Of a DNA stretch of 64,000 nt, positions 1 to 64,000 are shown piece by piece; the stretch's first letter is position 1, and every line of letters begins with the position of its first letter. Made by a program: the position numbers and the translations under genes. A model generated the notes under the pieces. It saw only the letters and a list, made by a program, of their open reading frames with translations. It had not been told where the DNA came from and ran no database searches. The stretch is from Acidobacteriota bacterium (GTDB lineage Bacteria; Acidobacteriota; Terriglobia; UBA7540). Location of the stretch: assembly GCA_004298155.1 (NCBI GenBank), contig SCRD01000001.1, forward strand, positions 186,001 through 250,000. The letters are read 5' to 3'.

Positions 1-220
1 TTGGGTGCTTTTCCAATGGGTTCGACCAGAATTTGGGACGGGCTATACAAGACGCGATATTCCATGCATGGGAAGGCTGCATCAGTCAGCCCGGGAGCCA
101 GGCTGAGATTTACGTAAAAACAAGGCTCAATGATTTCGATAAGATAATTCAAGTCAACAGGTTATGAGCCCAAATGGCCAGCCCTAAGGCTATAGAGCCA
201 TGCGTAGCGAATTGCGTTTT

Positions 221-247
221 GGGTTTCGGACGGATGTCCGGAAACCC
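221..247. other. Stem-loop, possible transcription end or small-RNA fold
   Basis: The arm GGGTTTCGGAC pairs with GTCCGGAAACCC around the loop GGAT, with one unpaired C. No T-run follows on the + strand, so an intrinsic terminator is not certain. Confidence 0.4.
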
Positions 248-287
248 CTGGTGTATAGAGACTTGTTCCTTAGTATGTGTTAACTTG

Positions 288-317
288 TTGATTTTGCTTT
301 ACGTATTGCGGTAAGAT
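288..317 (+). promoter_or_regulatory. Candidate sigma-70 promoter upstream of the sigma factor gene
   Basis: TTGATT at 288-293 and TAAGAT at 312-317 are separated by 18 bases. The match to the consensus is moderate. It would give a leader of about 275 bases before the sigma factor gene. Confidence 0.3.
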
Positions 318-598
318 AATGGATGAGTCTGCCGTGAATGGCCCATACAGATCAGGGTCCGCCTGCAAGAGCATAGTTCCCGAACAATGGCGGAATGTTT
401 GAATCCATTTGGCTTTTCTTTGCATCCTAAATATTGAGCAGGGGAGCCTGGTAGGGAATGGGCCAAATTTTGGACAGGGTACTGACCTTCTGCACTATCT
501 AACTTCCACCACTTCTTTAAAGGTTACAGGGGGAAAGGTCTTGGGGAAAGGTGATCCCCAGTGGCTGCCTGAATTTGTGACCCTGAGAAGGAACCAAT

Positions 599-2185
599 AT
601 GTTGGACGTCAAACTTAATTTTCGTCATCCGAGTGATACGGATGTTGTGGACGACGAGGAGCGTGATCTGCTCTCGGAGGAAGAGCCCGAACTGTCGCTG
701 CGCGGCGAGGCGGATTGGGAAATTTCAGCCGAGGAAGAAGACACCGAATATGACCTGACGCCGGGGCCGCTGGAAGGCTCCATCGATCCCGTACGGACCT
801 ATCTGCGGGACATGGGCCGAGTGCCGCTGCTGAACCGCGCGGGCGAAGTACGCCTGGCGCAGCGGATTGAGCGGGGCCAGATTGTCGCCCGGCGCGCCAT
901 GTCGCGTTCGCCGCTGGTGCTGAAGGAGCTGATAGCTACCTCCAAGGCCTTGCGCGCGGGCAAGATATTGATCCGGGACATCGTCAATTTTGACGCGGAG
1001 GAGCTGGCGGAGCCAAAGCAACTTGCCGCGAAGACCCGCACAACCTTGAAGTCGCTTGATGAGCTGTGCAAATTATATCGACTGGCTTTGAGACAGGCTT
1101 CGGCCTTCGAGCGCGCTCCGAAATCGAGGAAGCGGGCTGTACTGCACGCTCGCTACCGCCTGGCGCGGACGCGCGTCCGCATGTCGCGGCTGGTAATGCA
1201 GCTTGACTTGAACACCCAGGAAACCGACCGGCTGATTGGCGTGGTCTCGCACGCCAGCCATCGCATGCAGGAGCTGCGACACCAGATTGACCGGCTGAAG
1301 ACGCACAGCTCAGCACGCGGCCGCACTCCAGCCGGCGCGCGGAGCGAGCTCCGCCTGCACCAGCAGCGGCTGAAAGTGCTGGAAACTGAATCAGGTGTAA
1401 CCGCACTCGAGATGAAGCGCACGTGGGACAAAATCCAGATTGGACAACTCCACGCCGAGCAGGCCCGCAAAGAACTGACCGAGGCCAACCTTCGGCTGGT
1501 GGTTTCCATCGCCAAGAAATACATCAAGCGAGGGCTGCATCTTCTCGATCTCATCCAGGAAGGGAACCTGGGGTTGATGAAGGCAGTGGAGAAATTTGAC
1601 TGGAGGCGTGGTTACAAGTTTTCAACCTACGCCACGTGGTGGATCCGGCAGGCGATCACGCGCGGCATCGCGGACAAGGCCCGCACCATCCGCGTGCCGG
1701 TGCACGCCAACGACACCATCAACAAACTGGCCCGCGCGCGCGGCGAACTGACGCGCGAACTGGGCCGCGACCCCAGCATTGCTGAGGTTGCGCGGCGGGC
1801 GCAAATTACCGTGGCCAAGGCCCGCCAGGTGATGAAGATCGCCCAGCAGCCGCTTTCTCTGCATACTCCCATCGGCGATGACGGCGAATCGCAGTTGAGC
1901 GACTTTTTGGAAGACAAGCACACGCCCTCTCCTTCGGATTCTGCCATCCATGTGAACCTGAAGGAGCAGACGGCTTCCATGCTGAAAACGCTGACGCCGC
2001 GCGAAGAGCAAGTGCTGAAACTGCGCTTCGGGCTTGATGATGACCACGCCCGGACGCTCGAGGAAGTGGGCAACTGCCTCTCGCTTACGCGCGAACGCAT
2101 CCGGCAGATCGAAGGGAAAGCCCTGCGCAGCCTGCGCTCGCCGTGGCGTGGCGGACGTTTGCGTTCGTTCCTTTCGGAAAACTAA
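599..2185 (+). CDS. rpoD: RNA polymerase sigma-70 factor, RpoD/SigA type
   Basis: Directs core RNA polymerase to promoters. The 528-residue protein has region 1.2 at about 63-94 ([11 protein letters not shown]), a long non-conserved segment, region 2 at about 290-368 with the [18 protein letters not shown] and [12 protein letters not shown] blocks, region 3, and region 4 at about 464-525 with [14 protein letters not shown] and [19 protein letters not shown] canonical region 1.1 is not visible; the first 55 residues are very acidic. The usual RHPSRSxxL tail is replaced by SPWRGGRL, which is unusual. The start is the ATG with GAAGGA ten bases upstream. It could be the housekeeping sigma or a group-2 relative; the tail change and lack of region 1.1 keep this open. 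Confidence 0.9.
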
Positions 2186-2228
2186 CTTTTCTTTCATTTC
2201 CTGCCTGACGCCGGGAAAAAGAAAATCT

Positions 2229-2254
2229 CAGGGGCGCACTGCCGTGCGTCCCTG
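2229..2254 (+). terminator. Hairpin after the sigma factor gene
   Basis: CAGGGGCGCAC pairs with GTGCGTCCCTG around TGCC, 43 bases after the sigma-factor stop. There is no T-tract, so it may be a Rho-assisted end or an mRNA-stabilising hairpin. Confidence 0.45.
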
Positions 2255-2469
2255 ACCCATCCAACCCAAAAACAGTACAGCACCATCCCCTGGGCTGCAT
2301 CGTGGCGGGTGACAAAATGCCGTCTACCTGACGGAATGTAGACTTTTTTACATAGTCACCGAATCCTACAGATATTTTATCTAAAGATATTAAGCAAGTT
2401 ACTAGAAGTACAGATTTGGAGTCTGGATTGCATTGGCCGTTACCATCTGGGCAAGCGGGAGATACGCAT

Positions 2470-2871
2470 ATGATTCAGGAAAACAGCGTCGTGATGGTAT
2501 CCGGATCAGGCGAAGTTGCCCTTCCGCTCAGGAGGGCGCTGCACGATGCTGGAGTAAGCGTGCGCGTGGTGAGAAGTTGCGCCGAGACGGAAGAGATCCT
2601 GAACGGGCTCAGTGTTCCCTCAATGCTTTTCTGCGAAACCTCGCTGCCGGATGGCACCTGGGCTGATATCCTTGCGCTTGCCTCCGAGGCGCAAACGCGG
2701 ATCCCTGTGGTGGTGGTGTCCCGCCTCGTTGACATCGACCTTTATATCAATGCCTTGGAGCATGGCGCGGCTGACTTCATCGTTCCGCCTTTCTGCCAGA
2801 AGGATGTTTCGTACGTGATGAGCTGCGCCGTCCAGAAGAACATGGCGGTCCAGTCACCTGGCGCCGCCTGA
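2470..2871 (+). CDS. Degenerate single-domain receiver (pseudo-receiver), Asp replaced by Glu
   Basis: The 133-residue protein has the alternating beta/alpha pattern of a CheY-like receiver and no output domain. At the phospho-acceptor position it has Glu56 (LFCETSLPDGTW), the conserved Lys is Pro106 (FIVPPFCQ), Ser84 sits at the switch Thr/Ser position, and the N-terminal acidic pair is missing. It therefore probably cannot be phosphorylated in the normal way, and the Glu could mimic phospho-Asp. I chose the ATG because GGGAG lies about nine bases before it; an in-frame TTG at 2416 has no such site. A second receiver gene follows 420 bases downstream. The target is unknown. Confidence 0.7.
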   Translation: MIQENSVVMVSGSGEVALPLRRALHDAGVSVRVVRSCAETEEILNGLSVPSMLFCETSLPDGTWADILALASEAQTRIPVVVVSRLVDIDLYINALEHGAADFIVPPFCQKDVSYVMSCAVQKNMAVQSPGAA

Positions 2872-3290
2872 AGAGTTTGCTGCACCTGATGAAGTGGGCG
2901 AAAATCGCGGGTTAATTGTCCAGTTGTAAAGAAATTGTAAGAAAGCGGGCCTTCGGGGGCCTTTTAGCATCTAAGTGTTTATCAGGCACGATGCCGGATT
3001 GTTCAGGGAATTGGCGGCAGGCCCGGCATAATATCAGAGCTTGCACGATCCGGCCAGGCAGACTTTTTGCTGCCTGCAATGCAGGGACTCCAGTCGGCTG
3101 CTGAATAAGGTTGCCCGTCACGTTGCTCGCCAATCAGGTGAACGGGTAAATAAGGCTTTCCGGCGTGTGCGGGGCAGTGGGCAAGAGCTTTCAGTTTAAT
3201 GAAATCGGGACGCCCGGGAATAAACCAGGTCCAAGGGAGGGAACTGGAGGCAAGGGTGGTCACCGGGCATCCTCAGTGCAGGAGGACGCG
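2872..3290. other. Intergenic region between two receiver genes
   Basis: No gene is supported here. It holds a weak GGCC-TTCGGG-GGCC stem followed by TTTT at 2948-2965 that could be a terminator for the upstream receiver gene. A strong GGAGG at 3281-3285 serves the downstream gene. Confidence 0.4.
2948..2965 (+). terminator. Weak possible intrinsic terminator
   Basis: A 4-bp GGCC stem with a six-base loop is followed directly by TTTT, 76 bases after the upstream receiver stop. The stem is short. Confidence 0.3.
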
Positions 3291-3806
3291 ATGACGAAGA
3301 CAAAATTGCAGAATAGCATTAGCGAAGCTTCAGCGGACGCGGAGGATTTGAGGCTGCTGCTGGTAGATGAGGACGTGAATGATCTTGACTATTACGCAGA
3401 AGTTCTGCGTTACCTGGGGTACAAGGTCGTTCCAGTGGATTCCTATTCGAGGGCGGCGGCCACTCTTGGTCGCGAGCGGTTTGACCTGGTGATTGTGGAC
3501 CAGGGAAGCACCAACTTTGAGGGACGATCAGTGCTGAGCCGGGCGGTGGAGGTTGACCGCCGCGTGCCCGTGCTGGTGCTGACCCGGGCGGTGGATGCAG
3601 ACTGCTGCCTTGAGGCGCTCGACGCGGGCGCTCACGAGTATGTCCAAAAACCCCTCACTACGGCCGAAGTACGTGAACTCGTGCGTGATTACGTCAGGAC
3701 CCCGGTAGAAAAATTTCCGGACAGCGGCCCCTACGAGATGCCGCGGAATTATGCAAGTGCCGGCAGTTCAGAGGCCGGGGACGAACCTTTGCGCAGGGCA
3801 TCCTGA
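3291..3806 (+). CDS. Single-domain response regulator receiver protein
   Basis: The 171-residue protein is a CheY-like receiver with all key residues present: acidic cluster D26-E27-D28, phospho-acceptor Asp70 (VIVDQGSTNFEGR), Thr98 (VLVLT) and Lys120 (YVQKPL). A polar C-terminal tail of about 40 residues follows and no DNA-binding domain is visible. The ATG has GGAGG six bases upstream, which decides it over an in-frame upstream start at 3165. It is a close paralogue of the protein at 19367-19795, which has the same spacing but lacks Asp, Thr and Lys. No histidine kinase lies in the window, so its partner is unknown. Confidence 0.82.
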   Translation: MTKTKLQNSISEASADAEDLRLLLVDEDVNDLDYYAEVLRYLGYKVVPVDSYSRAAATLGRERFDLVIVDQGSTNFEGRSVLSRAVEVDRRVPVLVLTRAVDADCCLEALDAGAHEYVQKPLTTAEVRELVRDYVRTPVEKFPDSGPYEMPRNYASAGSSEAGDEPLRRAS

Positions 3807-3994
3807 GCGTTCGGAGCGCAGACGGGGCCTTTGCTGCCATCCCCAATGGCGGGCGCTGAGTTCCATACTTTTCAGGTCTATTGAACCGCCTCTGGCGCAA
3901 GCGGCGGCAGCGCGGAGTTGTGCTGTGCGGCGCGAGGCCTGAACCCGGCAAGACCCACTCGCAATCCATCCCACGGAGGAGATGAAAACCCGAA

Positions 3995-4573
3995 ATGGCT
4001 ACTCCTTTAACCATCCTTGGCATTGCTGGAAGCTTGCGGAAAGACTCCTATAACCGAGCAGCGCTGCGGGCCGCGAAGGAACTCGCCCCGCCGAATGTTA
4101 CCATCGAAATTTTCGACCTCGATGGTATTCCCCCCTTTAACCAGGATGAAGAAGGACATCCGGCTGAGAGGGTTGTGAAGTTCAAGGAACGGATCCGGGC
4201 GGCGGACGCCATCCTGATTGTCACCCCGGAGTACAACTACTCCGTTCCGGGAGTGCTGAAGAATGCCATCGATTGCGCTTCGCGCCCTTATGGCGACAAC
4301 GCCTGGGCAGGGAAGCCGGTGGCCCTCATGGGAGCTTCGATCGGCAGCCTCGGCAGCTCGCGGGCCCAGTACCACCTGCGTCAGTCGTTTGTTTTTCTGA
4401 ACATGTATCCGCTGAACCAGCCTGAGGTGATGATCTCAAACGCGGCAAGCAAGTTCGACCAGCAGGGGAACATGATTGACAAACCCACCCGCGACCAGAT
4501 TCGAAAACTTCTGGACGCCCTGGTGGACTGGACTTTGCTGCACAAGAGCAAGCAGGCGCCGGCGGGCGCGTAG
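3995..4573 (+). CDS. NAD(P)H-dependent FMN reductase family protein
   Basis: A flavodoxin-like flavoprotein of 192 residues. The phosphate-binding loop of FMN is GSLRKDSYNR at about 12-21, and the diagnostic segment PEYNYSVPGVLKNAIDCASRP lies at about 78-98. Members reduce FMN, quinones, azo dyes or chromate with NAD(P)H, and the substrate cannot be told from sequence. The length is normal for the family. GGAGGAG lies about 14 bases before the ATG, a slightly long spacing. It stands alone on its strand after the receiver genes. Confidence 0.85.
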   Translation: MATPLTILGIAGSLRKDSYNRAALRAAKELAPPNVTIEIFDLDGIPPFNQDEEGHPAERVVKFKERIRAADAILIVTPEYNYSVPGVLKNAIDCASRPYGDNAWAGKPVALMGASIGSLGSSRAQYHLRQSFVFLNMYPLNQPEVMISNAASKFDQQGNMIDKPTRDQIRKLLDALVDWTLLHKSKQAPAGA

Positions 4574-4601
4574 GAGCGCCGGGCGTATGCCGCGCTACAG
4601 A

Positions 4602-4880
4602 TCAGTGGCGACGGCGGTCTTTGTGCCGGTGATGGGCATGCGAAGGCGCGCGGCGGTGGCTCTCGGCCGGCGGTTGCCGGTAGAGCAGGGCGCGCTCGAT
4701 GTTCATGCCCAGCTTGCTCATCTCTTCAAATCCCCTGGGCGTGATAAAGTACTGGCGATGGCGTTCAGTCGTGTCCTCCACGATCCACTCCAGCTTCTTC
4801 GCGGCATCGATAAAGACACTCCCAACGGTAAACGGATTCACTGGTCCCAGACGGTCCCCGTCTTTGGCCTCGTCTTTCAT
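4602..4880 (-). CDS. Small conserved-looking hypothetical protein
   Basis: A 92-residue protein converging on the FMN reductase gene. Residues 1-72 look like a folded domain (FTVGSVFIDAAKKLEWIVEDTTERHRQYFITPRGFEEMSKLG), possibly a winged-helix-like fold. The last 20 residues are rich in His and Arg. I do not recognise the family. The Shine-Dalgarno is weak and the start is the only ATG near the domain. Confidence 0.5.
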   Translation of the reverse strand: MKDEAKDGDRLGPVNPFTVGSVFIDAAKKLEWIVEDTTERHRQYFITPRGFEEMSKLGMNIERALLYRQPPAESHRRAPSHAHHRHKDRRRH

Positions 4881-5173
4881 GGAGCCCCACTTATTGATGA
4901 TGGAAAGTTTCCAGCGTTGTCTAGTCTTGCGTTCAGGACGCGTTGATTGGTCTGTCTGTGCCGCACAAGCGACAGGCGGTTACCCGGCGCGTCAAAAACA
5001 GCCTCGCCACCATGCTACCGAAGTCAACCTCGCGTGGCAAGGTTTCATTATAGCCTGCAATGGCCGGATGGCAGAGAGAATTCCGCTCGCCACCATAAAA
5101 TGCGACAACCGCGCTTGCCGCCAGGGGCCATGACACCAAAACCCATGACGATTAACGGGCGGGCCGGAGCGCG

Positions 5174-6268
5174 CTACCGCACTTTTCCGCGCGCCGCCAC
5201 TCTCCAGGAACCCTCCACGCGGCCTTTGCGGATCAGAAAAACTTCGTCATGCATGTTGACGCAGGTGCAAACGTGGTTAGGAATGACGGTGACTACCTCG
5301 CCCACGCGAAACTTGTGCGTGGAATTCGTGATGTCAAGATGGCCGTGTTCTTCATTCAGTTTAATCAAGGCCGCATCCGGGGCTTCGACCACGTAACCGT
5401 GGCCTTTGCCCGGCCCCGAACCGAGAGCGTCGGAAGAAAGCGTCTTCGATCCGGCGTCGATCATGGCGCGCCCCGGAACAGCCGTTGAGACTACGGTTGC
5501 CACCACGCGGGCCGCACAGTCTTCCAGCCTGCATGCGCCCTGATAAAACGTGTTCAGATCATTGTAGACGTAGGTGCCAGGGCGGATTTCTGTCACCCCG
5601 GGGATTTGATCCGTAAGCCAGGCCGATGGCGTAGAACCGCCGGAAACAATTTCCACCTCCATCCCTGCTTCGCGGAACGGTTCGAGGGTCATCTCGACCC
5701 TTTCGGCCACCTGCGTTGCTATCTGCTTGCGTTCGGCTTCCGTGCCCCATATGTTGCCGGGGTAGATCATCAGGCCCCTGAATTTCAGGCCCGGCATTTT
5801 AGCGATTTTGCGAGCTAGTTCTAGGGCTGCCGGGCCGGCCTCGACGCCGCACCGGCGCATGCCCACGTCGAACTCCACCAGCACGCCGACGGTTGCTCCG
5901 GCGGCGCTTGCCGCTCGCGACAGGCCCTCGGCCGTGGCTGCGTTGTCGAGCGAGAGCAGGATGTTGCGGTCGCGCGCCATGGCTGCGATGCGGCGGAGCT
6001 TTTCTTCGCCCCAGATCGGGAAGGCGATCAGGATATCATCGAGTCCCGCTCCTGTCATTACCTCGGCCTCGCCCACCTTGGCGACGGTCAGGCCCACGGC
6101 GCCCCGCTCCTTCTGCATGCGCGCGACTTCCGGGGCTTTGTGTGTCTTGGTGTGCGGGCGCAGGCCGATGCCGCGCTCGCGACAGTAGGCGGCCATCCGG
6201 TCGAGGTTGCACTCGAGGATGTCCAGGTCGATGGTTAATGCAGGCGTTGGCAGTTCCTGATAGTTCAT
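5174..6268 (-). CDS. D-threonine aldolase / D-serine dehydratase-like PLP enzyme
   Basis: A fold-III PLP protein (alanine-racemase-type TIM barrel) of 364 residues. The PLP lysine lies in RPHTKTHK (about 37-44). The C-terminal domain carries the metal-ligand pattern HVCTCVNMHDE seen in the DSD1/D-threonine aldolase group. Known members cleave D-threonine to glycine and acetaldehyde or dehydrate D-serine; which reaction applies here is not decided by sequence. It lies 14 bases downstream of a RidA gene on the same strand, so the two are probably co-transcribed. That fits a reaction releasing a reactive enamine. Confidence 0.85.
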   Translation of the reverse strand: MNYQELPTPALTIDLDILECNLDRMAAYCRERGIGLRPHTKTHKAPEVARMQKERGAVGLTVAKVGEAEVMTGAGLDDILIAFPIWGEEKLRRIAAMARDRNILLSLDNAATAEGLSRAASAAGATVGVLVEFDVGMRRCGVEAGPAALELARKIAKMPGLKFRGLMIYPGNIWGTEAERKQIATQVAERVEMTLEPFREAGMEVEIVSGGSTPSAWLTDQIPGVTEIRPGTYVYNDLNTFYQGACRLEDCAARVVATVVSTAVPGRAMIDAGSKTLSSDALGSGPGKGHGYVVEAPDAALIKLNEEHGHLDITNSTHKFRVGEVVTVIPNHVCTCVNMHDEVFLIRKGRVEGSWRVAARGKVR

Positions 6269-6282
6269 TATTCACCCCACCC

Positions 6283-6675
6283 TTACTTTCGTTTGCGCGA
6301 CTTGCTGACTTGCGCAATACAGTCGATTTCCACTTTTATTTTCGGAAGGCTGGCTCCTATGGTGGTGCGGGCCGGCGGGTCCTTGGGAAAGAATTCCTTG
6401 TAGACATCGTTCATGGCGGCGAAATTGTTCATATCGGAAAGGAAGACACCGACGCGGACAACGTCTTTCAGGGAGCTTCCGGCGGCTTCGAGAATCGCCT
6501 TGATGTTTTCGAGCGTACGCCGGGTTTCCGACCGGATGTCTCCCAGTTCCATCTCGTCCGTCCTGGGATTGATAGCCGCCTGGCCGGCCACAAAAACAAA
6601 GCCGCCCGACACAATGCCGGGAGAATAGGGGCCGCGAGGCAGCGGTGCTTTCTTAGTTTTAACCACTTTGCGCAT
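6283..6675 (-). CDS. ridA: RidA family enamine/imine deaminase
   Basis: A 130-residue YjgF/YER057c/UK114 protein. It has the family's GPYSPG start, FVAGQ strand, and Arg103 in PARTTIG, the residue that binds the substrate carboxylate in active RidA. RidA hydrolyses 2-aminoacrylate-type enamines produced by PLP dehydratases and protects PLP enzymes. AGGAG lies six bases before the ATG. It is the first gene of a likely two-gene operon with the D-amino-acid PLP enzyme downstream. The tail is basic (KSRKRK). Confidence 0.88.
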   Translation of the reverse strand: MRKVVKTKKAPLPRGPYSPGIVSGGFVFVAGQAAINPRTDEMELGDIRSETRRTLENIKAILEAAGSSLKDVVRVGVFLSDMNNFAAMNDVYKEFFPKDPPARTTIGASLPKIKVEIDCIAQVSKSRKRK

Positions 6676-6722
6676 GTGAACTCCTGTCGATAGAGATTGC
6701 GGCTATCGCCGAATTACAAGAG

Positions 6723-6776
6723 ACTGTAGCGGCGGCTTCATGCCGCCACGTGGCGAGGCGAACTCGCCGCTACTGT
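6723..6776. repeat. REP-like double-hairpin element
   Basis: Outer arms ACTGTAGCGGCG and CGCCGCTACTGT enclose two GC-rich hairpins (GGCGGCttcatGCCGCC and GGCGAggcgaacTCGCC), giving a clover-like fold between ridA and the SDR gene. It could also act as a bidirectional attenuator. Copy number elsewhere in the genome is not visible here. Confidence 0.55.
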
Positions 6777-6795
6777 AAAGCCACCCAACGGCGGG

Positions 6796-7557
6796 TCAGG
6801 CCAACTGGCCGCCATCCACAAACAAGAGGACTCCGTTGATGTAATCCGCGTCAGAGGACGCGAGAAAGGCCGCCGGGCCGGCAATATCTTCGGGCTCGCC
6901 AAGACGCCCGACAGGTATCAGGTCCTTATACTTGCTCATGAATTTCCTGTCCTTCAAGACGGGCGCCGTGAGGCGCGTGCGGATGAGGCCCGGTCCGATG
7001 GCATTGGAATTGATCCCGTAGTGTCCCAGTTCCCGTGCCAGGGTCTTAGCCAGCAGAAACAGGCCTGCCTTGGAGGCGTTGTATGGAGCAAGCCCGGCCT
7101 CGGCGTCCCAACTGTTGGTGGATGCCATAAAAACCATTTTGCCCCGGCGCCGGTGGACCATGTGCGGCGCCACTTCGCGCGCTACCAGGTACGCGCCTTT
7201 CAGATTGATGTCCACGGTCCAGTCCCAGTGCTTCTCATCGGTCTTTGTAAATGGAACCAGCCTGCCGACTCCGGCGACGTACATCAGGATGTCGATGCGT
7301 TTGTGCCAGCGCAGAGTTTGCGCTACCATCCGCTGCACTTCGCGTTTGCGGCGGACGTCGCATGCAAAAGTGCGGACGGAACCGCCTTCCACGGTGATTT
7401 CGCGCTCCGTCCGGGCCATCATGTCGCGGTCAATATCGCCAATCATTACGTTGGCGCCTTCTCTCGCCAGGCGTACGGCGATGCCCTTGCCGATTCCCTG
7501 CGCGCCTCCTACCACCAGGGCGCATTGGCCGCGAAAACGATCGGGAATGAAATCCAT
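6796..7557 (-). CDS. SDR family NAD(P)-dependent oxidoreductase
   Basis: A classical short-chain dehydrogenase of 253 residues. The Rossmann glycine motif is GGAQGIGKG (17-25). The catalytic set is N118, S146, Y159 and K163 (YNASK). The usual NAG motif is replaced by YVAGVG at about 93-98. Acidic residues DID at 41-43 after beta-2 favour NAD over NADP. The C-terminal DYINGVLLFVDGGQL is typical. The substrate is unknown, though 3-hydroxyacyl or sugar/polyol oxidation is common in this branch. It is transcribed away from the amino-acid permease gene, with which it shares a 230-base intergenic region. Confidence 0.88.
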   Translation of the reverse strand: MDFIPDRFRGQCALVVGGAQGIGKGIAVRLAREGANVMIGDIDRDMMARTEREITVEGGSVRTFACDVRRKREVQRMVAQTLRWHKRIDILMYVAGVGRLVPFTKTDEKHWDWTVDINLKGAYLVAREVAPHMVHRRRGKMVFMASTNSWDAEAGLAPYNASKAGLFLLAKTLARELGHYGINSNAIGPGLIRTRLTAPVLKDRKFMSKYKDLIPVGRLGEPEDIAGPAAFLASSDADYINGVLLFVDGGQLA

Positions 7558-7633
7558 TGTTGTAGGCAGCTCCCTTGTTCTGTTCCGGGCAACCCGGTAA
7601 AAAGTTTACTAGGTTCTTGAGGCAGTCTCCCAG

Positions 7634-7639
7634 TATAAT
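7634..7639 (+). promoter_or_regulatory. Candidate -10 box of the permease promoter
   Basis: A perfect TATAAT lies 152 bases before the permease ATG. No good -35 is seen 17 bases upstream (AGGTTC), so the promoter may be activator dependent. Confidence 0.35.
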
Positions 7640-7682
7640 GGCCCGCCATGCAGCCGTAAAGGTTTGCGTTCGGGCGGCCTTG

Positions 7683-7696
7683 CAGGGAGCTCCCTG
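7683..7696. promoter_or_regulatory. 14-bp perfect palindrome, possible operator
   Basis: CAGGGAGCTCCCTG lies in the permease leader, about 45 bases after the TATAAT box and between divergent genes. It could be a repressor site or an RNA hairpin; the binding protein is unknown. Confidence 0.35.
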
Positions 7697-7790
7697 GGGC
7701 GCCTGTGGGTTGGTGCACGGTCAGCCTCTGTAAAACAGCATAATTCAAGCCAGCCGCGGCAGCGTTGGATCCCCGGCGGCGCGTTACAGG

Positions 7791-9155
7791 ATGAATGCAA
7801 TGGGTTCTCAACGGCCAAACGCTTCTCAAATGCGGGAAATTCGGACTCTGCCAAGAGAAATCGGCATCCTCGGGTCCATGGCGATTGTGGTGGGCACCAT
7901 CATCGGGTCAGGAATTTTCCTGGTGCCGCACAACGTCGCCATGCAGGTGGGAAGCGTTTTCAGTTTTTACATGGTCTGGGTGGTGGGCGGGGCGCTGGCG
8001 CTGGCCGGAGCTCTCTCGCTGGCAGAACTGGGCGCGGCCATGCCGGAAGCCGGAGGCATCTACGTCTATCTTCGCGAAGCCTACGGTAAACTGGCTGCCT
8101 TCCTTTTCGGCTGGGGATCGCTGCTGGTGATTGACGCCGGCTCCGCCGCAACCCTGGGCGTCGCATTCGGGATCTATGCTTCAAGCTTCCTGCCGCTCAC
8201 ATCGCTCGAACAGAAAATTCTGGCGGGGCTTGTGATTGCCGTGCTCACCGTCATCAACATTCTGGGCGTGAAAAAGGGCACGGCGGTGCAGACCATCTTC
8301 ACCATCGCCAAAGTCGGCGGCCTGGTCATCATCATCGGCTGCGCGATTTTCCTGCCGCCGCTGGCGCCGGCTGTGGCGGCCCACCCGTTGCCCACGCCTC
8401 ACACAACGGTCAGCAGCTTTGGCGTGGCGCTGGTGGGAGTCTTATGGGCCTACCAGGGCTGGCACCAGCTCTCTTATACAGCCGGCGAGGTGAAGAACCC
8501 GTCAAAATTCCTTCCACTCGGTTTTTTCCTCGGGACCACTATTATTATCATCGTCTACCTGGCTGCCAACGCGGCCTATCTGCATGTGCTGCCGATGCCG
8601 GTGATAGCAGAGCACCAGCGCGTGGCGGCTACCGCCATGGAGTTCCTCATCGGCCCGCGTGGCGCGCGGTTTGTTTCAGCGCTGATCCTTTGCTCGATTT
8701 TCGGGGCGTTGAACGGGACCATCCTGACGGCGTCGCGCGTCTACTACGCCATGGCGCGGGATGGCGTGCTGTTCAAGATCGTGTCGCGCATCCATCCGAA
8801 GTTTCAGACTCCTGCCGTCGCCGTTATCGTGCTGGGAGCGTGGTCCACAATCCTGGCCATCAGCGGATCATTTGAGGAGCTTTACACCTACGTGATCTTC
8901 GCCATGTGGATCTTCTCGGCGGCGGCGATTGCCGGTGTGATTATCTTGCGGCGACGCCTGCCTGACCTGCATCGTCCTTACCGTGTGTGGGGATATCCCA
9001 TCCTCCCCATCGCTTTTATCCTTGCCGCACTGGCCATTGTGGTCAACACGCTGGTGAGAACGCCGCTGGAATCCTTGCTGGGGCTGGCGATTATTCTGGC
9101 GGGCGTACCACTCTACTACATCTGGAAACGCTGGGGCGGAGCAGGTGCAAACTGA
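7791..9155 (+). CDS. APC superfamily amino acid permease
   Basis: A 454-residue inner-membrane transporter with about twelve hydrophobic segments. The unwound TM1 motif GTIIGSGIFLVP (about 36-47) is diagnostic for the amino acid-polyamine-organocation superfamily and binds the substrate carboxylate. The pattern resembles LAT/YhdG-type amino-acid carriers. ATGs at 7791 and 7800 are both possible; neither has a strong Shine-Dalgarno. It faces the SDR gene head to head, and the RidA/D-amino-acid genes lie just beyond, which suggests amino-acid uptake linked to catabolism (inference). Confidence 0.88.
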   Translation: MNAMGSQRPNASQMREIRTLPREIGILGSMAIVVGTIIGSGIFLVPHNVAMQVGSVFSFYMVWVVGGALALAGALSLAELGAAMPEAGGIYVYLREAYGKLAAFLFGWGSLLVIDAGSAATLGVAFGIYASSFLPLTSLEQKILAGLVIAVLTVINILGVKKGTAVQTIFTIAKVGGLVIIIGCAIFLPPLAPAVAAHPLPTPHTTVSSFGVALVGVLWAYQGWHQLSYTAGEVKNPSKFLPLGFFLGTTIIIIVYLAANAAYLHVLPMPVIAEHQRVAATAMEFLIGPRGARFVSALILCSIFGALNGTILTASRVYYAMARDGVLFKIVSRIHPKFQTPAVAVIVLGAWSTILAISGSFEELYTYVIFAMWIFSAAAIAGVIILRRRLPDLHRPYRVWGYPILPIAFILAALAIVVNTLVRTPLESLLGLAIILAGVPLYYIWKRWGGAGAN

Positions 9156-9207
9156 AAGGAATTGCTCCCAGGCCGTTACCGGGGTGGGACAGCTCCCTGC
9201 TGGACAA

Positions 9208-9786
9208 TTAATACTTCCTGGAATCCTTCCGCAGCCGCTCGACGTACTTGCCGGTAGCAACTTCAATCCGTACAACTTCACCCGGCGCGACGAACTGCGG
9301 CACCATCACTTCCATGCCGTTCTCAAGCGTGGCGGATTTGTACGTGTTGTCCTGTTGCTGATGGACGGGTGGGACGGTGGTCTCCACCGCGAGGTCGACA
9401 GTTGTGGGCATCACGATGCTGACGGGACGGTCGTTATAGAACTCGACAGGGACTGACATTTCCGCCCTGAGGAAAGCGTGCCCCGGGCCAATGGTTTCAA
9501 GCGGGATCGAAATCTGCTCGAAGCTCTGCGGGTTCATGAAAGTGGCGGAGTCAGCATCGCCGTACAGAAACTCCATCTCCTGCCGTTCGAGCATCGTTTC
9601 TTCCAAACGCTCCTCCGGACGGAAACGTAACTCCTTTGTGGTTCCTTTCAGAATATCGCGCAGTTTGGTGTGGACGCTGCCGGGCATTTTTCCCTGGCCG
9701 ATGTGGTACGTTGCCTCCATCACGCTGAAGGGCCCGTTATCGATTCTGATCACCATGCCGGCGCGCAGGTCTGACGCGTTGACCAT
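9208..9786 (-). CDS. efp: Translation elongation factor P
   Basis: EF-P binds ribosomes stalled at consecutive prolines and promotes peptide bond formation. The 192-residue protein has the KOW-like domain I, the OB domain with GPGHAFLRAEMSVPVEFYNDRPVSI, and the C-terminal OB domain with NGMEVMVPQFVAPGEVVRIEVATGKYVER. The modification loop reads GQGKMPGSV with Lys33 at the tip, instead of the common PGKGGA form. The Lys is kept, so post-translational modification remains possible. No EpmA, EpmB or EarP gene is in the window. GGGGG lies about nine bases before the ATG. Confidence 0.93.
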   Translation of the reverse strand: MVNASDLRAGMVIRIDNGPFSVMEATYHIGQGKMPGSVHTKLRDILKGTTKELRFRPEERLEETMLERQEMEFLYGDADSATFMNPQSFEQISIPLETIGPGHAFLRAEMSVPVEFYNDRPVSIVMPTTVDLAVETTVPPVHQQQDNTYKSATLENGMEVMVPQFVAPGEVVRIEVATGKYVERLRKDSRKY

Positions 9787-9933
9787 CGGAGTGACCCCCT
9801 TTCGATTTGGACCGGCTGTGGGCGGGCCGCATTGCCCGGCCTGTGCGTAACGGTTGTTCTGTCCCTATTCTACGCCGGTGGACCTCGAAAGAATGCCTTC
9901 TGTTTAAAGCCAGCATCAATGCAGCATGCTTCG

Positions 9934-10527
9934 TCACTTGCACACGTCGGCGGTCGTCACCAGTTCGGCCCCGGCGGCCGCCATTTCTGCAAGCGCCTTG
10001 CGCCCCCCTTCTTCGGTAATTGCTTTGATCGCGTCCACGACCAGGGCGACAGGCTTTTTGCGTTCTCGCAGCGCAAGCACGTCCGCGCGAACGCAATACT
10101 CAGTGGCCACGCCAAACACAACGTAACGACGGGTGCCCAGTGTCTTCAGGACCGTGTCGAAATTCGGGTTTGCGGTTGTTTCATAGACGTCTTTTTCCAG
10201 GATGATCTGCGGTGGCCATTTCCCCGGCGAAACGAAGGGGCCTGAGCGCATCGATAAGGTCAGGGCTCCGGGGAGAGAAGTTTCCTGGATGTGCTGCTGC
10301 CCGGGCGTGCCGGCAACGCAGTGGGGCGGCCACAGTTTGAATTCGGGATCGTCAGGGGCGTGAGCATCGGCCGTGGAGATTACGGGAATATTCTTTTCAC
10401 GCGCATGGGCCATCAATTTGACGAGATTTGGTACGATATCTTCTGCGTGCGGAACATAGAGTTTTCCAACCGGTTCCATGAAGTCGATCTGGGTATCAAC
10501 ATCAAAAAAGGCCAAAGAAGTTGTCAC
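9934..10527 (-). CDS. pncA: Nicotinamidase
   Basis: Deamidates nicotinamide to nicotinate in the NAD salvage pathway. This isochorismatase-fold protein of 197 residues has the catalytic triad Asp11 (DTQIDF), Lys112 (ILEKDVYE) and Cys145 (ATEYCV). Metal-site candidates lie in TADAHAPDDPEF. The start is GTG, with GGAGG five bases upstream. It follows pncB by 15 bases on the same strand, so both steps from nicotinamide to nicotinate mononucleotide are encoded together. Confidence 0.9.
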   Translation of the reverse strand: MTTSLAFFDVDTQIDFMEPVGKLYVPHAEDIVPNLVKLMAHAREKNIPVISTADAHAPDDPEFKLWPPHCVAGTPGQQHIQETSLPGALTLSMRSGPFVSPGKWPPQIILEKDVYETTANPNFDTVLKTLGTRRYVVFGVATEYCVRADVLALRERKKPVALVVDAIKAITEEGGRKALAEMAAAGAELVTTADVCK

Positions 10528-10542
10528 TCGATCCTCCGGGCA

Positions 10543-11922
10543 TCAGCGTTGCCGCGGCGCTTCTGCGGGCTTGCGTGCCGTTACGTACTGGTTGCGGACC
10601 TGTTCGAGCAGTTGCAGGAGGGCGCCGCTCTTCTTCACGGGGTATTCAGGAGCATCGCGCAGGGCGTGATATGGCTCCGGAAGCCGGTCCATGCCGGTCA
10701 GCACAGTTTTGCGGATTGATGACGCGCTGCGCCGGGCCTCGATACGGCGGCCATTGCGCATCAGTGGCTGAAGCAAAGGTTCGCCATCACTGTAATCTTC
10801 GCCCGACCGTGCGAGCAAATCGTGATGGTATTGGCCGTCCTGCGTAAACCGGAATACCTGCTTGCGTCCCGGGCAGTAAACTTTTTCTTCGCTGAACTTG
10901 GCTTTGTATTCCACCCGCCCATCACGCTCGATTTCCGCCAGCTTGTAAACCACGCTCAGCGCCGGCACGTCCCGCGAGGTTGCAAGATCGGTGCCCACGC
11001 CGAAGGAATCGATGGGCGCTCCTGCTTCAACCAGCTTTTCAATCCGGTATTCGTTCAGATCACCGCTGGCGATGATTTTTACGTCCTGGAGCCCACGGGC
11101 GTCCAGAATGGAGCGGACCTTGCGGCTCTTCTGCAGCAAGTCTCCGCTGTCAAGTCGCACGGCGCTGAATTTTCTGCCGAGCGATGCCGCCGTTTCCGCG
11201 CCGGATAGGTCATCGTAAGTATCGATCAGCAGCACGCCGGTTTCCGGGAAGGTTTCGAGCAGCGCCTCAAAGCTTTCGCGCTCCGAGGGAAAAGCCTGCG
11301 TCCAGGAGTGCGCGGCTGTTCCGGCGACCGGAATGCCATAGATATGGCCGGCTTCCGTGTTGGAGGTAGCGTCGCAACCGCCGAGATAAGCTGCGCGGGC
11401 GGCGCGAAGGCCGGCTTCCGGGCCCTGCGCGCGGCGCGTCCCGAATTCCAGCACGCTGCGTCCTGCCGCGGCGTGGACTACACGGGCGGCTTTTGAAGCG
11501 ACCAGTGTTTCAAAGTTAATGACGGAAAGCAGATAAGTCTCAACGATCTGGGCCGCCGCCATTGGCGCCGTTACCTGCAGGATAGGTTCTTCGGCGAAAA
11601 TGACAGCGCCCTCCGGCACTCCCGCCACGTCGCCGGTAAAACGGAACGCTTTTAAGTAGTCGAAGAAATCCTGAGACACCCTTCGGAAGGCCGGCAAGCT
11701 GTGAAGGTAGGCGATGTCGTCGCCGGAGAATTGCAGATTTTCAAGATAATCGAGCGCGTCATCCACGCCCGCGATTACCAGAAAGGACCGTTCGGCGGGC
11801 AGGGAACGGACAAACAGTTCGAAGGTGGCACGGAAATCCATGCCATGCTCGAAGTACCCGGCTGCCATGGTGAGTTCATAAAGATCGACCAGCAACGCCC
11901 GGGTTGGCAGCGCAGAGCGCAT
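10543..11922 (-). CDS. pncB: Nicotinate phosphoribosyltransferase
   Basis: Joins nicotinate to PRPP to give nicotinate mononucleotide. The N-terminal LLVDLYELTMAAGYF is the family signature. The middle has EFGTRRAQGPEAG and the catalytic-His segment GTAAHSWTQAF. The phosphate-binding part is VRLDSGDL...IIASGDLNEY...FGVGTDLATS. The length of 459 residues is normal for the longer bacterial type. I chose the ATG at 11922; a TTG at 11955 would add eleven residues. Neither has a clear Shine-Dalgarno. It is the first gene of the pncB-pncA pair. Confidence 0.92.
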   Translation of the reverse strand: MRSALPTRALLVDLYELTMAAGYFEHGMDFRATFELFVRSLPAERSFLVIAGVDDALDYLENLQFSGDDIAYLHSLPAFRRVSQDFFDYLKAFRFTGDVAGVPEGAVIFAEEPILQVTAPMAAAQIVETYLLSVINFETLVASKAARVVHAAAGRSVLEFGTRRAQGPEAGLRAARAAYLGGCDATSNTEAGHIYGIPVAGTAAHSWTQAFPSERESFEALLETFPETGVLLIDTYDDLSGAETAASLGRKFSAVRLDSGDLLQKSRKVRSILDARGLQDVKIIASGDLNEYRIEKLVEAGAPIDSFGVGTDLATSRDVPALSVVYKLAEIERDGRVEYKAKFSEEKVYCPGRKQVFRFTQDGQYHHDLLARSGEDYSDGEPLLQPLMRNGRRIEARRSASSIRKTVLTGMDRLPEPYHALRDAPEYPVKKSGALLQLLEQVRNQYVTARKPAEAPRQR

Positions 11923-12055
11923 TGGCGTTTTTGATTGTTTGTTGTGTGGCCGCAATGTCCGCTCGAATTTAGGAGCCTAAAGCTAAAGATAATTCAGGCG
12001 GTTCGAAAACACAACCCGTTGCGGTTTGCAGAGACCCAGGATCTGTGGCGCGAGG

Positions 12056-12256
12056 TCAGGCGATATCCAGGCCGAAGGTCGTCCGGGGAATCGGGGCCCG
12101 GTACTCCCAGTCGGAGATAGGAGCCACCTTGTAGCGGTAAAGGCGGCATCGGTTGCACAGTTGCGCAACAAGAAAAGGGCTTTCCTGCTCAAGCCACTCG
12201 TGATCGCAACTGCCTGCCAGCGGTTTCACGAACTCGGGGGAATCCTTCATTTCCAT
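12056..12256 (-). CDS. Small putative zinc-binding protein
   Basis: A 66-residue protein with the pattern CDHEW...CNRCRLYRYK, in which C17, H19, C34 and C37 could bind zinc. It then has an aromatic-rich end (ISDWEYRAP). I do not recognise the family. AAGGTTGG lies a few bases before the ATG. It lies between pncB and the alpha-galactosidase gene and reads the same way as both. Confidence 0.5.
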   Translation of the reverse strand: MEMKDSPEFVKPLAGSCDHEWLEQESPFLVAQLCNRCRLYRYKVAPISDWEYRAPIPRTTFGLDIA

Positions 12257-12332
12257 GGTCCAACCTTTATTCCTGGCGCGCAGTGGCCTTCTGCTGCATC
12301 AATAACAATCCACCCGCCCTGTGCTGACTTTT

Positions 12333-13499
12333 TTACTTTACCTTGATCATCACGGCCCCGTGGCGCGCGACCTGGGCCGTGTAGCTTCCGCTGAAGTCAC
12401 CCACGTCGTTTCTTTTCCACAGATCGCGGACAGAAACTTTGCCGCTGAGTCCGATGTCTTTAAATCGTACAGTGACCGGCATGGCGGATTCGCCCCCGTT
12501 AAAAAGCCCCACAGCCTTGCTGCCGTCGGCCAGCGGCTTCACCCACACCTGCAGCGGGCCTTCCTGTGACACGCGGTAACCTTCTGCCCCGGCCGGGTCC
12601 TGGTCAATGGCAACCACTTCCGGGTTGGCCAGCACAGCGAGGGTTTCCTGTGACATAGTGGCAAGGTTGTTGCCTGAAATCAGCGGCGCCGCCAGGATGC
12701 ACCAAAGGCTCATGTGTGTGCGGTATTCGTCGGCATTCATGTGCCCGTTGCCTACCTCGAGCATGTCGGGATCGTTCCAGTGGCCCGGGCCTGCGAATTT
12801 GGCGAGCCCCGCCTGCCCGAACCCGATGAAGGCCATGCGCGTGTAATTGTCCTCGATGTCATCCGTGGTCCGCCACAGGTTGCCGCCCACTGACGGCCCC
12901 CATTGCCACACCCGGTCCATGCCATACTGGCAAAGGCTGTAAACGATCGGCCGGCCCGTCGCCACCAGCGCTTCGTGCATCTTCTTGTAAACCGCAGGCA
13001 TTTCGGAGGGCTTGTAAACACGGCGGGCGCTGCACCAATCGTACTTCAGGTAGTCCACGCCCCAGGAAGCGTAAGTTTCCGCGTCCTGCTTTTCATGCTG
13101 GTAACTGCCTTCATATTTGGCGCAGGTTTGGGGGCCGGGCGAGGAATAGATGCCGAACTTCAGGCCGAGGCTGTGGATGTAATCGCCCAGCGCCTTCATG
13201 TCCGGGAAGCGTCCGTTTGCGTGGATGAATCCCTTGGCGTCACGCTTGCCCTGCCAGCAGTCGTCGACATTAACGTATTCATAGCCGGCGGCCTTCATGC
13301 CGTTGGTGGCCATGGCGCGGGCCTGCTCGCGAACAATTGCGTCGCTCACTTTGCAGCCGTAATGGTTCCAACTGTTCCAGCCCATGGGCGGTGTGGTAGC
13401 CAGTTCCTGAGCACGGGCCACAGGCGTCCAACACGCAAGGAATAGAAACAGGATGACAAACGATATGATTCCGGACCTCATGCGTCGCTCCGTCGCCAT
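12333..13499 (-). CDS. Alpha-galactosidase, glycoside hydrolase family 27, secreted
   Basis: Hydrolyses terminal alpha-galactosides (some members alpha-N-acetylgalactosaminides). After a signal peptide ending near ARAQ come TPPMGWNSWNHYGC, VNVDDCWQ, the nucleophile Asp154 in YLKYDWC and the acid/base Asp214 in WRTTDDIEDNY. The C-terminal beta-sandwich is present. The length of 388 residues is normal. The start at 13499 has GGAG eight bases upstream; an ATG 18 bases earlier is less likely. It is followed upstream by a beta-helix lipoprotein and a sugar-type MFS transporter on the same strand, suggesting a glycan-use cluster. Confidence 0.92.
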   Translation of the reverse strand: MATERRMRSGIISFVILFLFLACWTPVARAQELATTPPMGWNSWNHYGCKVSDAIVREQARAMATNGMKAAGYEYVNVDDCWQGKRDAKGFIHANGRFPDMKALGDYIHSLGLKFGIYSSPGPQTCAKYEGSYQHEKQDAETYASWGVDYLKYDWCSARRVYKPSEMPAVYKKMHEALVATGRPIVYSLCQYGMDRVWQWGPSVGGNLWRTTDDIEDNYTRMAFIGFGQAGLAKFAGPGHWNDPDMLEVGNGHMNADEYRTHMSLWCILAAPLISGNNLATMSQETLAVLANPEVVAIDQDPAGAEGYRVSQEGPLQVWVKPLADGSKAVGLFNGGESAMPVTVRFKDIGLSGKVSVRDLWKRNDVGDFSGSYTAQVARHGAVMIKVK

Positions 13500-13712
13500 C
13501 TGAGTGCTCCTTTGCATCAGAAAATCAGCGCAAATAAAGAGTGCAAGTTTACTACCCGGTCTCCGAAAAGTCTATAAGCCGTCAGGACGAAATTCGTGGA
13601 TGCCACGGGCCGTATTATCGAAAAATTCATTCGGAATGCAACACTTCGAGGGCCTGGCGATACTGCGCTGCGATCTGGAAAAAGGAGGAAGCCTGCGGGT
13701 TTGCGAGCCGCA

Positions 13713-15056
13713 TTACCTTTTTGCTTCTTCCACCGTGATCTGGTTGTGGGCGCCTTTGGATTCGTTCACGATGTTTTGTTTGAATGAGCCGGTGAAAGTA
13801 TTCTGGCTCAAGGTGATGAAGTCCGTCTGGGGAGCTATGTAAATTCCAACAAGCTGCGGTGTTTTGCCTTTTGCGTCGTTGGAGCCGATGGTGTTGTCCT
13901 TGAAGGTCAGATTTTCGACCATGCCGTTGATGTGGATGTTGGCAGGCTTTTCGCCGTTGCGGCCGTTGTCGGCGATGGTGTTGCGCTCAAAGGTGCAACG
14001 GTCTGGAGCGTTGGATCTTGACTGTTCGCGGAAGAAGATTCCCGCGCGGCCGTTGCCGGTGGAGGTGTTGTTCACAAACAGGTTGTCAGAGTCCTTGTGG
14101 CCCAGAGAAATTCCGTCGCGTCCATTGTTCCAACTTCGGTTGTCGGCGTAGCGGGCGTGCTGGACCCGCCAGCAGAGGTAGAGCCCGTCCTCGCCGTTTT
14201 CGTGGGCCTGGTTGTTTTCCACGGTGCCGCGCAGAGCGCCCGTTCCGAGGTGAATGCCGAGGTAAGCGTTGTTGTAGGAATCACAGTGGTCCACGAGCGG
14301 GTCCTCCACAAACTGCAGGCTGATGCCATCGCCCGGATAGTTGCGCGCTACGGCATTGCGCACGGTCATATGCGTGGAGTGGAAGAAGTAGATGGCGCCT
14401 GTCTGGCAGCCATCGAGAATGCCGCTGCCCTCACGGCTGCCGTCTGCCGTCAGGTCTTCCACCTTCACGTCCGTTACGTCAAAGCCGGCGATCAGAGGAA
14501 AGGTGTTGAAGACTTCGCCGTCCAATGCCACGTGGTAATCCATCTGCAAAAAGTGGTTGAAGTAAAGCGTATCGCCGTCAATACGGATAATGGTGCGCAC
14601 GCTGGGCGTCCAGCCGCTGCGCTGCTGCCTGTCAACCACGCTGACGCCCATGCCCGGACGGAAGCCGCTGGCGTCTTCCACCGTGGCCTTGTATTCTCCA
14701 TAATCTGCGTCAAGCTTCAACTTGCTCCCGACGCCGGGCGCTTTCTTCAGGATTGTTTTGTCAGGACCTTCGCCGCGCAAGGTGATGTGGCTTGGCAGGC
14801 GCACGGAATTCGCCAGGATGTAAGTCCCGGCTTTGATCAGCACAATACCACCACCGGCCGCCGCCACCCGGTCAACGGCCTTCTGGATAGCGATATTGTC
14901 CGCGCCAATCACATCCGCATTTTCAGGGCCGACGGTGACCGTCATCCGGCCCACTCCATGAGTGTTGCAGCCGGGATAAAGCACAACGCCCAAAAGCACC
15001 GCCGCGATCGCAACCGGCGGCCAAGGGCGCAATTTCTTAACGTATGGCGTACGCAT
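13713..15056 (-). CDS. Right-handed parallel beta-helix lipoprotein, pectate-lyase-like
   Basis: A 447-residue protein with an N-terminal membrane segment and lipobox LYPGC, so probably lipid anchored. The start of the mature part (ADNIAIQKAVDRVAAAGGGIVLIKAGTYIL) is the pectate-lyase-3 entry motif of polysaccharide lyases and hydrolases. It is followed by NNQAHENGEDGLYL, NNTSTGNGRAGIFF and similar coils of a beta-helix. The substrate is not predictable, and a plain binding role is possible. It lies between the MFS transporter and the GH27 gene on the same strand. Confidence 0.78.
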   Translation of the reverse strand: MRTPYVKKLRPWPPVAIAAVLLGVVLYPGCNTHGVGRMTVTVGPENADVIGADNIAIQKAVDRVAAAGGGIVLIKAGTYILANSVRLPSHITLRGEGPDKTILKKAPGVGSKLKLDADYGEYKATVEDASGFRPGMGVSVVDRQQRSGWTPSVRTIIRIDGDTLYFNHFLQMDYHVALDGEVFNTFPLIAGFDVTDVKVEDLTADGSREGSGILDGCQTGAIYFFHSTHMTVRNAVARNYPGDGISLQFVEDPLVDHCDSYNNAYLGIHLGTGALRGTVENNQAHENGEDGLYLCWRVQHARYADNRSWNNGRDGISLGHKDSDNLFVNNTSTGNGRAGIFFREQSRSNAPDRCTFERNTIADNGRNGEKPANIHINGMVENLTFKDNTIGSNDAKGKTPQLVGIYIAPQTDFITLSQNTFTGSFKQNIVNESKGAHNQITVEEAKR

Positions 15057-15163
15057 AAGCCACTTCCTGATGAGGAGGAGTTGAGAAGCATTCGCAGCCG
15101 CAGTCTACCATACCAGAAAGACTGTGGAAGGGATTTCTTCTCTTCAGAAATTCTCCAACGTGA

Positions 15164-16429
15164 TCAATCCGCTGCCGCAGTCATCGCGTATTTCTCTATA
15201 TCCCGCTTCCTGAGCCGGCTGCCCAGCAGCGCCAACAGCGCAATGGCAGAAACCATGCTGGCAAGGCCGTCGGTCAGCAGCAGTCCGCGCACGCCAAAAT
15301 GCTTGAAGCCCAGCCCGTCAGCCCAGGTCATATAATCGATCGCGAAATTGGTGGCTGCGGCAAACAAGCCCAGTTGTGTGCTGGCGACGGGACTTTTCTG
15401 GCCCACCAGTTGATAACCCAGCGCGTTGAAGGCGGCATACGCTACTCCGGCGAGGCCGTTGTAGACGAGAGCTCCCAGGATGAAGGTGAGAGGTACGCGT
15501 GGAGAAATGGCCATTGCCAGTGACACGATGCTGGTGGCCAGTCCTGCACCAAGATAGAGATAGCCGCGGGACACGCGGTTTGCGGCGCGCCCACCGAGCA
15601 GCGCCCCTAGTGAAGCGGTAATTGCGCACCCGGCTCCCGTCACCCAGATTACCGTCGAGGCCCCGGTGTGAAAATCATTGCCCATGCCGGAGAACAGGTT
15701 AATGGCCGCTTCTGCGCTGGCCGGCGCCAGGAAAAGGCAAAAACCCGTTAAGACCTCCTTGGTTTTGCACACCCGCCAGGTTGTCTTCATGGTGTCGGTA
15801 AAAATCTGCCGGAAGCGGAATGATGATCTGACGGCTTCAGGAAAGAACAAAATGGGCAAGGTACTCATCATGATGCAGGCGGCAAGCCCCAGTCCAAGCC
15901 AATGGAGGGCAATGTGCGACACCAGGGACATGACGGCCAGTGAACCCAATGCGCCTCCACCCAGGTTGGCCACGTTGGTCCATCCGCTCACGGAGCCGCG
16001 CAGGTGGTCGGGAGTGAATTGCGCGGTCCAGCCGCCAATCGCTCCTGAGTAGAGCATGATCGAAAGCTCGCCGACCAAAAGTAGTGCTGTCGCCGGCCCT
16101 AATCGCATCGGGGAAAGGACAAACAAGGCCGCCGCAACACAGATTGCTGCACACGCGGCTGCGATCCAGGCGTAGACCCGCCGCGTCAGTCCCGTGTCCA
16201 TGAGAGGTTGCAACAGGAACCCCCAGAAGGTCGGAGTCATCACAGTGGCGCTTATCGCGGCCACTTTGTCGAGCGAGACGCCAAGGTGCGTCAGCAGAAA
16301 CGGTAAGGCGGTTATGGTGAATCCCACCACCAGTCCAAAAGGGAACATGGCCATGCCGACGATCCAGGGCGCAGGCATGTGCGAACGACTGGCTTGAAGT
16401 TCCTTCGTATCTGTCAGGGAACCCTCCAC
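15164..16429 (-). CDS. MFS transporter, AmpG/PAT-like
   Basis: An inner-membrane carrier with about twelve hydrophobic helices. The pattern PAPWIVGMAMFPFGLVVGFTITALPFLL at the start and repeated Gly-rich helices fits the peptide-acetyl-CoA/drug/sugar-phosphate-like MFS branch. The open frame extends to 16648, but that part overlaps the divergent VWFA gene and looks non-coding. I place the start at the GTG at 16429 (421 residues); the ATG at 16378 is the alternative. The substrate is probably a sugar or oligosaccharide, judged only from the neighbouring GH27 gene. Confidence 0.75.
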   Translation of the reverse strand: MEGSLTDTKELQASRSHMPAPWIVGMAMFPFGLVVGFTITALPFLLTHLGVSLDKVAAISATVMTPTFWGFLLQPLMDTGLTRRVYAWIAAACAAICVAAALFVLSPMRLGPATALLLVGELSIMLYSGAIGGWTAQFTPDHLRGSVSGWTNVANLGGGALGSLAVMSLVSHIALHWLGLGLAACIMMSTLPILFFPEAVRSSFRFRQIFTDTMKTTWRVCKTKEVLTGFCLFLAPASAEAAINLFSGMGNDFHTGASTVIWVTGAGCAITASLGALLGGRAANRVSRGYLYLGAGLATSIVSLAMAISPRVPLTFILGALVYNGLAGVAYAAFNALGYQLVGQKSPVASTQLGLFAAATNFAIDYMTWADGLGFKHFGVRGLLLTDGLASMVSAIALLALLGSRLRKRDIEKYAMTAAAD

Positions 16430-16593
16430 GAGATTGCACTGTCGAACGAGTAGCTGCCCGAAGGCATGGCTATCGTAGTCTGGTTGGGCAACTACTGCCA
16501 AAGGTTTTCTGAGACTGTACACTCGATAAAAAACGATCTCCTGATTAAGGTCAGAGGCCGCGGGTGTAAGATAAGGCGCAAAGGAGGGCGACC

Positions 16594-18852
16594 TTGGAAG
16601 CTGTACTCCCTGCACCTCGGGCTCGAAATCAAGCCGTAAAGCCCCCAATCCTACGGACTGGAATAATCATTTGCGCGCTCGGCGCCTTCGTTCTTCCGGC
16701 CCTGGCGCCTGCTGCGCAAGAGTCCTCGAAGCGCCCGTTTAGCGTGCATGTTGAGACGCAACTGGTTCAGGTGCACGTGCGCGTTATCGGGCCTGATGGC
16801 AAGCCTGTCGCCGGCCTGAAGAAATCCGATTTTGTCATTAAAGAAAACGGACGGCCGCAGCAGGTAGAGACGCTGGAGTATATTCCGGTTCCGGCGTCCG
16901 TCCGGAAGGCCCCACAAACGGTGCAGGCAGCAACCGAGGGCGGGCAGCCATCCCGCCGCCGAGTGTGGATCTACATCGACAGTGAAGCTGACTCCAATGA
17001 AGCTCCCGAAGTCTACCAGGCCATCAGGCAGTTTCTGTCAAGCCAGATGCAGCCGGGATTCATGGTGTCGCTCGACGGCCTGCCCTTCACGGATGACGGG
17101 ACAAAGCTGCTGGCCACCCTTGAACAAATGCGCCAGCATCCGTACGGGCGTCTTCCAGAAGCGCCGCCGCTTATCAATTCCACCCTCGACATGGAGAAAC
17201 AAGCGGATTACGAGTGGCTGCTCTATTCGGCCTTGCTGTGGGGTGGTAGCGGGACTGCGCCACCGCCGGGTTTTGGCCGCTTCATACTGAGGCCGGGACT
17301 TGTACCTGCCGGGCGTGCAGACGTCTCCATGAGCCTGGCCGATCTTAAGCTGGAAATGAAAGAGACGGAACTGGAGATGGGATTTTACGTCCGCTCGGCC
17401 CTTTTTCGTTATCTGGACATCATCTACCGGCTGGAGGCTTTTCAAGGCGAAAAGGTAATCATCATTTTCCGCTCCGGACTTCGCATGGACCCGGACAGTA
17501 TCGCCCTGTTGCACCGCTTCGCAGCGGACGCCATGCGCCATCAGATAGTTTCCTACACTGTGGATACCCGGGGCCTGATTAACATTGACCCTACCACCAA
17601 TCGGTCGAAGCTGTTGCGCTACGGAGTCCCCATTCCAACCTGGAGCATGAGCTCACCGCTGCAGTTCCAGTTGGCCCTGAACGACTACACACGAACCGAA
17701 GAGCTCGAAAACGGGCGCAAGGAAGGGTTGGTTGGCATAGCCAAACTTACCGGCGGAAAAGCCGTCACCGACACGAGCGATCTCCACGAGGTGTTCAACG
17801 ACGTGGTGGAAGACGCGTCCGGCTATTACGTTGTCGGTTTTTACCCGGAGGACAAACGGCAACTTGGCAGATTCAGGCAGCTCAAGATTTCCATCGATCT
17901 GCCGCAAGACAAAGTTTACGCTCCAAAGGGTTACTACGAGCCCATGCCCTTTAAGGAGCTCTCGAAGCGAGAGAAAGAGATCGTTTTGTGGCAGGCGCTG
18001 CAATCTGAGATGCCGCGAGAGCTGAACGTTGCAGCCAGCGTGAACGTGTTCCGAGGAGACAACGGCCAGCCTGTGGCGATGGTGAGTACGGGCGTTCAAC
18101 TCGGCTCGCTTGCTGCGGGCCAAAAAAAGAATGCCTCCGAAGTCCGCGTGACGGAACTGGCGGAGATTGGAGCGGCAGCCGGCGGGACGCTCCCCATTTA
18201 CCACGGGCAGTTCGCCAGCATAACGATAGCAAATCCAGTATTCAGCCGCGCAAGCGCCAGCCCAATGGACTTCGTGACGTTTAACACAAGGATGTTTGTG
18301 CCCCCGGGGAAGCATATCTGCAAAGTCATTTTCCGAGACGATAATACCGGGAAGCTGGGCGCCGAGGAGGTACGCTTTGAAGTGCCGGATTTCGAAGGGG
18401 CCCCGGCAGCAAGCACGATGATGGTGACCGATCATGTATCTTCAGTCCCCTCCACTGCAGCCGGCGGAAAGGAGAATGGCGAGGCTGCATCCCGGGCTGG
18501 AACATTGCGTGAGGGGCAGATGGACTTTGTTCCCCAGCCCGATGCAGCGTTTTACTCGGGGGACAAAATCTATCTACTCTACGAGCTCTATAATCCGCCT
18601 TCGTATGATTTCAACGCGCTTGCCGCCTCCGCCAACACTGCGCTATTTAGAAACGGCACTCCCGTCCGGCAATTTAATATCAGATGGAGAATCCTCCCGG
18701 ATCCGGAAAAGAAGGCAGCGGTCCTGATCGGCACACTTGATACCCTCGACTACCCGGCCGGAAGCTACAGGGTGATCCAGTCTGTACCGCAGGAGGTTCG
18801 AGCCCAGGGCAAGCTCTTTGCAAGCTTCACACTGCTCCCGAAGCAGCCTTAG
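16594..18852 (+). CDS. VWFA-related exported protein of the acidobacterial type
   Basis: A 752-residue exported protein. After a signal segment (about 20-42) comes the immunoglobulin-like entry domain VQVHVRVIGPDGKPVAGLKKSDFVIKENGRPQ. Then follows a von Willebrand A-like domain with VWIYIDSEADSNEA. The MIDAS DxSxS is not intact, so metal binding is doubtful. The C-terminal half has further beta domains. The start is TTG with GGAGG six bases upstream, which is decisive. Function is unknown; relatives are abundant in Acidobacteriota. A receiver paralogue follows after 514 bases. Confidence 0.8.
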   Translation: MEAVLPAPRARNQAVKPPILRTGIIICALGAFVLPALAPAAQESSKRPFSVHVETQLVQVHVRVIGPDGKPVAGLKKSDFVIKENGRPQQVETLEYIPVPASVRKAPQTVQAATEGGQPSRRRVWIYIDSEADSNEAPEVYQAIRQFLSSQMQPGFMVSLDGLPFTDDGTKLLATLEQMRQHPYGRLPEAPPLINSTLDMEKQADYEWLLYSALLWGGSGTAPPPGFGRFILRPGLVPAGRADVSMSLADLKLEMKETELEMGFYVRSALFRYLDIIYRLEAFQGEKVIIIFRSGLRMDPDSIALLHRFAADAMRHQIVSYTVDTRGLINIDPTTNRSKLLRYGVPIPTWSMSSPLQFQLALNDYTRTEELENGRKEGLVGIAKLTGGKAVTDTSDLHEVFNDVVEDASGYYVVGFYPEDKRQLGRFRQLKISIDLPQDKVYAPKGYYEPMPFKELSKREKEIVLWQALQSEMPRELNVAASVNVFRGDNGQPVAMVSTGVQLGSLAAGQKKNASEVRVTELAEIGAAAGGTLPIYHGQFASITIANPVFSRASASPMDFVTFNTRMFVPPGKHICKVIFRDDNTGKLGAEEVRFEVPDFEGAPAASTMMVTDHVSSVPSTAAGGKENGEAASRAGTLREGQMDFVPQPDAAFYSGDKIYLLYELYNPPSYDFNALAASANTALFRNGTPVRQFNIRWRILPDPEKKAAVLIGTLDTLDYPAGSYRVIQSVPQEVRAQGKLFASFTLLPKQP

Positions 18853-18976
18853 ACTGGAGGAGAGTGTTTGGAGTTCGTTTGGCCTGCGATGCGTAGCGGC
18901 AAGGGAGCGGGCCCATGCCGACGAACTGGGTTAAACCGTCCAGCCGGACTCCGCTCCATGCAGTTCATTTATCAGC

Positions 18977-19004
18977 TTGACTTGGCCAACTACTGTGCTA
19001 CCCT
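18977..19004 (+). promoter_or_regulatory. Candidate promoter upstream of the third receiver gene
   Basis: TTGACT and TACCCT are separated by 16 bases. It lies about 30 bases before the perfect Shine-Dalgarno. Confidence 0.3.
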
Positions 19005-19034
19005 GCAACTAGGTTAATCTAACTACTCTACGAA

Positions 19035-19154
19035 AAGGAGGTGACAAGGATCTTTCCTGGTTCTTCCTTGCGCATTATCGAACCGGACTCCTCAGTGCTA
19101 GCCCTCACACGGAAGACCTATCCTGCCGGAAGTTCAAATTTTTATACGGTCTGA
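19035..19154 (+). other. Perfect Shine-Dalgarno with a short receiver-like frame
   Basis: The ten-base match AAGGAGGTGA precedes a frame (GTG at 19041, or a rare ATC at 19050) ending at 19154. It includes SLRIIEPDSSVLALTRKTYPAG, which resembles the first strand and helix of a receiver domain (I-x-E-P-D). It may be a leader peptide, a truncated receiver relic or chance. No homology search supports it here. Confidence 0.25.
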
Positions 19155-19366
19155 TCAAAAAGTTCAATATCTTTTTCGTTAACTCAGCCCGATTCTCAAA
19201 CTGGCTGTTGATGCGAGTTTTCGACAATTTAGATACGGTCACTCAATGAAGGCCCCAGGCGCCGCCCGCTAACGTTGGCAAGGCCCGGGCTGCCCCTGAG
19301 GGAAGGCAAAGACAAACTATATCCCGGTTGCAAGGTACGCGAGACTGGGAGATTGTGGAGGGTCAT

Positions 19367-19795
19367 ATGCCATACCGTTTCAGCGTGTCGAAACAAAGTG
19401 ACCAGTGCCGGACTGCATCAAGGGGCAATGTTCTCGTCATTGACGAGGACCCTGCCGACCTGGTCTATTACCGGACCGTGCTCCAGCGCGCCGGATGCGC
19501 CGTGGTCACGTGTAACTCATATAACGAGGCTCTGGACTGCCTTGAGGCTGAGCCCTTCGACCTGATAGTCCTGAGCCAGGGAAGCTCCGCCTTCGAAGGT
19601 CGCGGAGTGCTGGAGAAAGCTGTCGCGACCGACCGCGACAGGCAGGTGCTGGTGGTGGCACACGTGCTGAATATGAGTTGCTACCTTGAGGCGATGCAGC
19701 TTGGGGCGAGAGACTATCTTGAAGAGCCGGTATTGGAGCAGGAGATGGTCCGTGCCGTGGAGACTTGCCTGACTTCCCGAGCAGTGGCAGCTTGA
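19367..19795 (+). CDS. Degenerate receiver paralogue lacking Asp, Thr and Lys
   Basis: A 142-residue CheY-like protein that aligns position by position with the receiver at 3291-3806, including the rare block QGSxxFEGRxVLxxAV. The acidic cluster D26-E27-D28 is kept, but phospho-Asp70 is Ser70 (VLSQGSSAFEGR), the switch Thr98 is Ala98 and Lys120 is Glu120 (YLEEP). It is therefore a pseudo-receiver that probably signals without phosphorylation. GGAGGG lies close before the ATG, which is preferred over an upstream in-frame TTG at 19328. No output domain is visible. Confidence 0.78.
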   Translation: MPYRFSVSKQSDQCRTASRGNVLVIDEDPADLVYYRTVLQRAGCAVVTCNSYNEALDCLEAEPFDLIVLSQGSSAFEGRGVLEKAVATDRDRQVLVVAHVLNMSCYLEAMQLGARDYLEEPVLEQEMVRAVETCLTSRAVAA

Positions 19796-20146
19796 AGCTC
19801 GTCCCGCAGTAAGTCTGCTTTCGATCTCCCCTGTCACGCCAGGAGCACTCTGATTCAGATGCCGACTCAACTCCACGATGGGCTGGCTGAAGGAAAAGCC
19901 CGCCGAAATTGAGGTTGATCCCATTTTGTCTTTGAGCTTTGCTGGTTCAAGCTTCCATTTTCTGGCAATTTGAATTGCGTGCTCTGCAAAGCGCCTTGTT
20001 TCCTGCAGCACGCGCACGTCCAGGCCGAAGGCCCACGCGTGTCTTATAGCGGCAAGGCCGTTTGTTGCAGTAAAGGTCGAGCCTGGGACTGGCGAGTTTA
20101 TCCCGACAACCGAAGGCGCGAGGGCAGGGAACAGCTTCGCTTCTTT
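19796..20146. other. Region between convergent genes with a possible minus-strand remnant
   Basis: On the minus strand an open frame from about 20130 down to about 19800 reads like protein (TNGLAAIRHAWAFGLDV, then ETRRFAEHAIQIARKWKLEP) but has no ATG and then runs antisense through the receiver gene. It may be a decayed gene. I see no terminator. Confidence 0.3.
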
Positions 20147-21670
20147 TTAAGAGCCCGGCATCTCAGAAGGCGATGCGCTTTGTACAGGCGGTGAATAATT
20201 TTCCGAAACGGGAGCGGTCCCATGGTGTGTGAACGAGCGCAGGGAAAAGACCTCCCGCACGGAACTACGGTTCTGCCAGATCAGCTTCAGCCACGCACGG
20301 GCGGTCATCTGGCGGAAATAGATGCCGCGGAAAGCCAGAGTGGCGAACACGTAAATCAGTTTGGAGACAAACCGCATCTCCGTCATGCGGCTCACGCGGC
20401 GGTAAATCCCTTCGGCGCTGTAAGCCAGGCCCCAGGCAGTGCGCACCTCGCTTTCGAGCTGGGCAGGCGCCATATGCTTGGGAGTGAAGGCTGCGCCATA
20501 GGGACGATAGTTGAGCCAGTGGCGCTCCTCAAGCCGACCCTGGTCACGCAATGATTTATAAAGCGGAGTTCCCGGGAGGGGCGTGAGCTGGCTGAATACA
20601 GGAAAGAACCCCGGAGGCCAGTTCTGGACAACTTCCCACGTTTTGCGCGCCACGCCAGGGCGGTCGCCATCAATTCCCACAATGAAAGCCGTGACACAGC
20701 AAATCCCCCGGCGCTGGAGCTGTCCGATAATTTCACCATACTCCTCGGGCTTGTTGAAGGTCTTGCTCACTTCCTTCAGGCTTTCCGGCAGGACAGACTC
20801 GAGGCCAATAAACACACAGATGCACTTGGACTGCTTCATCAAATCCAGCAATTCCTGATCGCGCAAAAGGTTCATTGAGATTTGTGCGACCCAGGGTATC
20901 CGGATGTCCGCTTCGATCATGGACCGCATCAGGGATTTAGCGCGGCGCGGATTGATGGCAAAGTTGTCGTCGACAAAAAAGACCAGCGTACGCCCCAGGC
21001 GTTTGAGCAGCTTAAGTTCATCAATCACATTTTCATTGGTGCGAAAGCGGATCTTTTCCCCGAAAAATGGACTGACAGTGCAGAAATCGCAGCGGTAAGG
21101 GCAGCCCCGGCCGGTTTCGACCGGCGAGATGCTGACGTCAAAACGTCCCCAGCCCAATGCCCGCAAGGTCCTGGATGCCCAGCCTGGCAACACGCTGAAC
21201 TGCCTGAAATCTGTCTGCTCCCAGGGGATGCGCGGGTAGTTTTCAAGGCTGGGTTTTTCGCAGGAACGGTAAACAGGCTGCAGGTGGCCCGCCTCAAAAT
21301 CCTTCAGCATCTGTGGCCAAAGATCGTCGGCCTCTCCGCAGGCGACGCCGTCGGCGTGTTCAAGTGCCTCTTCGGGCTCTTCGGTGACGTGCGGACCTCC
21401 CATCACCACTGGCACGCCAATCGCGCGGACGCTGTCTGCGACCGCGTAGGACCTGTGGATGGTTCGAGTCATTCCCCCAATGCCGACCAGGTCAAATTTT
21501 TCTCGGGAGACATACTCGGCAAGTTCTGCGGGATCCATTCGGACGACGTTGCCATCGAGGGTTGTGACGGTGTGGCCCGGAGGAGTCAGTGATTTGAGAA
21601 CGTAAGGCCACAGAGTCGGCATGTAACTGTGTGTGATTCGATTGTCGGGAACGTAGAAGAGAACACGCAA
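20147..21670 (-). CDS. B12-binding-domain radical SAM protein
   Basis: A 507-residue enzyme with an N-terminal cobalamin-binding-like domain (about 1-140, ending GGPHVTEEPEEALEHADGVACGEAD) and a radical SAM domain with the cluster motif CPYRCDFC. A C-terminal extension follows. Class B radical SAM enzymes often methylate lipids, hopanoids or natural-product carbons, or make isoprenoid rearrangements. The substrate is unknown. The start is TTG with GGAGG seven bases upstream, so no ATG is needed. No biosynthetic partners are seen on either side. Confidence 0.87.
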   Translation of the reverse strand: MRVLFYVPDNRITHSYMPTLWPYVLKSLTPPGHTVTTLDGNVVRMDPAELAEYVSREKFDLVGIGGMTRTIHRSYAVADSVRAIGVPVVMGGPHVTEEPEEALEHADGVACGEADDLWPQMLKDFEAGHLQPVYRSCEKPSLENYPRIPWEQTDFRQFSVLPGWASRTLRALGWGRFDVSISPVETGRGCPYRCDFCTVSPFFGEKIRFRTNENVIDELKLLKRLGRTLVFFVDDNFAINPRRAKSLMRSMIEADIRIPWVAQISMNLLRDQELLDLMKQSKCICVFIGLESVLPESLKEVSKTFNKPEEYGEIIGQLQRRGICCVTAFIVGIDGDRPGVARKTWEVVQNWPPGFFPVFSQLTPLPGTPLYKSLRDQGRLEERHWLNYRPYGAAFTPKHMAPAQLESEVRTAWGLAYSAEGIYRRVSRMTEMRFVSKLIYVFATLAFRGIYFRQMTARAWLKLIWQNRSSVREVFSLRSFTHHGTAPVSENYSPPVQSASPSEMPGS

Positions 21671-21930
21671 CGGTTACCTCCGCTTCGTTTGGGTTAGCAT
21701 TTCGGGAAGTGCAAGACGCTGATCAAAATGTATTCAAGGCGCAACCCGAGGGTCAATCGTATGCCCCTGATCGGGCGATGTCAAAAAGAAAAGCCTGTTT
21801 AGGAGAGTATTTTTTCGCACGGCTTAGGGAGTACATCCCTGCCGAGGCAGAACCCGTTCGAAGACGAACGGTCTGATTAAGTGCGAACGGATGGACGTTT
21901 CCACCCATTTCCCGCCATCTCATGGCTGGA

Positions 21931-23196
21931 TTATTGCGAATCGGGACCCGAACCCTGTCGCGATGGCGAGGGTGTGCCTGTCGCGGCCTTTTGTGCGCGC
22001 TCGGGCAATGCGGGCCGCGCCAGCCAGGATTTCGCGACGTTCATTCCGTCCAGATGCGCCGCGCGTTCCAGAAAGTCGCGCGCATAAAGTGCAACCGCCT
22101 CGACGCCGGCGGCGTACTGGTAGTTGGGTTTTTCAAAACTGCCGTTATAAGCTCCCACCGCTTTGGCAATGTCGCCGTCGCTCTTGTCCAGGAGATGGCG
22201 GAGCAGCAGGCCCGCATAGGTGGTGAGCACTTCGGAATTGTCCAGGTCGAAGCTGAGCTGCTTCGATGGCCGGAGACGGGGCGGCAGGGCTGAGTAATCC
22301 CGCTTGTCTCCCAGGTAGAGTTCGTGCGCTCGCCGTAAGGTTTCGCGCGTGATCTGCCACACGCCCATGGCGTAATCGCTGACCAATACCCGCGATTGCG
22401 TACGCCTGAGGACGATATCGCCGCGCTGCGGCCGTCTCTTCCAGACAGCGTGGTCCAGATCGCCGCGGACGTTCATATAATTGTTCTCCATGGCCCCGAT
22501 TCCCAGGAAGACCTCCAATGGAAGGCCGTAGAAATGTACGACATCAAGAGTGTCTGCTGCCAGCTCCTTTGCCTGGTCATTGGAAAGGGTTGTAGGGACA
22601 GGCTGAATGTTTTCCCGAACACGCCGGTCCGTCATGGACTTGAATACGAGGAAGCTGGCCAGTGGCTCCAGTAGGCGCGTCGGCGGCACATCAGAAAGTG
22701 GGAGAGCCCCCGTGGGATTGTAGCTGCCCAGAAAAACCGCTGTTTCCAGGCGCCGGCGGGCAAGACCTTCAAAGCTGATCGGGTAAAGCTCGAAGTCAGG
22801 GATGTAGCCTTTGGCTTTCAGGCCCCCCAGATAGGGAACGTCTGAAAGAAGGTCGTTATCGAGCACCAGAAAAATCTGATAATGCGGACCCGCGCCGGCG
22901 TTTTTCACGGTCAGCAAAACTCGCGAGCCGTCAAGTCCGGCATGCGCTTTTAAGTATTCAAAATGGAGATATGCCTCGAGCTCAGAGCTGTAGTCACCAA
23001 CCTTTGCAAGCAGAGCATCCGTGCGGAGTTGGACGGCCAGGGCACCGCCCTCCACCTTTATGATGGGAAGCACCGGCTGGACGCTGATATCAAGCTTTCG
23101 TGGCCAGGTGAGATACGTGACCCAGGCGGAAATAGAGAGGATGCCTCCAATTACGGCGATGAGTCCAAGGCTTTTGCCCAGAGAACCAGTCCGCAT
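21931..23196 (-). CDS. Lytic transglycosylase-like membrane-anchored protein
   Basis: A 421-residue protein with an N-terminal membrane anchor (about 8-30). A beta-rich central domain follows. The C-terminal domain has the SLT pattern: LPLEVFLGIGAMENNYMNVRGDLDHAVW with a likely catalytic Glu in AMENN, then SDYAMGVWQITRETLR and AVGAYNGS. It probably cleaves peptidoglycan glycan strands in the periplasm. The last 40 residues are low complexity. AGGAA lies before the ATG. Confidence 0.7.
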   Translation of the reverse strand: MRTGSLGKSLGLIAVIGGILSISAWVTYLTWPRKLDISVQPVLPIIKVEGGALAVQLRTDALLAKVGDYSSELEAYLHFEYLKAHAGLDGSRVLLTVKNAGAGPHYQIFLVLDNDLLSDVPYLGGLKAKGYIPDFELYPISFEGLARRRLETAVFLGSYNPTGALPLSDVPPTRLLEPLASFLVFKSMTDRRVRENIQPVPTTLSNDQAKELAADTLDVVHFYGLPLEVFLGIGAMENNYMNVRGDLDHAVWKRRPQRGDIVLRRTQSRVLVSDYAMGVWQITRETLRRAHELYLGDKRDYSALPPRLRPSKQLSFDLDNSEVLTTYAGLLLRHLLDKSDGDIAKAVGAYNGSFEKPNYQYAAGVEAVALYARDFLERAAHLDGMNVAKSWLARPALPERAQKAATGTPSPSRQGSGPDSQ

Positions 23197-23570
23197 CGCT
23201 GTTCCTGCCTCAGTTCAATTATAGTGTGTTAAAAGACAGTAGACGTTGCAATTCTCATGCCTGCCGGCGCACGCATGCGTGTAATAAGGCAGTGACCTTG
23301 TCATTTCCCTATAATGCAGGGTTTATCACTACGGCGATGGCATGGTGCTCTGACTTTCCGATCGCGCAGCACCTAAACTCGGGTTTGCGACCTGAGCAAC
23401 TTTTGATATAGTCGATGTAATTGTTGCTTATGATGAATGCCGCAGGACCGTACAAGAATTGGTTTTTGTCACGTTTTATTTAGTCGGCCAGGCAGGACAG
23501 CGGCGAAAAGAAGCGTTCCGGTAATCAGCCTGAGCCGCCGATTCCGGCCCATAAAGATCTCCTCCCACAA
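23197..23570. other. Intergenic region between the transglycosylase and Usp genes
   Basis: No gene is supported. A 12-bp perfect palindrome CACGCATGCGTG lies at 23270-23281. It is probably the control region of the transglycosylase gene, transcribed leftward from 23196, and the 3' end of the efflux operon. Confidence 0.4.
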
Positions 23571-24443
23571 TTAATCTCTGGTATCCGCATTTCTCACTGG
23601 AACTACGAGCACAGAAGCATCACTGTGGCGCATCACTCTTTCAGTTGTGGTTCCTAAAGCGGTAAATTCGAGAAATGGCCGATGCTGCGCTCCCATAACG
23701 ATGGGATCAGCCGAGTGCTCACGCGCCATCAGAACAATCTGCTCGGCGGGGTGGCCTTGGCGGACCACTTCCGAAACGCCGCAGCGCCCTCGGACAACTT
23801 GCGGCACCCAGTCACAGATGCGCTGGTGAACTTCATCCAACTTGATTTCTTCGTGGTTTATTGCATGAACCACCCACAGTCTGGCGCCGAAGGCACTGGC
23901 AATCTCCGATCCGATCTCCAGGCTCTGTTGAGACAAGCTGGTGAAATTGATCGGACACAGAATATTTTCGATCCTTGGAACGCTTCCCACGTCCTTTACT
24001 GATTTCACAATCAGGACCGGGCACGCAGACGCCCGGACAACATCTTCGGATACGGAACCCAGGCGCAGCCTCGCTATGCCGGTCCGGCCGTGGCTCCCCA
24101 TCACAATCAGGCCGCTCATCAGCTCTTTTGCCCGATCCAGAATCCGTTCCGCCGGATGACCTTCGACGACGTTGATGCTGTAGGGTGCAAGATCGCCTGC
24201 GGCCGATTTCACAAGGGATTCCAGATCGACCCGGAGGGCCTTCAAACCTTCCTGTTCCTGGTGTGAAAGCTGCTGGATCTGGGCTTCGGTAAAGTAGCGG
24301 GGTGGCTCCCACCAATCGGCGTAGAGGACCTCCACGGGGACGCCAAAGGTTCGCGCGAAAAGTCCCGCCCATTTGACAATACTGTATGAAACGGAGCTCA
24401 GATCGACCGGGCACAGGATGTTCTTTGATTTAAGAAATGTCAT
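23571..24443 (-). CDS. Tandem universal stress protein
   Basis: A 290-residue protein made of two Usp domains. The first keeps the nucleotide-binding pattern [23 protein letters not shown] (Gx2G-x9-GS). The second has the weaker [20 protein letters not shown], so it probably does not bind ATP. The start overlaps the 3' end of the RND gene by 14 bases, so it is translationally coupled to the efflux operon. A stress or regulatory role linked to the pump is inferred from position. Confidence 0.85.
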
Positions 24444-27400
24444 TCCGACCTCCGGCCGGTTCCTTTTGTTTTGCCGCCTCGTGCTTCCGGCGGGCCGTCA
24501 AGTAATACAAAACAGGGACAGCAATTTGCGAGAGCAGCGTGGAGGCAACGGCACCCGCAATCAGGGCGATAGCCAGGCCGCGAAAGATAGGATCGGAAAG
24601 GATCACGAGAGCGCCAACTACAACTGCGGCTGCCGTAAGAAGAATGGGCCGGAAACGCACGGCGCCTGCGTCCACGACGGATTCTTCCAGAGGCATCCCC
24701 TGCGCAAGGCGCAATTCAATAAAATCCACAACCAGAATAGAGTTCCTGACAATGATGCCTGCCAACGCAATGACGCCGATGATAGATGTCGCCGTAAAGA
24801 ACGCGCCCATAAGCGCGTGGGCCGGCAGAATACCCACCAGCGTCAGAGGGATGGGCGCCATGATTACGAGAGGCACAATGAAAGATTGGAACCAACCGAC
24901 AACGATGCCGTAGATCAGAATCAAGGCCACCAGGAACGCGAAACCCAGATCACGGAACACCTCATAGGTGATCTGCCACTCTCCGTCCCACTTCATTGAA
25001 TAGTTGTTGGCAAGAAAAGGCTGCTGGGTCAGATAACGCTCTACGCTGGTTCCGCCGGGAGCTTTGATTTTGTCCAGCTCCTTTGCAAGCCGGATCATTG
25101 CATACACGGGGCTCTCTTCATGTCCAGCCACATCGCCCATAACGTACACCACCGGCTTGAGGTTCTTATGATAGATGGTCTGCTCAATCGTCTCTTCTTT
25201 GACATCGGTGAGCTCACTGAGCGGAACCAGGGTTCCGTTTCTGGAGGCGACCTGAATTTCACCCAGGCTGTTGGCGCTTGACCGTTCAGCGCGCGGAACC
25301 TGCAGGAAGATGTTGACGTCCTCGCGTTCATTGGGAAGGTGCGCGATGCCCACAACACTGCCGTGTAGCGCAAGCCGCAGAGTCTGAGCGATCTGTTCCG
25401 CAGAGACTTCATTTAGGGCTGCCTTCTGCTTGTCCACCACAAAGCGAAGCTTGCGTTGAGGCGCCTCCACGCTCCAGTCCACGTCCACAACCCCCGGCGT
25501 CTTCTTGAAGTCGTCCAATATCTGGCGCGCCACAGCAATCTGACCGCTGGAGTCCGGTCCGTAAACTTCGGCCACCAGGGTCGCCATCACTGGCGGACCT
25601 GGCGGGATCTCTGCGACCTTCAGCTTGGCGGCATACTTTGCCCCAATGGGATCAATCGCGAGCCGAACGCGCTTGGCAATGTCGTGACTTTGCGTCTCCC
25701 GGCCGGATTTTGGTAGAAGGTCAACGTAGATTTCTGCCTTGTTCGGTCCCTCGCGCAGAAAGTAGTGGCGGACCAGGCCGTTAAAATCGTAAGGCGCTGC
25801 AATGCCAATGTATTCGACATAATTGACCACTTCCGGTTCTTCGGCAATCCTGCGGGCGACAGCACGGGTTACAAGGGCCGTCTGCTCGAGCGTGGTCCCC
25901 TCCGGCATATCGACAATCACCTGAAATTCACTCTTGTTATCGAACGGAAGCATCTTGACGAGCACCAGCTTCGCCAGCGGCATCACCATCACAAGAAGGA
26001 GCAGGAGAATGACGCCTCCCAGGAAGTACAGGCGTTTCCTGCTGTCTTTAATCAGCGGCGTGACTACCCTTCGATAAATTTTCTGCAGACGGTCCGGGCC
26101 TGCAGCCTCGCCCTCATGCCCATCAGGTTTTCTGTGCACCAGAACGCGCAGGGCTGCCCACGGCGAAACCACAAATGCCACCAGCATTGAGAAAATCATC
26201 GCCATGGATGCGCCGATGGGGATCGGCCGCATATACGGGCCCATCAAGCCCTGCACGAAGGCCATGGGGAAGACCGCGGCAATTACTGTAAAGGTGGCAA
26301 GAATCGTAGGGTTGCCGACTTCATCCACCGCTTCCACGGCCACATCGACCAGTGGGCGACCCTTGTTCTGCGGCAGATGGAAGTGTCGCGCGATGTTTTC
26401 AACCACAACGATGGCGTCGTCCACCAGAATGCCGATGGAAAAAATCAACGCAAAGAGCGTGACGCGGTTCAGTGTGTAGCCGTAGATGTAGAAGACGAAC
26501 AATGCGAGGGCAAGAGTTACAGGCACGGCCGCGAGCACCACGATCGAGGGCCGCCAGCCCAGAGCGAGCGCAATGAGCAGCGTGACGGACAGGGTTGCAA
26601 TCAGCAGATGTTCGAGCAGTTCGTTGGACTTGTCTTCTGCCGATTGCCCGTAATTCCGCGTAACGGTAAGGTTCACGTCTTTCGGAATCACGGTGCCCTT
26701 CAATTTGTTGACCATTTTCAGGACTTCGTCTGCCGTGGCCGCCGCGTTCGTGCCCTTAAGCTTGGATACGGACAACGTAACGGCAGGAAACTCACCGGCA
26801 ATACTCGGTCCTGTGCCCTTTCCGGCCTTCCCGAAACCGAACAGGACGTAGCTGGAAGGCTCGGCCGGACCGTCAACCACCGTGGAGATATCACGAAGAT
26901 AAATCGCGCGGCCGTGCGATACGCCAATGACAACCTTGCCCACATCATCCGCCGTGCGCAGGAAATCGCCTGTTTCCACGCGGTATTCGCGATTTCCGGA
27001 GGCAAATCCGCCCGAGGGAAGCTCCTGATTGGTCATATTCAGAATAGGAACGATGGCTGCGGGTGCCACGCCGTGCGCCGCCATTTTGGCAGGACTGAGC
27101 ATCACCCGAATTTCTCGCTTCTGGCCGCCCAGGATCTGTGTGACTGAGACGTCCTGAACGGTCTGTACCTCCCGGTCAACCTCCGCGGCCACCCGGCGGA
27201 TCTGGTAGTCATCGTAGCGATTACTCCAGAAAGTCAGTGCAAGGACCGGCACGTCGTAGATGGTTCGGGGTTTGATCAAGGGCTGCGTGGCGCCTGGAGG
27301 AATCAGATCGAAATTCGAGTAAAGCTTATTGTAAAGCTTGACAATTGAGGCTTCCTCGTTTTCGCCCACCTTGAAACGGACAATCACCATGCTCTGGCCG

Positions 27401-27681
27401 GTGTACGACATCGAGTAGACGTAATCAACGCCGGGTATTTCCCAGATCAGCCTTTCCATGGGGGTCGTCACCCGCTGCTCGACTTCCTCGGCGCTCGAGC
27501 CCGGCATCCCCACAAAGACGTCCATCATCGGGACGACGATTTGGGGATCTTCTTCGCGGGGCGTTTCATAGATCGCGAACACGCCCATCAGGACGGCAAA
27601 CACCATCAGCAGCGGAGTCAGTTTTGAGTTGATAAAGTAGCGGGCTACGCGGCCCGCTATGCCGATTTCACTCTTGTTCAT
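24430..27681 (-). CDS. RND family efflux permease
   Basis: A 1083-residue inner-membrane proton-driven pump of the AcrB/MMPL superfamily. N-terminal TM helix, two large periplasmic loops and about twelve TM helices are visible. The TM4-type charged pair is in [20 protein letters not shown]. The porter segment [24 protein letters not shown] is typical of the HAE/HME families. I cannot decide between drug and heavy-metal substrates; a metal-type methionine cluster is not evident. Its ATG overlaps the membrane-fusion gene stop by four bases (ATGA). Confidence 0.9.
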
Positions 27682-28829
27682 GACGTTTGGACCCGAATTC
27701 CGTCACTGAGTTGACCGATCTTTGAGACAGCAACGCGTTCACCATCATCAAGCCCGGACAGAATTTCAATCTGGCTGCCGAAAGTCTTTCCGGTCTTAAC
27801 CAGCCGGTAGTAGGCGACACCTTTCGAATCGACCACAAAGAGGCCCTCGAGTTCTCCTCGCTGGACCAGAGCATTAGAAGGAACCAGCAGCCGGTCGCCT
27901 GCGCCAATTGCAAACTTTGCCGATCCGTATTGGCCCGACTGGCATTTGCATTCTCTGGGAAGCAAAACTCTGGCAACAAAGGTGCGCGTGGAAGGGTCGG
28001 CGGCGGGAACGACTTCGACGACCCGCCCCTCCACCTGTTGGGGGCCAAGCGTGGCCGGGACCGATTCACCCACATGGACCAAACCGAGGAAACGCTCCGG
28101 GAGACCGGCATCGAGCCGGAAATTTCCGGTCTGTTCAACCGTAATCAGAGGCGTGCCCGGCATCACCAGCGTGCCTTCATCGACGGACTTCGCCGTGACC
28201 ACGCCATCGATTGGCGAGACAATGCGCGAATAGCTGAGCATGGTTGCCGCTGAACTGTGCTGGGCCTGCGCCTGGCGTTGGCGGGCCTCCATCTGCTTCA
28301 ACTTCGCCTGGGCTGCCATTTCGTTGGCTATTGCTCCCTTGTAACGGGTCTCCGCGTTGTCGTATTCCTGCTGGCTTACGGACGTCTTGGCCAGCAGCGC
28401 CTTATAGCGCTGGAAAGTTGCCTCAGCGAATTTCCGATCGGCTTCCGCGGCCTGGAGGGCCTGCCTGACTTCCTCTAATCCCTGGTCGCTTTCCTCGATG
28501 CCGGCAGATGCGGCTTCAAGCTGGGCCTGCTGGGCGCGAGAGTCAATCACGGCGAGCACCTGCCCGCGCCTGACTCGATCTCCTTCTTTCACCGAGATTT
28601 TTCTCACCGTACCGCTGATTTCGGCGCCCAGCACGCTGGTAATTTCAGGCTTTATAGTTCCCACAGCCTCGTAATATTCAGTGGTCGATTGCGAATGGAC
28701 CGTAACAACGGAAACGCCAGTAACTACGGGTGGAGACGTTTCTTTTGCTTCTTTAACTGGCGCACACGCTGCCAAAAGTGCTGCGGCCGTTATGGCTAAT
28801 ATCAATTGCAAGTCATTTTGTCTTTTCAT
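27678..28829 (-). CDS. RND efflux periplasmic adaptor (membrane fusion) lipoprotein
   Basis: A 383-residue periplasmic adaptor linking pump and outer-membrane channel. The lipobox LLAAC sits at the end of an N-terminal signal segment. A lipoyl/biotinyl-like half ([41 protein letters not shown]), a long alpha-hairpin and the second half ([18 protein letters not shown]) follow. The gene overlaps the RND gene by four bases and follows the TolC gene by 32 bases. Confidence 0.9.
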
Positions 28830-28861
28830 CGTCTCAACAGCTCCTCAAGTTTCATTCACGC

Positions 28862-30298
28862 CTATTGGGTCACCGCCGGGGAACCGGGCCCAAGCGCACC
28901 CGTGGCCAGTTCCAGTGTGGCGACCGCGAGACGAAGGTCATAGACGGCGTTCAGATGATTGTTCTGGGCTGAGGTTCGCATCGTCTCCGCGCGCAACACA
29001 TCCATGATGGTTGCCAGGCCCTCGCCGTATCGGTTTTGCAGGATCCGCAGGCTCTCTTCGGCCTGCGCGGCAGCATCGCGCGAAACCTCCACACGCTGGC
29101 GTGCAGCATTGAGATTCAGATAGGCCTCACGAACCTGCAAGCGCACTGCCGATTCCGTCTGCGAGCGCATGGCTTCAGCCCGTTGCTGGTAGGCCCTGGA
29201 CTGGGCAATCTGCGCGAGCCGGGCCCCTCCATTAAAGATGTTGAAGGTCAGGGTTGCACCAGCTATCCAGTTGTTGCCGCCGCGAGACGCAAAGGTTTGA
29301 TTGTCCAGTTCCCACGAGCCCATCAAGTCAATCCGGGGAAGAAACTCTTTCCGGGCCAGTGAGACAGAATTCCCAGCCTGCTCCGCCTGGAGCTGGGCCT
29401 CATGGTAATCGGGGCGCTGCTTAAGGGCCTGCTTTTGCAAGCTTGAGAGGTCCTCTGCAGGAGCCTGAACGGTCGCCAACTTGCTGTCGGTTTGGGTCGG
29501 CGCATCCTCCGGCAGGCCCATGGCTACATTCAGAACCGACAGGGAAATAGCCTCGGCGTTTTGAGCGCGAACCAGATCCTCCCCTGCCTGTGCCAACTGG
29601 GCCTGCGCACTTAGCACGTCGGAGGCGACTGCAAGCCCTTGCTGCTCTCTGGCCTGCGCCCTTTGGAGATCAGCCTTTGCCATGGCGACTGCCGCCTCGG
29701 CAACACGGATCTGTTCCCGTGCAAGCAATCCGGACAGATAGGCTTTGATAACGTCAAATACCACGTTCTGTTCGGTTCGGCTGACGTTTGAGCGGCCACC
29801 CTGTGCCTCTATGCGGGCATTCCTGACCCGGTCGGACGTCCGTCCGAAATCATAGAGCGACATCGAGGCGGCAAACTGCGTGCGAAAATTGTCAAGAGGC
29901 GGAGGCACGTTGAGGAAACCGAGATCGAAATTAGCTGCCGTAAATTGCCGCTGCGTCAGCAGTGTGCCGAACACGTAAACGGGATTATTCCCGCGCGTGA
30001 CTCCTTCTGAGAAATTCAGTTGAGGTAGATAACCGGCCCTGGCTGTGTCGATGGCGTGTCGTGCCGCGTCTGCATATGCCGTGGCGGCGTGGACCGAAGG
30101 GTTGTGTTTCAGGGCAATATCGACGGCCTGCGGCAGACTCAGCGGGCCTGCGGGAGCCGGTGCCTTTGTCTGCGCCTTCAGGGAGGGCGGTAAAAGCAAA
30201 GCCAACAAAATAGCCAAATTTCCAATAATGCTTACGGCCGCAAGAGGCTGCCGGAAGGCGAAAGCTTGATTCAGGTGTTTTACAAATCTCATGGCCAT
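28862..30298 (-). CDS. TolC family outer-membrane efflux channel
   Basis: About 478 residues with an N-terminal signal and two OEP repeats: SLPQAVDIALKHNPSV and the second-half KEFLPRIDLMGSWELDN. Long coiled-coil helices and DVLRAETMRTSAQNNHLNAVYDLRLA are typical of TolC. It forms the outer-membrane exit duct for the pump. The frame stays open to an ATG at 30388 that overlaps the ArsR stop (TGATG), but that would put 30 non-conserved-looking residues before the signal. I favour the ATG at 30298. Confidence 0.82.
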   Translation of the reverse strand: MAMRFVKHLNQAFAFRQPLAAVSIIGNLAILLALLLPPSLKAQTKAPAPAGPLSLPQAVDIALKHNPSVHAATAYADAARHAIDTARAGYLPQLNFSEGVTRGNNPVYVFGTLLTQRQFTAANFDLGFLNVPPPLDNFRTQFAASMSLYDFGRTSDRVRNARIEAQGGRSNVSRTEQNVVFDVIKAYLSGLLAREQIRVAEAAVAMAKADLQRAQAREQQGLAVASDVLSAQAQLAQAGEDLVRAQNAEAISLSVLNVAMGLPEDAPTQTDSKLATVQAPAEDLSSLQKQALKQRPDYHEAQLQAEQAGNSVSLARKEFLPRIDLMGSWELDNQTFASRGGNNWIAGATLTFNIFNGGARLAQIAQSRAYQQRAEAMRSQTESAVRLQVREAYLNLNAARQRVEVSRDAAAQAEESLRILQNRYGEGLATIMDVLRAETMRTSAQNNHLNAVYDLRLAVATLELATGALGPGSPAVTQ

Positions 30299-30387
30299 AT
30301 TCTCGAATGATTTTCGACAAACGACGGTGATCACGGTCACTGAGGTGCTTTCAGAGGGTGTCCACATCTCAAACGGGTGAAGTGACA

Positions 30388-30765
30388 TCACGGCCTTTTC
30401 TCAAAAGCGCGCGAACGGTCCATTTTCCTGAGCAGAGCGGTGTCTCGCTCCATCTGCTCAAACAGGATTTCGCGAATCAGGCAACACGCTTTGATCATCT
30501 TGGGATTTGCCAGCCGGTAGATGACGCTGTTACCCGCCTTGCGGGATTCGAGCACACGGCGTTGCTTCATCAGATTGAGATGTTGCGAGAGGTTTCCCAC
30601 CGCAACCTGCAGCTTTGTGGCAAGATCAGTGACGGCCAATTCGCCGTTTTGCAGGATGTCGATAATCTGCAGGCGCGTGGGATGAGCAATGACCTTGCAG
30701 AAGTCCGCATGCCGCCGGTAGAGGTCCTTCTCATTCTGATTTGGATGCCGTGATTGGCTTGCCAT
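30388..30765 (-). CDS. ArsR/SmtB-type regulator with a Cys23 and Cys94-Cys95 pattern
   Basis: A 125-residue winged helix-turn-helix repressor (CKVIAHPTRLQIIDIL, then VGNLSQHLNLMKQRRVLESRKAGNSVIYRL). It has Cys23 in the first helix and Cys94-Cys95 in the last. Such a distal pair suggests a thiol, persulfide or metalloid sensor, not a classical CxC metal site. It is the first gene of a five-gene efflux operon and sits 13 bases after a perfect 26-base palindrome, so autoregulation is likely. The inducer is unknown. Confidence 0.83.
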   Translation of the reverse strand: MASQSRHPNQNEKDLYRRHADFCKVIAHPTRLQIIDILQNGELAVTDLATKLQVAVGNLSQHLNLMKQRRVLESRKAGNSVIYRLANPKMIKACCLIREILFEQMERDTALLRKMDRSRAFEKRP

Positions 30766-30778
30766 CAGGATGTTCCCC

Positions 30779-30804
30779 AGTATTATAGTAACATCTATAA
30801 TACT
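30779..30804 (-). promoter_or_regulatory. Operator palindrome for the efflux-operon ArsR regulator
   Basis: AGTATTATAG and CTATAATACT are perfect 10-base arms around TAACAT, ending 13 bases upstream of the ArsR ATG. It contains -10-like sequence and lies downstream of a perfect TTGACA at 30815-30820 on the minus strand. Binding by the ArsR protein would cover the -10 region. Confidence 0.75.
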
Positions 30805-30814
30805 ATTTAACCTT

Positions 30815-30820
30815 TGTCAA
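30815..30820 (-). promoter_or_regulatory. Perfect -35 box for the efflux operon
   Basis: TTGACA on the minus strand. The -10 would be TATAGA or an adjacent match inside the palindrome, at a spacing of 15-17 bases. Confidence 0.5.
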
Positions 30821-31376
30821 GCTTCTTGTGGCCGCCTCCTCGAGTATGCCCACGTTGAGGAGGCCCCGCCGGGTTCAAGACCTTCGGAGAAGGCCGCCTC
30901 GTATCAGGCCATCGGGCTTGTTTCGCGGCGCCAGCCAGAAGCACTGGAGAGGGCCAGTAAGGCATTTCTTATCAATTCGTTGTCAATAGATTTCGCCAGT
31001 CCTTTTGCGGGGAATGTTTGATCACCGGCTGTGGGAAAAGGGGGGAGCGGCGAAGCAAATTCTGCCCTAAGAGTTCCAAAGAGAGACGGAATTCCGTGTT
31101 ATTATTGGGGGCGTTGCAGGTAGTGCGACGGGAACGTCTGTTCCGGACGGTCCTGTTCAAACATTCCGATCCTGAGTTGGGCATGCGCCAAGGCAAGCAG
31201 AGCAGTTGTCGCGCAAAGGTATCAGAAACTACTCGGTATGCTTGCGCGGCGGTTTGGCGAGAAGGTCATTGCCAGGCGGCACAATCATGGAAGGTGATCT
31301 TGCCCTGCAGCCTCGTCGAGGGCGTTGTTTCCTGTGGAGGGGAGATATACGAATTCTGAAGGAATGGAGAATTAAA
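30821..31376. other. Intergenic region between the efflux operon and the PEGA gene
   Basis: I see no convincing gene. An open frame from 31018 to 31359 has no domain-like features and I leave it out. The PEGA start is at 31377, with GGAG seven bases before it. Confidence 0.4.
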
Positions 31377-32006
31377 ATGTCACATCGGCTTTGGGTTGTA
31401 TGTGTTATCGCAGTTTCTTCCCTCACTGTGCCGTCGCTCGCTCGGGGACAGAGTGCGAATGGTGTAAGCGATCAGGCTCCGGGCCCGCGCCGTTTTCCTG
31501 TTTACAGATATGCATCTGCTTATCAGGATGCGGGTTCGTCCTCACGCTATGTGTACGCCCCCACCCCCAAAGCGAATGACAGCAGCCAGCAGCAAGGCAA
31601 TGGATCCCAGGCGCAGGGTCAAAACGGGAACCAGAACCCGACTACGAATGGAGCCCAGAACCAGAATCTAAACCAGGCCCAGAGCCAGAAGGGCCAGGCG
31701 CCGAAGAAAGAAGAGGCGCCCCCCGAAAAACCTCAATACCTGACCTACACAGTTGAGAAGAAATCGATTGAAGAGCAGGCAAAGTCCGGCAAAACGCTTG
31801 CCGTAGACTTCAAATCTGCTCCAGCCGGTGCAGTGATTACCGTTGATGGCTATTTTGTGGGGCACACCCCTGCCACGGCACAAATTCCACTTGGCAAGCA
31901 TCTGGTTTCGATCACGAAGTGGGGCTACGACACGTGGTCGCAGGAACTGGATGTTGCTAATGGTAAGGATCTTAGCATTAATCCGAAACTGCACAAAGAT
32001 TGGTAG
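31377..32006 (+). CDS. Exported PEGA-domain protein with Gln/Asn-rich linker
   Basis: A 209-residue protein with a signal peptide (about 1-26, ending near ARGQ). A Gln/Asn/Gly-rich low-complexity stretch lies at about 70-110. A C-terminal PEGA domain follows: VDFKSAPAGAVITVDGYFVGHTPATAQIPLGKHLVSITKWGYD. PEGA domains are beta-sandwiches found in surface proteins and may bind peptidoglycan or proteins. The upstream-extended frame from 31206 is not used because the ATG at 31377 has a clear Shine-Dalgarno. Confidence 0.78.
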   Translation: MSHRLWVVCVIAVSSLTVPSLARGQSANGVSDQAPGPRRFPVYRYASAYQDAGSSSRYVYAPTPKANDSSQQQGNGSQAQGQNGNQNPTTNGAQNQNLNQAQSQKGQAPKKEEAPPEKPQYLTYTVEKKSIEEQAKSGKTLAVDFKSAPAGAVITVDGYFVGHTPATAQIPLGKHLVSITKWGYDTWSQELDVANGKDLSINPKLHKDW

Positions 32007-32601
32007 TCGCGAGCGCTTCCTCAGTTGGTTGAGAAATATCAAGGCGGAAGCACGATCTTAAGCTGAAAAGAGCATCTCAGCAGTTCGCAGGACTGAGATG
32101 CACATGGTCTATTCCTCAATCTGGAGGAATCTGTGACCGTTTCTGTTTGTAGTTTCTATGTAACCTACCTTCTGATTCCTGAAGCTACCCCCGTGCTTGC
32201 GACCCGTGTGAGGCCCAATGCTCTCTGTCAGGGCAGCTTAGGTGGCTATCGCGATTTGACGTGCTCCTCGGCCCAAATAGATCCTGGAGATCCTGTCTCT
32301 TAGTCCGAAACACTTATGCACTTTGAAGCCTGCCTCTCGGAGTCCGGTATTTGTCGCAGTCACAGGGTCAGTAATACGTGGAAGAAGGTGGAAAAAATTC
32401 CTATTCTTCGCGTATTCCTTGCGCAGGCCATAGGCTTCCGCTCTTATTCAACGCCTGTATATAATTGATCCGCTGGCATTGTCACCCGGGTACGGCCTTG
32501 GCATGTTACGTGCTTGGCCTCCAGGCAGAGAAATCTAGCAAAGCTATCAAAAATCGCATCACATTATTGAAAGATATGGATGTTTTGGCGGAGTCAGGCC
32601 C
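32007..32601. other. Intergenic region with a stem-loop
   Basis: Apart from the stem-loop at 32072-32101 I see no feature that I can support. No gene-like frame is present. Confidence 0.4.
32072..32101 (+). terminator. Stem-loop downstream of the PEGA gene
   Basis: GCATCTCAG pairs perfectly with CTGAGATGC around a 12-base loop, 66 bases after the PEGA stop. There is no T-run, so terminator function is uncertain. Confidence 0.4.
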
Positions 32602-33585
32602 ATGATTTCAATTAAAGAAGGATGGGATGCCGACAAAAGACAAAGATTTGAAGATGTCGAATTACACTCGTCCGAGGACCTGGGTTTCAGTAATCGCCCG
32701 TATTACAAGCAGCGCAAAGCGGGTATTTGGATTGCGTTGATATTGCTGGCTATGGTCGTCGCGGCGGTGGGCGCTGGCGGACACTGGATTTTGAGTAACC
32801 AGAGCGCTCAACTTGCATGGTTACCCGGCATCTCGAAGTCAGTATCCTCACTCCGCGAACGCACAACCGCGTTGGAAGCGGACCTGAAGGAATGGAGCGC
32901 CAAACAGGAGGTTCTCGCAGCCAGGATGCAGAAATTAGACGGCGAGTGGGAGTCACGATTGAAAGGCGTTCGCCAATATGCGGCTGAATTGGTTGCACAC
33001 GCCATCCAGAAGGAGCATGCTGACTTAAACCAGCGGGCGGCCGCGCTGAACGCCCAGGTTGACGAGATGAAATCCCGCCAGCAGGCGGACCAGGCTCATC
33101 TGGAGCAGCTCGAACATGATCTTGCCAGCACGCGACAGGACCTTGCATCTGTCAAGGACGGCAGCAGCAACCAACTTGCGGCCCTCCAGGAACAGCAGGC
33201 ATCGGCCCATGATCAGATAGCGTCCCTCAACGGCCTTCTCTCAACTGACCAAGTAGGCTTTGAGGCGCAGAAGGGCCGCGACGAGCAAATCATCCCCGGC
33301 ATCTCGCTTCATTTGACGCGCATGGATATTTCTCATCAGCGATTTCAGGGATGGATCTGGCTTAAGGGGAGCGGGCGCAGGATATGGTTTCGACGACAAG
33401 CGATTGAAAGTCCTGTCGTGTTCTATCCTGACCCTGGCGGCGAGGCCTGTGAATTGGTCGTGACGCGCGTTAACCGGAAGGATGCTGCTGGCTATCTGTT
33501 GATTCCGAGCGATTCCCAACAACATTTTGGGCACATTGCCTCAAACATCAAATCTACCACCAGAGCTGGGAAGAACGACTACTAG
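32602..33585 (+). CDS. Single-pass membrane protein with a long coiled coil
   Basis: A 327-residue hypothetical protein. A TM helix at about 42-65 (GIWIALILLAMVVAAVGAGG) is preceded by a charged cytoplasmic segment. A long Gln/Glu/Lys-rich coiled coil follows at about 80-205, then a C-terminal beta-rich part with GISLHLTRMDISHQRFQGWIWLKGSGRRIWF. Topology suggests periplasmic coiled coil and C-domain. I do not recognise the family. It is next to a tRNA gene and an integrase remnant. Confidence 0.65.
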   Translation: MISIKEGWDADKRQRFEDVELHSSEDLGFSNRPYYKQRKAGIWIALILLAMVVAAVGAGGHWILSNQSAQLAWLPGISKSVSSLRERTTALEADLKEWSAKQEVLAARMQKLDGEWESRLKGVRQYAAELVAHAIQKEHADLNQRAAALNAQVDEMKSRQQADQAHLEQLEHDLASTRQDLASVKDGSSNQLAALQEQQASAHDQIASLNGLLSTDQVGFEAQKGRDEQIIPGISLHLTRMDISHQRFQGWIWLKGSGRRIWFRRQAIESPVVFYPDPGGEACELVVTRVNRKDAAGYLLIPSDSQQHFGHIASNIKSTTRAGKNDY

Positions 33586-33755
33586 ATCCATAACTTGTAG
33601 CGCGCTGCAAAGCTTCGACAGCATGACTGCCAGTGATGCTGAATGGAACGCAAACCGAAATCTTAATGCCATGCAACACGTTGTGGAACTTTTGAGAAGA
33701 CCCAATGGCCACGGGAACCTTTGCTTCGGTTGGCTTGTCCCACCTTTAAACAGCC

Positions 33756-33844
33756 TGGTGCGGAGGGAGGGAATCGAACCCTCACTTCCCGGAAGGGAAA
33801 AGGGATTTTAAGTCCCTTGCGTCTACCAGTTCCGCCACCCCCGC
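33756..33844 (-). tRNA. tRNA-Leu, anticodon TAA, CCA encoded
   Basis: The minus strand folds as a class II tRNA. The acceptor GCGGGGG pairs with CCTCCGC plus A73 and an encoded CCA. The anticodon loop CTTAAAA gives anticodon TAA, and a long variable arm precedes GGTTCGAATCC. Reads UUA codons. The integrase remnant starts 20 bases beyond its 5' end. Confidence 0.93.
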
Positions 33845-33863
33845 ATAATTGATCCTAAATAGC

Positions 33864-34514
33864 TTAACTAAACTGGCTAATTGTGGCTAAAGCCTCGGTG
33901 TCAGTTATAGTGTCAGTTTTGCTTCCTGCTAGCATTGCTTTTGGGCTTCCCGGCAGGCTTGCCATCGCCGTATCATTGGCCGTGTTCAACCGCTCAAAGC
34001 CCCGCTTCATTGCTTCGGGCGTGGGATGCACATACTTCTGAGAAACCACAACCCTACTATGGCCCATTGCCCGCATGATCGTAAAGGCGTCCGCGCCGGT
34101 TTCGCCGAGCCGCGTTCCGAACGTGTGACGGAATGAGTGTATCACGGCGTCAGCGGGGAGCTTCAGCGCGGCCTCTATGCGCTTGTGTTGGGTTTTCAGG
34201 GTGTTGATAGACGCTGGCCCGGTTCCCGGTTCGTCTGTGAACACTCAAACCGATTTACGCGAAGCATATCGGGTTTCGAGCATGGCCCGCACACGCGGCG
34301 TCAGGCTTAGATTGCGCTTGGCGTTTACGCTCTTGCCTTTGGGCACGTGAATGAATCCAAACTTCGTGCCATTGGCGGGCTGCAAGTGAACGTCCGCCCA
34401 TTCCACCGCCAACGCTTCGCATACTCTCAGGCCAGTGTCAAGCATGAGCATGGCCGCGTCCGTCAAGGATTGCGCTGCCATTTCGAGGTAAAGCTGCTCT
34501 TGGGCATAGCTCAA
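33864..34514 (-). pseudogene. Tyrosine recombinase (phage-type integrase), interrupted by a TGA
   Basis: Two adjoining halves lie in the same frame and are separated by a single TGA at 34245-34247, where a Trp is usual (RKSV*VFTDEPG). The upstream half carries the catalytic Arg in TGLRVCEAL and the Lys in KGKSVNAKRN. The downstream half carries HSFRHTFGTRL, GHSRVVV and the Tyr in QKYVHPTPEAM. The N-terminal core-binding domain is missing: an in-frame TAA lies a few codons further upstream. So it is a decayed or truncated element left beside tRNA-Leu. It is probably non-functional unless the TGA is read through. Confidence 0.8.
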
Positions 34515-34745
34515 AACAAATTGCCGATTGCGCGGTTATGAGCTTCCGAGGGCCGCGGATTTTCTGCTCTGCACAAACACAGGAACCGCGGACCCAGGAA
34601 CGGCGGCGTGCTGCTACCATTGCTGTCCTTTGTTCCTCCCCACCATAGGTGCCATGCAAACGAGCCGTCTTTGCGAAGGAGCACGCCAAGAAATCCGCTG
34701 CCGCCGAATTTGCTTGACAACCGTGGGCTAGTATGGTAGCCTGCC

Positions 34746-34979
34746 TTGGTGGCAATGGAAGGGCTGCGGCGGCAGAAACGAACAGTCGGGATAGACTCTC
34801 AATATTACCTTAGGTCATTGAAAACATGGACGCAGATTTTGGAACAGAAATTGCGTGGGACAAAAAACATTAAATTTCAAAAACGAACCGGAGAAGTTGT
34901 TGAAAGCAAAGGATCGGTCCCAAAAAACGAACCGGAACGAACCGAAAAACGAAGCGGAGAAGTTATTGAAAACACGTAG
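34746..34979 (+). CDS. Small hypothetical protein containing degenerate repeats
   Basis: A 77-residue frame with no recognised domain. The second half has two copies of the motif RTGEVVES / RSGEVIEN, spaced 22 codons, with KNEPERTE between them. The underlying DNA repeat continues beyond the stop in a shifted frame, so this may be a repeat read as a protein instead of a real gene. Confidence 0.25.
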   Translation: MVAMEGLRRQKRTVGIDSQYYLRSLKTWTQILEQKLRGTKNIKFQKRTGEVVESKGSVPKNEPERTEKRSGEVIENT

Positions 34980-35065
34980 CTGTGGAAAAAACGAACCTAA
35001 GAACGAAACGGGCCGCGTTATTGAGCATTAAGGCTGGCAAAAAACAAACTTAAGGCCCCATCGAT
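34875..35065. repeat. Imperfect tandem repeat with GAACCGGA/GAACCGAA and GTTATTGAAA blocks
   Basis: At least three degenerate copies of AACGAAnCGGnGnnGTTrTTGA are seen, 66 and about 55 bases apart. The AAAAAACGAACC block recurs at 34921, 34986 and, altered, at 35040. It does not resemble an IS end or a CRISPR. It lies beyond the integrase remnant and before the CPBP gene. Confidence 0.5.
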
Positions 35066-35240
35066 AAGCATTTTGATAAACAGACTTCCACCCAAGGGGC
35101 GGGTTACGCCGCGCAACGCTCCCCACACAGCAGTCCGTTTGATGCCATATTTTTTCCTGCCACGGGGCGGTTGACGCGTTGCCCTGCCAATGAGACACTA
35201 GCCCACTCGCGCCAGGACCTATTTGCTGGAGGAAAGGTCA

Positions 35241-35921
35241 ATGTTATCAAGCGCTGTCCGCATTGGATTTTCGGTTCTGCTCATCGTTGGCGTTCCGCTG
35301 CTTTCCTGGCGCAGCGCGCGCCCGGAGCAGTTGCAGGGAATTCCCAAAACGGCGATTTATTTTTCCGCAGTGGTTTCCCAGTGGACCCTGGCCGGAATCG
35401 GGGCGTTGGTGGTATTTGTGGCAGGGCCCGAATGGTCAGCAGCAGGGTTAGCTCCGGCGGCGCCGGGATTCTTCGAATGGACTGCTGTGCTGGTTTTGGT
35501 ATCGGTGTCGGGGCTGGGGTTTTTCCTGCTGCTGGAGCATCGCGGCTGGTGGCCAAAGGAATCCGAAATGGTGCAACTCCTAATGCCGCAGAACGGCCGG
35601 GAAAGGTGGTGGGCTTTCCTGGGCCTGGCGCCTACCGCGGGTCTGTGTGAAGAATTTCTTTACCGTGGATTTCTGCTGGCTGAGATGACGGCCTGGTTCC
35701 ATTCGGCTCTGTGGGGCATAGCGATTTCATCTGTGGCTTTTGGCTTCGCACATGCTTACCAGGGCCTGAACGGAATGGCCCGTGCGGGTTTGCTGGGAGC
35801 GTTGCTCGCCTGGCCGGTGGTTCAGATGGGCTCGCTCTATCCATCGATGGCCGCACATTTTTTGATTGATGCGGCCGCGTTGCTCTGGCTGGGGCCGAAA
35901 TTCGTGCGGCAGGAGGGATAA
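35241..35921 (+). CDS. CPBP family intramembrane metalloprotease
   Basis: A 226-residue multi-pass membrane protein. The active-site motifs of the CAAX-protease and bacteriocin-processing family are present: CEEFLYRGFL (EExxxR), FGFAHAYQG and HFLID. Members cleave peptides within the membrane, with a role in prenyl-protein or bacteriocin processing or immunity. The substrate is unknown. GGAGGAAAGG lies just before the ATG at 35241, which I prefer over an upstream TTG at 35223. Confidence 0.85.
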   Translation: MLSSAVRIGFSVLLIVGVPLLSWRSARPEQLQGIPKTAIYFSAVVSQWTLAGIGALVVFVAGPEWSAAGLAPAAPGFFEWTAVLVLVSVSGLGFFLLLEHRGWWPKESEMVQLLMPQNGRERWWAFLGLAPTAGLCEEFLYRGFLLAEMTAWFHSALWGIAISSVAFGFAHAYQGLNGMARAGLLGALLAWPVVQMGSLYPSMAAHFLIDAAALLWLGPKFVRQEG

Positions 35922-35992
35922 TTTATCCTCTTGCCTGGCGATACAGAACACATTATTTCGGGAGCTGTGTATTTCGAGGGGGAGGGAGCGGC

Positions 35993-36058
35993 ATGGCAAG
36001 ATTTGTTGTGTTGTCGGGAATTCTGTTATTGGCGGTATCGGTGCCGACAGCGAAGTAA
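35993..36058 (+). CDS. Possible 21-residue hydrophobic peptide
   Basis: GGGAGGGAG lies just before an ATG that encodes 21 residues, of which FVVLSGILLLAVSV is a membrane or signal-peptide core ending TAK. It is too short for prediction. It may be a small membrane protein or a signal peptide left from a truncated gene. Confidence 0.3.
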   Translation: MARFVVLSGILLLAVSVPTAK

Positions 36059-36179
36059 GAGAGCACGCCAGCAGGCGGGTTGAATTGAACAACTCTGAAG
36101 CCGGCAAAGCAGGCCCGGTTACCGGCGGCCCGAAAACTTCCTGCAAGATGTGGCGGATTCAGGCTAGAATGTGCTGACT

Positions 36180-36449
36180 ATGGAAGAACGAGACTTTTTC
36201 GACGAAAGAGAAGTTTCCAAGCCGGCCAATCTTTCCTGCCACTACTGCCGTCAGGCGGCAACCTACCAGGTCCGCTGGATTGAGCGTACGAAGAAGAAAA
36301 CCCTGCGGGGAAATGCCGACGAGCGCGACCGGGCGAAGTTCCAGAAAACCAGGTCGTATATGCTGCGGCGTGATGACTTTGTCCAGTGCCAGAACCCGCG
36401 TTGCCGGAAGAGGTTCGAGATTACGGGACAGTCGCTGGTCTTCATGTGA
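36180..36449 (+). CDS. Small zinc-ribbon-like protein
   Basis: About 89 residues with two CxxC-type knuckles: CHYCRQAATYQVRWIERTKKK near the start and CQNPRCRKRFEITG near the end, which together could bind one zinc ion. The middle is basic. I do not recognise the family. The ATG at 36180 or the in-frame GTG at 36171 could be the start; both have a poor Shine-Dalgarno. Confidence 0.6.
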   Translation: MEERDFFDEREVSKPANLSCHYCRQAATYQVRWIERTKKKTLRGNADERDRAKFQKTRSYMLRRDDFVQCQNPRCRKRFEITGQSLVFM

Positions 36450-36507
36450 CAGGTTTGCGGCGGCACGGGTTCACCTCGCACCTATGCATATTGAAACGTG
36501 GGCGTGG

Positions 36508-37380
36508 TTAGCTCCCCGACTGCGCCTCAAGGCCGGGCAGGCCTGTGGCATCGCGCCACCACAAAGCATGGGTCTGGAAGGGGCGCAGGATTCCGAGTCT
36601 GAACGGGAAGCGACGGACGCGCCCTCGTCTGTTCTCCTGATTCGACTGCTGAGGCTGCACAACTGGCGGAGGCGGCGGGTCGCCGCTGAAATCAAGCTGG
36701 CCCGGAGCAAATTGGAGCGGGGAACCCAATTGAAGTTCGAGGCTGGTTCCCGGCGGAAGATAGATCTGCTTGCCGCGCCCGGCCATCACCCAGATAGCGC
36801 CGGCTGCGGCGCCTGCGGCGCTTCCAATCCCCAGGCCCCTGAGTGAATGTCCCCCCGAGATCCCTGCAATGGAACCGACTTCGGCACCGGTGATGGTGGT
36901 CTGGGCCACTTTCCCTGCGTCCTGTCCCTTGGTGGATTGGCCCTCGATTTTTCCCTCTTTCCGGTTGAAGCCTTCCTGGCCGCTTCCTCCGAACGAGGAG
37001 AGCGAGGCACGCAAGGGTTGAGTGACACCGTTCGGAAGCGTAAGGGAATCAAACCGGATACCCAACTTTGCTTTACCTTTGATCCGGCCGGGCTTGACTA
37101 CCTGGGTAACTTCTCCCCTGACGTAGCTGCCCACGGGAACCACGATACGGTTGTCAACGGTGATAGGGAAAATGGTCCGACAGTAAATCGACTGGCCTGG
37201 AAATGCAGTCTTAGAATTGATGGCATTTTCAAGGGCCACAGGGATATGGGTATCCGCAGGGACGGTAACGGTTGCGCCAGGTAGCGACGGATTGCTTGTT
37301 TGCGCTCCGTTCTGCGCGGACAGCGGTTGGCAGATGGCCAACAAGAGGAATCCGGGTAGAAAAAGCCTGGGGTATTGCAT
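36508..37380 (-). CDS. Exported TrbI/VirB10-like beta-domain protein
   Basis: A 290-residue protein with a signal peptide (about 1-22). A domain with the pattern VTVPADTHIPVALENAINSK...IVVPVGSYVRGEVTQVVKPGRIKGKAKLGIRFDSLTLPNGV, found in VirB10/TrbI C-terminal parts, follows. Then come a Gly/Ala-rich helix (GIGSAAGAAAGAIWVMAGRG) and a Pro/Gln tail. Such stand-alone proteins in Acidobacteriota have unknown roles, perhaps in the envelope. The start has AGGAGG ten bases upstream. A related gene runs off the right end of the window (63652-64000). Confidence 0.68.
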   Translation of the reverse strand: MQYPRLFLPGFLLLAICQPLSAQNGAQTSNPSLPGATVTVPADTHIPVALENAINSKTAFPGQSIYCRTIFPITVDNRIVVPVGSYVRGEVTQVVKPGRIKGKAKLGIRFDSLTLPNGVTQPLRASLSSFGGSGQEGFNRKEGKIEGQSTKGQDAGKVAQTTITGAEVGSIAGISGGHSLRGLGIGSAAGAAAGAIWVMAGRGKQIYLPPGTSLELQLGSPLQFAPGQLDFSGDPPPPPVVQPQQSNQENRRGRVRRFPFRLGILRPFQTHALWWRDATGLPGLEAQSGS

Positions 37381-37460
37381 GCTTGAATAACCTCCTGACC
37401 GGATAGGCTGAAGCCTGGTGGTGCGATGTTTAATTTTGGAAGCGAGTTGCCCCTCCGCCG

Positions 37461-38840
37461 TCAATGTGCCTGGGTCCCTGCGGTGGCGCCGATGGCGGCC
37501 TCGATGGCTCTTGTGATGCGCGCTGCGTAATGCTCAACCGCAGATGCGTCTTGCGCCTCGACCATGACGCGAGCCAGCGCCTCAGTCCCTGAATAGCGAA
37601 CCACGATCCGCCCGGCATCCCCAAGCTCGCGGCTGCAGGCTTCGATGGTTCGTGAAACTTCAGGGATGGATTCAAGGGGACGCTTTTCCCGAACGGGAAT
37701 GTTGCAAATGACCTGCGGGTACTGCTTCAAACCGCCGACAGCCTCGATAAACGACGCTCCCGTCTCGCCCAGAATTCGCAGGATCTGGAGCAGGGTGATG
37801 ATGCCGTCGCCGGCGAGCGACAGGTCTGCGAAAATGATGTGGCCGGAGGGTTCCCCACCCAGATTGTATCCTGAGCGGAGCATCTCTTCCAGAACGTACC
37901 GGTCTCCGACCGCTGTACGCTTGAGGCCAATGCCGCATCGCGCGAGCGCGTGTTCCAGGGCGAGGTTAGTCATGAGCGTGCCGACGACGGTGTGGCCTTC
38001 GAGTTTCCGCAGCCGCTCATAACAGGGCGCCGCGGCATAGAGGACGTGGTCCCCGTCGGCGATACGGCCATCTCGCGTGGCGAAGATCGCCCGGTCAGCA
38101 TCGCCGTCAAAAGCGACGCCGAGGTAAGCGTTTGCGGCCTGCGCTTCACGCGCCATGGAAGCTGGATGGAGTGATCCGCAGTGCAGATTGATGTTGCGGC
38201 CGTCGGGCGCGGCGTTGAGGATGCGGGCATCAATTCCAACATCCTTGAGGAGCAAGGGTGCAACGCGCGACGCCGACCCGTTGGCGCAGTCCACTACGAG
38301 GGGCTCTTTTGGCAACGGAAGATTGGCCGGGAGAATGCCCCGAAGATAGGCGACATACTCCTGGAGAAATTCAGGCTCGGGAGAGAGCTCATCCTGGGGA
38401 TATTCGCCGTCCTGCGCTTGATCATCACTTATGGCCCGCTCGATTTCCAGTTCCTGGGCTTCTGAAAGCTTGAGCCCGGAATTTGTGAAGACCTTGATGC
38501 CGTTGTCGTAATAAGGATTGTGGGAAGCCGAAACCATAATGCCGGCGGTGAAGTTGTGATGGCGCGTAAGAAAAGCGACGCCAGGGGTGGTAATGACGCC
38601 AGCATAGAACAACCTGGTTCCCGTCGACCTGATTCCGGCTGCGAGGACCCTGGAAATCTCGCGGCCCGATTCGCGCGTGTCTTCTCCAAGAACCACCTGC
38701 GGCCGGTCGCTGCTCTCCATCTTCTTCTGGAGCAGCCTGCCAACCGCCTTCCCGAACTTGAAAACTGTGCCCTGGTCAAGCGGATAGTGGCCAGCTTTGC
38801 CGCGCATGCCGTCTGTGCCGAAGAGTTTCCGTGTTTGCAT
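37461..38840 (-). CDS. glmM: Phosphoglucosamine mutase
   Basis: Converts glucosamine-6-phosphate to glucosamine-1-phosphate for peptidoglycan precursors. The 459-residue protein has the FGTDGMRG start, the catalytic phosphoserine Ser106 in SASHNPYYDNGIK, the metal loop FDGDADRAIF, the sugar-binding GGEPSGHIIF and the C-terminal phosphate-binding RYSGTEALARVMVEA. It lies upstream of the TrbI-like gene on the same strand. The true start of that gene leaves an 80-base gap. Confidence 0.95.
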   Translation of the reverse strand: MQTRKLFGTDGMRGKAGHYPLDQGTVFKFGKAVGRLLQKKMESSDRPQVVLGEDTRESGREISRVLAAGIRSTGTRLFYAGVITTPGVAFLTRHHNFTAGIMVSASHNPYYDNGIKVFTNSGLKLSEAQELEIERAISDDQAQDGEYPQDELSPEPEFLQEYVAYLRGILPANLPLPKEPLVVDCANGSASRVAPLLLKDVGIDARILNAAPDGRNINLHCGSLHPASMAREAQAANAYLGVAFDGDADRAIFATRDGRIADGDHVLYAAAPCYERLRKLEGHTVVGTLMTNLALEHALARCGIGLKRTAVGDRYVLEEMLRSGYNLGGEPSGHIIFADLSLAGDGIITLLQILRILGETGASFIEAVGGLKQYPQVICNIPVREKRPLESIPEVSRTIEACSRELGDAGRIVVRYSGTEALARVMVEAQDASAVEHYAARITRAIEAAIGATAGTQAH

Positions 38841-39001
38841 ATTGTCACATTGTACTGGCGACGGCCGTTATGACTCAACTTTGGGGCGAAGAGGTGGCTG
38901 TCGATGGACTGATTTTCAGATAATCAGGAACGGCCTGGAGTAGGCCACGGAGTCCGCATTTATGGGCTGCCCAAGGCCCAGGCAACAGTGCCTGCTCTTG
39001 G

Positions 39002-39030
39002 TTGACAGGCGATAAAGCTTCTAGTACGCT
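39002..39030 (+). promoter_or_regulatory. Candidate promoter of the TPR gene
   Basis: TTGACA at 39002-39007 and TACGCT at 39025-39030 are 17 bases apart. The -35 is perfect and the -10 is poor. Confidence 0.35.
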
Positions 39031-39073
39031 GGCTTATACTAATAGCGTTTAGAATGAAGGTGGGAGCGTAAGT

Positions 39074-40168
39074 ATGTCCTGGACAAAAAAGGTTGTTACT
39101 CTCGGAACCGTTTGGACCTTGGCCCTGGCCGGAAGCGTCCTGTTCAGCGGGCGCCCGGCTCACGCGGCTCAGCAGGAACAGCAGGCTGCGAAGGCTGCTG
39201 CCCCTGTGCAGGCACCGCTCAACGAAGATGAATTGATTAAGCTTATTAAACACAACAAGAAGGACTTGAAAAAGGTGGCGGATGAAGTTCAGGCCCGCGG
39301 AGTTGACTTTGAGTTTACTCCTGACATAGAGAAGAAGCTAACCAAGGCAGGCGCCACCGACGATTTGGCCACCTACATGAAGCAGTTCACTCCTGCAATG
39401 CGCGCCGCGCGGAAGTCGAAGGTCGGAAACGCCGCGGTGGGTCCTGATGAGGCCGAAGCGTACAATAAGCTTAAGAGTTCGACTGATCCTGAGACCATCA
39501 TCAAATCCTCTGACGATTTCACGGCGAAATACCCCAAGAGTCCTCTCCTGACCTATGTTTACGCTCTCGAGGCGAGTGCCTACCAGCAGAAGAACGACGC
39601 GTTGAATGTTGTGAAATACGGGGAAAAGAGCCTGGATCTTGATCCCAATAACCTCATCAGCCTGCTGATGGTTTCGGGTGTGCTCCCCCAGCCACAGATG
39701 CTCAATAATATCAGCGATGCCGAAAAGGAGAAGAGGCTTGGGACGGCAGCCGATTACGCGAAGAAGGCGCTCCAGGAAATTGATCAGCTCCCAAAGCATT
39801 CGAAGGAATCTGATGAGACCTATCAAAAACGGAAGGACCAGATTGCATCTGGGGCGTATGCTTCCATTGGCATGGTCCACTTGGAGCGCTCCAGGATGGC
39901 TCTTGAAGGACTGGACCAGGCTGAACTGGCCAAAGCGGAGGAGAGCTACAAGGCCGCTATCTCCAAGTCAGATACCCCGAATCCTTCGGATTACTACCGG
40001 CTGGGAGAGGTCTACCGAGGGGAAAGCAAATTTGACGATGCGATTACAGCTTTTTCCAAGGCGGGGCAATTAGCTCCGGGAACTGTCATCGAGCAGCTTG
40101 CCAGCCAGCAGGTTCAGGAACTGAAGAAAGCCCAGAGCTCTCAGCCCAAGGCCGCCGCAAAGCCCTAG
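39074..40168 (+). CDS. Exported tetratricopeptide-repeat protein
   Basis: A 364-residue protein with a signal peptide ending near HAAQ. TPR-like helical pairs are seen at about 145-205 (PLLTYVYALEASAYQQKNDALNVVKYGEKSLDLDP) and 260-345 (YRLGEVYRGESKFDDAITAFSKAGQLAP). Possible scaffold or protein-binding role in the periplasm; partners unknown. GGGAG lies about eight bases before the ATG. It is followed by RNase III and signal peptidase genes, but a 100-base gap suggests separate control. Confidence 0.75.
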   Translation: MSWTKKVVTLGTVWTLALAGSVLFSGRPAHAAQQEQQAAKAAAPVQAPLNEDELIKLIKHNKKDLKKVADEVQARGVDFEFTPDIEKKLTKAGATDDLATYMKQFTPAMRAARKSKVGNAAVGPDEAEAYNKLKSSTDPETIIKSSDDFTAKYPKSPLLTYVYALEASAYQQKNDALNVVKYGEKSLDLDPNNLISLLMVSGVLPQPQMLNNISDAEKEKRLGTAADYAKKALQEIDQLPKHSKESDETYQKRKDQIASGAYASIGMVHLERSRMALEGLDQAELAKAEESYKAAISKSDTPNPSDYYRLGEVYRGESKFDDAITAFSKAGQLAPGTVIEQLASQQVQELKKAQSSQPKAAAKP

Positions 40169-40267
40169 GCGGAGGTGGTGAGCCGAGCTGTCCGGAAAAG
40201 ATACAATCTGGCGCACTATCCAGGCTCTCGCCGGATGTCGAGACTTTCCGAAGTTCATCACCGAAGC

Positions 40268-40981
40268 ATGGCGCGACCTTCCTTCAACAGGCTGGAAAAG
40301 CGTATCGGTTACAAGTTCCGCAACAAGGACCTGCTGATTGAAGCCCTTACCCACTCCTCATATGCCCAGGAGGTTTCCCGTCCAACTCGCGATAACGAGT
40401 TGATGGAGTTTCTGGGCGACGCCGTGTTGAGTTTTGCGGTTACTTTACGGTTGCTTGAAGCTTTTCCCGAATACGACGAGGGAAAGCTTTCTCTGGCGCG
40501 GTCCAGCCTCGTGGCCGCCCATTACCTCAGCGGCGTTGCGGCCGGGCTCAGCCTGGGTGATTATTTACGGTTGGGGCAGTCTGAGGAAAGGACCGGCGGC
40601 AGAGACAAATCCGGGATCCTGGTCGATGCGCTTGAAGCGCTGCTGGCCGCTGTCTATCGAGACGGAGGTTTTGAAGAAGCGAGGAGACTTATCGAGCGGG
40701 TGGTCCTGCCGGCAGACCTTGCCGGCCAGGTTGATGATTTGTTTGCGACCAATTACAAGGGCGCGCTTCAAGAGCGTCTCCAGGCCGAGCGCCAGGGTCC
40801 TGCCCATTACAGCGTAGTTGTAGAGGAAGGATTGGAACACCAGAAGACCTTTACGGTGGAAGTGAAAACCGGCGCCGGCGTGGTGGCCCGCGGCAGCGGA
40901 GGCAGCAAGAAAGCTGCACAACAGCAGGCCGCCAAGCACGTGCTGGCAATCCTCGCATCAAAGGTGGAGTCGGATGGCTGA
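40268..40981 (+). CDS. rnc: Ribonuclease III
   Basis: Cleaves double-stranded RNA in rRNA processing and mRNA turnover. The 237-residue protein has the catalytic domain with signature NELMEFLGDAVL and the second acidic set DKSGILVDALEALLAAVY. A dsRNA-binding domain (NYKGALQERLQAERQGPAHYSV...SKKAAQQQAAKHVLAIL) follows. The ATG at 40268 gives the usual family length; ATG 40235 and GTG 40175 are open upstream. The 3' end overlaps lepB by eight bases. Confidence 0.94.
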   Translation: MARPSFNRLEKRIGYKFRNKDLLIEALTHSSYAQEVSRPTRDNELMEFLGDAVLSFAVTLRLLEAFPEYDEGKLSLARSSLVAAHYLSGVAAGLSLGDYLRLGQSEERTGGRDKSGILVDALEALLAAVYRDGGFEEARRLIERVVLPADLAGQVDDLFATNYKGALQERLQAERQGPAHYSVVVEEGLEHQKTFTVEVKTGAGVVARGSGGSKKAAQQQAAKHVLAILASKVESDG

Positions 40982-41738
40982 ACCCTCCCTGAAATCATCT
41001 TTCCGTGACACATTCGAATCGCTGATTGTCACGGTGATCCTCGCGATTTTTGGGACAACTTTTGTAGTCCAGGCGTTCAAAATTCCGACCGGCTCAATGG
41101 AAAACACGCTGCTGATCGGTGACCATCTTCTGGTGAACAAGTTCGCGTTTGCTTATCCTCATGATCTGCTGGCTCGGCTGCTTCCGTACCGGCAGGTCCA
41201 TCGTGGTGACATCGTGGTGTTCAAATATCCGGGCAGGGCCGACGACGCCCAGGAGCCAGGCGAGCATTTTGTGAAGAGGGTCGTCGGGCTCCCAGGAGAC
41301 AGTGTGCGTGTTTTCCATCGGCAGGTGTTTGTCAATGGAAAGGCAGTTGTGGAGCCCTTCGTCCGCCAGAGCCACGCCGATGAGCTTCGCCCCGGAGATG
41401 ATTTCCCGCCCGTCAACTGGGACGAGATGGAAGGTGCAACCGCAACGTGGCGGGCTGAGTTTCAGAATTATGTGAAAGACGGGCAGGTGGTCGTTCCCCA
41501 AAACGAGTATTTCGTTATGGGAGACAACCGGGAGGAGAGCTGGGACAGCCGTTTCTGGGGCTTTGTCCCCCGCAAGCTGGTTTCGGGCCGTCCGCTGATC
41601 ATCTACTGGTCGTACGAGACTCCGCCGGACCAGTACGAGCAGACTTCGTTGAGTGACCGGCTCAGCCAGTTTAGCAGCATGTTCATCCATTTCTTCAGTC
41701 GGACGCGCTGGAACAGAACGTTCACGCTTGTGCACTGA
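40974..41738 (+). CDS. lepB: Signal peptidase I
   Basis: Cleaves signal peptides from exported proteins at the outer face of the inner membrane. The 254-residue protein has one N-terminal TM helix (about 14-34). The nucleophile is Ser41 in PTGSMENTL and the general base is Lys101 in FVKRVVGLPGD. The GDNREESWDSRFWG box lies near the end. It overlaps rnc by eight bases and its stop overlaps the AsmA-like start (TGATG), so translation of all three is coupled. Confidence 0.94.
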   Translation: MAEPSLKSSFRDTFESLIVTVILAIFGTTFVVQAFKIPTGSMENTLLIGDHLLVNKFAFAYPHDLLARLLPYRQVHRGDIVVFKYPGRADDAQEPGEHFVKRVVGLPGDSVRVFHRQVFVNGKAVVEPFVRQSHADELRPGDDFPPVNWDEMEGATATWRAEFQNYVKDGQVVVPQNEYFVMGDNREESWDSRFWGFVPRKLVSGRPLIIYWSYETPPDQYEQTSLSDRLSQFSSMFIHFFSRTRWNRTFTLVH

Positions 41739-44356
41739 TGAATCAAACCAGGCGCCGAAATCTTCGAAATGCGGCAGCGGCGCTCGCGCTGCTGATAGTG
41801 GCAGCGTGGGTGGCGCCGCTGTTCCTGAACGCGGGACGTTATCGCCCCCTGTTGAAGGCGGGCCTCGAGCATTCTCTCGGCCGGAAAGTAGCCCTCGGCC
41901 ATATTGCCCTCCATTTCTTTCCTCGCCTTGGTTTCACGGTTGACGATGTGGTGGTCGATGAGGACCCGGCCTTTGGCCTGGAACCTTTCGTCCGGGTCGG
42001 CCGTATCGATTGCGACCTGCGGTGGCGAAGTCTTTGGAGTTCGCACCTTTACCTGGGGACGCTCAAACTTTCCAGCCCGAGCATCAACATTGTCCGGAAT
42101 TCTTCCGGCAGATGGAACATTGAAGACCTGCTTTTGCGGAGCGAGATTAAGTCCCCGCCTTCTGGCCCGGCCACGCCCGCCCTCGCGCCCGCCAGCTTGG
42201 CGGTTGAAATCGAGGAGGCGCGGCTAAACTTTAAAATCGGTGAGAACAAAAAGCCCTTTGCGATTATTGGCACGCGCGCCCATCTGGATTTCGACTACGA
42301 CTCTGACCGGGTTAATTTCCGGATGGCGGGTGAGCCGGTCCGCACGGACCTTGAATTCCCCACGCCTGGGCTGGTGGAACTGGACGGAAGCTGGTCGCCT
42401 GCAAGAGATGCCGGGCACTCCCTGGATGCCACCCTCCGAATGCAGGGAACCTTGCTCTACGACTGGATCCCGCTTCTGACAGGAAAGAATCCCGAAGTCT
42501 ATGGCGTAATGAACAGCACAATCCACCTGGGCGGGAACCTCCGGCAGATCGTTTATACCGGTGAAGCACAGGTAAGCCAGCTTCATCGCTGGGAACAATT
42601 GCCGTCGTCAAGCGATTTGCCCTGCGACCTTCGCTTTCGAGGCCAGTTTGACCGTGATAAAGCGGACCTGGCCATTAAAGGCATGGACGTGGCCTTTGGG
42701 GATTCGCAGCTCCACCTGGAAGGCTCAGTCGCTAACGTCGCCTCGCGGCCGGACCTTGATCTGGTTGTGGCGTTTGAACGTTCTCAATTGGAGGACCTGC
42801 TGCGGCTCGGCGTACGCGTTCTGGGAAAGCGTGTCTCATGGGACGTTAATGGGCGCCTCAACGGGATGATTACTGTGCAGGGGCACTGGAACGGGAAGCG
42901 GTATGGCGGATTTCTGAATGCTCACCAGGTCCGGTTGGATACTTCTTCCGGTGCGTTTCCTGTTTCGGATATTGCTATCCGAATCAACCAATTGGGCGTC
43001 CGATTATCCCCAGCAAAGGTCATGCTGGCTCCTGGTGTTGAAGTTGTTGTTGAAGGGGCCTTGCGGCATCTTTCTCCCAGGCAGAGCAGCCGGCCGGTGG
43101 CCGTCCATCCATCGTACCAGTTAACGCTTTCCTCGAGCTCAGTGAATCTGGGAAAGCTGGTACACTTTGGGCGTGCCCTTGGCATTCTGAGCGCAAGTCC
43201 CATGGAGGCCGAGGGGATTGGATCCTTTACCCTCCGCCTTGCGGGCGGGGCATGGCCCTGGAGCAAGCCAAGTGTTACCGCGCAAGCCAGCATTCGCAGC
43301 GCCCGGCTCGTGGTTCCCGGCCTTAGCGAACCCCTGAACGTTCCTCGAGCCCGCATTCAAGTCTACGGCAAGCAGGTCATCATCAACCCGATATTGGCGG
43401 TGATGGGCACCAGTTTATTCTCCGGCTGGGTAATGCAACAGCGCGGGTCTAATGCGCCTTGGGATTTCAGCCTGAAGGCCGACAAGCTGAGTATTGAACA
43501 AGCTGGACTATGGTTTGAAGGTATCGGCGACCGGAATACATCTTCATTTCTTGACAGAATTTCAGGCTTAGCCACCTTGATCAGTGGTCGTCGACCATCG
43601 TTTCATCCAGTAGAAAGCCTGGATGCGCATGGGCGTTTTTCTACTCCACTGATGACTTATCGCGGCCTTTCGCTGCGTGATTTTCAATCCAGCGTCGATA
43701 TTCGTGACCGGAAGCTTCGCCTCTCAAAGGTTCGTTTTGATGCCGGCGGTGGGCACGGAGAGGCAAGCGCTCTGGTGGACCTGTCAAAGAGTCCGGCGTG
43801 GGTTTCAGGCCAGGTTGGAATCCGTGCGGCCAGCATTCAGCCGCTGGCGCCTTATCTCCCGCCTGCGCTCGGGAAGGCCCGCGGATTTTATTCTGCGAGT
43901 GGAAACTTTGCGGCCAGTGGTTTGACTCACGCAGAATTCGCCCACACGCTGAAAGGAAACGCCATCGTTGAACTTGAGAGCGTCAATCTCGGCGACTTTA
44001 ATCCCGTTGGGGCAATGGTGCGCCGCCTGGGCATGGAGCTTTTTGAAGGGGCTCCACAAATGCTATTCATACCCGGCGCCACCGCGCATCTCCACATTCA
44101 AAATCGCCTGGTAACGCTTGAAGAGTTTCCTGTGGATGTTGCCGGCGCCGAATTCCAGATTAGCGGCGGCTATTCATTTGACGGGTCGGCCAGATTGCTG
44201 GTTCGGGCTGATCTGCGTGGCATCCATCATCCCTGGACTCCGGTCCATCCTGGCATCACGGGGCCGGTTTCCCGAATGGCAGACCTTCGCTTTGCCGGCA
44301 CCCTGCACAATCTTGAAATGGTGCCTTCGGCCCAGATATCGCAGACTCAACCCTGA
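41738..44356 (+). CDS. AsmA family protein
   Basis: A 872-residue inner-membrane-anchored periplasmic protein. The N-terminal TM is at about 12-32. The AsmA entry motif LFLNAGRYRPLLKAGLEHSLGRKVALGHIALHFFPRLGFTVDDVVVDED follows. Long repeated beta-strands typical of the AsmA/TamB-like superfamily fill the rest. It probably helps transport lipids or assemble the outer membrane. The start codon is shared with the lepB stop. The gene after it begins twelve bases downstream. Confidence 0.85.
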   Translation: MNQTRRRNLRNAAAALALLIVAAWVAPLFLNAGRYRPLLKAGLEHSLGRKVALGHIALHFFPRLGFTVDDVVVDEDPAFGLEPFVRVGRIDCDLRWRSLWSSHLYLGTLKLSSPSINIVRNSSGRWNIEDLLLRSEIKSPPSGPATPALAPASLAVEIEEARLNFKIGENKKPFAIIGTRAHLDFDYDSDRVNFRMAGEPVRTDLEFPTPGLVELDGSWSPARDAGHSLDATLRMQGTLLYDWIPLLTGKNPEVYGVMNSTIHLGGNLRQIVYTGEAQVSQLHRWEQLPSSSDLPCDLRFRGQFDRDKADLAIKGMDVAFGDSQLHLEGSVANVASRPDLDLVVAFERSQLEDLLRLGVRVLGKRVSWDVNGRLNGMITVQGHWNGKRYGGFLNAHQVRLDTSSGAFPVSDIAIRINQLGVRLSPAKVMLAPGVEVVVEGALRHLSPRQSSRPVAVHPSYQLTLSSSSVNLGKLVHFGRALGILSASPMEAEGIGSFTLRLAGGAWPWSKPSVTAQASIRSARLVVPGLSEPLNVPRARIQVYGKQVIINPILAVMGTSLFSGWVMQQRGSNAPWDFSLKADKLSIEQAGLWFEGIGDRNTSSFLDRISGLATLISGRRPSFHPVESLDAHGRFSTPLMTYRGLSLRDFQSSVDIRDRKLRLSKVRFDAGGGHGEASALVDLSKSPAWVSGQVGIRAASIQPLAPYLPPALGKARGFYSASGNFAASGLTHAEFAHTLKGNAIVELESVNLGDFNPVGAMVRRLGMELFEGAPQMLFIPGATAHLHIQNRLVTLEEFPVDVAGAEFQISGGYSFDGSARLLVRADLRGIHHPWTPVHPGITGPVSRMADLRFAGTLHNLEMVPSAQISQTQP

Positions 44357-44367
44357 GGAGTGGTTTT

Positions 44368-45054
44368 TTGCAGAGACTGATTTCAGATGCCAAGCTCGCG
44401 GCCTTGAGATACCTGATGCCAGCAGCCGTTCTGTCACTTGTGGCGTGCGGTGTTCTGGCGGGCATACTGGGCGTAACGACGGAAGCCTCTCCGTCCCAAC
44501 AACACATCCATAACGGAATTTCCCCAATGGCAGCCAGCGTGTTCCAGTCAAAGCTGATAGAGCTTTCCTCGACCGGTGCGGTGAAAGGCCGTTCACTCAA
44601 TCCGATCACCATCACGGATGACGAAGTGAATTCATTCTTCAAGTATGACCGCCCGCAGTTCCTGCCGCCCGGAGTAAAGGATCTGGACTTCCACTTCAAG
44701 CCTGATGGCATCCATGGAGCGGCCAACGTCAATTTTGATCAACTCAAGTCTCCGCAACAGACCGAAAGTCCCATGACCGCCAGGCTGCTCGCATCCATTT
44801 TCCAGGGCACACAGCACCTGACTGCATTGGGCGTGCTTGAAAGCAATGAAGGCACCGGCACGCTTATGATCAAGGACGTTCATATTGGAAGCACAGTGCT
44901 ATCGGACTGGCTGGTTAACTTTCTCATTCACACCTATGTTGAGTCTGAATATAAGATTGATCTGAGCAAGCCGTTCCTGTTGCCGAACCACGTAAGGCGT
45001 GTCGAGTTCGCTCCCGGCAAAGCCATCTTCGTCCGCGGCGTCAAACAGAAATAA
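44368..45054 (+). CDS. Hypothetical exported protein in the lepB operon
   Basis: A 228-residue protein with an N-terminal hydrophobic segment (about 11-37). A probable beta-rich domain follows with FKPDGIHGAANVNFDQL and VHIGSTVLSDWLVNFLIHTYVESEY. I do not recognise the family. The pattern resembles small lipid-binding or LptC-like folds only loosely. The start is TTG with GAGGAG seven bases upstream. It lies twelve bases after the AsmA-like gene, so it is likely the last gene of the rnc-lepB-asmA operon. Confidence 0.68.
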   Translation: MQRLISDAKLAALRYLMPAAVLSLVACGVLAGILGVTTEASPSQQHIHNGISPMAASVFQSKLIELSSTGAVKGRSLNPITITDDEVNSFFKYDRPQFLPPGVKDLDFHFKPDGIHGAANVNFDQLKSPQQTESPMTARLLASIFQGTQHLTALGVLESNEGTGTLMIKDVHIGSTVLSDWLVNFLIHTYVESEYKIDLSKPFLLPNHVRRVEFAPGKAIFVRGVKQK

Positions 45055-45262
45055 CAGTCGGCTGGATGGCGGCGCGCATAAGGCATAGGCAGCCGTCAGC
45101 TTGCTGGCGCAGACGTCATTTTTGAAATCTCTTTTGTTCTGCTTTCGGCCGGTTGGTTTTCACGCGATGTTACGATTACGAATGGAATTGTGTCTTCTCA
45201 ACATCTCATAACCTCGTTCCGAATGAGGCGGCGCCATTCAGTCCACCGGAACGATTAAATCT

Positions 45263-46486
45263 ATGGAACACTCAGGCCATGTATTGCTGGAGCTTTTCCT
45301 GATGTTTGCCGGAGGGAAACTCCTGGCAGAAATCTGCGAACGGGTCCGGCAGCCGGGAGTCCTGGGGGAACTGGTGGCGGGCGTGCTGTTGGGGCCATCG
45401 CTTCTGGGCCTTGTTCATGTCACCGAACTGAACCGGGGCATCGCTGAAATTGGAGCGGTCTTTCTGCTCTTCACGATAGGTCTGGAAACCAGGCCCAGCG
45501 ATCTTCTGGAGGTGGGCTGGATCGCGGTTGCCGTCGCAGTGGTGGGAGTCATTCTGCCTTTTATCCTGGGGCTCTGGTATATGAAATTTGCAGGCCACTC
45601 GACGGTGGAGTCAATTTTCACCGGTGCTGCCATGGTGGCCACCAGCGTGGGCATTACTGCCAGGGTCCTTTCTGATCTTGGCGCACTTTCAACGCGCGCT
45701 GCCCGCGTGATTCTGTCCGCCGCCGTGCTGGATGACATTCTTGGGCTGCTCGTGCTTGCTGTGGCCAGCAGCCTTTCGACCGGAGAAACCCATTACCTGC
45801 AGTTGCTCACAGTCGCAGGCGAGGCCGTGGGTTTTACGCTGTTGATCGTTTTTTTCGGCTCGCGCGTTATTGGCCGATTTCAGCCGCAGGTTGAAAAACT
45901 TCGCGCGCGTAACTCAGCTTTTATCCTGTCCATTATTCTCTGCCTGGGCCTCTCTTTCGCATCGGATTATATCGGCATTGCCGCAATCGTCGGAGCGTTC
46001 CTTTCCGGGCTGGCGTTCGCCGATCACAGCGAGCGGTGGAAGCTCCAGGAGAATGCTCATCCACTCAGCGAGTTCCTTGCGCCCTTCTTTTTTGTCATGC
46101 TCGGTGTCCAGGTAAACATTAAGACTTTTGCGAAGCCCGGCATCATCGGCATGGCCACCATTATCTGCAGTCTGGCTGTTCTGGGAAAACTTGTGGGCTG
46201 CGGGGTCGGCGCCTTCGGCATGAACTTCAGGGACAAGCTGCGTGTGGGCATTGGGATGGTTCCCCGTGGGGAAGTGGGATTGATCGTTGCCGGCGTGGGC
46301 CTGACCCTGCACACCATTTCCGACGCGGTCTATTCCATTGTTTTGATAATGTGCGTCGTCACTACTCTGATAGCACCGCCATTCCTTCGCATGGTGATGC
46401 CGCTTCCTGCGTTGGCTGGCCCGCCTCCATCTGATCTCGCGCGCAGGGATGAAGGCCGCTCGGCCGAACTCTCCCCGGAAGAATAG
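45263..46486 (+). CDS. Cation:proton antiporter, CPA2/Kef-type
   Basis: A 407-residue integral membrane protein with about twelve TM helices. The CPA2 signature motifs are present: GELVAGVLLGPSLLG at about 32-46, SVGITARVLSDLG, and the ion-site segment AVLDDILGLLVLAV with the Asp pair. It exchanges Na+ or K+ for H+ across the inner membrane. No TrkA-N or RCK domain follows, so it lacks the Kef regulatory tail. A weak hairpin lies just after the stop. Confidence 0.88.
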   Translation: MEHSGHVLLELFLMFAGGKLLAEICERVRQPGVLGELVAGVLLGPSLLGLVHVTELNRGIAEIGAVFLLFTIGLETRPSDLLEVGWIAVAVAVVGVILPFILGLWYMKFAGHSTVESIFTGAAMVATSVGITARVLSDLGALSTRAARVILSAAVLDDILGLLVLAVASSLSTGETHYLQLLTVAGEAVGFTLLIVFFGSRVIGRFQPQVEKLRARNSAFILSIILCLGLSFASDYIGIAAIVGAFLSGLAFADHSERWKLQENAHPLSEFLAPFFFVMLGVQVNIKTFAKPGIIGMATIICSLAVLGKLVGCGVGAFGMNFRDKLRVGIGMVPRGEVGLIVAGVGLTLHTISDAVYSIVLIMCVVTTLIAPPFLRMVMPLPALAGPPPSDLARRDEGRSAELSPEE

Positions 46487-46487
46487 A

Positions 46488-46503
46488 GTCAGCCAGGGCT
46501 GAC
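46488..46503 (+). terminator. Hairpin directly after the antiporter gene
   Basis: GTCAGC pairs with GCTGAC around CAGG, right after the stop codon. It has no T-tract, so it is a weak candidate. Confidence 0.3.
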
Positions 46504-46592
46504 GACCAGCGGCGTCTCACTGTCCGGCACCGGGTGTATTCCCTCTGTGGAAGCGGCGCGCGGTCCCAATCCCGCGTCGCTGGCATTTTCAG

Positions 46593-46622
46593 TTGCTAGC
46601 TGTATTGTGCTTGGCCTATACT
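46593..46622 (+). promoter_or_regulatory. Candidate promoter of the sugar-isomerase-like gene
   Basis: TTGCTA and TATACT are 18 bases apart, ending 29 bases before the ATG. AAGGGGG lies eight bases before the ATG. Confidence 0.45.
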
Positions 46623-46651
46623 CACCCTTCAAATTATAAGGGGGCTTAATC

Positions 46652-47683
46652 ATGAGAAAATCACGAGTTGGACGGCGTGAGTTCATAAGAGCGGCGGGCG
46701 TGTCCGCAGCAGCGCTGGGAGCCAGCGGAAACCTTGGGGCCCAGACGGAAGAAAGGAAGCATAGTGATGTCCCGCTTGCCCCGGCAACAAAGTTTCCTAA
46801 GCTTGCAATCATCACCAATTACTCGCGGCAGAAGCTGGCCTTCGCGACTGAAACAGGATACGAAGGCGTCGTGGTAAAGGCCGGAAAGGAATTCAATCCT
46901 TATCTGAGTGACTCTCAGGTCGACCAGATCCTTGCGACATCGCGCGAGACAGGTTGCCGTATTATCAGCGTCGAAGGGTTCTACGATCTTGAGGGCAAGG
47001 GCATCAACCACATTGACCCTGACCCGGCGGCGCGGGCATCATCGAATGAAAAATTCATCCATTACCTGGAGTTTGCCCATCGACTGGGATGCAGGTTTGT
47101 AGGCGCTTTCAGCGGCGGAATTCCCGGGGCCAGTTTCGATCGGCAAGCGAAAGAACTCGCGGAGGTATTTCACCAAAAGTTCCTCCCGGTCTGCCAGAAG
47201 TTAGACGTCTCAATGGGGTGGGAAAATTATCCCACCGGAATTAACTTCGCCACGGTCCCGGCGGCCTGGGAAAAAGTGTTTGACCTGATTCCGGACCATC
47301 ACTTTGGAATGGAATTTGATCCCTCTCATCTGGTCCGGCAGTACATTGACCCTTACGAGGCCGTGTGGAACATCCGCGACCGCCTGCTTGCCATCCATCT
47401 GAAAGATACAGAAATCACGGAGCCGGTCCTCCAGCAGGTTGGAATTCATGGAGACGGCTGGTGGCGCTATCGTATTCCAGGCCAGGGTTTGATCGACTGG
47501 CCACGCTTTTTTACCGTGCTTCTCCAGACTGGATTTGACGGCGGCGCAGCGATTGAACATGAAGATCGGTTCTGGGATGCTCCTCCGAGTGACGAGGCGG
47601 CGGAATTTCCGCAAGCCCGAAAGGACGGGTTTATCCTGGCTCATCGTTTCCTGCGGCAATTCCTTCCAGGCCGCCTCAGTTGA
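46652..47683 (+). CDS. Tat-exported sugar phosphate isomerase/epimerase-like TIM barrel
   Basis: A 343-residue protein. The N-terminus has a twin-arginine signal (GRREFIRAAG followed by an Ala-rich core). The mature part is a xylose-isomerase-like TIM barrel: SVEGFYDLEG, SMGWENYPTG, MEFDPSHLVRQYIDP, IHLKDTEI and AIEHEDRFW provide the His, Asp and Glu metal ligands of the family. It probably isomerises or epimerises a sugar or polyol outside the cytoplasm. AAGGGGG lies before the ATG. Confidence 0.82.
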   Translation: MRKSRVGRREFIRAAGVSAAALGASGNLGAQTEERKHSDVPLAPATKFPKLAIITNYSRQKLAFATETGYEGVVVKAGKEFNPYLSDSQVDQILATSRETGCRIISVEGFYDLEGKGINHIDPDPAARASSNEKFIHYLEFAHRLGCRFVGAFSGGIPGASFDRQAKELAEVFHQKFLPVCQKLDVSMGWENYPTGINFATVPAAWEKVFDLIPDHHFGMEFDPSHLVRQYIDPYEAVWNIRDRLLAIHLKDTEITEPVLQQVGIHGDGWWRYRIPGQGLIDWPRFFTVLLQTGFDGGAAIEHEDRFWDAPPSDEAAEFPQARKDGFILAHRFLRQFLPGRLS

Positions 47684-47800
47684 TGAGAACTGGAAGGCGC
47701 AGGCGTTTCTTCAACGCCCCGTGAGTCCTTCAATTGCTGCGTTCCGCGCTCAGGAGAGGCGATCCCGAATAGCTCCGCGTCAGAATTCGAAAAGTCCATC

Positions 47801-49933
47801 ATGAAAGCCACGCCGGTCCGCAATCACGTTACGTTGACTCTCTGCCTTGCCCTTGCCTCTGCAATATGTGCTGTGCCTAAATCGCGGCCTTTTACATTGG
47901 AGCAGGTGATGAGCGCTCCCTTCCCAACGGAGTTGATCGCCGCGCCGGCGGGGGCGAAGGCGGCGTGGGTTGTTAACAACCAGGGAGCGCGCAACGTCTG
48001 GGTGGCGGAGGCGCAGTCAAATGATCGCAAATTTACTGCGCGCCAGCTTACAAGTTATTCCGGTGATGACGGCCAGGACATTGGAGATCTTGCCTGGCTC
48101 CCGGACGCTTCCGCCGTTGTCTACGTGCGCGGCGGCGACCTTGAGCATTCCGGCGCTGCCTATCCGAACCCCGGAAGCGTCCCGCAGGGCGTCGAGCAGA
48201 ACGTCTGGCTCATGCCGCTCAGCGGCATCGCGCCGCAATTGCTGGGAGAAGGCTACGCGCCCGCAGCTTCGCCCAGGGGCACAAGCGTCGCTTTCCTTTA
48301 TAAGGGCCAGGTGTGGCTCTCTAAAATCAATCCGGCGGAGAAGGCGGCACAGCTCATCCGTGGTGAGGGCTCGGCGGGGTCGTTGCGCTGGTCGCCGGAC
48401 GGCACAATGCTGGCTTTTGTGAGCAACCGCATTGACCACTCACTGATCGGTGTTTACGACTTTGGACAGAACAGCCTCCACTATCTGGATCCCAGCATCG
48501 ATCTTGATTCAAATCCAGTCTGGTCGCCGGACGGGAAACAGATTGCCTTCATCCGGATTCCTGCATCAGAACACGAGAGGATATTCGGGCCCGAAAGGAC
48601 TGGGATGCCGTGGTCCATCCGTGTTGCTGATGTTCGAACCGGAGTCGGAAAGGAAGTGTGGAGGGCGCAGGAAGGCCCGGGCAGTGTCTTCCGGGGAGTC
48701 ATTGCTACGAATGAGTTGCTTTGGGCGGATGGAAATCTTCTGGTGTTTCCGTGGGAGGGCGATGGATGGTTACACCTTTACACTGTCCCTGCCGAGGGAG
48801 GGACAGCGCGCCTACTGACCTCCGGGGATTACGTCGTGGAGGACGTTACCCTTACGCCGGACCGTCGCGAGCTGGTCTTTAATTCCAATGAGAACGACAT
48901 TGACCGCCGCCACCTATGGAAGGAACCTGTTACAGGAAACCATCCGGCGCCTCTGACCGGCGGCGAGGGAATTGAGTGGTCGCCGGTTGTGACTAACCAG
49001 GGCCGCGCGGTCATCCTGTTGCACTCGGATGCGAAACTCCCAGCACGACCTGCAGTCCTTGAATCTTCCGGCAAAGTCCGCGATCTCGCCCCGGAGACCA
49101 TTCCAGCAGACTTTCCGGCGCAGGAGATGGTGGCGCCCCAGCCCGTGGTGGTCTCCGCTGCGGACGGCCTCCGAATCCACGGCCAGCTATTTCTGCCCAG
49201 GAATGATCGCGATGGCGTGCGGCATCCAGCCATTGTGTTTGTCCACGGAGGTTCGCAGCGGCAGATGCTTCTGGGCTGGCACTACATGGGTTACTACAGT
49301 AACGCTTACGCTCTCGACCAGTATCTGGTGAGCCGTGGTTACATCGTGCTCTCTATTAACTATCGCAGCGGCATCGGCTATGGTATGGATTTCCGCGAGG
49401 CACCTAATTACGGTGCCAGTGGAGGGAGCGAGTTTAACGACGTTGAAGGGGCCGGCCTCTATCTCCGCAGCCGAAACGACGTTGACCCCAACCGGATCGG
49501 CATTTGGGGTGGTTCCTGGGGCGGCTACCTGACGGCGCTCGCGCTGGCGCGCGCCTCTGACCTTTTTGCTGCCGGGGTTGATATCTCTGGCGTACACAAC
49601 TGGAACTTTGAGATTCCCGACTGGGTGCCCTCATACTATGACCAGCGGCAGCCTGAGACGATGCGCGTGGCGTTCGAATCTTCTCCTCTGGCGTATATCA
49701 AGACCTGGCGGTCGCCCGTGCTGCTCATCCAGGGCGACGATGATCGAAACGTGCCTTTCAAGGAAATGGTCCACATGGTGGAAGCGCTTCGACAGCAGGG
49801 TGTTGCGTTTCAGCAGATTGTGTTCCCGGACGAGATCCATGATTTTCTTCTTCATTCCACCTGGCTGCGCTCATATCATGCAGCTTCTGACTTCTTTGAC
49901 CATTACCTTGGAAGCGAAATTGGCAAACGGTAG
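47801..49933 (+). CDS. S9 family prolyl-oligopeptidase-like peptidase, exported
   Basis: A 710-residue exported serine peptidase. The signal segment is followed by a beta-propeller with SLRWSPDGTMLAFVSN and SNPVWSPDGKQIAF repeats. The C-terminal alpha/beta-hydrolase has the nucleophile Ser572 in GGSWGGY, the acid in QGDDDRNVP and the His in EIHDFLLH. It resembles DPP4/acylaminoacyl peptidases that release dipeptides. An M49-like metallopeptidase follows on the same strand after 84 bases, so both may act on exogenous peptides. Confidence 0.87.
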   Translation: MKATPVRNHVTLTLCLALASAICAVPKSRPFTLEQVMSAPFPTELIAAPAGAKAAWVVNNQGARNVWVAEAQSNDRKFTARQLTSYSGDDGQDIGDLAWLPDASAVVYVRGGDLEHSGAAYPNPGSVPQGVEQNVWLMPLSGIAPQLLGEGYAPAASPRGTSVAFLYKGQVWLSKINPAEKAAQLIRGEGSAGSLRWSPDGTMLAFVSNRIDHSLIGVYDFGQNSLHYLDPSIDLDSNPVWSPDGKQIAFIRIPASEHERIFGPERTGMPWSIRVADVRTGVGKEVWRAQEGPGSVFRGVIATNELLWADGNLLVFPWEGDGWLHLYTVPAEGGTARLLTSGDYVVEDVTLTPDRRELVFNSNENDIDRRHLWKEPVTGNHPAPLTGGEGIEWSPVVTNQGRAVILLHSDAKLPARPAVLESSGKVRDLAPETIPADFPAQEMVAPQPVVVSAADGLRIHGQLFLPRNDRDGVRHPAIVFVHGGSQRQMLLGWHYMGYYSNAYALDQYLVSRGYIVLSINYRSGIGYGMDFREAPNYGASGGSEFNDVEGAGLYLRSRNDVDPNRIGIWGGSWGGYLTALALARASDLFAAGVDISGVHNWNFEIPDWVPSYYDQRQPETMRVAFESSPLAYIKTWRSPVLLIQGDDDRNVPFKEMVHMVEALRQQGVAFQQIVFPDEIHDFLLHSTWLRSYHAASDFFDHYLGSEIGKR

Positions 49934-50017
49934 AATTGGTGGTTGATGACTCTCGTTTCCCTGCAATTGCGCCGCGCGATAAAATGCCACCGGCGCTGGC
50001 GCGCGAATGGAGGCAGG

Positions 50018-51712
50018 ATGAGGCGAAGTACCTCATTCGGTATCATTATTCTGTTCATCGGATGCTCAATGGCATGCACTGAGGCCCGAAAACCGGAAAC
50101 TACTATCACATCCCGTTTCGGGATTGTGGCTCCTGATTTGTCATCCCGGCTGGCCAAATGGCGTCGCGTGGATATGCCGTACGACTCCTCAGGCTTGACA
50201 GCGAACCAGCGCCAGGTGGTGAACAAGCTCGTAGATGCATGCCGCTACCTGGATCAAATTTTCTGGCGTCAAAGCGATCCTGTGGCTCTTGAGCTTTACT
50301 TGGCGCTGGAAGGAAAGAATGACACCGCTGATATCAATCTGCGCCGCTTCCTGATGATCAACGGCAGCCGATTTGATCTACTCGACGATAACAAGCCTTT
50401 TGTGGGAACAAGTCCCATGCCTCCGGGACACTGGCTTTACCCGCCCGAATTGGGACGAAAGGAGATCGCCGCCTTTATCAAATCCCATCACGCCGCAAAG
50501 AACGAAATCTACAGTCCTTATACCGTTATCCAACACGAAGACAGGGACCTGGCCGGCATCCCCTATAGCGTGGCGTACAAGCCGTTTCTTGAAAAAGCTG
50601 CCGCAGACCTGCGCGAGGCCGCAAAGTTTTCCGACGATAAGATGTTCGCAAAGTTCCTGGCTGCGCGGGCCGATGCATTGCTGAATGATAATTATTTCCC
50701 GAGCGATATCCAGTGGCTTGAATTGAAAGATCCCAAAATCGACGTGATTTTTGCCCCGTACGAAACCTACCTCGATGGTCTATTGGGTGTTAAGACCTCC
50801 TACGGTGCGGCGGTACTGGTCCGGAACGACGCCGAAAGCAAGAAGCTGGCTTTGTACGAGAAGTATATCCCCAGGATCCAGCGCGACCTGCCTCTGCCTG
50901 CCGCAGATTTGCCCTCGCTGAGTGGCCATCTGACGCCCATGGAGGTGGTGGATTCGCCGTTCCGCGCCGGAGACCTGCGGCATGGCTATCAGGCCGTGGC
51001 TGATAACCTGCCGAACGATCCCAGAATTCACCAGGCCAAGGGCACCAAGAAGATCTTCTTTAAGAACTTCATGGATGCGCGTGTCAACTACGTGATTCTG
51101 CCCTTGGTCAAACATCTGATGGAGCCCGGTCAGGCGGCACAGGTCACCGGCGAGGGCTTTATGGCCATGGTCGTGATGCACGAAATTTCGCATGGCCTGG
51201 GCCCCGCCTTCTCGCGCGTCGGGGACAGGCAGGTCAGAATCCCTGAGGCGATTGGCCCGATCTATTCCGCGCTGGAAGAATCCAAGGCGGACGTTGTAGG
51301 CATGTTCGGGTTGAAGTGGCTGGTCGCCCACCGTGCCCTTCCGGAATCCCAGCTCAATGAAAGTTACGCGTCTTATGTGGGCGGAATTTTCCGAACGGTG
51401 CGCTATGGGGTGGGCGAGGCGCACGGCAAAGCAGAAATCATGGAGTTCAACTATCTGAGCGAGCAGAAGGCCATCACCTGGAATGCTGAGACGGAAAAAT
51501 ACCAGGTTGATTATCTGCGCATGCCCGGCGCGCTTCGAAAGCTGGCCCAGATACTCCTGGAAATTGAAGCTACTGGCGACCGGGCCCGCGCTGAAGCCTG
51601 GTTTAAGCGTTACGATGCAATGCCGGAAACCCTCCAGTCAGCGCTTGCCAAGACCGGAGACGTACCCGTCGATATCGACCCCGTTTTTTCATTCCCTGAA
51701 AAAGTGCAATAA
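50018..51712 (+). CDS. Zinc metallopeptidase of the dipeptidyl-peptidase-III-like type, lipoprotein
   Basis: A 564-residue protein. The zinc motif is H388-E-I-S-H392 in MHEISHGLGP, with the third ligand region EESKAD (420-425). This pattern is close to the M49-like HExxH/EExxAD peptidases often found in Bacteroidota and Acidobacteriota. A short hydrophobic N-terminus ends in SMAC, a possible lipobox. The ATG at 50018 has GGAGG just before it; an upstream ATG at 49946 is also open. The substrate is unknown, probably small peptides, in line with the S9 peptidase upstream. Confidence 0.75.
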   Translation: MRRSTSFGIIILFIGCSMACTEARKPETTITSRFGIVAPDLSSRLAKWRRVDMPYDSSGLTANQRQVVNKLVDACRYLDQIFWRQSDPVALELYLALEGKNDTADINLRRFLMINGSRFDLLDDNKPFVGTSPMPPGHWLYPPELGRKEIAAFIKSHHAAKNEIYSPYTVIQHEDRDLAGIPYSVAYKPFLEKAAADLREAAKFSDDKMFAKFLAARADALLNDNYFPSDIQWLELKDPKIDVIFAPYETYLDGLLGVKTSYGAAVLVRNDAESKKLALYEKYIPRIQRDLPLPAADLPSLSGHLTPMEVVDSPFRAGDLRHGYQAVADNLPNDPRIHQAKGTKKIFFKNFMDARVNYVILPLVKHLMEPGQAAQVTGEGFMAMVVMHEISHGLGPAFSRVGDRQVRIPEAIGPIYSALEESKADVVGMFGLKWLVAHRALPESQLNESYASYVGGIFRTVRYGVGEAHGKAEIMEFNYLSEQKAITWNAETEKYQVDYLRMPGALRKLAQILLEIEATGDRARAEAWFKRYDAMPETLQSALAKTGDVPVDIDPVFSFPEKVQ

Positions 51713-51715
51713 GCC

Positions 51716-51860
51716 GGGTAGCGCGGACCTCCGGTGCTGAGGTCCGCGACGGGTGGCGCAGACATTGATTTTAAATGTCTGCGGTCAGCGAAGCTAAGGA
51801 ACGACAGTAACGGCGCACGGGTGGCGTCCCGCATTGCGGGATTCCATCGTTTGGAATGTA
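51716..51860. repeat. REP-like (BIME-like) hairpin cluster
   Basis: CGCGGACCTC/GAGGTCCGCG and CGCAGACATT/AATGTCTGCG form two perfect 10-bp hairpins at 51722-51748 and 51757-51783. A second head GGGTGGCG at 51819 is followed by hairpins TCCCGC-ATT-GCGGGA and ATTCCA/TGGAAT. The 51751-51793 core matches the inverted copy at 54650-54711 at 38 of 43 positions. Confidence 0.75.
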
Positions 51861-52004
51861 TGCGCCTTCGCAGAAAGGTCCCTGCACCATTCCGCGCGAG
51901 GCCGCACATTACAAGGCGGCCAGGGCATCAGAGTTGTGGTTTAACCTCTTGGGGATTTTCTTCAGGGGAGGGCTGCGCTGCCGTTGAGTCGTATACATCG
52001 CAAA

Positions 52005-52032
52005 GGCGGCCCCGCATGCGCCACCCGCCGGT
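52005..52032. repeat. REP head, inverted
   Basis: CGCCACCC at 52019-52026 is the reverse complement of the GGGTGGCG head. It sits in a GC-rich partial hairpin, upstream of the DUF262 gene. Confidence 0.5.
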
Positions 52033-52170
52033 TTCTAGTCAAAGTTCGTTACACATTTGTCGAATCTGTGCACCCGTCCGCAAAGATTAGAAGTCGGGAA
52101 CTGTTCTCTTTGGGCATGGCGTGATAAACTCCCATTCCCTGGCGCGCAGAATTATCATGGAGGCTTACCC

Positions 52171-54015
52171 ATGAGAGAAATCCTCGGCACTGCAAAGAAC
52201 ATCCGCTCGCTCTTGAGCGGTGCGAAGTACGGTGTTGATTATTACCAGAGGGAATACAAGTGGCAGACCAAACATGTTGCAGAGTTGCTGGACGACCTGG
52301 CGGAAAAATTCTTTGGCAGCTACGAACCGGGACACGAGCGCTCTGCCGTTGAAACGTACGGCCACTACTTCCTCGGCTCCATCATCATTAGCGAGAGGGA
52401 AGCTAAGAAATTCATCATTGATGGTCAGCAGCGCCTGACGACGCTTACGTTGCTTCTCATCCACGTTCATCATCTGCTGGCCGATTCAGAGCAGAAGGGC
52501 CAGCTTGCGGAACTGATCTTCTCGCAGAAGTACGGAAAGCGTTCGTTCAATCTGGACGTGCCGGAACGGACAGGCTGCATGGAAGCGCTCTACGCGAGCG
52601 AAGTGATGGACGAAAACGACCAACCGGAATCAGTTGCCAATATCCTCGCGCGTTACCAGGATATCGAAGAAAAGTTGCCTCCGGAGCTGACCGGCGCGGC
52701 GCTGCCATACTTCGCCGATTGGCTCATCGAAAACGTTCATCTCGTCGAAATCACCGCGTACTCCGACGAGGACGCCTACACGATTTTTGAGACGATGAAC
52801 GACCGGGGACTCTCCCTCACTCCGACCGACATGCTCAAGGGCTACCTTCTTGCCAACATCACTGATGCCGAACGCCGAACAAAGATGAGCGAAGTTTGGA
52901 AAGGCCAGATCGGAAAACTCCAGGAATTGGGAAAAGACGAAGACGCGGACGGTATCAAGGCATGGCTTCGAAGCCAGCATGCAGAAACTATCCGCGAGCA
53001 CAAGCGGGGCGCCGCGCCCCAGGACTTTGACCTCATTGGCACTGAGTTTCATCGCTGGGTACGCGACCATGAAGCAGCCCTTGCGCTGAATGGCAGCGCA
53101 GACTTCGCGCGCTTCATGGAAAAGGACTTCGCATTCTACACCCGGCAGTACGAGCGGCTGCGGCAGGCGGCGGACGCCCTGACGCCCGGTCTGGAGTGCG
53201 TCCTTTACAATGCGCAGAACAATTTCACGCTGCAATATCCGGTTCTGCTCGCGCCTCTGCGCATCACGGACAGCGACAAGGAGATCCTTCAGAAGTTCCG
53301 TATCGCCAGCTCCTATATTGATATCCTGATCACCCGCCGCATCTGGAATTCGCGCGCCATCGACTATTCGACGATGCAATACGCCATGTTCCTCGTCATG
53401 CGCGAAATCCGCGGCAAGACGGCCCAGGAAGTGATAGATCTGCTCTCGAAGCGGCTTGAAAGTGATACCGAGACTTTCGCGACGACGGATCGCTTCCGCC
53501 TGAACGCAATGAACGGCAGGCAGATTCACCGCATCCTTGCTAGGCTGACCGACTATCTCGAAACAAGGTCAGGTATGGCATCCCGCTATGAGGAGTACAT
53601 CCAGCGCAAGGGCAAGAGCGGCTATGAGATCGAGCACATCTGGGCTAATCACCCCGAACGCCACGAGGACGAATTTGCGCACCAGGCCGACTTTCAGGAA
53701 TACAGAAATCGCATCGGTGGGCTTCTCCTGCTACCCAAAAGCTTCAACGCCAGCTACGGCGATCTTCCGTATGCTGCCAAGCGCGAGCACTATTTGAAGC
53801 AGAACCTGCTTGCCCAAAGCCTGCACGAACTAGCCTATGAGCGAAATCCAGGATTTGTACGGTTTATAAACCAGGCGGTGCTGCCGTTCTGGGCACACCA
53901 GGAATTCAAGACGTCCGACCTCGATGCACGGCAGCAGCTTTACCGCCGTCTCGCGGAGGATCTGTGGAATCCGGCGCGTCTGCAAGACGAGGTAGGCGAG
54001 AGGACCGTTGCGTGA
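52171..54015 (+). CDS. DUF262-DUF1524 (GmrSD-like) protein, putative type IV restriction enzyme
   Basis: A 614-residue protein. The N-terminal DUF262 domain has DYYQREYKWQTKHVAELLDDL and the NTPase-associated DGQQR motif at 84-88 (FIIDGQQRLTTL), then DAYTIFETMNDRGLSLTPTDMLKGYLL. The C-terminal DUF1524 domain has the nuclease-type EIEHIWANH with His489 and a later N/H pattern. Related GmrSD proteins cut modified phage DNA; the fusion suggests a single-gene defence system. The ATG at 52171 has GGAGG seven bases upstream. The gene is flanked by inverted REP-like copies and a RAYT relic. Confidence 0.85.
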   Translation: MREILGTAKNIRSLLSGAKYGVDYYQREYKWQTKHVAELLDDLAEKFFGSYEPGHERSAVETYGHYFLGSIIISEREAKKFIIDGQQRLTTLTLLLIHVHHLLADSEQKGQLAELIFSQKYGKRSFNLDVPERTGCMEALYASEVMDENDQPESVANILARYQDIEEKLPPELTGAALPYFADWLIENVHLVEITAYSDEDAYTIFETMNDRGLSLTPTDMLKGYLLANITDAERRTKMSEVWKGQIGKLQELGKDEDADGIKAWLRSQHAETIREHKRGAAPQDFDLIGTEFHRWVRDHEAALALNGSADFARFMEKDFAFYTRQYERLRQAADALTPGLECVLYNAQNNFTLQYPVLLAPLRITDSDKEILQKFRIASSYIDILITRRIWNSRAIDYSTMQYAMFLVMREIRGKTAQEVIDLLSKRLESDTETFATTDRFRLNAMNGRQIHRILARLTDYLETRSGMASRYEEYIQRKGKSGYEIEHIWANHPERHEDEFAHQADFQEYRNRIGGLLLLPKSFNASYGDLPYAAKREHYLKQNLLAQSLHELAYERNPGFVRFINQAVLPFWAHQEFKTSDLDARQQLYRRLAEDLWNPARLQDEVGERTVA

Positions 54016-54083
54016 ATTTCATCAGCTCCAAAAGTCTTGTACCGATCTTTGTCCTAATACCCCGCTTCTGGCTCTTGTGTGCT

Positions 54084-54635
54084 TCACGGCATCCGGTTCA
54101 TTGCGATGATCGATTCGTCCTGCAGAAAGTAAAACCTCCAGCCTGACCACGGCCAGTCGCCAGGCGAGCTGACCAGCCTGCGCGTCACCGGATTGTTGTG
54201 CATGTAATCGAGTTTTTTCAGTTGCTTCTGCTCAGCCTAGATAGTCATGTCGTAAAACCGCCGTTGCCACACGCGGCAGTTCGCCCCATCGTGCACGGTT
54301 GCGGGCAGAGAAAATCGCGCCAGTATTTTCCCGCACCATGCGTGGCGCCGCTCCTGCCCCAGAACCTTCAGAATAGACCGTGCCTTCCGCCCCTACAACC
54401 TCTGCATGATTTGAGAAGGGTTGGCATCCGCCGAGGGCCACACGAGCAGGTGGAAATGCTCGAGCATCAAGACATAGCCGAGCAGCCGGAATCCCACTTC
54501 GTCGTGCAACTCTGCCAGCGTGAGGACGAATTCGCGCTTGAAGCGCTCGGAATTGAAAACCGGGGTACGGCGATAGGTGCTGGTTGTCAAAAAGTGAATA
54601 TAATTTCTGTCGTAGTATCGGGGTGGTTTCGACAT
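54084..54635 (-). pseudogene. REP-associated tyrosine transposase (RAYT) with two in-frame amber codons
   Basis: The frame of 184 codons is open along its whole length except for two TAG codons, at 54393-54395 (after MQRL) and 54237-54239 (after FYDMTI). It starts MSKPPRYYDRNYIHFLTTSTYRR. The HUH motif is in LEHFHLLVWPS, the catalytic-Tyr part is [10 protein letters not shown], and the tail is [16 protein letters not shown]. All family parts are present and no frameshift was found. The first TAG fits an AAG (Lys) change, since QRLKGR is usual. It is a recent pseudogene, unless TAG is suppressed. A REP-like hairpin lies just upstream. Confidence 0.83.
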
Positions 54636-54649
54636 CGCGTGATCCTAAC

Positions 54650-54711
54650 CCGCTCGGCCTCGCTGAGCGCAGACATCAAAAATCAATATCTGCGCCACCC
54701 GCCGGAAGCCG
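54650..54711. repeat. REP-like element, inverted copy
   Basis: It holds the head CGCCACCC (54693-54700) and a hairpin CGCAGACAT/ATATCTGCG with one mismatch. On the minus strand it matches the 51751-51793 core at 38 of 43 positions. It lies between the RAYT start and the 3' end of the TonB receptor gene. Confidence 0.75.
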
Positions 54712-54718
54712 ATCCAGG

Positions 54719-57301
54719 CTACTGGGTAAATTCGATAACGATGCCGTTGATGCGTTTGTCGAAGCCTGTAAATTGCCCAAATATGGGAGAGGTGATGTTG
54801 TTATAAACTGCCGTGGGATTTTTTCGGCTGGTGGTGTTGATGGAATAGATGCCAAACCGGAAGGTATGGCCGCGATGGATATGAAACGGCAGTGGAAAAT
54901 CTTTGTAGACCCGCCAGTTGAGCGAAAAGAAGATAGGATATCTCTGGCCGTTGGGCTCTCCCACGTAATTGTGGAGCTCGTCAACATTCGAATAGGGAAA
55001 GCCGGAGTGCAAATCGACCGAGGGACTCATGGTGATTTTCCAGGGAAGCTTGAACAGCCCGAAGCCGGTCAACCGATTGGGCACGTCAGAGGGCAGGTTG
55101 GCATAGACGTCGGGACGAATGACGGGGACTTCGAGTGGCACGAAGATGTTGTCCGTCGTGTTCAAATTTCCCAGGCTTTCGCTGCGGACGTAAGACATGC
55201 TCAGTTCAGCGTCCTCGCCGGCGCGGTAATCCACGGTGAATTCATACTCGTGATAGCGGGAACTTCCGCGGTTTGACAGCAGCATGACCCCTGTGCCATC
55301 GGGCTGGGCCATGGGATTGATGACGAAAAGGCTGGTCGTGTGGCTGTAGAGTGTACCGACTTTCGCCGTCAGCTTCCTGGTAAAGCGGCGGGAAAGCTGT
55401 GCGCGCCAAGTCAGGTTGCGCGGCGTGCTACCCAGGTCCGAACAATCGGGAAGGGCCTGGGGAACTCCCGATGATACTCGTGCACATCGATTGATGAAGG
55501 CCACGGAGGGCCCCATAGGGGAGCTGGCCAGGTCGAGCGGCGTAACAACGCGTATGGGATTGTTGGCAAAATCGGCAGCAAGCATTGGCATCCGGTCATA
55601 AAATATTCCAATGCCACCCTGGAGCACAGTCCTGGCCGACTGGTCGAGGGCGTAGACCATGCCGAGGCGCGGCGCAAAGTTTACCGGGTTTCCATCTGTC
55701 TCACCAAAATAACGCAGCCCGAGAGTTGCTGCCAGGCGATTGCTGAAGATCCAGTGGTCCTGGGCGAAACCAGCAACAGAAGTGTCATTGGCATTCAGAT
55801 TTCCCGGGCCGGTGAAGTCAATCCGCTGTGCCGAAGATCCGTCGTTCCGGAGAATCTGGATCGGATGTGATTGGCTGCTGCCCGTGAAGTCGCGGTGAAT
55901 GACGTCAGACCCGAACGACACTTCATGGCTGCCTGCCCATTGTTTGGCGGCCAGGTTGAAGACGGCCAGGCCCTCTTCCTGATGGCCGTTCCTGCCCCAG
56001 GTATTGAAGTAGTTGCCGCTGATTCCAGTGGGTGTCAGCAGCATATCCTCCGGGCCGTGTCCGTGCGCGTAACTCTCCAATCGAGTGAATTTGAAAATTG
56101 TGTGCAGAATGTTACCTGACTCGAACTGGTAGGTGTCGCTGCCGTCGATGGCATAGCCCTTTTGGCCGATGTCCGCCGTTGCAGAGCGCGGAATCAGGAC
56201 ATTGAGGTCGGCCCACTGGTAACGCCTGGGGAAGAGGTTGACGGTAAGGGACGCGACATGCCTCTGAGACAACAGGAACTGAAATTGCGAAATCGAGTTG
56301 TAGCCCTGGATCTTTTGGTTGTCATTGGGCCATGCGAGGCCACGCACGTCCGGCTTTCTCAGTTCATAAAGGAACGACTCAGCAAAATTAATTTTGTCCT
56401 TCCACAAGGGCCCCCCAAAATTGATGCGAGGCGTCACTTTGGCAAACCCGACAAGGTGACCCTCCTTGCCCCGCACACTGGGATTCAGGTCGTGCATGCC
56501 GAGTTGCCATTGGTTCGGCGGAGCTTTCAGTTCGATGTTGGTCATGCCACCGACAAATCCTCCGTACTGCGCCTCGAAAGGCGCCTTGTAGACGTCAAGG
56601 CTCTGGATCGCGTCGATCGGAACATCAATGGCATACGTTCCTGTAACGGGGTCAACGGCCTGCGCAGAATCCAGAAGCAGCATGCTCTGGCTTTCGGGAA
56701 CGCCCTTGATGAAAAGCTTTCCGGTCTGGACTTGGAGAACTCCAGGCGTAACCGGTAGTTCCTGTTTGAATTCCTGCCGGACGACAGGGATGGTGAGAAG
56801 TTGCTTTGTTTGTAACGTCTGCGCTGCTGGGCTAGTTCCCTGGGTTGAAACAATTGGCGCGGATTCTCTCACCTCGATCTTTTGCTTGAGTTCCTGGAGT
56901 TGCATCTGGATGTCTTCGGTGAGTGTCTGGCCGGCCGTAATCGCGACTTTCCGGGTGACCGGCTTGAAGCCCTCCATGGTGGCATCCAGCGTGTAAGGGC
57001 CTGCTGGAATGTCATCGAGCTCAAATTCCCCCTTCTCGTTGGAATACGCCGTTTGGGGTGGGAGCCCTGGAGCGTTGGCCGTCAGCTTGATAGCCACTCC
57101 GCCGACTGGTATCGGCGGCCCCTGCGGATTCTTGGCCGCCGTGGTACCCCGAAGAGCGCCAGTCTCTATTTGTGCCGTAGCAAGGACCGGGGTCAACACA
57201 AGAGCGAATATGAATGCCGCCACCCACATGGTGTGACGGCCAGACAATTTGTGCTCTCGGCTTGCCGGCGGATTAAGCTCGGGGCGGGATGACGCCTGCA
57301 T
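54719..57301 (-). CDS. TonB-dependent receptor with carboxypeptidase-regulatory N-domain
   Basis: A 860-residue outer-membrane receptor. After a signal segment comes an immunoglobulin-like domain (GGVAIKLTANAPGLPPQTAYSNEKGEFELDDIPAGPYTLDATMEGFKP). The plug has QTLQTKQLLTIPVVRQEF...LFIKGVPESQSMLLLDS. The barrel has SLNWRVYKDFPLPFHIHRGHTFRFGIYSINT near the end. It is the Oar/acidobacterial TonB type, which probably takes up oligosaccharide or peptide ligands. The start choice is uncertain; ATGs at 57394, 57334 and 57301 are in frame. AAAGG lies before the ATG at 57301. Confidence 0.85.
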   Translation of the reverse strand: MQASSRPELNPPASREHKLSGRHTMWVAAFIFALVLTPVLATAQIETGALRGTTAAKNPQGPPIPVGGVAIKLTANAPGLPPQTAYSNEKGEFELDDIPAGPYTLDATMEGFKPVTRKVAITAGQTLTEDIQMQLQELKQKIEVRESAPIVSTQGTSPAAQTLQTKQLLTIPVVRQEFKQELPVTPGVLQVQTGKLFIKGVPESQSMLLLDSAQAVDPVTGTYAIDVPIDAIQSLDVYKAPFEAQYGGFVGGMTNIELKAPPNQWQLGMHDLNPSVRGKEGHLVGFAKVTPRINFGGPLWKDKINFAESFLYELRKPDVRGLAWPNDNQKIQGYNSISQFQFLLSQRHVASLTVNLFPRRYQWADLNVLIPRSATADIGQKGYAIDGSDTYQFESGNILHTIFKFTRLESYAHGHGPEDMLLTPTGISGNYFNTWGRNGHQEEGLAVFNLAAKQWAGSHEVSFGSDVIHRDFTGSSQSHPIQILRNDGSSAQRIDFTGPGNLNANDTSVAGFAQDHWIFSNRLAATLGLRYFGETDGNPVNFAPRLGMVYALDQSARTVLQGGIGIFYDRMPMLAADFANNPIRVVTPLDLASSPMGPSVAFINRCARVSSGVPQALPDCSDLGSTPRNLTWRAQLSRRFTRKLTAKVGTLYSHTTSLFVINPMAQPDGTGVMLLSNRGSSRYHEYEFTVDYRAGEDAELSMSYVRSESLGNLNTTDNIFVPLEVPVIRPDVYANLPSDVPNRLTGFGLFKLPWKITMSPSVDLHSGFPYSNVDELHNYVGEPNGQRYPIFFSLNWRVYKDFPLPFHIHRGHTFRFGIYSINTTSRKNPTAVYNNITSPIFGQFTGFDKRINGIVIEFTQ

Positions 57302-58187
57302 GATACCTTTGACCGAACGTTCCTTCTGGATCATTATGTGCCGGTAGAATTCTCTCATCAGTGGCGATTTGGCCGAAACTTTCTTCCTGTTCAATTTTGG
57401 AGTTGAGTGTTCGGCAGCATGCCTGGTTGCAGCGGGTGAGGACTTCTCCCGCTGTATTCTGCAGGCTGAACTTTCCGCAAACCCAATTAGAGTGGTAGGG
57501 GCGCCGACAGGCTCAGAATTACTAGGCCGCCACCCCCGGGAATGTCAGGTTGCCGACGCTCAGATGCCACTCAGTTATGCCGTGTTCTAGCTGGCCTGTA
57601 ACTCAAAATTGCACTCCATCGACCTCAAAGCTCATGCTCATAATCTCGCCTGGTTCGAACCTTGGTGACTTTCGCGCCGGACGGTCTCTGTCCTGACTTG
57701 CTATTAACCTGACACCTTATGAGATGAAGCAGTTGACAAAACGGATGCGCCGACCTTTAAAAATGGCGCTCAACGAGAATTGACAATAGGGTCCAAAAAC
57801 CTGTAAAAGTAGTTCATACCAAAATAGCAGCTTCCCATAGGCTTTAGTTTTGGTTCGACCCGTCCGTCAATGTGAGGATGCAACCTTAAGGATCCAATTA
57901 TTGATGCTACCAGTTATGAACCGATTGAGGCAATTGCAGGTTTTCCCGAGGGACAGTTTTTTCGGCTACTGCCGTCCAGAGCCTTTGGCAGATGTTGGCC
58001 AGTCATTTATGGATTCGCGGGAAAGTAGAGCACAGCTGAGTCGCTTGTTTAGAAAATCTGTTAGCCTAAGATTGATTTGACTTTGTTTAGTGACCAATTG
58101 GAAAATATTCCCATTGTCAGGCCGGCACCGGTGCTTAATTCGCAGCTCTTGCAATTCACGCCTTAACCTTCGGGCGGAGGAACCTGA
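57302..58187. other. Intergenic region between the TonB receptor and leuA genes
   Basis: No gene is supported. A frame at 57850-58080 has no Shine-Dalgarno and no domain features. TTGACA occurs at 57733-57738 and 57780-57785; the second pairs with TGTAAA at 57802-57807. A leucine-rich leader peptide was not found. The leuA Shine-Dalgarno GGAGG lies near 58176. Confidence 0.4.
57780..57807 (+). promoter_or_regulatory. Candidate promoter before leuA
   Basis: A perfect TTGACA with TGTAAA 16 bases later, about 380 bases before leuA. A second TTGACA at 57733-57738 pairs with TTAAAA at 18 bases. Confidence 0.35.
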
Positions 58188-59780
58188 ATGAGCGAAAAGT
58201 TGTTTATTTTTGACACAACCCTGCGTGACGGTGAGCAATCACCCGGGTGCAGTATGAACCTGGAAGAAAAGCTTGAAATGGCCCGTCAGCTTGACCGGCT
58301 GGGAGTGGATATTCTGGAAGCCGGATTTCCGATCGCTTCCCAAGGCGATTTTGACGCTGTAACCGCCATTTCCGCTGAGCTGCACCGGCCCACAATCGCC
58401 GCGCTTGCCCGCGCGAACCAGCTTGATATCGATCGTGCCTGGGCAGCCCTGAAGGGTGCGGCGAAGCCCAGGATTCACACGTTTCTTGCCACCTCAGACA
58501 TTCATCTGAAATACAAGCTTCGCAAGACGAGGGAAGAAGTTCTCAAAATGATTTCCTGGGCGGTTGGCCATGCCAGTTCACTCTGCAAGGACGTTGAATT
58601 CTCTCCCGAAGATGCCGGCCGGACCGATCGAAGCTTTCTGATCGAGTGTTGCCACGTTGCCGTGGAAGCCGGCGCGACGGTGCTGAATTTGCCAGATACC
58701 GTGGGGTATTGTCTGGAACCCGAATACGAAAAGATGTTTGCCGACGTTAAGGCCAGGGTTCCCGGGATTGAGAAAGTGGTTTTGAGCACACACACGCATA
58801 ATGACCTCGGCCTCGCGGTCGCCAATACTCTTGCAGGAATTCGTGGTGGGGCCCGGCAAGTGGAATGCACCATCAACGGAATCGGGGAGAGGGCAGGGAA
58901 TGCGGCTCTCGAGGAAGTTGTGATGGCGGTATATGTGCGGCGTGACGTTGAACCTGTCCATACTGACGTTCACACGGAAGAGCTTTATGCAGCAAGCCAG
59001 TTGCTGACTCGCCTGACAGGCATGCAGGTGCAGAGGAACAAAGCCGTTGTGGGGAAGAACGCGTTCGCACACGAGGCGGGAATTCACCAGGATGGCTACC
59101 TGAAGAATGCCATTACTTACGAAATCATCTCCCCTGAAACAGTGGGTATGCCTGCCAACCATATCGTGCTTGGGAAGCACTCTGGCCGTCACGCACTGGC
59201 AAATCGTTACCGGGAATTGGGCTATGAGCTGACAAAACCGGAAATCGAGCGTGCCTATAATCTGTTCACACAGCTTGCAGACCGCAAAAAGAACGTTTAC
59301 GACGAAGACCTGATCCGCATTGTGAACGAGGGCTTCGAGCACATAGCTGAGCTTTACAGGCTGAAGCTGCTGGAAAGCGTATCCAGCAGCGAGGGACGCT
59401 CGACGGCGACCATTGAGCTGGAACGTGATGGGCAACCCTTCCGGGAATCGGCTACTGCTGAAGGCCCGTGTGATGCTGCTTTCCGGGCGATCGACCGGAT
59501 TACGGGAACGCCGGGCATAGTAGTTGATTTCTCTGTCCACTCCATCAGTGCAGGAGCAGACGGCACGGCCGAGGTTTCGATTCGCGCCCGATTCCAGGAC
59601 AAGGAGTTTTCCGGTATATCTCGGAGCTCTAATGTAGTCGAGGCTGCCGCCCGTGCCTACTTGCAGGCTGCAAACAAGGGTGTTTATGAAATCCGGCGGG
59701 CCGTGAAGCAAGCTGCCGCTGAGGGTGGTTCTATACATGAGAACGAATTGGTGGATCGGCTTTTGCCCGGCGGTTATTGA
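58188..59780 (+). CDS. leuA: 2-isopropylmalate synthase
   Basis: Condenses acetyl-CoA with 2-oxoisovalerate, the first step of leucine synthesis. The 530-residue protein has [16 protein letters not shown] (Arg and Asp of the active site), the metal motif [14 protein letters not shown], the [18 protein letters not shown] signature and a C-terminal allosteric domain ([22 protein letters not shown]...[11 protein letters not shown]). Leucine feedback inhibition is expected but not proven. GGAGGAA lies a few bases before the ATG. leuB follows after 303 bases; leuC and leuD are not in the window. Confidence 0.95.
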
Positions 59781-60083
59781 GGCTCCCGATAGTTCACCGA
59801 CCTGTTCTAAGACCAATGGTCGGGCTTGGACCTTGAGCACCGGCTCAGTCCACTATCGATAAATTCGGAGATTGTCCTCTGTGCATTTGTACGATCGTTA
59901 GCATGAGGGCCGACAAGAACTGTCATCCGGGAAGAGGGAAGTCTGTATGTATAACAGCTTGATAACACATGAGTTATATCAGGTACTTTCTCCCCTATAA
60001 GTGGCCCAATATCTTTCCACAACCTTAAGTTCAATTAAATCTTGTCCATTCGACTCCTGTTCGTGTAAGATGCCTGTTATCAA
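59781..60083. other. leuA-leuB intergenic region
   Basis: No gene is supported. It may hold the leuB promoter: TTGTCC at 60042-60047 and TAAGAT at 60066-60071, 18 bases apart. If that promoter is real the leuB mRNA would start about six bases before the ATG, so it would be nearly leaderless. Confidence 0.35.
60042..60071 (+). promoter_or_regulatory. Candidate leuB promoter, nearly leaderless
   Basis: TTGTCC and TAAGAT are 18 bases apart, ending 12 bases before the leuB ATG, which has no Shine-Dalgarno. Confidence 0.3.
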
Positions 60084-61199
60084 ATGCATGCCATATTCAA
60101 AATAGCTGTCTTGCCGGGCGATGGAATTGGACCGGAGGTAACCGAAGAAGGTCTTAAGGTTCTCCGGGCAGTTGAGAGTGTCATCGGGCCCCAATTCCGC
60201 TTTCAAACTGGACTGATTGGCGGCTGCGCAATCGACGCTACTGCTGTGCCGCTTCCGCCAGAAACCATATCAATATGCAATCACGCACAGGCAGTTCTTC
60301 TGGGGGCCGTAGGGGGGCCTCGGTGGGATTCCCGGCGCCCGGATAGCCGGCCTGAGGCAGGACTCCTGCAGCTGCGGCAAAGACTCCGCGTTTATGCCAA
60401 CCTGCGCCCGGCGCGCGTGCTTGACTCACTGGCAGGTGTCTCGGCCCTGAAGCCTGCCGTGGTACGCGGCACTGACCTGGTTATTGTTCGAGAACTGATG
60501 GGTGGAATTTATTTTGGCAATCCGCGCGGCATTTTTTCCAAAAATGGCGAGCGAATGGGCATAAATACGGAAATTTACCGCGAGCACGAAGTTGAGAGAG
60601 TGGCCCATCGGGCGTTTCAACTGGCGCGCCTGCGGCGACGCAAAGTCACTTCGGTTGACAAGGCAAACGTTCTAGAGAGTTCGAGACTATGGCGTGACGT
60701 GGTTACGCGGGTAGGCCAGTCCTACCCGGACGTCGAACTTAATCATCTTTACGTTGACAATTGCGCCATGCAGTTGATTGCAAAGCCGACCAGCTTCGAC
60801 GTCATCCTTACCAACAACATCTTCGGCGACATTTTGAGTGACGAAGCGGCGATGCTGACAGGCTCGATTGGCCTATTGCCGTCGGCTAGCCTGGGAGAGC
60901 GGTGCGGCCTGTATGAGCCGGTACATGGGTCCGCCCCTGATATAGTCGGCAAAAAGCGTGCCAACCCCATTGCCACAATTGCCTCTGTCGCCCTTATGCT
61001 GCGGTATTCATTCCGAATGGGCCGGCCCGCGGCAGCCATTGAAGCGGCCATAGAAAAAGTCCTGAAGAGTGGTGCGCGAACGCCGGATCTGCCGGGTCGC
61101 AAGCGCCCTATTTCAACTTCGCGCATGGGGAACCTGGTTGCTGCTGAAACATCCCGGCTTTTGGCATCTTCGCGCTTCGGCCAGGGAGAGAAAACGTAA
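60084..61199 (+). CDS. leuB: 3-isopropylmalate dehydrogenase
   Basis: Oxidatively decarboxylates 3-isopropylmalate in leucine synthesis with NAD. The 371-residue protein has PGDGIGPEV at the start, ELMGGIYFG, the substrate-loop NLRPARV and VYANLRP, TEIYRE, the metal-site [10 protein letters not shown] and [14 protein letters not shown], and [10 protein letters not shown]. The length is normal. No Shine-Dalgarno precedes the ATG. It follows leuA, with bactofilin genes downstream. Confidence 0.94.
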
Positions 61200-61380
61200 A
61201 GCTGCTTGATTTTCGGATAGCAGGGGAACAAATTTCACTGTAAAGGTGTGAAAACCGTACGGATCGGTTCCGGGAGGAAAGACGGTTGCAATCTCATTGG
61301 CTTTCGAGTTAATATGCAGAGCGACGGGGGGCGGCAGGCGGTTTTTTCGCCACAATTAGAATGGCAGGAGCACATTTATT

Positions 61381-61899
61381 ATGTGGTGGGAAAAGGACAA
61401 AAAGTCGCAACCCGGTGTCCCATTAGCGCAGCCGACCGTTTCTGCACCCTCTAATCCTCCTAAGGTGGAAACCTCTATGCCTGAAAGCATTCGAAGAGAT
61501 ACAAGCGGAAGTTCTCAGAGCCAGGTGCAGGCCACTATTGGCCGTTCAATTGTTCTGAAAGGAGAACTGTCTGCAAACGAAGACCTCGTGATTGATGGGC
61601 AGTTCGAAGGAACTGTGAACCTCCAGGATCATTGTCTGACAGTGGGGTCAAACGGAAAAATAAAGGCTGAAATCCAGGCGCGGCAAGTAGTTATTTACGG
61701 GGCCGTGAATGGGAACGTGAGCGCACGAGAAAAAGTTGAAGTACGCCGGACTGGCAACGTAACCGGCGATTTGAGATCGGCTAGCGTGTCTATTGAAGAA
61801 GGGGCTTATTTCAAAGGCAGCATTGATATTCTGCGGGATTCAAAGCCGGAAGAACGTAAGCCAGTTAGCGCGGCGGCCACATCCAAACCTGGGAATTAA
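61381..61899 (+). CDS. Bactofilin (polymer-forming cytoskeletal protein)
   Basis: A 172-residue bactofilin. The beta-helical core is at about 55-145 with ATIGRSIVLKGELSANEDLVIDGQFEGTVNL, and VYGAVNGNVSAREKVEV. The N-terminal MWWEKDKK is a likely membrane-targeting segment, and the C-terminal tail is Pro/Ser/Lys rich. Bactofilins form filaments that organise envelope growth or appendages. The gene following on the same strand is methyltransferase-like. Confidence 0.88.
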   Translation: MWWEKDKKSQPGVPLAQPTVSAPSNPPKVETSMPESIRRDTSGSSQSQVQATIGRSIVLKGELSANEDLVIDGQFEGTVNLQDHCLTVGSNGKIKAEIQARQVVIYGAVNGNVSAREKVEVRRTGNVTGDLRSASVSIEEGAYFKGSIDILRDSKPEERKPVSAAATSKPGN

Positions 61900-62021
61900 A
61901 AGAGCGGGCGTTTTTCTCGATTTGCAAGCGCGGCGTGCTTGCCGCCCTCCAGACAGTGTTCGTCTCTGTCTCGTGCGTGAATCGATTCTAGCGTGATCTC
62001 GCGCCGTACCAGGGTCTGCCG

Positions 62022-62669
62022 ATGTTTTCAGTAAAAATGCAGGAGGCTTCCCACAAGAAACCTGCGTCAGGCCAGAGTCCTGCCGTTTCGAGCCAGGCCC
62101 TCCAGTGGATCTGGAACTATTTGCAGGATATTGAAACCCCTCACGTCCTGGATTGCGGCGCCGTCTCATCCGCAACAATAAATATTTTGATTAATCGGCA
62201 GGCCAAGGTGTATGTAGCGGATCTGATCGCTCCCTTACAGCGTGGCGACCCTACCCTCTGGCGGCAGGAGGACAAGCAAACCCTGTTCTGTACTGGCGAA
62301 CTGCTCAAACGGTTACCTGCTATTCCTCCGGAAACTCTCAAGTTAATATGCTGCTGGCATCTGCTTGATCTTATTCCGCGGGACAATGTCCCTGAACTGG
62401 CCCGGCTTTTTCTCTCGCTGCTTGCCCCGGGCGGAATATTCTTCTGTTTCCTCCGCGAACCCAATCTTACGCAGGGCAAAGACAGCCGATGGTGGTTTGA
62501 GAGCCTCACCACGCTCCGGGAGGAAGGTGAGGGTGCCGGTATTTTTCCATACCCGCCTCTGACCAACCGTGAAATCGAAAGACTGACCGATGGCAGCGGC
62601 GTGAAGACATTTCTTACCCGTTCACATCGGCGGGAAGTTGTAGTCCTGAAAGCCCCGGAAGAGGCCTGA
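62022..62669 (+). CDS. Class I methyltransferase-like protein
   Basis: A 215-residue protein with a weak SAM-methyltransferase pattern: VLDCGAVSSATINILINRQAKVYVADL as a degenerate motif I, WHLLDLIPRDNVPELARLFLSLLAPGGIFFCF as later motifs. The usual GxGxG is not kept, so SAM binding is uncertain. The start may be the ATG at 62022 or 62037. Its stop abuts the next gene's GTG start (TGAGTG), so the two are coupled. The role is inferred only from context with the bactofilin. Confidence 0.62.
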   Translation: MFSVKMQEASHKKPASGQSPAVSSQALQWIWNYLQDIETPHVLDCGAVSSATINILINRQAKVYVADLIAPLQRGDPTLWRQEDKQTLFCTGELLKRLPAIPPETLKLICCWHLLDLIPRDNVPELARLFLSLLAPGGIFFCFLREPNLTQGKDSRWWFESLTTLREEGEGAGIFPYPPLTNREIERLTDGSGVKTFLTRSHRREVVVLKAPEEA

Positions 62670-63620
62670 GTGAAATCATCAAGAATGTTCATCCTTGCGG
62701 CGCTGCTAGCTCTGGTGTCGGGTGCTCAACCCTTATCCGGGCAGGACCTGGTTGCAATGGCCCTGAGCAGTTTTCCTGCTGATACCATCCGGCTGGAATT
62801 CTCAAACCCAGCGACGCTGCGGAAACTTCCGAATTATGCTAGCTTGCGCGAACATTACCTGGGTCCGCGTCTCAAGGAGCTCGAAGATTCAATGGCTGAA
62901 CTCGGCGTGGCGGAAACCGACATCGACCAGCTCGTTTTAGGCTGGAACTCTGATGGTTCAGACCTGAATCTTTACGGGTTTGCCGGGGGAAATTTCCGCT
63001 CCTCAATCCTTGATGCTCGAGCGGCTGAAAGAAATCTTCCTCCTCAAGAGATCGGCGGGAAGACCGGCTATTGCCTCGGCGCGGGCCTGGCGAGCCAATG
63101 CGTTGTCGTCCTGAGCCCCACGGAAGGCGCTTTTGGTACGCTCGCCACTCTCAGCCAGATTACGCAGGCGCTGAATGGAGGCGGCGATTCCATCGGGTCC
63201 AATGGCAGTTTTGCCAGGGCCGTCAAGCAGGAGCAAACAGGCGCCCCTATCTGGGGAGTTGCCGTCGCCTCTGCCGTGGCCTCTTGGTTTAAGGGCTGGA
63301 TGCCCAGACAAAGCGCTATTGATATGGATTGGAACAAGGTGTTCCAGGGTGTCGATGCTCTTGGATATAAGATCCAGACCGGCAGCGACATCCAGTTGGA
63401 TCTCGCTATGTTCTGTAAATCAGATGAATATGCGGGAAGCTTGCGGCAAGTGCTGGAAGGACTGAAGCTGGCTCAGCAGATAGCGTGGCAGAATCAATAT
63501 CCCAGCAAATCCAACCCGTTCCAGAGGATGGACCTTTCACAGTCGGGTAGCCAGATTGGAATCAACGTGGTGGCAAATTACGGTGATATTGGCGGAAACG
63601 CGCCGTCGGCCTCCCAATAA
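62670..63620 (+). CDS. Hypothetical exported protein coupled to the methyltransferase-like gene
   Basis: A 316-residue protein with a signal peptide (FILAALLALVSGAQPLSGQ). The mature part contains FPADTIRLEFSNPATLRKLPNYASL and PFQRMDLSQSGSQIG. I do not recognise the family. The start is GTG directly after the upstream stop. It is probably a periplasmic protein of the bactofilin cluster. Confidence 0.6.
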   Translation: MKSSRMFILAALLALVSGAQPLSGQDLVAMALSSFPADTIRLEFSNPATLRKLPNYASLREHYLGPRLKELEDSMAELGVAETDIDQLVLGWNSDGSDLNLYGFAGGNFRSSILDARAAERNLPPQEIGGKTGYCLGAGLASQCVVVLSPTEGAFGTLATLSQITQALNGGGDSIGSNGSFARAVKQEQTGAPIWGVAVASAVASWFKGWMPRQSAIDMDWNKVFQGVDALGYKIQTGSDIQLDLAMFCKSDEYAGSLRQVLEGLKLAQQIAWQNQYPSKSNPFQRMDLSQSGSQIGINVVANYGDIGGNAPSASQ

Positions 63621-63651
63621 AAGCGTTTCGAAAAGAAAGTTTGAGAATTTC

Positions 63652-64000
63652 TCAGACCAGGCCAGGAACCGTTAAGGAACTGAGTAGCCGAATGCTGCAA
63701 CCCGTCAAGGGTGGCACATTCACGTTGCTGCCCCGCCTGAAAAAGAGTTCGTATCCCACCAATGCAGCAGCGCTTGCGGGGGCGGCTACGGTCAGCACGC
63801 TTGAGCCGGCAAATGCTACCTTGGCTGCTGTAAGACCTCCGACACCCACTGCCCCCGTGAGAAAGCTCCTCCAGGAATCCCGCCTGTGTCCGCGCACATG
63901 CCCTTCCGCGTCAAGAGTTCCCATCAGGTCCTTGGTTTTTTCGAGGTGAGTGATAATCGCTGACACCGCTACCATATGGCCGTCAGGCAGCGTTACGTGG
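63652..64000 (-). CDS. TrbI-like exported protein, partial
   Basis: The frame is open beyond the right edge, so the N-terminus is missing. It contains TLPDGHMVAVSAIITHLEK, LDAEGHVRGH and GSNVNVPPLTGCSIRLLSSL. The pattern of a beta-domain, a Gly/Ala-rich hydrophobic segment (GAVGVGGLTAAKVAF) and a Pro/Arg-rich end matches the complete gene at 36508-37380. It converges with the upstream exported gene. Confidence 0.55.
   Translation of the reverse strand, partial: HVTLPDGHMVAVSAIITHLEKTKDLMGTLDAEGHVRGHRRDSWRSFLTGAVGVGGLTAAKVAFAGSSVLTVAAPASAAALVGYELFFRRGSNVNVPPLTGCSIRLLSSLTVPGLV

Follow-up and report, generated by a model that had tools for sequence, protein, structure and literature searches.

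Three Stand-Alone Receiver Genes in the Window

The window, by which we mean the whole 64,000-nucleotide stretch of DNA that was analysed, sits on contig C1 of a 5.2 Mb genome and carries on its plus strand three genes for small receiver proteins. The first, of 133 aa, extends from its ATG at 2470 to 2871 downstream of an RpoD-like sigma factor gene (599–2185, plus strand), and is followed by a second gene, for a protein of 171 aa, at 3291–3806. The third, encoding 142 aa, is found at 19367–19795. The first-pass annotation had described the second protein as an intact receiver and the two others as altered at the phosphorylation site, and the residues found in the reading frames agree with this description. 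The 3291 protein possesses the acidic pair, Asp70 (codon GAC, 3498–3500), Thr98 and Lys120, and has Arg99 at the position following the Thr (T+1). The 2470 protein has Glu56 (codon GAA, 2635–2637) at the phosphoacceptor position, Ser84 at the Thr position, Pro106 at the Lys position and no acidic pair. The 19367 protein shows Ser70 (codon AGC, 19574–19576), Ala98 and Glu120, at the very residue numbers of the 3291 copy, with His99 at T+1. By the five-residue rule, the 3291 protein is thus a receiver and not a pseudo-receiver, and both the 19367 protein (S/A/E) and the 2470 protein (E/S/P, without acidic pair) are pseudo-receivers.

The 3291 and 19367 proteins align by BLASTP without any gap over 106 residues, 46 of which are identical (43%, E 2e-27), so that the register is firm. 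A register shift that would hide an Asp in the 19367 protein, which the annotation had itself named as a possible refutation, was considered and rejected, as there is no alternative Asp in register. The codon of Asp70 in the 3291 gene lies directly 5' of a block encoding QGSTNFEGR (residues 71–79; 3501–3527, plus strand), located in the beta3-alpha3 loop, which is the hallmark of the family called X below; the corresponding block of the third copy is QGSSAFEGR (19577–19603, plus strand). The Pfam Response_reg model (PF00072) matches the 2470, 3291 and 19367 proteins with 31.6, 56.4 and 45.0 bits, respectively, for a cut-off of 30.2, and no other Pfam family is above cut-off in these proteins of 133, 171 and 142 aa, in line with the earlier statement that none of them has an output domain.

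Other features of the region were also recorded. A terminator suspected by eye between the 2470 and 3291 genes was not retained, since a plus-strand scan was negative and the fold was no better than that of shuffled sequences. A gene for an acidobacterial VWFA-type protein (TIGR03436) is present at 16594–18852, upstream of the 19367 gene, in a neighbourhood common to the related genomes G037 and G038. The sole match in the window to Rfam at gathering score is a tRNA gene (33759–33844, minus strand).

Two Families, X and Y

When the own genome is searched with the 3291 protein, five clear members are found (E ≤ 6e-23), followed by a gap to 1.6e-11. These five paralogues, referred to as family X, carry at the Asp, Thr and Lys positions D/T/K (3291), S/A/E (19367), G/A/M, S/S/K and A/A/R. 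The search with the 2470 protein yields a separate set of four, family Y, with E/S/P, G/S/P, D/S/D and D/G/P. The proposal that all three window proteins form one family is therefore retained for the 3291 and 19367 proteins only: the 2470 and 3291 proteins share a 47-residue BLASTP match alone (36%), and the 2470 protein scores 41.7 bits with the X model, a value exceeded by several of the genome's ordinary receivers, the top two of which reach 64.6 and 63.5 bits. The adjacent copy is thus not the sister of the intact one, and belongs to family Y.

Family X has a very narrow distribution. With a profile model built from 43 X domains and a match threshold of E ≤ 1e-26, X is found, among the candidates scored, in 29 of 399 genomes of the class, i.e., in 27 of the 39 of the same taxonomic family and in 2 of the 360 others. 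The scans scored ten and fourteen candidates per genome, so that the number of X copies is a lower bound. A second sample, of 297 genomes from the whole phylum and overlapping the first one, gives the genome of the window as the sole match. Among 26 related loci in named records, 23 come from records labelled Acidobacteria, Acidobacteriota or Terriglobia (identity at least 32%), and the remaining three are weak matches (23–28%) in Verrucomicrobia and Sulfopaludibacter records.

Family Y is matched (E ≤ 1e-20) in 83 of the 399 genomes of the class, including 35 of the 39 of the same taxonomic family; outside that family the count is not clean, some matches lying in long frames of 389–477 aa. 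An apparent 466-aa Y fusion (G015) was dropped as evidence, as the Y domain is there read into a seemingly separate protein with its own signal-like start. X is not matched in 12 and Y in 4 of the 39 genomes of the family, some of which are incomplete, indicating that neither family needs the other.

Active-Site Residues of X and Y

The active site of X was analysed in 59 distinct domains from the fetched loci, leaving out a fragment (L053, with Ser at the site), lower-scoring ordinary receivers and Y domains. The phosphoacceptor position is occupied by Ser in 26, Asp in 11, Gly in 9, Asn in 6, Glu in 3, Ala in 3 and Cys in 1, and 48 of the 59 domains are thus devoid of Asp. All 26 serines are encoded by AGY codons (20 AGC and 6 AGT), which are one step from Asn and Gly codons and two from Asp. 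The Thr position is Ala in 29, Thr in 23 and Ser in 7 domains, and Lys is kept in 33. The residue following this highly variable position is nonetheless Gln in 59/59, and the Phe of the QGxxxFEGR block is present in 58/59. The full quintet (acidic pair, Asp, Thr/Ser and Lys) occurs in only three X domains, those of the 3291 gene and of its relatives in G038 and G027, which form one clade (support 89/71) together with the G037 orthologue, where Glu replaces Asp. The initial observation on the window genes is real, and it is the intact copy that is the odd one, an exception in a mostly switchless receiver family. In a separate locus (L055), two X copies on one contig (1623–2048 and 7267–7740) are 86.7% identical, and the switch site is Asp in one and Ser in the other.

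For Y, 106 distinct domains were retained, those above 75 bits among the fetched loci, which are a subset of all Y matches; of the six rows excluded for lower scores, five also lack the Lys and the sixth is an ordinary NtrC-type receiver with D/T/K. The Asp site is Asp in 63 and Glu in 23. None of the 106 has the Lys, Pro being found there in 85, and both acids of the acidic pair are present in none of the 100 domains with letters at that position. Trp is found at D+8 in 101/106. Judged from these residues, the main loss is that of the Asp in X and that of the metal and Lys sites in Y, and the switch is broken in different places in the two families.

As a control, all 51 PF00072 matches of the own genome at E ≤ 0.001 were inspected. 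Asp is missing in nine of them, six among the nine X and Y domains vs. three among the 42 others (Fisher p 0.0003, to be taken as descriptive, as X and Y were chosen for Asp loss). Two of the latter three are again degenerate stand-alone receivers lying side by side (L310 on contig C28, 2337–2930 and 3023–3493), with Ala and Gly at the Asp site; this pair adjoins the gene of a ScdA_N-hemerythrin protein of the iron-sulphur repair type (Pfam).

The position T+1 further sets the two families apart from other receivers. According to a recent review, this residue is usually small, which leaves the phosphorylation site accessible (PMC12632262). Of the 59 X domains, 43 have Arg and 9 have His there, 52 in total, and Arg is found in 61 of the 106 Y domains; neither Arg nor His occupies it in any of the 42 other receivers of the own genome. 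In the 3291 clade, three of the four members have Arg, among them the 3291 protein itself, and the G027 relative has Gly. The view of the intact copy as simply phosphorylatable is consequently weakened by this Arg: the 3291 protein may be plugged at T+1.

Predicted Fold and Conserved Region

The AlphaFold models of the 3291 and 2470 proteins are receiver folds (pLDDT 85.4 and 90.8, respectively), and their Foldseek matches are, judged by title, receivers and response regulators. Along the X domain, the mean frequency of the commonest residue reaches 0.80 in the beta3-alpha3 loop, 0.74 in alpha4 and 0.82 in beta5, vs. 0.42 in alpha1 and 0.44 in alpha5; it is 0.70 and 0.69 in the buried strands beta1 and beta4. 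Gln71, Gly113, Ala114 and Tyr117 are invariant in the 59 domains, and the phosphoacceptor only ranks 71st of 121 positions by entropy. This pattern points to a fixed contact face around alpha3-alpha4-beta5, with the reservation that the face is read from predicted secondary structure and not from surface exposure, and that buried beta1 and beta4 are conserved too.

The fold and the conserved region are common to intact and Asp-less paralogues, as would be expected if the latter acted within two-component systems, where they would compete with an intact receiver, or tune it, at a histidine kinase, phosphatase or response regulator that both can bind. This explanation, to which we return with the gene neighbourhoods, seems unlikely. 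Receivers usually contact kinases through alpha1 and alpha5, which are here among the least conserved parts. In addition, a full active site is restricted to the 3291 clade (3/59), so that most genomes have no intact X to compete with, and the intact protein of the window itself has Arg at T+1.

Position 105, at the start of helix 4, is most commonly Cys (77% of X), an unusual residue to be so conserved, which fits the alternative that X could be switched otherwise than by Asp phosphorylation, through a ligand at the altered pocket or a modified helix-4 Cys. We regard this as very improbable. The Cys is missing in about a quarter of X, including one of the five paralogues of the own genome. 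In RitR, the Asp-less receiver that invites the comparison, the Cys is located in a linker and not in helix 4, and RitR has a DNA-binding output domain, unlike the window proteins (Pfam). What favours the comparison is that RitR and its relatives are redox sensors (PMC5965902).

Selection and History of the Phosphoacceptor Site

When the genes of the own genome and of G038 are compared, the Nei-Gojobori dN/dS values of the 3291, 19367 and 2470 genes are 0.076, 0.09 and 0.27, respectively. The S/A/E gene is thus under purifying selection about as strong as the intact gene. For 12 X pairs, dN/dS ranges from 0.04 to 0.27, with 10 of them at 0.04–0.15 and the remaining two at 0.24 and 0.27; as dS is above 1 in several pairs, their ratios are rough. 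These results bear out the suggestion that stand-alone receivers form here a conserved family, with the phosphorylation residues present in one paralogue and missing from others, both kinds being under purifying selection.

The states of the site are also largely stable among orthologues. The four members of the 19367 group, whose identity goes down to 54%, all have S/A/E, so that the random variation that would have spoken against the initial observation does not apply to this copy. In the four other X groups of the own genome, the Thr and Lys states are constant, with the exception of a G027 member of the G/A/M group, which has S/T/M. The Asp position itself varies in three of the five groups (D/E, G/S and A/G). 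Within the genus (own genome, G038 and G037), the site is E, E and D in the 2470 gene, and the idea of a Glu fixed in a "locked" state is therefore not supported; it is D, D and E in the 3291 gene. The own genome and G038 thus combine a Y Glu with an X Asp and G037 a Y Asp with an X Glu, but such cases are too few to judge.

It could be argued that the degenerate copies are decaying genes without function, since their Asp, Thr and Lys residues vary widely between paralogues and the Y gene of the window evolves faster than X. The low dN/dS of most X pairs, the four invariant residues and the near constancy of the three positions inside each orthologue group make this hardly credible.

A tree was computed from 64 rows and 117 columns, with the columns of the three sites taken out, and 25 of its 61 inner branches are starred. 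A history with only one loss of Asp is rejected on it (p-AU 8e-50), and a loss-only model fits worse than a model with regain (2 delta lnL 21.4). By parsimony, 10 changes with regain or 19 losses without regain are required; in step counts on 40 of 1000 bootstrap trees, without branch lengths, these numbers are 8–11 and 17–25, respectively. The position of the 3291 clade as the first X branch is not rejected (p-AU 0.231), the groups of the AU tests having been named after the tree was seen.

Two histories of the intact copy can then be considered. As the tree with the 3291 clade first is not rejected, Asp could have been retained in this clade: the 3291 protein would branch near the root of the family and be regulated by phosphorylation like any ordinary receiver, the switch having been lost in its paralogues. 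Asp is indeed the state of ordinary receivers (39 of the 42 others in the own genome). This simple retention appears distinctly unlikely, as the free tree nests the 3291 clade among Asp-less lineages, with an estimated probability of Asp of about 0.07 in the ancestors, as the loss-only model is worse, and as three of the four clade members have Arg at T+1. The other possibility, which we consider rather unlikely and put forward tentatively, is that the docking face of X is fixed and the phospho-switch optional, Asp having been lost many times and probably regained; the 3291 protein would then be a re-armed pseudo-receiver sharing the partner of its paralogues.

Gene Neighbourhoods

The neighbours of X were examined in a set of 453 ORFs from 53 neighbourhoods (51 fetched loci and two pieces of the window), clustered all against all. 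One cluster (c2) consists of antisense frames of X itself, which indicates that some X genes escape the simple gene calling. All three compared genomes of the genus have the genes of the sigma factor, Y and X in this order. In G016, a second Y-X-X cluster with other X members is found behind a LuxR-type response regulator, and X genes of different clades are paired in several genomes (L041, L045, L049 and L056). The neighbours of X are mostly metabolic; the recurring families are MFS transporters (17 of 91 scanned proteins) and KduI/IolB (5 of 91), beside X pairs of one genus. In four loci (L175, L155, L153 and L147), X is adjoined by a small helical protein that looks exported, and the one example tested had no NCBIfam match.

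Two-component genes do occur near X. Intact and S/A/E genes lie about 16–25 kb apart in three genomes of the genus, which would suit a role of the Asp-less copies beside an intact receiver, and histidine kinase genes, found by a motif screen and confirmed by Pfam, are present in three of the 53 neighbourhoods (L141, L151 and L154, in G017, G002 and G027). In G017, an X gene, a kinase gene and the gene of an NtrC-type regulator follow each other on one strand (L141, 1271–4291), with a 100-base gap and a one-base overlap of the kinase and regulator genes. In G002, NtrC-type and kinase genes are convergent with an X gene of the same sub-clade as that of G017 (support 89/53). In G027, the genes of a CHASE3 kinase and of a hybrid kinase are located upstream of the relative of the 19367 gene. 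A fourth candidate, L156, was discarded, as the motif match is DNA gyrase B. Ordinary response regulators or sigma-54 activators are also found near X in L157 and L173 (by Pfam) and in L161, L162, L163 and L172 (by cluster and eye).

Kinases are, on the other hand, absent by the motif screen from the other 50 neighbourhoods, among them those of the window genes, and in 177 further neighbours of at least 250 aa HATPase_c does not rank among the 25 Pfam families found most often, a ranking in which a kinase present in one or two of them could be hidden. The kinases in 3 of the 53 argue against a reading purely outside two-component systems and make a role of X beside such systems conceivable.

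X and Y as Putative Binding Modules

From the predicted fold, the residue patterns, the selection and the distribution, we infer, with a confidence only slightly better than even, that X and Y are stand-alone receiver-fold proteins acting mostly as phosphorylation-independent binding modules, i.e., as pseudo-receivers. Family X keeps the fold and the conserved region made of the beta3-alpha3 loop with QGxxxFEGR, helix 4 and strand 5, the phosphoacceptor position being now free to vary; family Y has lost the metal-binding acids and the Lys. Each paralogue could then act by binding, with an effect that depends on how abundant it is, and the X paralogues, through a common docking face, could bind the same partner, for which they might compete, or each other. 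For one X sub-clade, a candidate partner is the NtrC-type two-component system encoded next to it. In the 3291 group, the only one with a full active site, phosphorylation may act as an additional control, or the site may be what is left of such control. Several observations do not fit such binding modules easily: 11 X domains keep the Asp and more than half the Lys, so that some may still be phosphorylated; the kinase genes of the three neighbourhoods described above suit a two-component link; and the Y gene of the window evolves faster and its Glu is not conserved in G037.

Relation to Known Receivers and Significance

Receivers without Asp are already known, and Acidobacteria have been reported to be rich in them. 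In the 2015 survey of aspartate-less receivers (ALR), the substitutes are Glu (26%), Asn (16%), Ser (15%), Gly (11%) and Ala (9%), and Acidobacteria rank second in average number of ALRs per genome (Maule et al., 2015; PMC4395418). X resembles the ALRs as described there in being receiver-like without phospho-Asp and in having the same set of substitutes. It differs from them in that its Asp-less members mostly have Ser (26/48, all AGY) and rarely Glu (3/48), and in being single-domain, almost confined to one taxonomic family, and endowed with an invariant Gln beside the site.

The two families similarly share with the pseudo-receivers (PsR) of Bourret et al. (2025; PMC12632262) the lack of at least one of the five active-site residues (no Asp in 48/59 X and no Lys in 106/106 Y) and fewer small residues at T+1; they differ from them as defined sub-families with signatures of their own. 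The terms "Acidobacteri", "single-domain", "stand-alone" and "paralog" are absent from the text of that review, and no description of such a receiver family in Acidobacteria appears among the papers listed by a literature search.

The heterodimer of BldM and WhiI, which both possess DNA-binding output domains, offers another comparison. An atypical regulator there acts by pairing with a related regulator (PMC12632262); X and Y differ in having no output domain. The pseudo-receiver FrzS of Myxococcus xanthus binds SgmX via its alpha3-beta4-alpha4 face, according to the same review (PMC12632262), and this face is the one nearest to the conserved region of X; FrzS has in addition a C-terminal coiled coil, whereas the three ORFs of the window stop soon after the receiver domain. 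Y is finally reminiscent of the receivers of the NtrC family, its motif GAFDFIxPPF resembling their GAFDFIxKPF, and LuxO and NtrC are among the best NCBIfam matches of the window Y protein, far under the cut-offs; Y differs from them in having neither an AAA+ nor a DNA-binding domain and in the replacement of the Lys in all its 106 domains.

What is added here is the definition of two families with their signatures, one of them very narrow, of a face that appears fixed apart from a free switch site, and of Arg or His at T+1. Family X may account for part of the high number of Asp-less receivers reported for Acidobacteria in the 2015 survey. The mode of action of bacterial pseudo-receivers is considered an open question in the recent review (PMC12632262). 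With Asp, Glu, Ser, Asn, Gly, Ala or Cys at the same site of one scaffold within a narrow lineage, and with several of these variants in a single genome, family X provides a natural substitution series, which lets one ask what the receiver fold does without phosphorylation.
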